In this document: positions 1 to 35,538 of the stretch, piece after piece | Position numbering within the stretch: the first letter of the stretch is position 1 | Layout of the letters: each line of letters starts with the position of its first letter | Translations under genes and position numbers: made by a program | Notes under the pieces: model-generated | Database searches by the model: none | Told to the model about the DNA's origin: nothing | The model's input: only the letters and a program-made list of their open reading frames with translations | NCBI GenBank assembly: GCA_020353355.1 | Contig: CP070694.1 | Location: 3,627,016 to 3,662,553 of the forward strand | Length of the DNA: 35,538 nt | DNA from: Desulfobacterales bacterium | Lineage (GTDB): Bacteria; Desulfobacterota; Desulfobacteria; Desulfobacterales; JAHEIW01 | Direction of reading: 5' to 3'

Positions 1-2
1 AA

Positions 3-575
3 AAAGAGATTGCCGCCGATACCGTTTTGATTGCATGCGGCCTGCCGGCCACCAACAAGACCGAGACCACCGAGGTTGTTGCCCGTATCAAGGGTCACAC
101 CATCCTTAGAACTGATCTTATTCGTAAAGAGGTCCTCAAGGGAGAGGATATCTTTGATGAGAAGGTCGCCTCCAGCATGGACAAGCGCAAGATGGTATAT
201 GACAAGATGTTTGAAATGGCCAGTGATCTGGCTGCAGAGGGTAAGGGAGTGATCCTGGATGCCACCTTTGTTTCCCAGTCCCTGAGGCGCAGGGCGGCCG
301 AGGTTGCGGCTAGGAACGGCAAGACACTGGTTATCCAGCAAACCAGCTGCAGCGAAGCGTATTCCCTGAACAAGATCTCTAAGCGCACCAAGGAGAACTA
401 TGAGTCCAATGCCCTGACAGCTCAAGCCTATTACAATAATAAGAAAAAATTTGAAGCGGTGGACCTGACAGATTTGAAATCGCTTTATCCCAATCTTAAT
501 ATTATACATCTGGTAATAGAGACCGAATCGGATGATGAAAATGGCTGGTATGTCATCGATCGCATCGACCGCTGA
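3..575 (+). CDS. P-loop kinase-like ATP-binding protein (COG0645 type), 5' end cut by window
   Basis: The reading frame is open from the first bases of the window, so the true start lies upstream and only the C-terminal part is visible (about 190 residues). The visible part looks like the predicted-kinase domain often found alone or fused behind an aminoglycoside-phosphotransferase-like domain. It has a P-loop-like stretch GLPATNKTE near base 39, then a RTDLIRK segment and a VILDATF segment, as in gluconate/shikimate-kinase-like NMP kinases. In the P-loop the glycine normally before the lysine is an asparagine (GxxxxNKT), which is unusual. The substrate cannot be inferred. A TTG at 27 could serve as a start but would leave almost nothing before the P-loop, so extension upstream is more likely. 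Confidence 0.7.
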   Translation, partial: KEIAADTVLIACGLPATNKTETTEVVARIKGHTILRTDLIRKEVLKGEDIFDEKVASSMDKRKMVYDKMFEMASDLAAEGKGVILDATFVSQSLRRRAAEVAARNGKTLVIQQTSCSEAYSLNKISKRTKENYESNALTAQAYYNNKKKFEAVDLTDLKSLYPNLNIIHLVIETESDDENGWYVIDRIDR

Positions 576-905
576 GGGGTAGATAATTAAATATCCATAA
601 AATAATGGTTGTGTCGTATTTTCATTGGCGTCCCTCCAGTGTTGAAACATGTAAACCCTATCAATGAATCCTGCCGGAACTGTATTATTACCATTTCTCC
701 ACATGTGTAACAATTTACACAATTATTGTGGCCTTTTTGCCACAAAAATCAGTCACTCTTCATCCCGATCACGACGATAGATTAGCTTATTATTTGAAAT
801 CACTCAAATAATCTGCTTTGTTCATCATCGGCATGCTTTGTGCTAACTACATAAATAGTTGGCTTAAGCAGCACCGATTTTTACAAACAATGGAGCGTTC
901 TGTAA
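576..905. other. Intergenic region with clustered inverted repeats
   Basis: This 330-bp gap has no convincing gene. It holds three perfect short inverted repeats: 704-710/715-721 (7 bp, 4-nt loop), 726-732/739-745 (7 bp, 6-nt loop) and 789-797/804-812 (9 bp, 6-nt loop). A bulged fourth one lies around 839-874, with AACTA/TAGTT inside GTGC/GCAC. None is followed by a long T-run, so they are not textbook terminators. They could be a structured leader for the small ORF at 906 or protein-binding sites. Confidence 0.5.
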
Positions 906-992
906 ATGGAAGAAACATTAATATCACTGCTGGCTGCGTTAATTGGTGCGGTGGTCATTGTATTTTCCTTTGAACTCTATATTGGTTTCTAA
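906..992 (+). CDS. Possible 28-residue single-pass membrane peptide
   Basis: ATG at 906 is preceded by GGAG at 892-895 with a 10-nt gap, a reasonable ribosome binding site. The peptide starts MEETLISLLAALIGAVV and continues with a hydrophobic run of about 20 residues, ending in FELYIGF. It would be an inner-membrane peptide with a short acidic N-terminus. It resembles in size and shape small membrane subunits or regulators, but I cannot match it to a family. It lies just before the PilZ gene and after a hairpin-rich gap. Whether it is expressed is unknown; the evidence is the SD sequence and the membrane-like composition only. Confidence 0.35.
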   Translation: MEETLISLLAALIGAVVIVFSFELYIGF

Positions 993-1089
993 TGTTTTTC
1001 ATCCCCAGAAACTCATTACTCCTTGGACTAAAACGCTTACACGCATGGCCTTTATACAAGTGAACATTTCAAAAATGAATAGGTGTCAA

Positions 1090-1386
1090 ATGGACTCTAA
1101 TCCTGAGCAGAGGGATGATACCCGTTTCTTTCATGAGACCACCATCATGATAGAAAATTACCCAACGGGCAAGTATTATGAGGGCAGGATGTTTAATTAT
1201 AGCAGAGGGGGGATGTATTTTGAGTCAGACTTCGCCCCCGAACCCGGTACGGATGTTTTTATCGGAATTGAAGATTCTCCGTATTCCTCCGGACATGATG
1301 TCTACCGTGCTAAAGTTATGTGGGTCAGAGAACTACCCGACCAAGCATCTTTTTTCTATTATGGCATCGGAGTGCGATATTACTAG
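1090..1386 (+). CDS. PilZ-domain protein (probable c-di-GMP receptor)
   Basis: A protein of about 98 residues that is essentially one PilZ domain. The c-di-GMP-binding hallmarks are present: an arginine-rich start (QRDDTR) and the downstream NYSRGGMYF segment, which matches the D/NxSxxG motif, followed by the beta-barrel pattern ending in GIGVRYY. PilZ proteins bind cyclic di-GMP in the cytoplasm and usually relay it to motility, pili or polysaccharide systems. The start is uncertain: ATG 1090 has AGGTG at 1081-1085 in front, while ATG 1075 and ATG 1045 are in frame but lack a ribosome binding site. It converges on the DUF2333-like gene with only 15 bp between them. A pilMNOPQ operon lies 11 kb away but no direct link is shown. 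Confidence 0.8.
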   Translation: MDSNPEQRDDTRFFHETTIMIENYPTGKYYEGRMFNYSRGGMYFESDFAPEPGTDVFIGIEDSPYSSGHDVYRAKVMWVRELPDQASFFYYGIGVRYY

Positions 1387-1401
1387 AAGCCATTCAAGCA
1401 G

Positions 1402-2373
1402 TTACCGTCGAATCGATTGGGCGAGATCATTTATTCTTTCCCGTACAGCAATAAGATATCTGGCCATCTTTCCACGATGATCGGCCATGACGGAATCATG
1501 GTGGCCCCTTAAAACAATCAGCGGATCGAAGGTACATATCTGATTCATTTCTCGAAACGCAATACGAATATTATCTTCGCCACCCTTTTCTTTTATATCC
1601 GGATAGAGGTGCACAAACAAACGCAAAAAATCTCTGATGACTAAAATAACTCCCTGGGTATAATAGATGCGGTCATCCAGCTCGGTGTAACGCACCTCAT
1701 CATTGGACTGAACCAGAAGCCCAAGGGGCTGATCGATAAACTGGGCACCAATAATATAGGTCAGCAGATTGTACATATCATCGGATCGCAGGTTGTAAAT
1801 TGCCTTTCCTTTAAGCAGGTCAGCCTCATATTTCTTGAGTAGCTCTATGCCCCGCTCATACTCGTTTTCACTGGATGGAAACCACCAGCTGTCTTCCGTA
1901 AACGCAAAATGCTTTTCACGGGCCTCTTTTAAATAGGTGTTTTCCGCATCTACCTTCCCGTATTTGGCTAAGTTCGTCGAGAAAAAGTTCATTAACATGC
2001 GGGTCGCAAATATGGTTCCGCGCTGTCGATTGGCGCGGTTATCCAACCAGCGGGTGGGAGATACGATCAGGTCATTGACCGACCAACCAAAAGTGGAGTC
2101 CATTTCCTGCTCCAGTCGGTTTCGAATGGCCATCGTCAGCGCAGCGCCTTTTTTGGCTTCAGAAGAATCGGCAGAGGTTTGCTTTAACAGTGCCTGGAAT
2201 TGCGGGTCAAGACCGTCAAAGCGCGTGCGGTCGATTGCCGTGTATCCTTTGTAGACAATCCAATATAAGCCCACCGTCAGCGGCCAAATCAAAATAAATG
2301 CCAATAATATGATAATGGTCCACTTGCTAAAGATCGTCATTTTTTGAAGCCGAACTTTTTCCATGAGTTTCAC
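1402..2373 (-). CDS. DUF2333-like inner-membrane-anchored protein
   Basis: A 323-residue protein with a short cytoplasmic N-terminus, one strong membrane segment at about residues 15-37 and a large soluble, mostly helical part that would lie in the periplasm. The WSVNDLIVSPTRWLDNRANRQRG region and the overall length fit the uncharacterised DUF2333 family of proteobacteria. No catalytic motif is recognisable. It is transcribed alone, away from the interrupted lipoprotein gene at 2671. Function unknown; the family name is from memory of its pattern, not from a search. Confidence 0.65.
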   Translation of the reverse strand: MKLMEKVRLQKMTIFSKWTIIILLAFILIWPLTVGLYWIVYKGYTAIDRTRFDGLDPQFQALLKQTSADSSEAKKGAALTMAIRNRLEQEMDSTFGWSVNDLIVSPTRWLDNRANRQRGTIFATRMLMNFFSTNLAKYGKVDAENTYLKEAREKHFAFTEDSWWFPSSENEYERGIELLKKYEADLLKGKAIYNLRSDDMYNLLTYIIGAQFIDQPLGLLVQSNDEVRYTELDDRIYYTQGVILVIRDFLRLFVHLYPDIKEKGGEDNIRIAFREMNQICTFDPLIVLRGHHDSVMADHRGKMARYLIAVRERINDLAQSIRR

Positions 2374-2670
2374 GTTACCTTATTACGGATCTTAATTGTT
2401 TTTACCACAGATGCGGATTCACTAAAGGCAGTCACAATAAATTCATAAAAGCTATCGTGTCAGATCTCGGCGTTGCGCTGCGATCCTATTTCGTGCTGGC
2501 TATCTGGATGCCGATCGCTGTAAGTTTCAGAAACTGTAAGCATTTCGCGGTTGCGTGTCAATGTTTTCTTCCCAACCACATACCAAATCTTCTTTCTTGA
2601 CAGATGGGACAATTCACGGCAGGGTATTAGACAAACCGCAACATATGTCTAAGAATACAGGGGAAAAATA
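2374..2670. other. Divergent intergenic region, 297 bp
   Basis: This gap separates the divergently oriented DUF2333-like gene and the broken lipoprotein gene. It carries a perfect -35 hexamer TTGACA at 2597-2602 on the + strand, but the nearest -10-like sequence (GTATTA, 2624-2629) is 21 bp downstream, too far for a standard promoter. An AGGGG ribosome binding site at 2659-2663 precedes the ATG at 2671. No repeat or RNA was recognised here. Confidence 0.3.
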
Positions 2671-3066
2671 ATGAAACGACTTCTGATCATTTTGATTTGT
2701 GCAGCTTATTGGATGGTAACCGGGTGTGCCGCTGTAATTGTCGGGGCCGGCGCAGGTGCCGGAACATATGCGTATATTGATGGGGTGCTGAAACGATAAT
2801 ACCAGGCAAAATATGAAAAAACCTATCAGGTATGCCTCAGTATTTTAAATGACTTGAACCAACCCATAACTGAAGAGACAACAGATGGCATTACGACGAC
2901 AATCCAAACCAAACGATCGGACGAAACACCCATGACGATTAAAGTAACGATTCTGGAGCGCGATTGGACCGAGGTTGGGGTTCGCACCGGTGTGGTGGGA
3001 TTCTGGAAAAGAGATATTTCCAAGCAGTTTCATAAATTTGTTGAAGAACGGCTGATCAAGCAATGA
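2671..3066 (+). pseudogene. DUF3568-like lipoprotein gene interrupted by an in-frame TAA
   Basis: ATG 2671 has a good ribosome binding site (AGGGG at 2659-2663). The product begins with a lipoprotein signal, MKRLLIILICAAYWMVTGC, followed by a glycine/alanine-rich stretch and YIDGVLKR; then comes TAA at 2797-2799. The same frame continues without any shift through YQAKYEKTYQVCL and a beta-rich domain to the stop at 3064-3066. The two halves together match the layout of DUF3568-type small lipoproteins (lipobox, GAGAG, GxLKxxY, then about 90 residues), so this looks like one gene with a single nonsense change. The upstream part alone would give a 42-residue lipopeptide. A sequencing error at one base would also explain it. 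Confidence 0.7.
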
Positions 3067-3149
3067 GCCCTCATCCAGCTGCCAAGTTTCCATTTAGCGT
3101 CCGGCTTTCTCCAGTCTCTGCCCTATCAACTTGAAATCATTACCATTTG

Positions 3150-4349
3150 TTATAGGATTGAGCGCGGCTCGTGCGCAGCTGAAAAGGGCAATTCATCATT
3201 GAGGGTATCGATGTACTCCTGCTCCATCCGATTGATTTCATCGATGTGGGCTTGCATCAGCCGCCTGAGTCGATGGTCGGCAAATCGATGCAGACTGTAA
3301 TTTGGTATGGCTGAAAATCCACGCCGCAATTTATGGAACCCTCCGGCACCGGGGTCAAAACTCTGTATCCCTTGGGATATTGCCCATTCTATTGGACTGT
3401 AGTAACAGGCGTTAAAATGCAGGCTGTCGATCGAATTGGAGCCTCCCCAATACCGACCGTAAAGTTTATCTCCTTTGATTATGAGCAAAGACATTCCCAG
3501 CGGTGATTCCTTTTGATCTTGCCGATCAAATGCCGTTACAACGACCAATCGATGACGATAGCGGTGATATAAGCCCTTAAAAAAGGAATAATTGAGATAC
3601 TTGCAGCCCCAGGGTCCAAATTTTTCGTTTGTGCGAACATAATAATCGTATATTACCGGCATAAATGACGGTGGAATTTGCTCTCCCTGAACCACCTGCA
3701 ACTCAATCTTTTGTGTTTCCATGGCCTTGCGCTCCCGCTTGATGTTGCGTCGCTGATTCGAATTAAACATCGCCAGGTAATCGTCAAAGGACCGAAAGCC
3801 TCGATTTTGCCAAATGTAACTTTGATGCATCCACCTGCTGAAGGTATGGTGCAGGCGCTGGAATTGCCAATTCGGATCCACAAATAAAAAACTGCAGCCG
3901 GATAGCTGGTAGCGCTGGCAAAAATGGTCAATTTCTTGGAGCATGATTTCCGTCAATGCGTCCTCATCTTCCCCGGGGGCAATTAAGAAGCGGTATCCAA
4001 TCATGGGTGTAAAGGGACTCATCCCGATAAGTTTCGGATAATAGGCAATATTCAGACGATTGGCCAATTCCGCCCAAACATGGTCGAAAACAAATTCGCC
4101 GGCACTATGTGCTTTGATATAAAGCGGTGCGGCTGCAACCAAATTTCGATCAGACCATATCGTCAAATGGTGGGGAAGCCATCCGGTTTTAGCCGTGGTG
4201 CTCCCGGAAGCTTCCATTTGGTGGAGCCATTCCCATTCCAGAAATGGCGTTGGCAATGGCTGGGCCAGTTCATCCCATGCCGCTTGAGCGACCTTGGATA
4301 TCGTCTCCACCCATGCAATCGAATATGGTGATTGATGTTTTTTATTCAT
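3150..4349 (-). CDS. FemAB/GNAT-like N-acetyltransferase family protein (COG3146)
   Basis: A soluble protein of about 399 residues resembling the peptidoglycan-biosynthesis-like family COG3146 (FemAB_like): FLEWEWLHQME near the N-terminus, a LTEIMLQEIDHFCQRYQLSGCSFLFV segment split around the middle, FNSNQRRNIKRERK, and the C-terminal FDPGAGGFHKLRRGF signature with HRF and a long tail helix. The family has the double GNAT fold of Fem transferases; its substrate is not established. I chose ATG 4349 (MNKKHQSPYS) rather than the upstream in-frame ATG at 4385, because the extra 12 codons fall in the TTCGTG repeat at 4361-4390. It appears to be a single-gene unit. Confidence 0.75.
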   Translation of the reverse strand: MNKKHQSPYSIAWVETISKVAQAAWDELAQPLPTPFLEWEWLHQMEASGSTTAKTGWLPHHLTIWSDRNLVAAAPLYIKAHSAGEFVFDHVWAELANRLNIAYYPKLIGMSPFTPMIGYRFLIAPGEDEDALTEIMLQEIDHFCQRYQLSGCSFLFVDPNWQFQRLHHTFSRWMHQSYIWQNRGFRSFDDYLAMFNSNQRRNIKRERKAMETQKIELQVVQGEQIPPSFMPVIYDYYVRTNEKFGPWGCKYLNYSFFKGLYHRYRHRLVVVTAFDRQDQKESPLGMSLLIIKGDKLYGRYWGGSNSIDSLHFNACYYSPIEWAISQGIQSFDPGAGGFHKLRRGFSAIPNYSLHRFADHRLRRLMQAHIDEINRMEQEYIDTLNDELPFSAAHEPRSIL

Positions 4350-4360
4350 GCCTATCGTAA

Positions 4361-4461
4361 ACCACGAATGCACACGAATGACCACGAATTCAATCGATGT
4401 TTAGACCAGAAGCGCTTATAACATAATCTCATTTCGTGAAAATTCGTGCTAATTCGTGGCT
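4361..4461. repeat. Inverted TTCGTG-type intergenic repeat
   Basis: Two clusters of a short motif face each other. ACCACGAAT and related CACGAAT units fill 4361-4390, and TTCGTG units fill 4431-4461 on the same strand, so the arms are near reverse complements around a 40-bp centre. Such CACGAAT/ATTCGTG clusters occur as dispersed intergenic repeats in several bacterial groups (recalled, not searched). It lies between the FemAB-like gene and the fmdB-fur promoter. Confidence 0.5.
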
Positions 4462-4478
4462 TAATTAAAACATTGAAT

Positions 4479-4492
4479 TGGGTAATTACCCA
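4479..4492. promoter_or_regulatory. 14-bp perfect palindrome upstream of the fmdB-fur promoter
   Basis: TGGGTAATTACCCA is a perfect palindrome ending 5 bp before the -35 hexamer at 4498. The position and symmetry suggest an operator for a dimeric regulator. The Fur-FeoA fusion encoded two genes downstream is a natural candidate for autoregulation, but the site does not resemble a classic Fur box, so the binding protein is unknown. Confidence 0.4.
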
Positions 4493-4497
4493 TTTTC

Positions 4498-4525
4498 TTG
4501 ACATTTTTGGTAAGATAAATAATAT
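4498..4525 (+). promoter_or_regulatory. Sigma-70-type promoter for fmdB and fur-feoA
   Basis: A perfect -35 TTGACA (4498-4503) is followed after 16 bp by TAATAT (4520-4525), which matches 4 of 6 bases of the -10 consensus. The ATG of the fmdB-type gene is 45 bp downstream and carries a GGGAG ribosome binding site at 4559-4563. Confidence 0.5.
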
Positions 4526-4569
4526 TACTAGGTTAATCATTTTATCAATGAGGTCAAAGGGAGCATGCG

Positions 4570-4815
4570 ATGCCGATATATGAATTTAGATGCCTTAAAT
4601 GTGATGAATGCTTTGAATTGCTCGTCATGAACAAAGATGATCAGTTAGAAATGCGATGCCCGGCGTGCACGTCAGAGGAGTTTGAGCGAGTTCTGAGTGC
4701 ATCCTGCCACAGTATGAGCAGCAATTCCTCAAAAAATCAGGGGGCCCAGTCTCAAACCCGGTCCTGCCCGAGCGGCACCTGCACCACTTACGACATCCCC
4801 GGACCCAATCGGTAA
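4570..4815 (+). CDS. FmdB-type zinc ribbon protein
   Basis: An 81-residue protein with the hallmark MPIYEFRCLKCDECFE start of FmdB zinc ribbons. The Cys pairs CLKC (residues 8-11) and CPAC (about 31-34) would bind one zinc. The rest is a Ser/Gln-rich, probably disordered tail. FmdB was named as a putative regulator of formamidase genes, but most family members have no known function. It is first in a + strand cluster with the Fur-FeoA gene, only 5 bp upstream of that start, so they are very likely co-transcribed. Confidence 0.85.
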   Translation: MPIYEFRCLKCDECFELLVMNKDDQLEMRCPACTSEEFERVLSASCHSMSSNSSKNQGAQSQTRSCPSGTCTTYDIPGPNR

Positions 4816-4820
4816 TTTTC

Positions 4821-5507
4821 ATGAAACAGATTCACCTTCAAGAAAAAGAACAATTTAAAAAGCTGTTTAAACAGGAACACATTGACAATTTCGAGGATCG
4901 ATTTAAAATTCTGGAAGTGTTCCTGCAAACCGAAAAACATGTTACGGTGGATGAATTGGTTCAACGTCTCGGTCAAAACGGCTGGGATTTGGACCCGCAA
5001 TTTGTCAGGGAAACCCTGAAATTATTATGCCGTTTCGGTTTTGCCCATCGGAGCCAATTTGACAATGGCCAGGTCCGTTATGAACACCGACATTTAGGGC
5101 AACATCATGATCATATGATTTGCACCAAATGCAGAAAGATTTTCGAGTTCGAAGAAGATCAACTCGAAAAACTGCAAATCCAGATCGCCGCTGCCTACGG
5201 CTTCCACATGCTTCAACATAGGATGGAAATTTACGGCATTTGTTCGAATTGCTTGAAAAGTCATATCCAATTAATGCCGTTGGCAATGGCAAAACCTGGA
5301 GAAAAGTTGGTTCTCAAAGACTTCAATGGCGGTTCCAACGTCCGGATGCGGTTGTTGACGATGGGGTTACGACTTGGCGATGAAATCGAGGTAATCACCA
5401 ATCATAACCAGGGCCAAATTGCAGTGGCAGTAGATTTTAAACGCTACGTCCTGGGGCGCGGACTTGCCCAAAAGATTTTGGTTGAGCCCCTTAAACGTCG
5501 AAAATAA
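4821..5507 (+). CDS. Fur-family regulator fused to a FeoA (SH3-like) domain
   Basis: A 228-residue protein with two parts. Residues 1-150 look like a Fur-type repressor: an N-terminal winged helix (ILEVFLQTEKHVTVDEL) and a dimerisation/metal region with HHDHMICTKC (95-104) and CSNC (141-144), the usual structural zinc cysteine pairs. Residues 152-225 match FeoA: LKDFNGGSNVRMRLLTMGLRLGDEIEV (split as seen) and the ending GRGLAQKILVEPL. FeoA is normally a separate small partner of the FeoB ferrous-iron transporter, or the C-terminal domain of DtxR/MntR-type regulators. A Fur-FeoA fusion is uncommon and suggests that the SH3-like domain modulates metal sensing. It follows the fmdB-type gene by 5 bp and precedes the radical SAM gene by 8 bp. 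No feoB is in the window. Confidence 0.88.
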   Translation: MKQIHLQEKEQFKKLFKQEHIDNFEDRFKILEVFLQTEKHVTVDELVQRLGQNGWDLDPQFVRETLKLLCRFGFAHRSQFDNGQVRYEHRHLGQHHDHMICTKCRKIFEFEEDQLEKLQIQIAAAYGFHMLQHRMEIYGICSNCLKSHIQLMPLAMAKPGEKLVLKDFNGGSNVRMRLLTMGLRLGDEIEVITNHNQGQIAVAVDFKRYVLGRGLAQKILVEPLKRRK

Positions 5508-5515
5508 TTAAGACG

Positions 5516-6451
5516 ATGCAATCATTTGAACCAGCTTATATCAAAACCTTTGAAGAAGGTCTGCTTGGAGATAAAATTGCAACGGTACACGATATTTTAA
5601 GCGCCTGCGAACTTTGCCCTCGGCGCTGCGGTGTCGACCGGCTTTCCGGCGAAACGGGGGTTTGTAATACCGGCAAAAATGCGATGGTATCCAGTTATAA
5701 TCCGCATTTTGGTGAAGAAGCACCGCTGGTAGGATCCCGTGGCTCGGGTACCATCTTTTTTACCTACTGCAACCTCATGTGCCTGTTCTGTCAGAACTAC
5801 GACATCAGCCACGAAGGTTATGGCCAGGAAGTCTCAGCCGAACAAATCGCTGCGATGATGCTCGCCCTGCAGGAACAGGGGTGTCATAATATCAATTTTG
5901 TTACCCCCTCCCATGTGGTACCCCACATCCTCTCAGCCGTGGAGATTGCTGTTCAAAACGGTCTTAACGTTCCCCTGGTTTATAATACCGGTGGTTATGA
6001 TCGCGTTGAAACTTTAAAAGTTCTGGAGGGCGTGTTTGACATTTACATGCCCGATTTTAAATTTTGGGACCCTGAAATTGCGCAATCCGCTTGTGAGGCA
6101 CCAGATTACCCTGAAATCGCGCGTGAGGCACTGCTTGAGATGCATCGGCAAGTCGGCGATTTGATCATCGACGATAGGGGAATAGCCCAACGTGGAGTGC
6201 TGATCCGTCACCTCGTACTGCCAAACGGACTCGCCGGTACGCGTGAGGTCATGCAATTTATTGCAGCGAAAATTTCACCCAACAGTTATGTAAACGTAAT
6301 GTCGCAATACCGCCCCTGCGGCAGGGCTGCTGAAGTGAACGGATTATCTTCATATCTGCCACCCGGCGATTATCGACAAGCGCTGGAACTCGCCAGGCAG
6401 GCGGGCATAACCCGGCTGGACCAACCCCGGCGGGTTTTTATTTTGCGCTAA
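5516..6451 (+). CDS. PflA-like radical SAM protein (COG1313, PflX family)
   Basis: A 311-residue radical SAM enzyme. The CxxxCxxC iron-sulfur motif is TYCNLMCLFCQN (C85, C89, C92), preceded by an extra cysteine cluster CELCPRRCGV (31-40) with C50, typical of the COG1313 group. Later signatures are NFVTPSHVVP, YNTGGYD, YMPDFKFWD and the C-terminal VMSQYRPCGRA. The group resembles activases of pyruvate formate-lyase, but its natural partner is unknown. The start is only 8 bp after the fur-feoA stop, so it is likely in the same operon; a link to iron regulation would make sense for an Fe-S enzyme but is inference. Confidence 0.85.
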   Translation: MQSFEPAYIKTFEEGLLGDKIATVHDILSACELCPRRCGVDRLSGETGVCNTGKNAMVSSYNPHFGEEAPLVGSRGSGTIFFTYCNLMCLFCQNYDISHEGYGQEVSAEQIAAMMLALQEQGCHNINFVTPSHVVPHILSAVEIAVQNGLNVPLVYNTGGYDRVETLKVLEGVFDIYMPDFKFWDPEIAQSACEAPDYPEIAREALLEMHRQVGDLIIDDRGIAQRGVLIRHLVLPNGLAGTREVMQFIAAKISPNSYVNVMSQYRPCGRAAEVNGLSSYLPPGDYRQALELARQAGITRLDQPRRVFILR

Positions 6452-6507
6452 TCGGTTGTAACATATATAATTCCGGAACTTTGACTCCAAAAGCGGCGCA
6501 AGAGGTC

Positions 6508-6519
6508 TATCGGCCGATA
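6508..6519. promoter_or_regulatory. 12-bp palindrome upstream of the phosphatase gene
   Basis: TATCGGCCGATA is a perfect palindrome in the 137-bp gap before the PPP-phosphatase gene. A weak -35-like TTGACT begins at 6481. It may be an operator, but 12-bp palindromes can arise by chance. Confidence 0.2.
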
Positions 6520-6588
6520 TATTATCTCTATTTTGGATATGGGTCCGAAAAATTTTAGCTTTTTCAAATAATGCCGAAATAGATATAG

Positions 6589-7224
6589 ATGAATAAGATT
6601 TTTGCCATCGGTGACATACATGGGTGCGTGGACAAGCTTAAAGCTCTGATGGAAAAAATTCCCGTCGATTGTGTCAATGACACCTTGATTTTTATCGGAG
6701 ATTATATCGATCGGGGACCCGGCTCCTTTGACGTGGTGGACTATCTGGTCGAATTAAAAAAACGTCATCCGGATATCGTATTCTTAAAAGGCAACCACGA
6801 GGATATGCTGCAAAAATATCTGGAAGGCACCGACAGGTTTACGTACCTTTTTAATGGCGGTCAACGAACTCTGGACAGCTACTTGAATCGTCAAAACAAA
6901 TCTGAGTTTTCTCCAATTCCGTCGAATCACCTGGATTTCTACAAATCGCTGGTGCTGCATTACCAGACAGAGGATTATCTGTTTGTGCATGCGGGGCTTC
7001 GAGAAAATGTTCCATTGGACAAGCAGAATCCCGAAGAACTGCTTTGGATTCGGGAAGATTTTATTTATTCCAAATTCGATTTCGGTAAACGGGTTGTCTT
7101 TGGCCATACCCCTTTTGCAGAGCCCCTGTTGCTCCCAAACAAAATCGGCATCGATACCGGCGCGGTATACGGTAACCAGCTGACGTGCGTACAATTGCCC
7201 GAACTCATATTTTTCTCTGCCTAA
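6589..7224 (+). CDS. PPP-family metallophosphatase (Ser/Thr phosphatase or Ap4A-hydrolase-like)
   Basis: A 211-residue cytoplasmic phosphatase with all the core PPP motifs in order: GDIHGC (8-13), GDYIDRGPGS (about 37-46), LKGNHEDM (about 65-72), FVHAGL and VFGHTPF. These residues bind the two metal ions. The family includes bacterial protein phosphatases (PrpA/PrpE-like) and symmetrical bis(5'-nucleosyl)-tetraphosphatases; the sequence does not decide between them. No ribosome binding site is clear in front of ATG 6589. It seems to be a single gene. Confidence 0.85.
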   Translation: MNKIFAIGDIHGCVDKLKALMEKIPVDCVNDTLIFIGDYIDRGPGSFDVVDYLVELKKRHPDIVFLKGNHEDMLQKYLEGTDRFTYLFNGGQRTLDSYLNRQNKSEFSPIPSNHLDFYKSLVLHYQTEDYLFVHAGLRENVPLDKQNPEELLWIREDFIYSKFDFGKRVVFGHTPFAEPLLLPNKIGIDTGAVYGNQLTCVQLPELIFFSA

Positions 7225-7251
7225 ATTGAGCACAAAATTACTGTCTTTAGG

Positions 7252-7281
7252 TTGACAATCGGTACGGATTTCGAATAAAAA
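7252..7281 (+). promoter_or_regulatory. Possible sigma-70 promoter for the SH3b gene
   Basis: A perfect -35 TTGACA (7252-7257) with TAAAAA (7276-7281) after 18 bp. The -10 match is 4 of 6. It lies 100 bp upstream of the SH3b gene start at 7382. Confidence 0.35.
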
Positions 7282-7381
7282 TTATTATTTCAGTTAATTT
7301 TATACGCTTCCCAGGGCGATGTTCTGCTGTTTATATTTTAAAAGCCTTTGATAAAACTCTGGAGGTATTGATTTAAATTCC

Positions 7382-7813
7382 ATGAAAGTCTATTCAGCAA
7401 TACCCATCATGCTCATGGTTATCTGTGCAAATCTGGTCCACGCTGAACGGTTGGCTGTTTCCGCCAACGTGGCCAATGTGCGGTCCGGGCCCGGTACCGA
7501 ATACGACATTTTATGGAAAGTGGAAAAATACCATCCAATTTTTGTCATTGAAAAATCCAATTCATGGTACCATTTTCGGGATTTTGAGGGCGACACAGGC
7601 TGGTTGCATAATTCGCTGGTAAGTAAAATCAATACCATTATCACCAATGGCGAGGTCAACAATATACGCTCCGGTCCGGGCACCCAATTTAATATCCTGT
7701 TTACCGTCGAAAAAGGCATACCGTTTAAAGTACTTACCCGTAAAGAAGGATGGATCCATATTGAACATGCCGACGGTGACAAAGGCTGGATTCACGCTTC
7801 CTTAGTCTGGTAA
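7382..7813 (+). CDS. Exported protein with two bacterial SH3 (SH3b) domains
   Basis: A 143-residue protein with a Sec signal peptide (about residues 1-21, cleaved after HA) and two SH3b repeats, at about 23-80 and 85-143. Each repeat has the NVRSGPGTEYDIL/NIRSGPGTQFNIL signature and ends in GWLHNSLV/GWIHASLV. Such domains bind peptidoglycan or other proteins in the periplasm. A strong GGAGG (7361-7365) lies 16 nt before the ATG, which is farther than usual, but no better in-frame start exists between them. Role unknown beyond envelope binding. Confidence 0.85.
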   Translation: MKVYSAIPIMLMVICANLVHAERLAVSANVANVRSGPGTEYDILWKVEKYHPIFVIEKSNSWYHFRDFEGDTGWLHNSLVSKINTIITNGEVNNIRSGPGTQFNILFTVEKGIPFKVLTRKEGWIHIEHADGDKGWIHASLVW

Positions 7814-7830
7814 ACGAGCATCCGCTTGGA

Positions 7831-7953
7831 GTGCGCGGGGAACTCGGTTGTGCATGCGGTGATGAAGTCTGCCGGGTAGTCTGCACCAAGATCCTCGCTG
7901 AGGGCTGGAGGAGGATTAGGAAATTGCTTAACTTGGAGGAAATGTGGCGATGA
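7831..7953 (+). CDS. Possible 40-residue Cys-rich peptide overlapping the TPR gene start
   Basis: A short frame starts at GTG 7831, right after TTGGA, and encodes a peptide with the cluster CACGDEVCRVVC followed by an Arg/Leu-rich tail ending EEMWR. Its TGA stop (7951-7953) overlaps the ATG 7950 of the TPR gene in an ATGA arrangement typical of translational coupling. There is no properly spaced ribosome binding site and the frame is open to 7813 or earlier, so it may be noncoding or a gene remnant. No family recognised. Confidence 0.2.
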   Translation: MRGELGCACGDEVCRVVCTKILAEGWRRIRKLLNLEEMWR

Positions 7954-8633
7954 AAAAGAAAATAACCCGCAAGCAGCTGCTGAAGGAGCCGGATGAGTTT
8001 ATTACCTTTTCGGGCAAAATGATTCAGCTTGGTATGCAGTATAAAACCCAGTTGACTTACGCTGTCGGCATTATTGTGGCCCTGATGCTCGTCGTATCGG
8101 GCTACCGCTTCTTTGCAATTCGATCTGAAAATAAAGCACACGCGCTTTTGGATCGAGCCGTTAATCAATACCAAACCGCTCTGAACGGTGAGGATTCGAA
8201 AAAGGCTTACCAGACAGCATCTGAGGATTTTCAGCTGATTTTAAACAAATACGGTAGTAAACAAAGCGGCAAACTCGCTCGAGTCATTTTTGCCAATATC
8301 TGCTTTGATGCCGGTGAATATAAAAAGGCCATTGAGCTATATCGCCAATCGCTAGACGATTTCAAAAATGATGCGTTCATGAATAATCTAATCCACAGCG
8401 ATCTGGGCTATGCCCACGAACAGCTAAATGAAGCCCGGTTGGCAGTGTCCTATTTTGAGAAAATTGCTGAAAGTCAAGAGCCGATTTTGCGTGACGAAGC
8501 CCTTTTCAATTTAGGCATGCTGTATGAAAAATTAGGTGATCAACAAAAGAGCTCCGATGCCTTTAAGCGGATTATCAGCGATCATCCGGATTCAATGTAT
8601 ATCGAGATTGTTAAAGAACGATCCGCCGGTTAA
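7950..8633 (+). CDS. Membrane-anchored tetratricopeptide repeat protein (YfgM/TPR_21-like)
   Basis: A protein of about 227 residues with a charged cytoplasmic N-terminus (KKKITRKQLLKEPDEF), one membrane segment at about 33-52 and a periplasmic TPR array. The layout resembles YfgM-type ancillary proteins of the Sec/BamB network. TPR-like helices include ARVIFANICFDAGEYKKAIELY and ALFNLGMLYEKLGDQQKSSDAF (read in parts). I chose ATG 7950, which has GGAGGA at 7935-7940 nine bases upstream, over GTG 7944. It converges on the response regulator gene. Function is inferred only from topology. Confidence 0.75.
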   Translation: MKKKITRKQLLKEPDEFITFSGKMIQLGMQYKTQLTYAVGIIVALMLVVSGYRFFAIRSENKAHALLDRAVNQYQTALNGEDSKKAYQTASEDFQLILNKYGSKQSGKLARVIFANICFDAGEYKKAIELYRQSLDDFKNDAFMNNLIHSDLGYAHEQLNEARLAVSYFEKIAESQEPILRDEALFNLGMLYEKLGDQQKSSDAFKRIISDHPDSMYIEIVKERSAG

Positions 8634-8649
8634 AATCGAAGATGTCGGC

Positions 8650-8693
8650 AAACAAAATCGGTTCATTGCGATCATCTCACTGTTTTGAACCGA
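8650..8693 (-). terminator. Possible terminator of the histidine kinase/response regulator unit
   Basis: TGAACCGA (8686-8693) pairs with TCGGTTCA (8658-8665) around a 20-nt loop. Read on the - strand the stem is followed by TTTTGTTTG. The stem overlaps the last codons of the response regulator. The loop is long, so confidence is modest. Confidence 0.35.
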
Positions 8694-10059
8694 CTCCCAG
8701 ATTGTATTTCTTTAACTTTTGGTTCAGTCCGCTTTTTCCGATCCCTAGCAATTCAGCGGCATGCGCCTGCACATTGTTCGTCATTTTCAACGCCCGTTCT
8801 ATCAATGCCTTTTCAATCATGGCCAGGGTGTCATACAGCTTTGCATCGGCGGGTATTCCCTCAAGGTGCAAGGTATTATGGACATTGTCCTTAAACCCTT
8901 TGGGCAGATCTGAGACCCTGATCGTATCTCCCGGACAAAGGATCATGACCCGTTCGATGACGTTTTCAAGTTCGCGGACATTTCCGGGCCAGCTGTAATC
9001 ATAAAATAGGCGATCGACTTCCTGATCAACACCGGTGACGGGGATGCTGGAATTGCGTTCGCTTGCATATTTTCCGATAAAATGATTGACCAGGAGTCTA
9101 ATATCCTCTTTGCGCTCTTTCAATGCCGGCAAAACAATGTGCACCACGTTCAATCGATAGAAGAGGTCTTCACGGAACCGTCCCCTGACCATTTCTTCTT
9201 TTAAATTTTTATTGGTTGCCGCAATTATGCGAATGTCCACCGCCAGCGGACGCACGCCGCCAACCCGTTCAATGACTTTTTCTTGCAACACCCGCAGCAG
9301 TTTAACCTGCAGGTTTGGTGAGAGCTCACCGATTTCATCCAGGAACAGGGTTCCGCTGTCGGCCAGTTCGAATCGGCCCTTTTTCATCGCCACCGCCCCG
9401 GTAAACGCCCCTCTTTCATGACCAAACAATTCGCTTTCGAGCAAGCTTTCAGCCAAAGCCGAACAATTTACGGCCACATACGGCCTGTTACGCCGAGAGC
9501 TGTTGAAGTGAATGGACTTTGCGACGAGCTCTTTGCCGGTGCCGCTTTCTCCCTCGATCAATACGGTTGCGCTGGAAGGTGCCACCTTTTGAATCGTTTC
9601 AAAAACATCCTGCATGGGTTTACTTTTTCCGATGATGTTGCCGAAAGAATACTGGGACTCCACCGTATTGCGCAAGCGCCGGTTTTCTTTGATGACCTGA
9701 AAAACCGAGATGGCTTTTTTGACATATATGATCAGCCGCTGATTGTCGAAGGGCTTTAGAATATAGCTGTAGGCACCTTTTTGCATAGCCTCTACCGCTT
9801 TGTCGACGGTGCCATGTGCAGTCATCATCACCACGGGAAGCTCAGGATCAATGGCTTTGATATGTTCGAGCAATTCAATGCCGTCCATGACCGGCATTTT
9901 CATGTCCGTTAACACTAAATCGACATCAGAAGTTTTTTGAATTTCCAGTGCCTCCTGACCGCTGAGTGCCGTGAGGACTTCAAAGCCTTCCTCTTCCAAA
10001 ATGGCGGTTAATATGGTGAGGTAGTTTTTTTCATCATCGACAATCAGGATGGTTTCCAT
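8677..10059 (-). CDS. NtrC-family sigma-54-dependent response regulator
   Basis: A 460-residue regulator with three domains. The receiver (1-120) has acidic DDE, the phosphoacceptor D52 in LTDMKMP and K102. The AAA+ domain (about 140-375) has Walker A GESGTGKE (170-177), the sigma-54-contacting GAFTGA loop (217-222), Walker B TLFLDE and the FREDLFYRLNV segment. The C-terminal Fis-type helix-turn-helix (about 425-455) carries AAELLGIGKSGLNQKLKKY. It should activate sigma-54 promoters when phosphorylated by the histidine kinase encoded 97 bp upstream on the same strand. Target genes are not evident; no clear -24/-12 promoter was seen nearby. Confidence 0.95.
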   Translation of the reverse strand: METILIVDDEKNYLTILTAILEEEGFEVLTALSGQEALEIQKTSDVDLVLTDMKMPVMDGIELLEHIKAIDPELPVVMMTAHGTVDKAVEAMQKGAYSYILKPFDNQRLIIYVKKAISVFQVIKENRRLRNTVESQYSFGNIIGKSKPMQDVFETIQKVAPSSATVLIEGESGTGKELVAKSIHFNSSRRNRPYVAVNCSALAESLLESELFGHERGAFTGAVAMKKGRFELADSGTLFLDEIGELSPNLQVKLLRVLQEKVIERVGGVRPLAVDIRIIAATNKNLKEEMVRGRFREDLFYRLNVVHIVLPALKERKEDIRLLVNHFIGKYASERNSSIPVTGVDQEVDRLFYDYSWPGNVRELENVIERVMILCPGDTIRVSDLPKGFKDNVHNTLHLEGIPADAKLYDTLAMIEKALIERALKMTNNVQAHAAELLGIGKSGLNQKLKKYNLGVGSKQ

Positions 10060-10156
10060 GATTTTTTCCTTTATGAATCACGGCTGGATAATTTGCTAAA
10101 GGAATTCTAATAATTCTCAAAACTATATTCCCCACGCGACGCCTTGATCTTGTTGT

Positions 10157-11629
10157 TTACTGCGCACCCGAGTCCAGCGGAACAGAATTAAGAGATTCGC
10201 TGGTGTTCGGTTCAGCCTTGGTTATCGGCAATTCGATGGTTACCCGAACGCCCCGAACGGGTCTGTTGGAAATCTGAATGCTTCCGCCATGGGTTTCAAT
10301 AATATTTTTGACGATACCCAATCCGAGACCGGATCCCTTTTCCTTGTTGGTAAAAAAGGGATCCCAAATCTTTTCCAGAATATCTTCCGGAATACCGTGG
10401 CCTTCATCATCAATATGAATCACGACAAAACTGTCGTTGAAACTGACGCCGATCTGAATTCTACCGCCATCCGGCATGGCCTGCATGGAGTTAATCAAAA
10501 TGTTTAGAAATGATTGGTACAGCATCGAAGAATCCGCCATGATTTCAGGTAACGAATTTTGATAATTTTTCTTGATGATATAGCCCTGCTCTTTGATCTG
10601 AGGGGCGAGGTAGGTCAGGTTTTTTTCCAGGACTTCATCAATGCGGCAGGATGCTAGATTCGGGCTTCTGGGTCTCGCAAAATTAATAAAATCGGTGATA
10701 ATTTGATTCAACCGGCCCGATTCTTCAACGATGATATCCGGAATCGTATTTGCAGGTTCGAATTTAATCACTTTTTTCTTTAGCAACTCTGCGGAGCTTC
10801 GGATAATGCCCAGCGGGTTGCGGATTTCATGCGAAATTCCGGCAGCCATCTCGCCGATGGCGGATAATTTTTCTGCCCGGCTTAAGCGTTCCTTGAGCCG
10901 CAACCGCTCCATGGCTCTTTTTTGGATAATACCTTCACCGCGTTTTACCACAAATATCAGTACCACAAAAAGGGCTCCTATCAGCGCGGTACTCGTGATA
11001 ACGGCCAAAATTTGAATTTTGAAAATGGCCTTATAGTCTTCGGATAGATCTTGTTCAATTTCCACAACGCCAAGCACGTCACGGGTGAATTGACCCAGCG
11101 GTTTCTCCCAGCGCAAGGGAGCAAAAGAAATCAACCGAACCTCTTTGGGAAATCCGAGCAGAATCTGCAAAAAGTTGCCGCGTTGGATTAATTTCGACGT
11201 CGATTTGCCCTCCACCGCAAGCTGATATCCTGTGCCGCCATATTTCCTGCGGCCGATCATATCGGTGTCAAAGCTATAAGAAACGATGTTATCCATGCTG
11301 TATATATTTAGCGCTTTGACTTTAAAACTGTGCAACGTGCTGCGCACCACATTGTCCATGCGTTCAAATTGCTCTTTGTTACTTAACTGAATCTTACCGT
11401 AACGCAGGCCAACAGGAATAATAAATTGCAGGACCACCTGATGATTGAGATTTTCAATCAGAACATGGGCATAGTCTTCGCTGCTTTTGCGCTGCATCGA
11501 CCTAACCCAATGGGTGTTGAGCACCGTGAGCACAATGATGACTAAGAAAATGACGATAATTCCGGTAAAGGTAAAATACTTCACCAGCCGGAATGGTTTG
11601 ATTCTCTCCTCGGAGGGGGTGGCGTTCAT
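10157..11629 (-). CDS. Membrane sensor histidine kinase, partner of the adjacent NtrC-type regulator
   Basis: A 490-residue kinase. Membrane segments at about 20-39 and 205-228 enclose a periplasmic sensor region of about 165 residues. The HisKA domain has the H-box [11 protein letters not shown] (H267), followed by the N-box around [13 protein letters not shown]1 DDEGHGIP, the F-box DPFFTNK and G2 GSGLGLG. The sensor domain is not recognisable in detail and the signal is unknown. There is no clear PAS domain. The pair is organised kinase then regulator, as in AtoS/AtoC and ZraS/ZraR. It is divergent from the RNA/pil region, so a link to pilus regulation (PilS/PilR-like) is possible but unproven. 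Confidence 0.93.
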
Positions 11630-11670
11630 GATCTATCTAAACCTATAAAATCCACTAGTTATCTACTGAG

Positions 11671-11698
11671 GCTATAAGAAACTGATACCTAAAGTCAA
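11671..11698 (-). promoter_or_regulatory. Probable promoter of the histidine kinase gene
   Basis: Read on the - strand, TTGACT (11693-11698) is followed after 16 bp by TATAGC (11671-11676). The -35 matches 5 of 6 bases and the -10 four of 6. The kinase ATG is about 42 bp downstream. Confidence 0.4.
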
Positions 11699-11746
11699 GC
11701 ATAAGCTATTTTTGTCGTCAATTATATACATCTATCTTTCAATAAA

Positions 11747-11810
11747 TTGACGGTCAACGAAAGGCACGGGTTCTGAAACCCTATAAATCCATGCCGGCGA
11801 ACATCCGGCA
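11747..11810. other. Short inverted repeats between the divergent units
   Basis: Three small symmetric elements sit between the kinase promoter and the RNA promoter: TTGAC/GTCAA at 11747-11757 around one base, GGGTT/AACCC at 11768-11781 with a CTGA loop, and TGCCGG/CCGGCA at 11792-11810 with a 7-nt loop. They could be operators or parts of a leader on either strand. No known riboswitch core was recognised; the ACGCAAAGC hallmark of c-di-GMP type I riboswitches is absent. Confidence 0.3.
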
Positions 11811-11824
11811 ATCTTTAAAATATA

Positions 11825-11853
11825 TTGAAAATATTATAATTATCGTTTATAAT
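11825..11853 (+). promoter_or_regulatory. Strong sigma-70-type promoter for the putative RNA
   Basis: TTGAAA (11825-11830, 5 of 6 bases of the -35 consensus) and a perfect TATAAT (11848-11853) are separated by exactly 17 bp. Transcription would start near 11860. A second TATAAT occurs at 11835-11840 without a good -35. Confidence 0.55.
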
Positions 11854-11859
11854 AATTTT

Positions 11860-12078
11860 TAGCTTTTCGGATTAAACGTTTTGGCGCAAAACTTGCATAG
11901 ATTTAATTGCCGGATTGGCAATACGAGGCTGGTGAATGCGCCGAGAACATTGCCCTCCAATTTGGTTTAATTCGGAAAACGAATTTGCCGACAACGAAAT
12001 AATACCGAAAAATTTCTCGGTACAAAAGCAAATATTTTTGAAACGGTGAATGGCGGGGTAAAACGCCCTGCTTTTTTT
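11860..12078 (+). ncRNA. Putative structured RNA (~220 nt; sRNA or attenuating leader)
   Basis: The segment runs from the predicted start of a good promoter to an intrinsic terminator. Visible helices: an enclosing stem GGCGCA/TGCGCC (11883-11888 with 11937-11942) around hairpin ATTGCC/GGCAAT (11906-11911 with 11917-11922); AATTCG/CGAATT (11969-11974 with 11980-11985); and TACCGA/TCGGTA (12003-12008 with 12017-12022). A second ATTGCC at 11949-11954 could compete for GGCAAT 11917-11922, a switch-like alternative. It does not resemble 6S, tmRNA, SRP RNA, RNase P or a riboswitch class I know. It could act alone or control the xre-pilMNOPQ operon 160 bp downstream. Identity is unknown; existence is inferred from promoter, helices and terminator. 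Confidence 0.45.
12053..12078 (+). terminator. Intrinsic terminator ending the putative RNA
   Basis: A six-pair GC-rich stem (12053-12058 with 12066-12071, one G-U pair) with a seven-base loop is followed by seven T. A competing helix is possible: GGGGTAAAA (12055-12063) can pair with TTTTAACCCC (12075-12084), with one bulge, which would absorb the T-run and act as an antiterminator. Confidence 0.6.
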
Positions 12079-12131
12079 AACCCCCATATATGGTAATTAG
12101 ATAAAAAAATAACACAATATAGTGTAACTAA

Positions 12132-12199
12132 TTGTAATTATGTATAAATTAAATATAATTAACTTGACTTATTTATAATTATATGTAATTAAATATAAT
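12132..12199 (+). promoter_or_regulatory. AT-rich promoter region of the xre-pilMNOPQ operon with 13-bp direct repeats
   Basis: Perfect TATAAT hexamers occur at 12154, 12174 and 12194. Plausible pairs are TTGTAA (12132-12137) with TATAAT 12154, 16 bp apart, and TTTATA (12172-12177) with TATAAT 12194, 16 bp apart; TTGACT lies at 12164. AATTAAATATAAT occurs exactly twice, at 12147-12159 and 12187-12199, 40 bp apart, or about four helical turns. The repeats overlap the -10 elements, so they could be operator sites, perhaps for the XRE-type protein encoded just downstream. Confidence 0.4.
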
Positions 12200-12240
12200 A
12201 GCAACGGCTTTGTGTGAGTTGCTTGATGATGGAAGAAAAG

Positions 12241-12477
12241 ATGTTTACCGATGCTCAGCTTATGGAAATAATACCTATGAGCAACAAAAACCGTTTAAAA
12301 GAAACTAGAGAATCGCTCCTGATGAGCAAGGCCGAACTTGCCAGGGAAGCGCAGGTTTCTCCGATTACAATTACGCGAATCGAAAATGGAATGCCGTGTC
12401 GTATGGAAACCAAACGCAAGATTCTCCTGGCACTCGGATTAAAATTATCAGAAAAAAACAAAATATTTAAGGACTAG
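12241..12477 (+). CDS. XRE-type helix-turn-helix regulator leading the pil operon
   Basis: A small DNA-binding protein of about 78 residues. The HTH_3 domain spans LKETRESLLMSKAELAREAQ and VSPITITRIENGMPCRMETKRKILLALGL, the typical five-helix Cro/CI-like layout. ATG 12241 is preceded by GGAAG at 12231-12235; upstream in-frame ATGs at 12226 and 12229 and a later ATG at 12280 are alternatives. The stop lies 8 bp before pilM, so it is very likely co-transcribed with pilMNOPQ. A local regulator inside the pil operon points to autoregulation of pilus assembly genes; this is inference. Confidence 0.8.
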   Translation: MFTDAQLMEIIPMSNKNRLKETRESLLMSKAELAREAQVSPITITRIENGMPCRMETKRKILLALGLKLSEKNKIFKD

Positions 12478-12485
12478 ACCAACAT

Positions 12486-13541
12486 ATGCTTTTCGGGAAA
12501 AAAGACCACCTGGTTGGCTTGGACATCGGTTCCAGGTCATTGAAAGCAGCAGAAATTGAGGAAACCAAACGGGGGCGAAGTTTAAAACGATTCGGTATCA
12601 CTGAAGTCCCCGCTGGGGCAATTGAAGACGGAACGATCAATGACCCCGAAGCGGTCGCTGAATCCATTCGTCAGTTGTTGAAGGCTTTCAATATCAAAGA
12701 ACGCAATGTGGCGATCTCCATCGGCGGCTATTCGGTCATCGTAAAAAAGATCGCCGTGCAAACCATGGATGAACAACAACTGCAGGATACCATCCATTTT
12801 GAAGCCGAGCAATATATCCCCTTCGACATTAGTGATGTGAACCTTGATTTCCAAATCCTGGGCGAAAACGAAAGCAATCCAAGCCAGATGAACGTTTTCC
12901 TGGTGGCCGCCAAAAAGGAGATGGTCAACGATTATGTCAGCCTTGCGAATCTCGCCGGACTTAATCCCTGTATCGTCGACGTCGAAGCATTTGCGTTACA
13001 AAATATCTTTGAAGTTAACTATGACGCCAGCAATGAAAATGTGGCTCTGATAGACATCGGTGCCAGCAAAACGTCCTTGAACATTTTGAAAGGCACGTCC
13101 TCGGTTTTTATGCGGGATGTTTCGCTGGGATGCTCACAGATCAATCAGAAAATTGTTTCGTTAATTGATTGCTCTTATGATGAGGCTGAACAGCTTAAAT
13201 ACGGCGACAACACCGACCGCATTTCCGTAGAGGATTTAAAGGGTATTGTATCATCCGTAGTGGCGGATTGGTGCACTGAAATTCGGCGCGCCCTTGATTT
13301 TTTCTATTCCACGTACCCCGATGACCAGATCAAAACGATTATTCTTAGCGGTGGCGGTGCCAATATAAATGAATTTCGTGAATTGCTGGCCGTTGAAGCA
13401 TCCGCTGAAGTAAACACCATTAATCCGTTCAAAAATGTTTATGTTGATGACGAGCGCTTTGATTCGGATTATATGCGAAGAATCGCGCCCCAGGCCGCCA
13501 TCAGCATGGGTCTTGCTATGAGAAGGGTGGATGACAAATGA
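12486..13541 (+). CDS. pilM: Type IV pilus assembly protein PilM
   Basis: A 351-residue actin/FtsA-like ATPase-fold protein. The N-terminal LVGLDIGSRSLKAAEIEE is the phosphate-binding-1 region, with later VALIDIGASKTSLNIL (phosphate 2) and IILSGGGANI (adenosine site). PilM sits on the cytoplasmic side of the inner membrane and binds the N-terminus of PilN. AAGGA at 12469-12473 lies 12 nt before the ATG. It overlaps pilN by 4 bp (ATGA), which indicates translational coupling. First structural gene of the alignment complex here. Confidence 0.96.
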   Translation: MLFGKKDHLVGLDIGSRSLKAAEIEETKRGRSLKRFGITEVPAGAIEDGTINDPEAVAESIRQLLKAFNIKERNVAISIGGYSVIVKKIAVQTMDEQQLQDTIHFEAEQYIPFDISDVNLDFQILGENESNPSQMNVFLVAAKKEMVNDYVSLANLAGLNPCIVDVEAFALQNIFEVNYDASNENVALIDIGASKTSLNILKGTSSVFMRDVSLGCSQINQKIVSLIDCSYDEAEQLKYGDNTDRISVEDLKGIVSSVVADWCTEIRRALDFFYSTYPDDQIKTIILSGGGANINEFRELLAVEASAEVNTINPFKNVYVDDERFDSDYMRRIAPQAAISMGLAMRRVDDK

Positions 13542-14125
13542 TACGAATTAATCTGCTGCCTTTTCGAGCTGCGCGCAAAAAGGAAAACATCCGTCGCCAG
13601 GTATCAATCTTTCTGTTGAGTTTGATTTTGGTACTGTTGGGCTTATTCGGCTTCAATCACTACCTTGGCTCAAAAATTGACGCCCTCAATGAGGATATCA
13701 AAAGAGCCAATGCCGAATTAAATAAATATAATGAAATCAACAAAGAAATCGCCAGAATCAAACAGACGCTTGAAAATCTGAAAAAGAAGATGGATGTGAT
13801 CACCACGCTTGAACTCAACCGGCAGGCTCCGGTGCGGCTGATGGATACATTGACCAAAGCGGTGATTGCCAAACGCATGTGGTTTACCAGCTTGGAAGAT
13901 CAAGATAGCTCGGTAAAAATTGATGGAATTGCGTTGGACAATAAAACGGTGGCCGATTTTATGGTTCGCTTGCAAGCTTGCGGGCTATTCAAAAGCGTCA
14001 ACTTAAAAACCCTGAAACACAAAGAAATTGAGGGCAATAATCTGAAAGAATTTAAAGTGACCTGCGATAAGACTCCTTTAGAAGGTCAGGAAGAAAAACC
14101 AGAAACCACAAAGGCCAAAACATAA
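13538..14125 (+). CDS. pilN: Type IV pilus inner-membrane protein PilN
   Basis: A 195-residue bitopic membrane protein. It begins MIRINLLPFR, the conserved PilN motif that binds PilM, followed by basic residues, one membrane segment (about 23-42), a coiled-coil stretch (about 46-90) and a periplasmic ferredoxin-like domain. It forms heterodimers with PilO. The acidic/lysine-rich tail is variable. Start overlaps the pilM end by 4 bp and the end overlaps pilO by 1 bp. Confidence 0.95.
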   Translation: MIRINLLPFRAARKKENIRRQVSIFLLSLILVLLGLFGFNHYLGSKIDALNEDIKRANAELNKYNEINKEIARIKQTLENLKKKMDVITTLELNRQAPVRLMDTLTKAVIAKRMWFTSLEDQDSSVKIDGIALDNKTVADFMVRLQACGLFKSVNLKTLKHKEIEGNNLKEFKVTCDKTPLEGQEEKPETTKAKT

Positions 14126-14748
14126 TGGTAGCAAAAGAACTCTCTTCTTCGAGCAAGCTAGAATCGTTTTTCGAAAATATTGAAAAACTTTCCAAGACCC
14201 AACGGGTTCTTATATCCGTAGGCGTCTTTGTGCTGATCATCGGAGCGTTTGTCTACCTCTTATATTTACCTAAATTTGGCGAAATCGATAAATTAGGTAA
14301 AAAGCTCGAAACTATTGAGAAAAAACTAATGACCGCCAAGCGCAATGCGGCTTCATTAAAAAAATTTCAGGCCAAGATGAAGGAAGCCGAAGCACAGTTT
14401 CAGGCAGCAATGCGCATGCTGCCTGAAAAGGAAGAGATTCCATCGCTGCTAACCAACATTTCCAAAGAGGGGCATGATGTTGGTCTGGACTTTTTGCTGT
14501 TTGAACCGAAACCCGAAGTCCGCAAAGAGTTTTATGCCGAAATTCCGGTGGCTATAAATGTGAAAGGTAGCTATCACGATATGGCCATGTTCTTTGATCG
14601 TGTTTCACGCTTATCTCGGATCGTCAACGTTAAAAACATCAGCATGGGCCGGGAAAAAGAAGGGGAGCAGCTGAAAACCTCGTGTACGGCGGTTACCTAT
14701 AAGTTTGTTGAGCCTCCCCCGAACGCAAAAACCGAAAAAAAAAAATAG
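14125..14748 (+). CDS. pilO: Type IV pilus inner-membrane protein PilO
   Basis: A 207-residue protein with a cytoplasmic N-terminus, a membrane segment at about 30-50 (VLISVGVFVLIIGAFVYLLY), a periplasmic coiled coil and a ferredoxin-like domain ending in the usual SRLSRIVNVKNISM pattern. It pairs with PilN and links to PilP. The gene overlaps pilN by one base (TAATG). The C-terminus ends in a run of lysines encoded by an A-tract (about 14737-14746). Confidence 0.95.
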   Translation: MVAKELSSSSKLESFFENIEKLSKTQRVLISVGVFVLIIGAFVYLLYLPKFGEIDKLGKKLETIEKKLMTAKRNAASLKKFQAKMKEAEAQFQAAMRMLPEKEEIPSLLTNISKEGHDVGLDFLLFEPKPEVRKEFYAEIPVAINVKGSYHDMAMFFDRVSRLSRIVNVKNISMGREKEGEQLKTSCTAVTYKFVEPPPNAKTEKKK

Positions 14749-14779
14749 ACATCCTGCAAAAACGACAAACTGCGCTATC

Positions 14780-15643
14780 ATGAAAAAATACCTTGCTCTT
14801 TTTCGCAACTTAGTCTGGTTTCTCTGTATATTGACCTTTGTATGGAGCTGTGAGCAGGCATCCGGGCCGCCTCCAAAGCCCAAAGTTATTCGCAAAAAGA
14901 TAATTGCCAGAAATGATCAATCTGCCGAAACCCAGAAGGTCAAGCAGACACCGCCGGTCAAATCTCAACCGACTGCTCAGCCACAACCGGTGACGGCTGC
15001 CCCAGAAAGCCAAGAGCTTCAACAACCACCTCAAAAACCAACAACGACGAGCCCGCCACTTGTTGCTAAAAAGGATGAAACCGTATCTCCCCAAACACCG
15101 AGACCTCAACCGGCAACGGCCAAAAAACCGGCCATCGGTCCTAAATCGGATATCTCGATCCTAAAACCGCCGGTGAAGCAACCCCAGCCACCGAAAGCGG
15201 CTGCGCCAGCTGAAACGGATGAGACCCCAGAGGAGCCCTCCCCGGATATGAAAATAGCAGTTGTTCCGTCACCCTACTATAGCCCGCAAGGCCGAATTGA
15301 TCCATTTGAACCGTTGTTTCAGAAAAAACGGGAGGACGCCAAAGTATGGACGCCAAAACGAGGACAGCGAGTTCCGCGCACACCGCTTGAAAAAATTGAT
15401 TTAAGCCAGCTAAAGCTGGTGGCAATTGTGCTGGCCAAAAGCGGGAACCGGGCCATGGTCGAAGAAACATCCGGTAAAGGATATGTCATTGAAAAAGGCA
15501 CCTTTATCGGCACCAACGCCGGTAAGGTGGTTACTATCGATTTCGATAGAGTTGTTGTGAAAGAAGAATTCGAAGATAATATGGGCAATGTTAAAGTTCG
15601 TGATACCGAGTTAAAACTTCTGAAGCCTCCTGGAGAATTTTAA
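14780..15643 (+). CDS. pilP: Type IV pilus lipoprotein PilP with long Pro-rich linker
   Basis: About 287 residues. The lipoprotein signal ends in TFVWSC, so the mature protein would be anchored at Cys near residue 25. Residues about 30-165 form a Pro/Gln/Lys-rich linker, much longer than in many PilP proteins. The C-terminal domain has GRIDPFEPLF and LSQLKLVAIVLA, GKGYVIEKGTFIGTNAGKV: the PilP beta-sandwich that contacts the N0 domain of PilQ. I chose ATG 14780 because it gives the lipoprotein signal; the frame is open upstream. It lies 31 bp after pilO and 1 bp before pilQ. Confidence 0.93.
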   Translation: MKKYLALFRNLVWFLCILTFVWSCEQASGPPPKPKVIRKKIIARNDQSAETQKVKQTPPVKSQPTAQPQPVTAAPESQELQQPPQKPTTTSPPLVAKKDETVSPQTPRPQPATAKKPAIGPKSDISILKPPVKQPQPPKAAAPAETDETPEEPSPDMKIAVVPSPYYSPQGRIDPFEPLFQKKREDAKVWTPKRGQRVPRTPLEKIDLSQLKLVAIVLAKSGNRAMVEETSGKGYVIEKGTFIGTNAGKVVTIDFDRVVVKEEFEDNMGNVKVRDTELKLLKPPGEF

Positions 15644-15644
15644 G

Positions 15645-18563
15645 ATGATTAACCTATTAAAGCGATTTTGCATGCATATTATTCTGATTTTTCTCTTTAT
15701 CAGTCCCATAATACTGTTGCAAGGATGTGCCGCCAATAAAGCTGCGGAAGGAAAAGCCGAGGGAGAAAAACGGATAACGGCGATCACCACCCACGAAGAG
15801 GCCGGGTCAACCGAGGTGACCGTATCGGGAAACCAGATGTTGACGTACACATCCATTAAGCAGGTTTTCCCATTGGGTGTGCTCTTTCATTTTCCGGAAA
15901 CCTCTCTTGAAAATATCCAACCGGAGTATACGCCAGCGGATAACTCGATCATCACCTTGATCAAGGCTACAGAAATAAAAGAAGAAGACAAGACCACAAC
16001 CTCACGAATTTTTATCGCCTTGAATAAAGACGTGCCGTATGATATCAGCCCGGGTGATGCGGGTCTGCAGATAGCTTTCCCCAAAACCGCGGTTGTGGCC
16101 GCTGCAGCAGAGCCGGCAGCAACAGCAGAAAAACCTTCACCGCCGGCCGTCAAAAAAAGTGTACCGGCAGCCACCCGCATTAAATCGGTGGCCGCCACCC
16201 CCCTTCAAAAAAATATAGTGATCACGGTCAGCGCCGATGGTATCATAAAAAATTACAAGTCATTTACCATCGATGATCCCCCGCGCATCGTCATTGACCT
16301 GTATAAACTCAAAAGCCCCTTTACCAAAGAGCAACGCCTTGCGGTAACGTCTAAATGGGTAAGACAGGTGCGCCATTTCGGTCATCCGGACAAAGTCAGA
16401 TTGGTGCTCGATACCTACAAGCCTTATCTCTCCAAATTCTCGGCAACCCCGGTTGACAGCGGGTTGTTAATTCATGTGGGCACAGTACCCGCCAAACCCG
16501 CGGAACAAGAGCAGATCCCTGTTGTGACGCAAACCCAAAAGACGGCCGAGCCCGAAAAGAAAGAACCCGTGATAAAACAGCCTGCCCCGGCAGCCGCGGA
16601 AAAGCAGGAGGCTGAGGTCAAAGAAGAAAAATACGACAAGCCCGCATGGGTCAACCGTATTGATTTTTCCAGCGAAGAAGAAGGAAAATCGGCGTTAATT
16701 ATTGGAACCACCCGGCCCGTCAAATATGAAATAAAAAAAGTGAGTGATAAGATGGTGCACCTCCGGCTCTTTGACACCAATATCCCGGAATACCGCAAAC
16801 GGGCACTGATTACCACCCGCTTTGAAAGCGCCGTGGACCGCATAACCCCGATTCAGACACCGGCAACGAAAAACGAATCGTTGTTTGCAATTGAAATGCG
16901 GGAGGCGGTGCCGTATTTTGTTAACCAGAAAGAAAACGCTATCCGCGTCAATTTTTCAGCCTCTAAAATCCCTCCCAAACCCTATGAGGATGCCGATCTT
17001 CCGGCCTGGAAAAAAGTTTTGGCCGAAGGGGAAGCAGCCGCCGAGCCTGCAAAGCAGGCTGCCGAAGCCGAAGCACCCGCTAAAAAGGCAGTTGCCCCTG
17101 CGCCCAAAAGGCAACCTGTGAAAGCCGCAAAACCTCCTAAAGTTGAAACGATTATGACTGAACCGCCGACAAGGGAGGCGCTTGGCGATGAGGAAATGGC
17201 CGGAGTCATATCCGAAAGGAGAGCGGATGAATTTGATATCGAACGCCAAACCAGAGTGGATCTGTATAGCGGAGAAGAAGAACGGGTTGATATTTACGGT
17301 GAAAGAGTCATCCGAAGATACACCGGCGAGCCGATTGCCCTGGATTTTTATGAAACCGACATTAAGAATGTTTTTCGAATCTTAAAGGAAGTCGGCGGCA
17401 AGAATTTCGCCGTTGACAAAAATGTCACCGGAAAAGTCACCCTTGCCCTTGAAGAGCCGGTGCCCTGGGACCAGGTGCTCGACCTGGTTCTGAAAATGAA
17501 TCAGCTGGGTAGAATTTGGGAGGGAAACATCATTCGGATTGCCACCTTAAAAACGCTCGAATTGGAAGAAAAACAAAAACGACTGAAATTGGAGGAGGAG
17601 AAAAAAAGAAGAAAAGAAGAAGCTCTCATAACAGCCTTTCTCAGGATTAACTATGCCAATGCACAATCCGTGGCCGATAAACATATTGTTCCGCTATACG
17701 AACCCCGGGAGGGTGCCAAGGAAAAGGAACGCGGCTCGGTGACGGTCGATGAGCGACTGAACATGATTATCGTTACCGGAACACCCTCACTGGTCAAACG
17801 CGCCAAAGAAATCATTAATCGAGTCGACCTGGTAACACCCCAGGTCATCATTGAAGCCAGAGTCGTTGAAGCCAACAGCAGTTTCTCAAGAGATCTCGGT
17901 TTCGATTGGGGAACGGTCACCCTCGGCCAATTTGATTTGGGTAATGTTTTTAGCGTCGGTCCCACCACGTTTCGAGCCAATAATTTACCGGAAGGCGAAC
18001 CGACGGCGGTGCTGGGTTTCAATGTCTCCAAACTTAAGGGAACATCGTTTGATATCGTCGCTGCCCAACTTGTCGCCAGCGAAATTGAGGGCATCACAAA
18101 TATCCTGTCTGCGCCAAAGATTGTCACCCTCAACAATCAAAAGGCCAAAATAAAACAAGGCTTTGAGGTGCCGTATTTGGAACGCGATTCTTCCGGTAAT
18201 GCCACGGTGCGGTTCAAAAATGTGGATTTGTTACTGGAAGTAACTCCCAGTGTGACCTTCGACAATCGCGTATCATTGGATATATTTGTGACCAAAAACG
18301 ACATCGTCGATCCGACCGCTCCGCAACCGGCCCTGTCAACCAATGAGGCCCAGACCAAAATCTTATTGGACGACGGGGAAACCGTGGTGATCGGTGGTAT
18401 CCTGAAATCGACCCAACAATGGGGTGAAGATAGAATCCCCGGATTGGGAAAGCTGCCCGGTCTCGGCTGGCTCTTTAAAGCCCAAGAGCACGATGATGAT
18501 AAAAACGAGCTGTTAATCTTTATCACTCCTCAAATCGTCTATCTCGAACAGCAGAAATTGTAG
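15645..18563 (+). CDS. pilQ: Type IV pilus secretin PilQ
   Basis: A large 972-residue outer-membrane secretin. It starts with a lipoprotein-like signal (LLQGC, Cys 28). Three AMIN-like beta domains follow, at about 45-147, 178-280 and 335-440, joined by Ala/Pro/Lys-rich linkers; these bind peptidoglycan. The STN/N0 domain is near 565-640 (IALDFYETDIKNVFRIL), then an N1 domain, and the secretin barrel at about 760-970 with the signature VVIGGILKSTQ and GLGKLPGLGWLF. At 972 residues it is long for PilQ because of the extra AMIN domain and linkers. GGAG at 15632-15635 serves as ribosome binding site. Last gene of the operon, followed by a terminator. Confidence 0.96.
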   Translation: MINLLKRFCMHIILIFLFISPIILLQGCAANKAAEGKAEGEKRITAITTHEEAGSTEVTVSGNQMLTYTSIKQVFPLGVLFHFPETSLENIQPEYTPADNSIITLIKATEIKEEDKTTTSRIFIALNKDVPYDISPGDAGLQIAFPKTAVVAAAAEPAATAEKPSPPAVKKSVPAATRIKSVAATPLQKNIVITVSADGIIKNYKSFTIDDPPRIVIDLYKLKSPFTKEQRLAVTSKWVRQVRHFGHPDKVRLVLDTYKPYLSKFSATPVDSGLLIHVGTVPAKPAEQEQIPVVTQTQKTAEPEKKEPVIKQPAPAAAEKQEAEVKEEKYDKPAWVNRIDFSSEEEGKSALIIGTTRPVKYEIKKVSDKMVHLRLFDTNIPEYRKRALITTRFESAVDRITPIQTPATKNESLFAIEMREAVPYFVNQKENAIRVNFSASKIPPKPYEDADLPAWKKVLAEGEAAAEPAKQAAEAEAPAKKAVAPAPKRQPVKAAKPPKVETIMTEPPTREALGDEEMAGVISERRADEFDIERQTRVDLYSGEEERVDIYGERVIRRYTGEPIALDFYETDIKNVFRILKEVGGKNFAVDKNVTGKVTLALEEPVPWDQVLDLVLKMNQLGRIWEGNIIRIATLKTLELEEKQKRLKLEEEKKRRKEEALITAFLRINYANAQSVADKHIVPLYEPREGAKEKERGSVTVDERLNMIIVTGTPSLVKRAKEIINRVDLVTPQVIIEARVVEANSSFSRDLGFDWGTVTLGQFDLGNVFSVGPTTFRANNLPEGEPTAVLGFNVSKLKGTSFDIVAAQLVASEIEGITNILSAPKIVTLNNQKAKIKQGFEVPYLERDSSGNATVRFKNVDLLLEVTPSVTFDNRVSLDIFVTKNDIVDPTAPQPALSTNEAQTKILLDDGETVVIGGILKSTQQWGEDRIPGLGKLPGLGWLFKAQEHDDDKNELLIFITPQIVYLEQQKL

Positions 18564-18594
18564 GCCGCACGTTTTCGGTCTGCCATTTTTGGAT

Positions 18595-18648
18595 AAAAAA
18601 AAATTGCGAATGGGTGTAGGCGGCATTCATCCATTCGCATTTTTTTTG
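18595..18648. terminator. Bidirectional intrinsic terminator between pilQ and the TPR lipoprotein gene
   Basis: TGCGAATGG (18605-18613) pairs with CCATTCGCA (18631-18639) around a 17-nt loop. It is followed by a T-run (18640-18647) and preceded by an A-run (18595-18603), so it can stop transcription from both converging genes. Confidence 0.8.
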
Positions 18649-18657
18649 GAGTAAGCG

Positions 18658-19431
18658 TTATCTTAACTGTTTAATGGCCAGTTGCGCCTCATCGGCCAAT
18701 GGACTATCCGGGGCAAGCCTGATGACCGCCTCATAGGCGTAACGCGCTTTGGTTAAATTACCTGATGACTGGTAAGCCTTGGCCAGATCGTAATGCAAAA
18801 GGGGTTGATCCGGTGCAATTTTTACGGCTTTTTCCAGCTTAACAGTCGCTTCTTCAACCCGGTCTAAGGCGATATATGTTCGGGCAAGACCCCGCAACGC
18901 CACCACAAAATCGGGATTCATATCCAATGCCTGAAGATAGTAGTCTTCCGAGCGCGTGTAGTCTTTTATCTCATAGTAGACATCTCCCAGGTTCGTGAGC
19001 GGATAATGGGGGGTTGCATATAGGGCAATTTCGGTGGCCTTGACATAATACTCAATGGCCAAATCCCATTGCTTTTGGGCGGCATAGGCGTTTCCCAGAT
19101 TGTTCATGGCCGGACCATAATCGGGCTTGATGTCCAAGGCTTTTTTAAAATGCGGAATAGCTCGGTCATATTGTTTTTTGTAATAGTAGGCCAGCCCCAA
19201 GTCGTTCTGGAGAAAATGGTCATTCGGATTGAGTTTTTCAGCTTTTAACAGTTCTTGGAGCGCCTGCGTGAATTTTCTGTCCCGCAAATAGGCCTCACCA
19301 AGATCTCTTGTCGCTTCGGCTTCCTTGTTGCGTTTTTCATTATCCATGGATGCACACGCAACCGCAAATACGAGAAAGAAGATAAGACCTAGATCAAAAA
19401 ATCGCTGCATATTCATTTGGGGTTTCCTCAT
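18658..19431 (-). CDS. TPR lipoprotein, PilF/PilW-like candidate pilotin
   Basis: A 257-residue lipoprotein: signal peptide with lipobox FAVAC, then about six TPR units, e.g. LLKAEKLNPNDHFLQNDLGL, AIPHFKKALDIKPDY, MNNLGNAYAAQKQWDLAI and YYLQALDMNPDFVVALRGLA. Length and design match PilF/PilW, the lipoproteins that escort and assemble the PilQ secretin in the outer membrane. The gene converges on pilQ, which supports that role, but it is encoded in a different operon (serS-thrC-this gene) and overlaps thrC by 4 bp. A general TPR lipoprotein is the alternative. Confidence 0.8.
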   Translation of the reverse strand: MRKPQMNMQRFFDLGLIFFLVFAVACASMDNEKRNKEAEATRDLGEAYLRDRKFTQALQELLKAEKLNPNDHFLQNDLGLAYYYKKQYDRAIPHFKKALDIKPDYGPAMNNLGNAYAAQKQWDLAIEYYVKATEIALYATPHYPLTNLGDVYYEIKDYTRSEDYYLQALDMNPDFVVALRGLARTYIALDRVEEATVKLEKAVKIAPDQPLLHYDLAKAYQSSGNLTKARYAYEAVIRLAPDSPLADEAQLAIKQLR

Positions 19432-20930
19432 TTTTTTATCAGACCTAAAACGGCGGCAATCTCAGCGGCCGTGCGATCGACAAATTGTTTGAAATCTTTA
19501 GCGCTCAGGGGTTGACCGGGTGCCGGGGCCTTCTTGAGGTCCTTCGGCAGAATGTAAACCGGCGCATTGATCAAGGCTGTATCCGGTTTGATGTTAAATC
19601 CCGGGGGAAACTGCTGGGTAAAGTACATTTCCTGGAAGCCGGAAAATTTGAGGGCATGGGCGGTGGAATTGAGAACGGCAACATCAGCACCATCAACAAT
19701 GCCCTGTTTCTTGGCTGCAACCAACCCGGCCAGAGATTCACCGCCATGGGTGCAGGCAATATGCCCGTTACGGTTGGCCGTCAGCTGCCAATCCATGATG
19801 GCCTGTTCGTTTACCTCCACGAAAAAGACGCGTTGGCCGCCGGCCAGTTGATTGTAACGTTGCACCAAATGAATCACCCGCGGCATTGAGACCGGGTTTC
19901 CGATCATGGCCGCTTGAGCCACACTGGGTTTTACGGTCACCGGCTCGAATCTACGTTTAGCTGGGTCCGGTTCCAGATAGTAACGATACACCGGATTGGC
20001 GTGTTCGGACTGAACGCCTAAGATCTTTGGCAATGCGGCGATAATTCCGGCTTCATAAAATTTTAAAAACCCGCTAAGCACAGCGGTAATATTGCCGGCA
20101 TTTCCGATGGGCACTACCACGGCTAGGCGGGATACATCCCATTCGAAATCCTGGGCGATCTCATAGGAATACGATTCCTGTCCCAAAATACGCCAGGCGT
20201 TCTTGGAATTCAACAGCGCCACATTATAGGTTTCAGATAAGGCTTCCACCACTTTCATGCAATCATCAAAGACACCGGGAATCTCAAACACGATGGCTCC
20301 GCTGCCCAAAGGCTGGGAAAGTTGTTGCGGGGTCACTTTTTTGTGAGGCAGCAATACGGCCGAGGTGATCTGTGAGGTTAAATAGGAAGCATACAGAGCC
20401 GCTGCTGCCGAAGTATCACCGGTAGAGGCACAAATGGCGAGCACCTCTGATACCTTCCCGCTTTGAAGCAGGTATTGGATGTAGCTTAAGGCGCTGGCCA
20501 TCCCTCGATCTTTGAATGAGGCGCTGGGATTTTGTCCTTCGTTTTTAAAATAAAATCGCAGACCAACGTTTTGCTGCAAGGCGGCATTGGCCTCAACCAT
20601 GGGTGTATGGCCCTCGCCCAGGTACACAATGGCCTTCAACGGGACCACCGGCCCGATAAATTCATGATATCGATAGATGCCTTTCAAAGCCGGTTCATGG
20701 AGCATCTTGCGATAGTCAAAAACACGCTGCCAGTGCTCTCCGGGAAACTTTTTCAACTGATCAACGTCACCGTCATAAATGAGCAGCACCTCGCCGCACG
20801 CCGGACATACATACAGCAGGTTTTCGATGCCATATTCCTGCTGGCAGCCAAGGCAACGATACATCATCCGACCCGCATGGCTGGGGAGCAAATGATCACG
20901 AATCTCTTTTGGAAAATCATCAGGCTTCAC
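19428..20930 (-). CDS. thrC: Threonine synthase
   Basis: A 500-residue PLP enzyme that converts O-phosphohomoserine to threonine. The PLP lysine lies in SASFKDRG (K140), and the phosphate-binding region is [17 protein letters not shown] and [13 protein letters not shown] are further fold-type II markers. The N-terminus carries a zinc-ribbon-like pair CLGC/CPAC (26-29, 42-45), seen in many archaeal-type threonine synthases. It sits between serS and the TPR lipoprotein gene with 4-bp overlaps on both sides, so the three are translated as one unit. Confidence 0.93.
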
Positions 20931-22201
20931 GGTGCTATTTTTTCCATTCCGCCAAGATAAGATACAAGCGCGTCAGGGATCACCACCGCGCCGTCGGATT
21001 GCTGAAAATTTTCGAGCAGGGCCGCCAGGGTGCGACCGACGGCAAGCCCGGACCCATTTAAGGTATGAACGAGTTCCGTACCCTTTTTGCCTTTTCGTTT
21101 GAATCGGATATTGGCACGCCGGGCCTGGAAATCCTCAAAATTACTGCACGATGAGATCTCGCGGTATACACCCTGGGCGGGCATCCAGACTTCAATATCG
21201 TAGGTCTTTGCTGCGGAAAACCCTAAATCGCCGGTGCATAGCTCGACCACCTGATACGGCAGCTGCAGCTTTTGCAAAATGCTTTCAGCATCGGCCAACA
21301 GGGTCTCAAGCTCATCATAGGATGTCTCCGGTGTGGTGAATTTGACCAGTTCAACTTTGTTAAACTGGTGCTGCCGAATTAAGCCGCGTGTATCCTTGCC
21401 GTAAGAACCTGCTTCGGATCGAAAACAGGGGGTATAGGCTGTGTAGCAAAGCGGCAGCTTATCTTCATCCAGGATTTCACCCTGATGGATATTGGTGACC
21501 GGAACCTCGGCGGTTGGGATCAAAAAATAATCCCAATTTGAAAGCTTAAACAGATCTTCCTCGAATTTAGGTAATTGACCGGTATGGGTCATGCTCTGCC
21601 GGTTAACAATAAACGGCGGAAGAGTTTCCGTATAACCGTGGGATGTCGTATGGATATCCAGCATGAAATTAATTAAGGCTCTTTCTAATTTTGCACCGGC
21701 GCCGAAATATAGTGGAAAACGAGAACCGGTAATCTTAGCGGCTCGTTCAAAATCAAGGATACCCAGCATTTGGCCGAGTTCCCAATGCGCCTTGGGATCG
21801 AAGCCAAACTGCGCAGGGTCACCAACCGTTTTGATAACCGGATTTTCGGATTCGTCCTTACCCATCGGTACCGTTGAATGCGGCAAATTCGGCAATCCTA
21901 AAAGGATTTCGTCGAGTTGTTCCTGCTTCAGCGTAAGATCTTTATCGAGCTCTTTTATCCGGATTGAAACATCTCGCATCTCAGCTACCAAGATATCTGC
22001 ATTTTCACCGGCTTTTTTCATTTCGGCAATTTGATCAGAAACCACATTGCGTTGATGTCTCAGCGCTTCAATTTCTTGCAGAATCATGCGGCGGTCTTCA
22101 TCGCATTTTTGAAACGCATGTAGATCAGCTGATTGTCCACGGGCCTTCAGTGCCTTTTGAACATCAGACAAATTTTGTCTCAAAAACTTGATTTCGAGCA
22201 T
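20927..22201 (-). CDS. serS: Seryl-tRNA synthetase
   Basis: A 424-residue class II synthetase. The N-terminal long coiled coil (about 30-105) that grips tRNA-Ser is clear ([18 protein letters not shown]). The catalytic core has motif 2 [20 protein letters not shown] and motif 3 [19 protein letters not shown], with [17 protein letters not shown]. Length is normal. First gene of the serS-thrC-TPR unit; the start at 22201 is the usual [10 protein letters not shown]. Confidence 0.97.
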
Positions 22202-22420
22202 ATCTAGCCTTATATTAAATATTTATAGTTTGGTTTCAACATCCTACCCGAGTGACCAGAAAAAATGCTATATTCTTATTCGATGGTATATTGCAGGACG
22301 TTTAAACACTGCCGGAGTTAGCATGCAGGAGCCATTTAGTCAACGATTATTGAATGTTGTAAGCTTCCATTATTTTGTTGCTACCGCCTCTTAAACATAT
22401 TGTAGTTAGGGAGACATCGC
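22202..22420. other. Divergent intergenic region between serS and the cyclo-ligase gene
   Basis: A 219-bp gap. It contains imperfect symmetry: GTTTAA (near 22300) can pair with TTAAAC (near 22391), CGGAG with CTACCG inside it, and CAAC/GTTG in the centre. Cyclo-ligase genes follow 6S RNA in many proteobacteria, so I looked for 6S RNA but found no long bulged hairpin of 180 nt. GGGAG at 22409-22413 is the ribosome binding site for the gene at 22421. Confidence 0.25.
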
Positions 22421-23008
22421 ATGGAAGAAATTCAAGTCGCAAAAAGTCAAATTCGAAGTGATATCGCCAAAACGTTAGCCGCGCTTTCTCAAAAAGAAAT
22501 CGCCTTAAAAACAAAAGCGATTGAAAACAAACTCTTTGATTTTGCTAATTTCTTAGAGTCAAAAATTGCGCTGCTATATGTCAACAGTGGATGTGAAGTC
22601 GCCACGCATACAATTTTAGCTCGAAGTTACGCTTACAACAAAATTGTTGTTTTACCGGCATTTAATGCCGGATCTTTTGAAATGACACTCATGAAAGTCG
22701 ACGATCTGACCAACGACCTGAAAAGCGGCTCAAGAGGCATTCTGGAACCGGATCCAGACCGTTGTAAAATTGTACCGATTGATCGGATTGATATCGCCAT
22801 AATTCCGGCAGTTGCTTTGGATGAAAAAGGTGGTCGGATAGGCTCCGGTGAAGGCTATTACGACAGGCTGATTCCCAATTTAGCAATTACCACCCGCAAG
22901 GTAGCCCTTGCCTTGGAAGAACAAATTGTTCCGCAGGTTCCGATTGAATCCCACGACAAACATGTTGATATCATCATTACCGACAGACGAATCATTTATA
23001 AGATATAA
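22421..23008 (+). CDS. fau: 5-formyltetrahydrofolate cyclo-ligase
   Basis: A 195-residue enzyme that uses ATP to convert 5-formyl-THF to 5,10-methenyl-THF in one-carbon metabolism. The diagnostic C-terminal motif GGRIGSGEGYYDR is present, along with IAIIPAVALDEKG and the SKIALLYVNSGCEVAT region for folate binding. The start ATG 22421 has GGGAG eight bases upstream. It is a single gene ending at a stem-loop shared with the convergent channel gene. Confidence 0.92.
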   Translation: MEEIQVAKSQIRSDIAKTLAALSQKEIALKTKAIENKLFDFANFLESKIALLYVNSGCEVATHTILARSYAYNKIVVLPAFNAGSFEMTLMKVDDLTNDLKSGSRGILEPDPDRCKIVPIDRIDIAIIPAVALDEKGGRIGSGEGYYDRLIPNLAITTRKVALALEEQIVPQVPIESHDKHVDIIITDRRIIYKI

Positions 23009-23047
23009 AACACAAGCGTTCAGTGCCCGGCTGAACGCTCGTGTTTT
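23007..23047. terminator. Long stem-loop between convergent genes
   Basis: A 17-bp stem with a single mismatch (23007-23023 with 23031-23047) and a seven-base loop, flanked by A and T runs of four, lies between the cyclo-ligase and channel genes. It probably terminates both. It overlaps the last codon and stop of the channel gene. Confidence 0.75.
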
Positions 23048-24044
23048 ATGGGTTCAATATTTTTTCAAGTTTCTGAAGATTGTCAACCTCTCCCACCGCA
23101 ATAACGGTATCATCCGGCCGGATAACGGCTTCAAATGATGGATTAAACAACATACTGCCATCCGGCTTTTTAATGGCAATGATAATAAGATTAAAGTTTT
23201 GCCGGATTCCGGAATCCTTCAGCATAACATCGACCAACGAAGAGGACCCATCCACAGGTATCTCTTCCATCTGAATGTCTTTGCGCGCATGCGCAAAGGC
23301 AAGGTCCAAAAAACTCGTCACTGTTGGCCGAACGATCCGATGGGCCATATTCAGTGCCCCCATTTCATAGGGCGACTCCACCCGATCTGCACCGGCCGCC
23401 TTTAGCTTGATCTTGGATTCCTCTTGGCTTGCCCGGGCGATGATTAGAAGATCAGGTGCCAGCTGCCGGGCGGTTAACACCAAAAATACATTATCGGTAT
23501 CCGTAGCCAACGCAGCAACCAGACCTTTGGCACGCTGAATGCCGGCCTTAATCAGATTGGTCTCATTCGCCGCTTCTCCGGTGACATATAGGATTCCATC
23601 TTGATCCATGACCGATATCAACTCCGGATTCTTATCGATCACGACCAAGTCCATTGGCGTTTGTCTCAAATTACGGGCTAAAACCCTTCCAATGCGTCCA
23701 TATCCACAAATAATATAATGATTCTTCAATCGGTTAAGTTGTTTGTCCAATCTCCTCCTCCCCATAATGACTCGGATTCGTCCTTCAACCATAAATTGTA
23801 CGACCGCAGCGGCGACATATAATGTGAAGCCAACACCGGAGAATATGAGAAATATGGAAAATATGCGCCCCACGGCACCGACATCATGCACTTCACGGTA
23901 GCCAACAGTGGAAATGGTAATAACAGTCATGTAGAGTGCATCCAAGATTCCCCAATCTTCAATCAGCATGTATCCGGCTGTACCGAGAATGATAATGAGC
24001 GCTGACAACACCACAGATATGAGCAAATGTCTCGTACTATCCAT
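23046..24044 (-). CDS. Two-TM potassium channel with cytoplasmic RCK (TrkA-N/TrkA-C) domain
   Basis: A 332-residue channel of the MthK/Kch type. TM1 is about 8-27, the pore loop with filter TVGYRE is 46-51, and TM2 is about 61-84. The RCK-N Rossmann domain starts at 108 with CGYGRIGRVLARNL (nucleotide-binding GxGxxG 114-119), and a TrkA-C domain occupies about 245-330. The filter reads GYR where GYGD is canonical; the TVGY core is intact. It likely conducts K+ or a related cation under ligand control. Single gene, convergent with the cyclo-ligase. Confidence 0.9.
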   Translation of the reverse strand: MDSTRHLLISVVLSALIIILGTAGYMLIEDWGILDALYMTVITISTVGYREVHDVGAVGRIFSIFLIFSGVGFTLYVAAAVVQFMVEGRIRVIMGRRRLDKQLNRLKNHYIICGYGRIGRVLARNLRQTPMDLVVIDKNPELISVMDQDGILYVTGEAANETNLIKAGIQRAKGLVAALATDTDNVFLVLTARQLAPDLLIIARASQEESKIKLKAAGADRVESPYEMGALNMAHRIVRPTVTSFLDLAFAHARKDIQMEEIPVDGSSSLVDVMLKDSGIRQNFNLIIIAIKKPDGSMLFNPSFEAVIRPDDTVIAVGEVDNLQKLEKILNP

Positions 24045-24254
24045 TTCACCGCCTTAATAGGCATGAGTCATTTTCAATTCTGATTATGTTAATATTTTAT
24101 AAAAAAATCAATTGCTTTTTGCCGCAGCCCTTCATTTGCTGCAAGAGTTATCTTCTTATCGTCGTGAAGGACGATCCATGGCCTTTGGATAAGATAATGT
24201 CCGAGAGTCTAGACCCTTGACCTTACTGCCCCTGATTTGATAGAAAAATTGTTC

Positions 24255-24914
24255 ATGGAAACAGATACACTTAAACATGAACGCCAGCGCCATGAGATGG
24301 TGCGCCAACAAATCGAAGCGCGGGGCATCGGCGATATAAATGTACTGGCAGCCTTGCGGAAAGTTCCGCGACATCTTTTTGTCAGCGAAGCTTTACGAGA
24401 TCAAGCCTATGGTGACTTCCCGCTGCCCATCGGTGAACAACAAACCATCTCTCAGCCATTTATTGTGGCCGAAATGACCCAGGCACTGGAGCTCACACCA
24501 AACGATCGGGTACTGGAAATTGGCACCGGATCCGGATACCAGGCGGCTATTTTAGCGCAGATTGCTTACCGTGTTTACACGATTGAACGAATTCGAGCGT
24601 TGTTTGTGCAGGCCCGCAAACTTCTCGACAAACTTAATTACCACAATATCGTCATGCGTTGCGCGGACGGAACCAAAGGCTGGGAAGATGAATGCCCGTT
24701 TAATGCCATAATTGTTACCGCAGGAGCCCCTGCAATTCCCGGATTGCTGATCGAGCAGTTAGCCGATGGGGGACGGCTGGTGGTTCCGGTCGGCAATCAA
24801 CATTCGCAAGATCTGATTAAAATCACCAAGGATCAAAGCGGAATTCATCAAACGAATCTGGGCGGTTGCCGATTTGTTAAACTTGTCGGAAAACATGGCT
24901 GGAGGGAACCGTAA
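24255..24914 (+). CDS. pcm: Protein-L-isoaspartate O-methyltransferase
   Basis: A 219-residue SAM-dependent enzyme that repairs isoaspartyl residues in damaged proteins. Recognised by [12 protein letters not shown], the substrate-region [25 protein letters not shown] and the SAM motif [15 protein letters not shown] (86-100). The C-terminal part has [13 protein letters not shown] 24255 fits the family start better than the upstream TTG 24237. No strong ribosome binding site. It precedes the DUF368 gene by 86 bp. Confidence 0.94.
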
Positions 24915-25000
24915 TTCCTGAATTCGCAATTCTCAATTAATGACAACTTCAACCACTGCCATTTCTATTCACGAGCAAATATTAATGAAATACAGCGACT

Positions 25001-25975
25001 ATGAATAAAGATAATTATATGACATGGAAAGATGCTTTTTTTGCCAGCCCTGGTCCCGACTCGCTGAAAAGTGCTGCAGTGTTGTCGCTTAAAGGACTTT
25101 GCATGGGATCGGCCGACGTGATTCCGGGAGTTTCCGGCGGAACGATCGCTTTGATTACCGGAATTTATGAACAACTGATTGGCGCAATTAGATCCATTGA
25201 CTCCGCACTGATAAAAAAGGCACTGAGCGGTGAACTAAAAAGCGTGCTGGCCCAAATCCATGCGCGCTTCCTGATGTCCCTATTATTAGGTATCGGATTG
25301 GCGATTATAAGCCTTGCCCGCTTCATGAATTATGTTTTACATCATCATCCGGTTCCCACCTGGAGCCTTTTTTTTGGGCTTATTGCGGCTTCCATCTTCG
25401 TCGTCGGCAAACAAGTAAAAAATTGGTTCGGCCCAGCGGGGATCGGCTTTATCGCAGGAACTGCTGCAGCCACCATCATTGTCAATTTAATACCGGTAGC
25501 CACTCCCGAAAAATTATGGTTTATTTTTCTCTGCGGAATCATCGCCATCTGCGCCATGATTTTACCGGGCATTAGCGGTGCCTTTATTTTGTTGATTCTA
25601 GGCAAATACGAGTTCATCACCGCTACCCTGAAAAACCCGTTTCTACCCTTAAACTTCCTCATCATCGTGGTATTCGCATGTGGGTGTCTGATCGGCTTGG
25701 TAGCTTTTTCGAGAGTGTTGAATTATTTTTTGCAAAAAATTCATAACCTCACGATTGCTTTTTTAACCGGACTGATGGCCGGATCTATCCAAAAAATCTG
25801 GCCCTGGAAAGACGTAGTTGAAACCCAGATCATTCGGGGCAAAGCCTATGTCCTGGTGGAGCGCAATATTCTACCGGATGCCATTGATGGGGAGTTTTTT
25901 TACGCACTTTTGCTGGCCGTCATCGGATTTATCGCCGTGCTGGTTATTGAGCACCTCTCAAAGAAAAAAGCGTGA
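25001..25975 (+). CDS. DUF368 polyprenyl-phosphate translocase (PopT family)
   Basis: A 324-residue polytopic inner-membrane protein with about eight membrane segments. The DUF368 signature is GLCMGSADVIPGVSGGTIALITGIYE (33-58, read in two parts), repeated in weaker form as CAMILPGISGAFILLILG in the second half, which shows the internal duplication. DUF368 members were recently shown to recycle undecaprenyl phosphate across the membrane for cell-wall synthesis. Start at 25001 has no clear ribosome binding site; ATG 25019 is an alternative. It converges on the LysR gene with 14 bp between. Confidence 0.9.
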   Translation: MNKDNYMTWKDAFFASPGPDSLKSAAVLSLKGLCMGSADVIPGVSGGTIALITGIYEQLIGAIRSIDSALIKKALSGELKSVLAQIHARFLMSLLLGIGLAIISLARFMNYVLHHHPVPTWSLFFGLIAASIFVVGKQVKNWFGPAGIGFIAGTAAATIIVNLIPVATPEKLWFIFLCGIIAICAMILPGISGAFILLILGKYEFITATLKNPFLPLNFLIIVVFACGCLIGLVAFSRVLNYFLQKIHNLTIAFLTGLMAGSIQKIWPWKDVVETQIIRGKAYVLVERNILPDAIDGEFFYALLLAVIGFIAVLVIEHLSKKKA

Positions 25976-25989
25976 TCCACTGAACATGA

Positions 25990-26889
25990 CTACTGTTTTT
26001 GTACTTCCTTCTTTAAAAATCCAATAAACGCCTCGCTCAGTGGAGATAAACTGCGGCTTTTATGCCAGGTAAGATAAAAACGTCTTGTTAGATTCAACCC
26101 ATCAACGGCCAGCGCGCTCAGTGCACCGGCCTTAACCTCTTCGGCCACGGCAAGCGTAGAAAGAATCGAAATGCCAGCTCCATGCTTTATTGCCTGACGG
26201 ACAGATTCGGTGCTTCCCATTTCCGCCACCACCTTCAGGTCATCAATGCTATAGCCAACGGAGGATAAGCTAGCGGCAATGGATTTTAAGGTTCCGGAGC
26301 CGCTTTCCCGAATGATAAAGGCTTCGTCCAAAAGCATCTTTACGGATATGCTTTTTTTATCGGACCAGGGGTGATGCTTCGGAACGATCACCATCATCTC
26401 ATCATCAAGCAATTTTTCCTGCGATATTTTTTTACTTCCAGACCTGGCCCCAACCACCCCGAATTCAATCATTCCTTCCAGGGTATCATTAATTATCTTC
26501 TGCGTATCACCAATTACCAAAGAAATGAAAATATCCGGAAACTGCTGGGTAAAGGCGCCCACGATCTGGGGTAGCAGATAACCACCCGGGATAGTGCTGC
26601 CGCCGATGACAAGCGTTCCTTTGATTTTGCCTTTAAACTCAGCCATAGCTGTTTCGGTTTCATTGCGCAGGGCTAGAAGTCTCTTGGCGTATCTGTACAG
26701 CAATTCACCTGCCTTGGTGGGCAGCGCTTCTTTTGACATTCGATCGATCAGGCGACAGCCAAGGTGATCTTCTAAGTCTTTGATGTGGCTGCTGACAGTG
26801 GGCTGGGAGAGATGGATGGTTTCTCCGGCCTTTGAGAAACTCTTAAGCTCAACAACTTTACAAAAGATATGTAGTTGCCAAAGATCCAT
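25990..26889 (-). CDS. LysR-type regulator, similar to selenium-metabolism-associated LysR
   Basis: A 299-residue LysR regulator: winged HTH at 1-60 (FSKAGETIHLSQPTVSSHIKDLE, read in parts) and a periplasmic-binding-protein-like effector domain from about 90, starting GTLVIGGSTIPGGYLLP. The MDLWQLHIFCKVVELKSFSKAG start closely resembles the LysR group found beside selenium genes in Desulfobacterota and clostridia. This sub-family call is from memory. No selenium gene is in the window, and it is a single gene bounded downstream by the DUF368 gene. Confidence 0.88.
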   Translation of the reverse strand: MDLWQLHIFCKVVELKSFSKAGETIHLSQPTVSSHIKDLEDHLGCRLIDRMSKEALPTKAGELLYRYAKRLLALRNETETAMAEFKGKIKGTLVIGGSTIPGGYLLPQIVGAFTQQFPDIFISLVIGDTQKIINDTLEGMIEFGVVGARSGSKKISQEKLLDDEMMVIVPKHHPWSDKKSISVKMLLDEAFIIRESGSGTLKSIAASLSSVGYSIDDLKVVAEMGSTESVRQAIKHGAGISILSTLAVAEEVKAGALSALAVDGLNLTRRFYLTWHKSRSLSPLSEAFIGFLKKEVQKQ

Positions 26890-27001
26890 GGGGGAGCGTT
26901 TTCTTTAAAAATGGTTTAATGAATCCTGAAGTAAAATAAGATTATCGGGGTTTTTCTCTACCTCCAAATATTTGAATATTTTCAATTGAAGATTGATGAA
27001 T

Positions 27002-27121
27002 TCGTAAAAAGTCGCCGCATCGTCATGCCGGACTTGATCCGCCATCCAGAATATATTGAATTTGCTGGATTCCGGCTTTCGCCGGAATGACAGGAAAACG
27101 GAAAAAGTGACTTTTTACGAA
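27002..27121. mobile_element. 120-bp MITE-like element with 13-bp perfect terminal inverted repeats
   Basis: TTCGTAAAAAGTC (27002-27014) and GACTTTTTACGAA (27109-27121) are perfect reverse complements. Inside is the common dispersed palindrome with TCGTCATGCCGG and CCGGAATGAC arms. It has no coding capacity. Size and ends suggest a non-autonomous miniature element; no clean target duplication was seen at the borders. Confidence 0.65.
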
Positions 27122-27139
27122 GCAATCAAGATTGAATAT

Positions 27140-27652
27140 TTAAGTGGGTTTTTGCTTGGCTAAAGTGGACTTCTTGCCGAATTTTTTTTTGATTTTCTGT
27201 TGGACCAGCGGAGGCACCATCCCATTAATATTTCCGCCGAATTGCGCGGCTTCTTTGATAATCGATGAACTCGTATAAATCCACCGCAATCCGGTCATCA
27301 AAAAAACGGTCTGAACCTCCCGGTTAAGTTTGCGATTCATTAATGCCATCTGGAACTCATATTCAAAATCCGACATGGCCCGCAGACCACGAAGAATACC
27401 TTGTGCTTTTCGTTTTTTTGCATATTCCACCGTAAGGCCGTTAAACGTGTCGATCTCGACATTGGAAAATTTTTTCAAGGCAGATTCTAGCATTTGCACC
27501 CGTTCAGCAATAGTAAAAAGTCCCTTTTTACCGGGATTGTGCAATATGGCAACGATGATTTTATCAAAAATTTTTAAACCTCGTTCAACAATGTCGAGGT
27601 GACCATTGGTGACAGGATCAAAGGAACCGGGATAAATGGCGATTTTTTTCAT
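27140..27652 (-). CDS. coaD: Phosphopantetheine adenylyltransferase
   Basis: A 170-residue nucleotidyltransferase that makes dephospho-CoA in coenzyme A synthesis. The (T/H)xGH motif is TNGHLD (H18), after YPGSFDP. The C-terminal ISSS-type motif appears as TSSSIIKEAAQFGG. GILRGLRAMSDFEYE is the usual substrate segment. Transcribed with rsmD, 37 bp apart. The lysine-rich C-terminus is slightly long. Confidence 0.96.
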   Translation of the reverse strand: MKKIAIYPGSFDPVTNGHLDIVERGLKIFDKIIVAILHNPGKKGLFTIAERVQMLESALKKFSNVEIDTFNGLTVEYAKKRKAQGILRGLRAMSDFEYEFQMALMNRKLNREVQTVFLMTGLRWIYTSSSIIKEAAQFGGNINGMVPPLVQQKIKKKFGKKSTLAKQKPT

Positions 27653-27689
27653 TGTTTAATTCATCCTATTTCAGCTTAAGAGTTTTTCT

Positions 27690-28244
27690 TTATAGCATAT
27701 AATCTAAAAATGAAACAAGCGTTTTCCCGTAGTGTCGCTGATCCATTAACTTAAAAGGCAAATCGCTTTCCGGCAGCGGTTCAAATTTTGAATGCTCAAT
27801 AATCAGGCGTGCGCCGGATTCCAGACAGCGACTGCGGTGAAGATTAGAAAGGGATGGTTCAATCAGGTGCCCGCCATAGGGTGGATCCATAAAGGCAAGA
27901 TTAAAGGCATAATTTAATGATTGGATGCAATCTAAATTTTTCAGTATATTCCACTGGATGACCGTCGCCTTTTTTTCCAGAGAGAAGGCGTTAATGTTGC
28001 GTTGTAAAACAGATATGGCCTGTTTATGCGTATCGATAAAAAAACCGCGTTCTGCGCCCCGGCTGATCGCCTCGATACCAAGGGCGCCGGTACCCGCAAA
28101 CAAATCCAAAACCATGGCTCCGCGCACACGTGGCCCCAAAATGTTGAAAATCGCTTCCCGTGTGCGATCCATTGTGGGTCGGGTATGACTGCCCCGAACC
28201 GATACCAGTTTTCGACCCTTTAACTCCCCCCCAATGATCCTCAA
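27690..28244 (-). CDS. rsmD: 16S rRNA guanine-966 N2-methyltransferase
   Basis: A 184-residue SAM methyltransferase: N-terminal MRIIGGELKGRKL and RPTMDRTREAIFNIL, the SAM motif VLDLFAGTGALGIEA (45-59) and the catalytic DPPYGG (120-125). It modifies the 30S subunit rRNA. Often paired with coaD, as here. Confidence 0.95.
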   Translation of the reverse strand: MRIIGGELKGRKLVSVRGSHTRPTMDRTREAIFNILGPRVRGAMVLDLFAGTGALGIEAISRGAERGFFIDTHKQAISVLQRNINAFSLEKKATVIQWNILKNLDCIQSLNYAFNLAFMDPPYGGHLIEPSLSNLHRSRCLESGARLIIEHSKFEPLPESDLPFKLMDQRHYGKTLVSFLDYML

Positions 28245-28394
28245 TTTCAGCTTCCTAAAATAAGAATTTTCAACCTATAAGTGAGGAATTTTTTTTGATA
28301 TGCCCCGCCACTTTGCGGGATTTCACGTCTTGATTCTTTGCATTAATGTGTTCAACAAACCGCACGAGGATTTTCGTTGAGGCGAAATCGCAGA

Positions 28395-28473
28395 GGGCAT
28401 GGCGCAGAGAGCAAAGCGTAAACATAATGTCAACAGACTTTTCCTTTAACGCTATGCGCTTTGCGCTATGCCC
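28395..28473. repeat. Imperfect inverted repeat between ntrX and rsmD
   Basis: A 25-bp arm starting GGGCATGGCGCAGAGAGC (28395-28419) is largely complementary to 28449-28473, which reads ACGCTATGCGCTTTGCGC onward. It belongs to a CTATGC/GCAAAG-type sequence family also seen at 29968-30087, on the other side of ntrX. Confidence 0.5.
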
Positions 28474-28533
28474 CATGCTTTAGGCCCGCGGAGAACGCCG
28501 CAGATCAAAAAAATAGGCACTTATAGGTGGAAA

Positions 28534-29889
28534 TTAGTTGAGGTTTTTGATTTTCTTGTAAAGATAACTCCGCCCAACCCCTATGGCTTTGGCGGTTTTG
28601 GCAATATTATTTTCATTTTCAGTCAGCTTCTGTTTGATAAATTCTTTTTCAAACTCTTTGCGGGCTTCCTTAAATCGCCCGATTTGCAAAAGCTCGGAAC
28701 CCATCGAACTGGTCTCATGACAAACTGCCAGATTATAAGAAGCCGGTATATCCTCGTCATCGATTACATTTTTATCCACCATAATCACCAATCGCTCGAT
28801 CAGATTCTTCAATTCCCGAACATTTCCCGGCCAGGAATAACTGCCCAAAATTTTAAGGGCAGACGGGGTGATCGTTTTGGGTTTGCTGCGGTTCTGATTT
28901 GCAAATTCATTCAGAAAATTGTCTACCAGTTCAGGAATGTCATCAATGCGATGCCTCAGCGGCGGGACTTCGATGGGGATAACATTTAAGCGATAATAAA
29001 GATCTTCTCTGAAGCTTCCATTTTCAATTTCCTGCTCAAGATTTTTATTGCTGGCGGCAATCACTCTTACATTTACCCTGATCGTTCTGCTTCCGCCAAC
29101 GCGTTGAATTTTTTGTTCCTGTAGCACCCGCAGAATTTTCGCCTGGGTCATTAAGCTCATGTCACCGATTTCATCCAGAAAAATCGTACCATTGTTGGCC
29201 AGTTCGAATTTACCAATTTTTTTGGTCAGTGCTGCCGAGAACGCTCCTTTTTCATGACCAAACAATTCACTTTCAATCAACTCATCCGGAATAGCCGCAC
29301 AGTTGACATCTATCAGGGGCTGATCGGCTCGCGGACTTAGCTGGTGAATGGTGCGGGCGACCAGCTCTTTTCCGGTACCATTTTCTCCTTTAATCAGTAT
29401 ATAGCTGTCCGTGGGGGCTGCGGCAGCAATATTTTTCTTTAATTCGATGGTCCCGAGGCTGTTGCCGTTGATAGAATTTTTTTCCAACGTCTTTTTACGC
29501 AGATATTTGTTTTCTTCTTCCAGGCGCCTGAAATTCAGGGCGTTATTAATCGCCACTATAACCTTGTCGATGGAAAGGGGCTTTTCAATGAGATCAAATG
29601 CCCCAAGCTTGGTGGCTCTGACGGCGGTTTCGATGGTCCCGTGTCCGGTGATAATGATCACCTGGATATGGGGATTATCTTTTTTAATCTCCTTTAAGGT
29701 TTCAATACCGTCAATCCCCGGCATCCAGATATCAAGCAATACAAGATCCGGAGATTCGGTATCAATAATTTTCAACGCCTCATAGCCGTTTGCAGCAGTT
29801 GAAACGTCAAAGCCTTCATCGGATAAGAGGCCGCTAAGCGTTTGCAATATGGATTGTTCGTCATCCACAATTAACACTGATGGAAACAT
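28534..29889 (-). CDS. ntrX: NtrX-like response regulator with altered GAFTGA loop
   Basis: A 451-residue regulator: receiver with D53 (LLDIWMP) and K103, AAA+ domain with Walker A GENGTGKE (168-175) and Walker B TIFLDEIGD, and a C-terminal Fis-type HTH (NIAKTAKAIGVGRSYLYKKIK). The loop that normally contacts sigma-54, GAFTGA, reads GAFSAA (215-220). This suggests it may not activate sigma-54 normally and may act as a repressor or sigma-70-type regulator, as seen for some NtrX/NtrC variants. It is encoded downstream of ntrY on the same strand, after a repeat-rich 213-bp gap. Confidence 0.88.
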   Translation of the reverse strand: MFPSVLIVDDEQSILQTLSGLLSDEGFDVSTAANGYEALKIIDTESPDLVLLDIWMPGIDGIETLKEIKKDNPHIQVIIITGHGTIETAVRATKLGAFDLIEKPLSIDKVIVAINNALNFRRLEEENKYLRKKTLEKNSINGNSLGTIELKKNIAAAAPTDSYILIKGENGTGKELVARTIHQLSPRADQPLIDVNCAAIPDELIESELFGHEKGAFSAALTKKIGKFELANNGTIFLDEIGDMSLMTQAKILRVLQEQKIQRVGGSRTIRVNVRVIAASNKNLEQEIENGSFREDLYYRLNVIPIEVPPLRHRIDDIPELVDNFLNEFANQNRSKPKTITPSALKILGSYSWPGNVRELKNLIERLVIMVDKNVIDDEDIPASYNLAVCHETSSMGSELLQIGRFKEARKEFEKEFIKQKLTENENNIAKTAKAIGVGRSYLYKKIKNLN

Positions 29890-29967
29890 AAAGTATCGCT
29901 CCTTGCTAGGTTTTGGATCTTTACTATCGATCTCACAAAAACAGTTATAATCGGGTATTTAAAATAT

Positions 29968-30087
29968 GCATGGGGCGGGGAGCAAGGGGCAAGGAGCATA
30001 GCGAAATCCTGCAATCAGAGGTTGCAGGCACTATGTTCCTTACCCCATGCACCACGCTCCACGCCCTATGCCCTATGCTCTTTGCCC
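29968..30087. repeat. Inverted-repeat cluster between ntrY and ntrX
   Basis: GGGCAAGGAGCATAG (29987-30001) pairs with CTATGCTCTTTGCCC (30073-30087) with one mismatch. Between them is a perfect 7-bp hairpin CCTGCAA/TTGCAGG (30008-30014 with 30022-30028). The flanks are built from further CTATGCCC-like units. Similar units occur at 28395-28473. Confidence 0.55.
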
Positions 30088-30102
30088 TCTGCCAAATGTC
30101 CG

Positions 30103-32337
30103 TTATTCCGGCAGTTCGATAACAAATTTGGCGCCACGGGGTATATTGTCCTGAACGTTTATCATACCATTATGATCGGCAATAATGGTATTTACGATGG
30201 TAAGGCCTAATCCCATACCGGACTTTTTTGTAGAAAAATGGGGTTCGAAAAGGCGCGTCTTGTCTTCGTCTGAAATTCCCAGACCGTCATCAGCAACTTC
30301 GACCCGGACTCGTTTTAAAATCGGATCATGAGATATCGCAATGCTGATATTACCATTTTCTTCAATTGCGCCAATCGCATTGTCAATCAGGTTGATGAGG
30401 GCTTGTTTGATCTGCTGGCGGTCAAGATTTAGCAGCGGCATATCATCGGCATTGCTGATCTTAAAATTAATATTCGGATGCCCTTCCTTATATAGCGCAA
30501 CGCTTTCTTCAATGATCTGCAGTAGCTCACAGGGTTTGGGATGTGCGCTTGGAAATCGTGCAAACGATGAAAATTCGTTGACCAGATTCCGAATTAACTC
30601 AACATGATCAATTATCGTTTGCGTGCATTCTTCAAAAACCGAATCATTTAACTGCGTGGCGTATTTGCGTTTCAGACGCTGTGCTGAAAGGGTTATCGGG
30701 GTTAGCGGGTTTTTTACTTCATGCGCAATTCTGCGGGCCACCTCACGCCAGGCTGCCATCCGTTGTCCTTTTTCAAGCTCGGTTAAGTCATCGAAAACAA
30801 TAAGAATTCCAATATTGCGACCGGTATCATCCCGCAATGCATTGACCGAAAACAGAAAACTTCTCGGTCTGCCCTCGATAATGAGGCGCAATGGCAATTC
30901 AATCACATTTCCCCGCGAAAGGGTCAGGTTTTCCATGATTTCATTGGCAAGATCCAGATGCTGGCCGTTTAATAAATGCTTATAGCTTTTATTTAATACC
31001 TGCTCGGCCTTGAGATTGAGCATTTTTTCAGCCGACTTGTTCATCGTCGATATCAGGCCATTGGCGTCGAGAGTCACAACCCCGGCAGAAACGCTCTTCA
31101 ACACGATTTCAAGATGCTGGCGTTTTTCTTCAATTTCTATATTTTGCTGTTGAAGCATGCGCGCCGAGAGCTCAAGCTGCTCTCTGCTGTTTTTAAGATC
31201 CTTTGTCATTTTGTTAAACGATTCCACCAGGCTCCCAATCTCGTCATCGGCAACCGGACTGATGCTAAAGCTCAGCTCGCCTTCGGCCACGCGCCGAGTT
31301 CCTTCGGCCAGCTCCTTAATGGGTATGCTGATGGATTTGGCCAAGTAAAAACCGAACCAAATGGCACAGAACAATACCAGCAATGCCACAATGGATAAGG
31401 TAATATAGTAGGTAATCTGAATTGGTTTTTTCAGCAGCTTAATTTGTTGGTACTCGGCAAAGCCCCGATTAATGGACCGCATTTTTTCCGAAATATCCGG
31501 GGGAAGCAGAATGGTCGCCACCACAAACGCTTCGGCATCTTCGGGCAACACACCGAATGGAACGGTTGCGATGGTTTTGATAAACTCCCCGGAGGGAACG
31601 CTTTGCGCAATGGATCGCACACCGTTTTCCGGCAGGTTGCTGTGCAGGTTATCTTTGGAAATAACACCGAAATATTCATTTTCGAGTTTTTGTGCCAGGA
31701 TAAAGGTAATCCGCTCGGAATTGGCTGCATAGACCTCCACCGCATCGAGATTAAATTCTCTTTGAACAACCTGGATATATTGGGAAAGCGCATTGGCCTT
31801 GGCCGGATCAAGCAGTTTTTTGCTAATGATTTGGTAAGCCATGCGTTTCAGAAAAAATTGATTATTGGCTTCTACCCGTCCATAGACGCTTCCGCCAACC
31901 TGCAATGAATTTTCAAGGGCCTGCTCCACGGGAACATTGAACCAGAATTCGATGCTGGTGGTAATAAAATTGATGGAAAAGAAAAATAAAACAATGGTGG
32001 GCAACAGTGTCAAAGCGATAAAGGCAACGACCAGCCGGGTACGCAGACGCGCACCAAGCACTTTGCGCTTTCGATCATAAAGCAGTTTGACCAGATTCCT
32101 GAACACCAGAAAAATCAATAAGATTAACAAAAGTAAATTGATGTTGATCAGAATGAACATCAAAATGGTGTTTGAAATCGGGATATCGGCACCAAAGCGA
32201 ATAATGCGGCTCTCTAGAAACGTCAGAAGCGCGACCACAACGATAATTACAAAAATGAGAAAAACCTCACGCTTCCGTCGGCGCAAGTCTTCCCCGGTAA
32301 TCGTTGGTTTTGTATCTGTGGCTTTAGATTTAAACAT
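30103..32337 (-). CDS. ntrY: NtrY-like sensor histidine kinase
   Basis: A 744-residue kinase with the NtrY layout: three N-terminal membrane segments (about 24-42, 58-80, 101-123), a periplasmic region, a fourth segment (about 309-333), HAMP (334-386), PAS (about 408-520), HisKA with ARRIAHEVKNPLTP (H539) and a HATPase domain with N-, G1- (DDGLGIS) and G2-box (GMGLGLT). The PAS carries SAEKMLNLKAEQVL. Its partner is the NtrX-like regulator downstream. Placement after lpxC and a DUF4390 gene suggests an envelope-related signal, not nitrogen, but that is inference. Confidence 0.93.
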   Translation of the reverse strand: MFKSKATDTKPTITGEDLRRRKREVFLIFVIIVVVALLTFLESRIIRFGADIPISNTILMFILININLLLLILLIFLVFRNLVKLLYDRKRKVLGARLRTRLVVAFIALTLLPTIVLFFFSINFITTSIEFWFNVPVEQALENSLQVGGSVYGRVEANNQFFLKRMAYQIISKKLLDPAKANALSQYIQVVQREFNLDAVEVYAANSERITFILAQKLENEYFGVISKDNLHSNLPENGVRSIAQSVPSGEFIKTIATVPFGVLPEDAEAFVVATILLPPDISEKMRSINRGFAEYQQIKLLKKPIQITYYITLSIVALLVLFCAIWFGFYLAKSISIPIKELAEGTRRVAEGELSFSISPVADDEIGSLVESFNKMTKDLKNSREQLELSARMLQQQNIEIEEKRQHLEIVLKSVSAGVVTLDANGLISTMNKSAEKMLNLKAEQVLNKSYKHLLNGQHLDLANEIMENLTLSRGNVIELPLRLIIEGRPRSFLFSVNALRDDTGRNIGILIVFDDLTELEKGQRMAAWREVARRIAHEVKNPLTPITLSAQRLKRKYATQLNDSVFEECTQTIIDHVELIRNLVNEFSSFARFPSAHPKPCELLQIIEESVALYKEGHPNINFKISNADDMPLLNLDRQQIKQALINLIDNAIGAIEENGNISIAISHDPILKRVRVEVADDGLGISDEDKTRLFEPHFSTKKSGMGLGLTIVNTIIADHNGMINVQDNIPRGAKFVIELPE

Positions 32338-32415
32338 GGTTAAAATGGCGGGGCAACTATTGGATTTGCTTCGCGCTTACATGAATTCTTGGAATATGTT
32401 ACCATTACAACCAAT

Positions 32416-32991
32416 TTAATAAATAAAGTCAATGGTATACCAATCCGTTTCAAAATCCCACAAAGAAACAAAAAACAGCACATAATGCAGATAAAAAGGA
32501 AGGGTTTTTTTGCTGAACTCGGCCTTTACGCGCAATTGATACTGACTGCCTTTTTCAAGCCGGCTCAAAGGAATTATTTTCAGGCTGCGTATTTCAGTCA
32601 TCAGTTTCTGGGCTTCTTTAAAGGAGTTGGTAACCTTTTGGTTGTTGTCTTCCCAGGATCGGTGAATCGTAAATTCCTTTTTCAGATTATCGTATTTGAT
32701 CGTGTGGGTAACTTCAGCATCAGCGATAGTTCCGTCAAACCAAAAATTTTGCACCCGATTTAAACTGGCGAAAAATGAAAAAGTAGCGGGGACACCGCTT
32801 AAAATCGCCTTTTTCATTTCCTCACGGAACGCCCCTTCGACATTCAAATATAACAAAAGGTCATCACGGGTATTGGAAACAGTAATATTTGTCAGTATGG
32901 CATCTTCGGCAATTGCCGATGCATTGATCACCAAAAGGAAGCAAATGACGAGGGCTAATTTTTTCCGCTTCGCTAAAAATGCCATAATCAT
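32416..32991 (-). CDS. DUF4390-like exported protein
   Basis: A 191-residue protein with an N-terminal signal peptide (cleavage after ASAIA) and a beta-rich domain containing LLLYLNVEGAF, VTHTIKYDNLKKEF and a hydrophobic C-terminal FYLHYVLFFVSLWDFETDW, the marks of DUF4390. The family usually sits just upstream of ntrY, as here (78 bp), and may be an accessory to that kinase. Start is either ATG 32991 or ATG 32985. Function unknown. Confidence 0.8.
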   Translation of the reverse strand: MIMAFLAKRKKLALVICFLLVINASAIAEDAILTNITVSNTRDDLLLYLNVEGAFREEMKKAILSGVPATFSFFASLNRVQNFWFDGTIADAEVTHTIKYDNLKKEFTIHRSWEDNNQKVTNSFKEAQKLMTEIRSLKIIPLSRLEKGSQYQLRVKAEFSKKTLPFYLHYVLFFVSLWDFETDWYTIDFIY

Positions 32992-33105
32992 GTATGTAAG
33001 AATTTACGGTATCAAATGCCTTACCTGCCGCGTGAAACCATATACTCGCGTTCACTTGGCCAATACTGGTCGGCAAAATCAATTTTATTAATATCTGAAA
33101 CCGGC

Positions 33106-34029
33106 TTAAATTGCAAGTGATTTTGACTGATTAGGAGCTACATCCGTGGTGGTGGTGGTGGTGGTGGGAAGGGTCTGGGTTTCCCAAGATTCCTTTTGCT
33201 CAAAGAATTTTTCAAGGAACGCATGATTAAAGGCGTGACCGGATTTATTAACGACAATATGCGCCAAAAGCGGCATGCCGAGAAGGGAAAAATCGCCGAT
33301 ACAATCAAGAAGCTTGTGGCGCACAAATTCATCTTCATAGCGCAAACCATCCGCATTTAAAATATCGGTTTTATCAATCACCACCGCGTTATCCAGAGAA
33401 CCGCCGCGGGCCAACCCGTAACGCTTCATATATTCCACTTCGTGCAGAAAACCAAATGTTCTGGCCTTGGATACTTCACATTCGAATACGTGATCCAGCA
33501 CCTCAATCGTACAGGTTTGCTTTTGGATGAGCGGATGATCGAATTCAATATTACAGGTTATCCGAAAGGTGGAATCGGGATAGGCGCCAACAAACTTTCC
33601 ATCTCGCTCAAGGGTAATCGGATTTTTTAGCACAAAAAAGTGTCGCAAGGCATTCTGTTCTTGGATTCCAGCCTTCATGATCTGTTGCGTGAACGGAGCG
33701 GCACTGCCGTCCATAACCGGAACTTCGTATGCATTCAGCTCAATGATGACATTGTCGATGGAAAGCCCGGCCAAACACGCCATTAAATGCTCAATGGTGG
33801 ATACAATAACCCCCTCCGAACCAATAACCGTTGCCAGGCTGGTATCCACCACGCAATTGAAGCGGGCCGGGATAACCGGTTGGTCCGGCAGATCGGTGCG
33901 GACAAACTTGATACCATGGTTGATGGGAGCCGGCTTAATGGTGAGCCGAACTGCTTTGCCTGAATGAAGACCGATGCCTGCACATCGTATGGCTCGGGCA
34001 ACGGTTCGTTGTTTAGTTGGTATGGTCAT
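33106..34029 (-). CDS. lpxC: UDP-3-O-acyl-N-acetylglucosamine deacetylase
   Basis: A 307-residue zinc enzyme, the committed step of lipid A synthesis. Zinc and catalytic motifs are STIEHLMACLAG (H81) and RHKLLDCIGDFSLLG, with the GIGLHSGK start. The C-terminus has an unusual run of seven threonines (TLPTTTTTTTDVAPN), encoded by a (TGG)7 tract read on the opposite strand at 33147-33167, and lies beyond the conserved core. First gene of the lpxC-DUF4390-ntrY-ntrX group. Confirms a Gram-negative cell with lipid A. Confidence 0.96.
   Translation of the reverse strand: MTIPTKQRTVARAIRCAGIGLHSGKAVRLTIKPAPINHGIKFVRTDLPDQPVIPARFNCVVDTSLATVIGSEGVIVSTIEHLMACLAGLSIDNVIIELNAYEVPVMDGSAAPFTQQIMKAGIQEQNALRHFFVLKNPITLERDGKFVGAYPDSTFRITCNIEFDHPLIQKQTCTIEVLDHVFECEVSKARTFGFLHEVEYMKRYGLARGGSLDNAVVIDKTDILNADGLRYEDEFVRHKLLDCIGDFSLLGMPLLAHIVVNKSGHAFNHAFLEKFFEQKESWETQTLPTTTTTTTDVAPNQSKSLAI
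33147..33167. repeat. (TGG)7 trinucleotide tract inside the lpxC 3' end
   Basis: Seven TGG units on the + strand encode poly-threonine on the - strand. Length changes would add or remove threonines without a frameshift. Confidence 0.85.
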
Positions 34030-34171
34030 CTTCGGTAATTGTTTTAGGGTCGTCGGAATTTGAAATTAGCTGATCAAGGCGAAGATTTTTTTGGCAATGT
34101 ATAGAATCCTATCACATTTCTAAGATATTGAAAGAGTTTAATATTATATTTCTTTAAGAAATGTCAATAAG
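34030..34171. other. Upstream region of lpxC
   Basis: About 140 bp of AT-rich sequence between the lpxC start and the MITE-like element. No gene or clear promoter was recognised. Confidence 0.3.
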
Positions 34172-34298
34172 TTTATTCGCCTTTGCCACCCGCCTTCGCT
34201 CTGACGAGCTTCCGACTTCGTCAAAACTTCGTCGAGACAAGTCGGCACGATAGGCCATGGTGGCTGAACTGCCCGAAAGGGATGGGGAGGCGAATAAA
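34172..34298. mobile_element. 127-bp MITE-like element with 11-bp perfect terminal inverted repeats
   Basis: TTTATTCGCCT (34172-34182) and AGGCGAATAAA (34288-34298) are perfect reverse complements. Inside is a second perfect pair, CCGACTT/AAGTCGG. It has no coding capacity that I can support, though it creates spurious reading frames. Borders show only short AAG-type similarity, so a target duplication is not established. Confidence 0.6.
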
Positions 34299-34442
34299 AA
34301 GATTGTCGTCCAAATATCGATCTGCTATAGATTTTTTTATATTCATGAATTGGACAAAATCTTCAAAGATATTCGTTTTTTTGGTTTAAACAGGCTCAAC
34401 AGGCCAACGGGCTAAACCGGCTAACCGATGGATGGAGGTCGA

Positions 34443-35538
34443 TTGCTCGCAAAAGTACTCAGCAGTGCTGTACTTGGAATAGATGCCTATCAGGTTGAAG
34501 TCGAGGTGGATATCACCTCAGGCCTGCCGACCTTTACCACGGTTGGCCTGCCTGAAGCATCGGTCAAAGAAAGCAAAGAGCGGGTCAAATCGGCAATCAA
34601 CAATTCAGGCTACCACTTTCCGGCTGACCGCATCACGGTTAATTTGGCCCCGGCTGACATTAAAAAGGAAGGAACCGGATTTGATCTGCCCATTGCCCTG
34701 GGCATCTTGACCGCCACCGGTATTATCCCCCAGGCTATTGTCTCTCAATATCTGATATTAGGCGAACTCTCTCTGGACGGCCGCATCAAGCCTGTCAAAG
34801 GGTCGCTGCCCATGGCCTTGGCCGCCAAAGCAGCCGGATATGCGGCCATCATCGTTCCCTATGACAACGGCCGTGAGGCATCCGTGGTCAGGGAAATATC
34901 GGTCTTACCGGCCAAAACCCTGTCCCAGGTCATCGGCTTTTTTCGCGGCTTTTCGCCCATTGCGGCCGCACAGATCGATATATCGGCGTTGTTTGATAAG
35001 GACAGTCATTTTGAAGTTGATTATGCCGAGGTCATGGGTCAGGAGCATGTCAAGCGCGCATTGGAAATTGCCGCCGCCGGCGGGCACAATCTGATTATGA
35101 TCGGCCCGCCGGGTTCCGGGAAAACCATGCTGGCCAAGCGTTTACCGACAATCCTGCCGCCAATTACGTTCAACGAATCCATCGAAACCACAAAGATCTT
35201 CAGTGTGGTGGGTATGCTGGAAAAAGGCCAGGCCCTGATTACCCGGCGCCCCTTCCGATCTCCCCATCACACCATATCCGATGCCGGGTTAATCGGCGGC
35301 GGACACATTCCCAGACCCGGCGAGGTCAGCCTGGCGCACAACGGAGTTCTTTTTTTAGACGAACTGCCGGAATTCAAAAAAAACGTCCTGGAGGTCCTGC
35401 GCCAGCCGATAGAAGATTTAAAGGTGACTATATCGCGGGCATCGTCCACCCTTACCTATCCGTCCAGCTTTATGCTGGTGGCCGCCATGAATCCGTGCCC
35501 CTGCGGATATTTCACCGATCCCAAGCACGAATGCCGCT
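34443..35538 (+). CDS. comM: ComM/YifB-family Mg-chelatase-like AAA+ ATPase, 3' end cut by window
   Basis: The frame starts at TTG 34443 and runs off the window end after 365 codons; the family is usually about 500 residues. The start [15 protein letters not shown] is the classic ComM/YifB opening, so TTG is preferred over ATG 34428; GGAGG at 34434-34438 supports it. The N-terminal ChlI/LonC-like domain (1-165) is followed by the AAA+ module with Walker [29 protein letters not shown] and Walker [11 protein letters not shown]. ComM is a hexameric helicase that aids branch migration during natural transformation; type IV pili in the same region would be compatible with DNA uptake, but this link is speculative. 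Confidence 0.95.

Follow-up and report, generated by a model that had tools for sequence, protein, structure and literature searches.

The fusion gene and its operon

The window, the whole stretch of 35,538 nucleotides of a Desulfobacterales genome that was analysed (contig CP070694.1), carries on its forward strand an operon in which a fur~feoA fusion gene stands between an fmdB-type gene and a gene for a radical SAM enzyme. The end of fmdB is separated from fur~feoA by 5 bp, and fur~feoA from the radical SAM gene by 8 bp. These near-contiguous genes and their family matches bear out the operon neighbours, FmdB and radical SAM, that the initial annotation had named. A similar promoter was found before the operons of many relatives. 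The features of the operon are as follows:

4479-4492, + strand: palindrome TGGGTAATTACCCA, an operator candidate that was not borne out
4498-4525, + strand: promoter TTGACA-16-TAATAT, 5' of fmdB
4570-4815, + strand: fmdB-type zinc-ribbon gene, the first gene of the operon (FmdB-type zinc-ribbon match)
4821-5507, + strand: fur~feoA gene, a single ATG-to-stop frame of 228 aa, Fur fold joined to FeoA
5516-6451, + strand: radical SAM gene, 3' of fur~feoA (Radical_SAM match)

Further upstream, between a FemAB-like gene and the fmdB operon, positions 4358-4463 hold CACGAA/TTCGTG repeats, direct as well as inverted, with 44-nt arms that are 70% complementary.

Within the fusion gene the following parts were distinguished:

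4821-4877, + strand: N-terminal stretch, residues 1-19, with conserved H5, E8, Q11, F12, L15 and F16
4884-4886, + strand: Asp22, in place of Fur Lys15 (Lys14 in E. coli)
4896-5234, + strand: Pfam FUR match, residues 26-138 (E 1.1e-23, 84.1 bits, cut-off 23.1)
4995-5033, + strand: helix 59-71, in place of the Fur recognition helix; Arg63 and Glu64 replace Tyr56 and Arg57
5082-5132, + strand: metal-ligand stretch E88 ... H95 H96 D97 H98 ... C101, C104
5241-5252, + strand: second Cys pair, C141 and C144
5274-5489, + strand: Pfam FeoA match, residues 152-223 (E 1.5e-16, 60.7 bits, cut-off 23, full model 1-74)

Both Pfam domains lie far above their cut-offs in one open reading frame, so that the proposed union of Fur and FeoA in one protein holds, and the FeoA domain, which had been placed at residues 152-225, was located accurately to two residues. 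Modelling with AlphaFold2 gave the FeoA half block-mean pLDDT values of 89-96 across residues 151-220 and a fold that superposes on the solved FeoA structure 3e19 with a TMt of 0.89-0.91 and an rmsd of 1.2-1.4. The pTM of Fur~FeoA was 0.45, and the relative placing of the two domains is not resolved by the model. A search of the PDB returned no solved structure spanning both domains; the matches were either Fur-family chains within about residues 5-150 or FeoA 3e19 over residues 150-223.

The fusion is not a sequencing artefact, because the same frame is open in 28/40 near-relative genomes, that of the window included. When the window was compared with a relative (L037), dN was 0.04-0.08 and dS 0.79-1.58 in all parts of the fusion, indicating that every domain of Fur~FeoA is under constraint. 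The N-terminal stretch (M..IH.QEKEQFKKLF) is among the best-conserved parts; E. coli Fur starts later and has little in common with it. H5 and Q11 were each found in 92 of the 93 orthologues of our conservation table, from which L034, L035 and L036 were left out.

Metal ligands, DNA-contact residues and operators

The Fur half belongs to the Fur family (PF01475) both by the cut-off of the model and by its metal ligands. H40, E88, H96, D97, H98, C101, C104, E116, H133, C141 and C144 are invariant in the 93 orthologues, and H95 and E109 deviate in one orthologue each. In E. coli numbering, H33, E81, H88, H90, C93, C96 and H125 are present at all 56 fusion loci, and E108 at 52/56. These 56 loci represent 55 genomes, since G025 is counted twice (L034, L157).

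The residues that contact DNA behave differently. In crystals of MgFur with DNA, as described in PMC4506495, Tyr56 is packed against thymines, a guanine is held by Arg57, and Lys15 inserts into the minor groove; the same report describes R57A as abolishing binding and Y56A and K15A as weakening it. In a further alignment, made with HMMER against E. coli Fur, Arg63-Glu64 of the window protein likewise fell on Tyr56-Arg57, gapless. The complete Lys15/Tyr56/Arg57 trio was found at none of the 56 fusion loci and in 49 of 52 Fur proteins without FeoA. Of these plain Fur proteins, 40 were picked from non-fusion matches, and 12 are encoded at loci where a fusion or an adjoining fur-feoA pair is present. 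All 52 plain Fur proteins have a basic residue at position 57, compared with a single fusion locus (Lys); the remaining fusion loci have Glu or Asp (44/56) or Gln, Asn, Ser or Cys (11/56). A Fisher test on this position yields a p near 1e-30; as the sequences are related, this value illustrates the difference and does not serve as an independent test. Tyr56 is present in 51/52 plain Fur proteins and absent from all 56 fusion loci, 26 of which have Arg instead. At position 15 the fusion loci carry mostly Asp or Glu (38/56; basic in 4/56), and Phe stands at the Thr54 position in 45/56. Altogether, the counterparts of Lys15, Thr16, Thr54, Tyr56 and Arg57 are nearly all lost, and Arg19, a phosphate contact, is retained at 47/56 loci. 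The designation as a Fur-type repressor is therefore doubtful: throughout the family the DNA-contact side chains have given way, in most cases to acidic or other residues, and the metal ligands were kept.

The region of helix 59-71 is conserved rather than decayed (F61 in 90, T65 in 93 and G73 in 93 of 93 orthologues), and together with the low dN everywhere this argues that the winged helix has a function. In the fusion the wing (E. coli residues 66-80) has a mean charge of +1.54, compared with -0.55 in plain Fur, possibly pointing to a remaining nucleic-acid partner or another acidic one. We also considered the charge of the DNA-binding domain as proof that DNA is not bound. This is suggestive only; E. 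coli Fur comes to -1 on the same count.

A palindrome search in 89 regions upstream of fusion-headed operons gave one strong signal only, the -35 box TTGACAA. As a positive control, the same method was applied to 12 operons headed by a plain fur, and it recovered the palindrome TTGaaAttnaaTttCAA over the promoter, which is close to the delta-proteobacterial FUR box as given in PMC545781. Its 17-bp model scored 48.9, compared with 24.4-29.4 in four shuffles, and its 19-bp model 57.8, compared with 30.7-34.0; start codons of this plain-fur set were assigned by rule, and a few boxes may be cut. Four random draws of at most 12 fusion-headed operons reached 32.4-36.7 with the 17-bp model, and three of them found the -35 box. 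Using the dFUR consensus from PMC545781, matches of at least 12/16 occurred upstream of 24/91 fusion operons compared with 21.8% in shuffles, which is no signal, and upstream of 5/9 chosen plain fur genes compared with 11.1%. No E. coli Fur-box match was found in the 91 regions. Thus, where a DNA-binding repressor should have a Fur box at its own operon, only the -35 box was found for the fusion.

The palindrome TGGGTAATTACCCA in the window was rejected as an operator. Its 12-bp core has one exact copy in the genome, and with at most one mismatch it occurs at 8 places, compared with 10 for the reversed control pattern. It is not conserved either, no exact dyad being common to more than 4 of the 91 upstream regions. 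Separately, a FUR-box-like palindrome was noticed just past the -10 element of operonic plain fur genes (L140, L145, L137, L151, L164, L163, L162, L166-L168, L171).

Genomic context, distribution and origin

Outside the window's own lineage, Fur~FeoA usually stands in ferrous-iron transport operons. A feoB follows within 2.5 kb on the same strand at 50/75 loci of a genome contig scan (5 of the 80 scan loci, with less than 2.6 kb of downstream sequence, were omitted) and at 15/25 testable loci of the order and phylum sets. Between fur~feoA and the radical SAM or next gene, many relatives have a short feoA together with a feoB of about 710-730 aa. No feoB is near at the remaining 25/75 and 10/25 loci, among which are the window's close kin: in the window's own lineage feoAB is absent from the fusion locus, and its genome has feoA-feoB elsewhere (C1:1055459). 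The initial idea of a link between iron sensing and a Feo module is supported. Relatives have feoA-feoB at the same spot, which could not be seen from the window's letters alone.

The feo operons also contain longer and shorter versions of this arrangement. At five loci (L180, L182, L186, L199, L200) a triple fusion, Fur~FeoA~FeoA, stands before feoB. One genome (G169, L163) has the unfused order fur-feoA-feoA-feoB, and in G104 (L162) and at a second place in G193 (L164) an unfused fur adjoins feoA; in all of these a stop codon lies between fur and feoA. The unfused arrangement at L163 could have been the source of the fusion, and L162-L164 likely represent the state before it. In three other operons (L166, L167, L171), the gene after fur-feoB encodes a protein of 214-243 aa that ends in a FeoA domain and by eye resembles DtxR; it would, by this assignment, be a second type of metalloregulator with FeoA in a feo context. 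The window's own genome encodes a 253-aa FeoA-bearing protein, likewise DtxR-like by eye (L127:3460-4221, C1 near 1679999).

A full-length fusion was found by protein search in 28/40 near-relative genomes (own included, 35-100% identity). With a profile of 37 members, an open full-length fusion was detected in 30 of 198 Desulfobacterota genomes drawn evenly across the phylum, again including that of the window. The genome contig scan, with the window protein alone as query, kept 80 loci of 198 confirmed relatives, whose record titles are nearly all Desulfobacterales, Desulfobacteraceae or Deltaproteobacteria; beyond Desulfobacterota the survey consists of this one single-protein scan, which detects close relatives only. 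The architecture had been regarded as unusual, and these counts speak against that. The initial annotation would have been refuted by an architecture that is both widespread and already characterised. Widespread in Desulfobacterota it is, but no published description was found in the openly accessible journal literature, searched by title and beginning of abstract. All parts were known already; neither their combination nor the loss of the DNA-contact residues turned up in the literature searched.

To trace the origin of the two halves, trees were built for each. The Fur tree comprises 68 domains (34/56 fusion, 22/40 control and 12/12 operon Fur), and in it a branch with a support of 98 sets the fused Fur domains apart, which fits one origin of the fused lineage. 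The FeoA tree (84 domains, 76 columns) is poorly resolved inside; 18 F1 and 15 S rows were drawn at random from the first set, and the over-long-frame L065_D and L077_D were omitted. The first FeoA, the one fused to Fur, falls in another part of the tree than the feoB-adjacent FeoA proteins, and its nearest free relatives are short FeoA proteins in G010, G020, G029 and G033, two of which (L196, L197) adjoin a feoB. Hence the fused FeoA came from Feo, and not evidently from regulators of the DtxR type. The second FeoA of the triple fusions groups with the feoB-adjacent FeoA proteins. Since triple fusions occupy at least two parts of the tree, this FeoB-partner type of FeoA was probably gained more than once. 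The free FeoA proteins of the unfused L162 and L163 have long branches and unsure positions.

Interpretation and comparison with known systems

We tentatively favour the reading, which in our judgement has nearly an even chance of being correct, that Fur~FeoA is an iron sensor derived from Fur, which acts on the Feo system through protein contact. A Fur paralogue would have been recruited into the Feo ferrous-iron import system. Its Fur half, given the conserved ligands, would keep the metal-sensing dimer core, and the former DNA-binding winged helix, given the loss of contact residues, would no longer read Fur boxes. The FeoA half, descended according to the tree from a feo-operon FeoA, would dock on the Feo machinery, most likely on the cytoplasmic part of FeoB or on a partner FeoA. 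Iron loading of the Fur half could then directly alter the activity or stability of FeoB, by analogy with FeoC in enterobacteria. What the analysis shows is the architecture, its conservation, the operon context and the loss of the contact trio; the protein target, the direction of the effect and the absence of DNA binding are what we infer here. The reading is based on the proximity of feoB, the triple fusions, the unfused fur-feoA-feoA-feoB order and the loss of the contact trio next to intact metal ligands, and also on the lack of a palindrome beyond the -35 box in the upstream regions, the constraint on all domains and the fact that FeoC (PF09012) was not found in 27 of the 28 fusion genomes (it was found in one). 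Several observations argue against it: feoAB lies away from the fusion locus in the window's own lineage, 25/75 and 10/25 loci have no near feoB, Arg19 is mostly kept, and the basic wing together with the frequent Arg at position 56 makes another contact with DNA possible.

A further-reaching form of this proposal, plausible and held with less confidence, is that a Fur lineage gave up DNA binding and became a FeoA-attached, iron-sensing subunit of Feo, which would provide direct end-product feedback on Fe(II) uptake, and onto which some species weld a FeoB-partner FeoA (Fur~FeoA~FeoA).

The chief rival, which we regard as less likely, is that Fur~FeoA is still a genuine transcription factor but reads a different operator. 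In this case its recognition helix would have been rewired (Tyr56 to Arg, Arg57 to Glu or Asp), and FeoA would stabilise the metal-loaded dimer, as the SH3/FeoA domain does in DtxR/MntR; according to PMC4805248, the C-terminal FeoA domain of PgMntR is required for Mn and DNA binding. The conserved recognition helix and the more basic wing are consistent with such a factor. So is the finding that Fur~FeoA is the sole Fur-family protein found in 5/28 fusion genomes (G011, G012, G017, G026 and G028, with completeness of 94, 79, 99, 92 and 100%), an observation equally compatible with a gene regulator that has survived and with a subunit of the transporter. However, nearly all counterparts of the five Fur contact residues are gone, and the upstream regions yielded only the -35 box with a method that worked on the positive control; dFUR matches stayed at chance level and E. 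coli Fur-box matches at zero.

It is improbable that Fur~FeoA is an anti-repressor that forms mixed dimers with plain Fur, unable to hold DNA, and so tunes the Fur regulon. A plain fur stands directly before fur~feoA at 6/25 order and phylum loci (L165, L180, L183, L185, L186, L188), the dimer-core residues are common to both proteins, and inactive mixed dimers were proposed by Rodionov et al. for a Fur lacking the DNA-binding domain (PMC545781). At the 80 loci of the contig scan, however, no plain fur lies upstream, and the five genomes in which no other Fur-family protein was found argue against a purely anti-repressor role and are compatible with an iron regulator there.

Even less probable is that the protein carries or buffers iron and passes Fe(II) from FeoB on to Fe-S or radical SAM enzymes. 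In the contig scan fmdB lies upstream of the fusion at 49/80 loci and a radical SAM gene downstream at 35/75, which makes them recurrent neighbours but not universal ones. Moreover, Fur metal sites are built for sensing. Finally, a neutral read-through of adjoining fur and feoA without new function, for which the adjacent unfused genes at L162, L163 and L164 would be the starting material, is very improbable, as a well-supported branch sets the fused Fur domains apart and all parts are strongly constrained.

A chimera of iron sensor and FeoA in feo operons bears on the regulation of FeoB after its synthesis and on operons with several FeoA proteins, which a 2022 survey of Feo evolution named as meriting further study (PMC8749426). 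If Fur~FeoA is indeed a Fur that does not bind DNA, a classic metalloregulator fold would have turned into a transporter regulator, and the name "transcriptional repressor" would be wrong for these genes across many sulfate-reducing bacteria.

Compared with known systems, Fur~FeoA shares with MgFur and E. coli Fur the fold, all metal-site residues, the HHDH motif and the two CxxC pairs, but differs by the lost Lys15/Tyr56/Arg57 trio and the appended FeoA. It contains a whole FeoA domain (PF04023, e.g. 3e19, TMt 0.91), which, unlike free FeoA, is covalently joined to Fur and belongs to another branch than the feoB-adjacent "KYAPLKDP" FeoA of the same operons. FeoC, a winged-helix protein encoded in feo operons, is reported in PMC10710835 and PMC5519574 to bind FeoB and protect it from FtsH. 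Its likeness to the fusion would be one of mode of working only, as FeoC has a Cys-rich motif, whereas the metal site of the fusion is of the Fur type and the window protein has no PF09012 match among its Pfam matches to E 1. In the FeoA-FeoB protein of Bacteroides fragilis, another Feo fusion, FeoA is attached to the transporter (PMC8980893) and not, as here, to the iron sensor. DtxR/MntR proteins with FeoA (SH3), including PgMntR with two FeoA domains, likewise combine a metalloregulator with one or two C-terminal FeoA domains. They bind DNA (PMC4805248), and their DNA-binding and dimer core is unrelated to that of the fusion: the window protein has no Pfam match to DtxR-type DNA-binding or dimer domains to E 1, and its NCBIfam MntR match is limited to residues 151-223, the FeoA part.

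Follow-up and report, generated by a model that had tools for sequence, protein, structure and literature searches.

A putative sigma-54 promoter between a divergent NtrC-family two-component pair and the pilMNOPQ operon in Desulfobacterales

In the stretch of Desulfobacterales DNA analysed here (35,538 nucleotides, referred to as the window), a gap separates a divergently transcribed sensor kinase/response regulator pair from the HTH-pilM...pilQ genes. The original prediction, made from the letters of the window, described a short promoter-to-terminator unit upstream of pil, assigned it to no known RNA class, and proposed that it could be a new sRNA or a riboswitch-like leader controlling the pilus genes. 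This paper describes the gap and its counterparts in related genomes. The features concerned are listed below in the order of their coordinates.

8677..10059, minus strand: NtrC-family response regulator (Sigma54_activat E 1e-72, Response_reg, and HTH_8 of the Fis type)
10157..11629, minus strand: sensor histidine kinase, PilS-like by position (HisKA and HATPase_c), divergent from pilM
11739..11759, no strand assigned: candidate enhancer (UAS) TCAATAAATTGACGGTCAACG for the adjacent regulator, containing the 5-1-5 palindrome TTGAC-G-GTCAA
11825..11853, plus strand: sigma-70-type promoter TTGAAA-17-TATAAT, 11 of 12 matches, predicted start about 11860
11881..11897, plus strand: predicted sigma-54 promoter TTGGCGCAAAACTTGCA (GG-N10-GC, GG at 11883-84 and GC at 11895-96), predicted start about 11908
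11908..12078, plus strand: predicted short transcript, as derived from the promoters and the terminator
12052..12078, plus strand: predicted intrinsic terminator, 8-pair stem (12052-12072) followed by TTTTTTT (12072-12078)
12084..12204, plus strand: AT-rich box with TAATTA/TGTAATTA repeats and a second predicted promoter (CTTGACTT...)
12277..12477, plus strand: Cro/C1-type HTH protein of 66 aa, first gene before pilM (Pfam HTH_3 E 2.9e-8)
12486..18563, plus strand: pilM...pilQ operon, with PilM at 12486-13541 (PilM_2 E 5e-79) and PilQ at 15645-18563 (TIGR02515 E 1.5e-102)

The locus and the genomes compared

The response regulator has the complete architecture of its family, consisting of a receiver, a sigma-54 activation domain in which GAFTGA can be read in the translation, and a Fis-type HTH, and rpoN was found in the window's genome. 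Besides the Pfam domains matched in the kinase and the regulator, no NCBIfam equivalog scored above its cut-off for either protein; AtoC was nearest, below threshold. Further along the window, 28534-29889 encodes a second response regulator that appears NtrC-like by eye, with GAFSAA in place of the GAFTGA usual in activators, and 30103-32337 encodes a large membrane histidine kinase.

For the comparison, we collected from 76 unique Desulfobacterales loci the stretch that separates the kinase from the HTH gene (or from pilM); where no kinase was found, 700 nt upstream of the HTH gene or of pilM were taken instead. In 50 of these loci pilM has the kinase as its divergent neighbour, and the 66-aa HTH gene is present in 65 of them. 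The genome G001 belongs to the same genus as the window and is its only sequenced congener, a metagenome-assembled genome; it gives the same locus as L082 (CP070746.1, Desulfobacterales bacterium bin36), in which PilM is 90% identical to that of the window, and alignment of the intergenic gap showed about 75% identity.

A putative sigma-54 promoter and the adjacent pair

Overlooked in the original prediction, the site at 11881-11897 is very probably a sigma-54 promoter. It is oriented toward HTH-pilMNOPQ, lies beside the divergent NtrC-family kinase/regulator pair, and fits the context TGGCAC-N5-TTGCW with exact GG(-24)/GC(-12) spacing; the sigma-54 promoter consensus in a sulfate reducer is tGGcacg/tTGC (PMC4641369). 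The pattern TGGCNYRNNNYTTGCA, which is close to this site, has only 6 occurrences in the 5.3-Mb genome. In the congener, TTGGCGCAAAACTTGCAT is kept except for a single change (GCGC to GCGT) that leaves the site and its spacing intact, and both are also intact in three loci of a sister genus (L049-L051). The putative sigma-54 site, a DNA element, is the most constrained and the main regulatory feature of the region.

Among the collected loci, a strict sigma-54 pattern (YGGCN7TTGCW), which was chosen after viewing the sites and is hence somewhat fitted to them, was found toward pil in 27 of the 50 loci with the kinase versus 0 of the 26 without it (Fisher 4.6e-7), leaving 23 kinase-bearing loci without a strict site. 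On the reverse strand it was found in 1 of the 50, and shuffles gave a mean of 0.27 per 50. Generic consensus weights that were not learned from these loci yielded the same split (26/58 versus 0/30, duplicates still included). Because the loci share ancestry, the association was recounted on PilM clusters, which gave P values of 5e-6 at 95%, 0.002 at 85%, and 0.047 at 80% clustering; significance was lost at 75%, a level at which most loci fall into a single cluster.

Enhancers of sigma-54 activators are located 100 bp or more upstream (PMC4641369). The TTGAC of the candidate enhancer lies at -134 from the -24 element in the window and at -143 in the congener, where its counterpart is TTGACAGTCAA. 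Throughout the 27 site-bearing loci, CAAN4TTGAC was encountered 16 times at -180 to -141 from the -24 element and twice elsewhere, the window's own copy falling just within the -141 edge or a little nearer, according to which base is taken as reference; in the window and its congener this motif overlaps the TTGAC-N-GTCAA palindrome. Two features of the sigma-54 class, a clustered enhancer-like element upstream and an adjacent regulator with a sigma-54 interaction domain, are both found at this locus. The position of the pair, the candidate enhancer, and the co-occurrence of site and kinase suggest with good confidence that the promoter is controlled by the adjacent pair, and the regulator would bind the candidate enhancer. 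Between this element and the promoters there are two perfect dyads, GGGTTCTGAAACCC at 11768-11781 and GCCGG-CGAACAT-CCGGC at 11793-11809.

The surroundings of the site vary. It is located 171 nt before the HTH gene in L122, and 171 nt before pilM in L084, which has lost the HTH gene and the AT box. In several loci of Desulfatitalea and relatives (L112-L121), a conserved CGATGACTTG follows directly after the predicted sigma-54 start and CACAATATnTTGTTGTG-type dyads precede the AT box, both being absent from the window. The three sister-genus loci share a conserved AAAAAGGAGG or AAAAAGGGAGG and then ACGGATCA about 115 nt after the sigma-54 promoter, and ATCCGT occurs further along, close to the start of the HTH gene; this arrangement could reflect long-range pairing or a lost gene start.

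The short transcript, its ends and its fold

The sigma-70-type hexamers (TTGAAA at 11825-11830 and TATAAT at 11848-11853, 17 bp between them), the hairpins, and the GC stem followed by seven T are all present where the original prediction had placed them. In a scan, promoter-like sites were about as frequent as in shuffles (4 versus 3.9 expected), and 2 terminator-like sites were found versus 0.6 expected. The congener keeps both hexamers, the 17-bp spacing, and the AATTTTTAGCTTT that follows, with a diverged spacer. It also keeps the terminator, ATGGCGGGGT...ACGCC..GCTTTTTTTAA, including the T7; two changes convert the 3' arm from CGCCCTGCT to CGCCTCGCT with retention of wobble pairing, so that the GC-rich stem and U run of an intrinsic terminator are retained in both genomes. 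No terminator was found in the other 22 of the 24 sigma-54-bearing loci scanned. The predicted transcript would measure about 171 nt from the sigma-54 start and about 219 nt from the sigma-70 start. Its length differs within the genus, as the distance from the sigma-54 site to the end of the terminator stem is 192 nt in the window and 88 nt in the congener, and that from the -12 element to the terminator about 165 and about 75 nt, respectively. Termination near 12078 is quite likely in the window's genus, as judged from two genomes, and the conservation of terminator and sigma-70 promoter implies that the transcript probably ends before the pil operon. Thus, both ends of the proposed unit are upheld by the congener, whereas the helices between them are not conserved, which for the helices is the outcome that the original prediction had named as its refutation.

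The minimum free energy structure of the window's RNA comprises an enclosing stem, hairpins, and the terminator, at -63.3 kcal/mol (z -2.98; a value as low was reached by 1 of 200 shuffles). Since 15 of 322 segments of 225 nt from the same 35 kb have a folding z at or below this value, the structure ranks roughly in the top 5% and is not exceptional. The lowest folding z of the 35 kb, -5.6, belongs to the segment starting at 661 (661-885), and segments from 22881 (22881-23325) are also low (-4.4, -3.8, and -3.3). The congener lacks about 90 nt of the RNA body, and the folds of its transcripts barely exceed those of shuffled sequences in stability, if at all (z -0.67 and -0.18). Rfam searches, both at the gathering threshold and with E values of up to 10, returned chance-level matches only. 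Apart from one 26-nt match at chance level, no relative of 11899-12080 was detected in 389 genomes of the class, nor was there any in plasmids; neither repeats nor a mobile element were found in the own genome or plasmids, and the region contains no tRNA or tmRNA.

These results bear on what the short transcript could be. A new riboswitch-like or structured RNA leader, transcribed from the sigma-70 promoter, would agree with the low folding z in the window and with the two ends kept in the congener, and the absence of an Rfam match leaves room for a new class. However, the 5' arm of the enclosing stem, the inner hairpins, and the elements thought to act as switches are absent or changed in the congener, the fold there does not stand out, and conserved helices with compensatory changes, the mark of a structured RNA, were not seen in the two genomes of the genus. 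ATTGCC does occur at 11907 and 11949 and GGCAAT at 11918, but the second ATTGCC, put forward as a competitor for pairing, is not conserved. Likewise, GGGGTAAAA (12055) and its partner TTTTAACCCC past the T-run are present, but the antiterminator that they were suggested to form is impossible in the congener, in which AAACTCTATC replaces AACCCC. Such pairing would moreover require RNA that is synthesised after release of the polymerase. The congener thus largely refutes the riboswitch reading, which we regard as highly improbable. An equally remote reading is that the transcript encodes a 37-aa protein (11936-12049): the frame is open between promoter and terminator, ends just before the latter, and has GAGG about 7 nt before its ATG, but frames of this length are common by chance, and this one has no counterpart in the congener, where the body is missing, and no nucleotide relatives in the class.

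A stronger contender is a trans-acting small RNA (11908-12078) that would be sigma-54-dependent, run by the neighbouring two-component system, and regulate distant mRNAs. The sigma-54 promoter beside an NtrC-family regulator and the strong terminator before the next promoter, both kept in the congener, speak in its favour, and non-coding RNAs downstream of their own sigma-54 regulators have been reported in Desulfovibrio vulgaris (PMC4641369). Against it stand the divergence of the body within the genus itself (75 versus 165 nt), the absence of any relative of the body in the 389 class genomes, and the lack of a terminator in the other 22 loci scanned; we regard a trans-acting role as unlikely. 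On the two genomes at hand, we consider it reasonably probable that the short RNA is an attenuated leader rather than a small RNA; alternatively, it may insulate the downstream promoter. It is conceivable, though less likely than not, that a two-component system sensing a signal drives a short sigma-54-dependent RNA ahead of the pilus assembly operon, and that in this genus a terminator, gained or retained, has made an attenuator gate or the gene of a small RNA out of what was simply an operon promoter.

Proposed control of the pil operon and known systems

Stretches similar in DNA sequence to the AT-rich one after the terminator were found in other families of the order. TAATTA occurs 1.6 times per region in loci with the HTH gene versus 0.43 expected, and 0.27 versus 0.40 times in the 11 loci without it. 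In L084, the entire AT-rich box is missing along with most of the HTH gene, and a short remnant precedes pilM; this joint loss suggests that the box is tied to the HTH gene. The box probably serves the HTH-pil operon as its basal promoter and as an operator linked to the HTH gene.

Taken together, the region would serve to control transcription of HTH-pilMNOPQ. The divergent kinase/NtrC-type pair would bind the TTGAC dyad about 135 bp upstream and open the sigma-54 promoter, which in most Desulfobacterales that carry the site would read straight into the HTH-pil operon; as the site is kept in relatives, mostly without a terminator after it, its general role is best read as that of an activated promoter of this operon. 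In the window's genus, with a sigma-70 promoter just upstream and a terminator just downstream, most transcripts would end near 12078. The most economical interpretation is an attenuated 5' leader, in which the activated promoter would add to pil transcription by read-through and a separate promoter in the AT-rich box would provide basal expression. We consider this model as a whole, with a pair-controlled sigma-54 promoter toward pil and an attenuated leader in the window's genus, to be likely. Counting against it are the 23 kinase-bearing loci without a strict site, the loss of the association at 75% PilM clustering, and a terminator seen in two genomes; in addition, no conserved antiterminator was found.

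These findings point to a widespread NtrC-type two-component system that is linked to the core pilus assembly operon (pilMNOPQ together with the gene for a small HTH protein) in sulfate reducers and related bacteria. They also illustrate that a structure spotted visually in a single sequence can overlie a conserved DNA element, and that a single congener suffices to separate the two.

Small RNAs that are transcribed from sigma-54 promoters under NtrC-type regulators include CrcZ, with CbrAB, and the Qrr RNAs, with LuxO. They have in common with the present locus, as predicted here, a sigma-54 promoter under the control of an NtrC-type regulator; CrcZ and Qrr have conserved functional cores, whereas the RNA described here is without a conserved body and without an Rfam match. 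The sigma-54-dependent non-coding RNAs of D. vulgaris, downstream of DVU0653 and DVU0679 and upstream of DVU2357 (PMC4641369), are reported to come from a sigma-54 promoter beside an activator gene in a sulfate reducer, an arrangement like the one predicted here. Unlike these, the present transcript fronts an operon, and most relatives have no terminator for it.

Control of pili by sigma-54 is best known for pilA, and among open-licence papers nothing pertinent was found on a sigma-54 promoter at pilM in Desulfobacterales. The classic case is PilS/PilR-sigma-54 control of pilA in Pseudomonas aeruginosa, in which PilS has six transmembrane segments (PMC6058289). With this system, and with the PilR regulon of Geobacter, the present locus shares a two-component pair, an NtrC-family regulator, and a predicted sigma-54 pilus promoter; its target is HTH-pilMNOPQ and not pilA, and the likeness is one of position and domain content.
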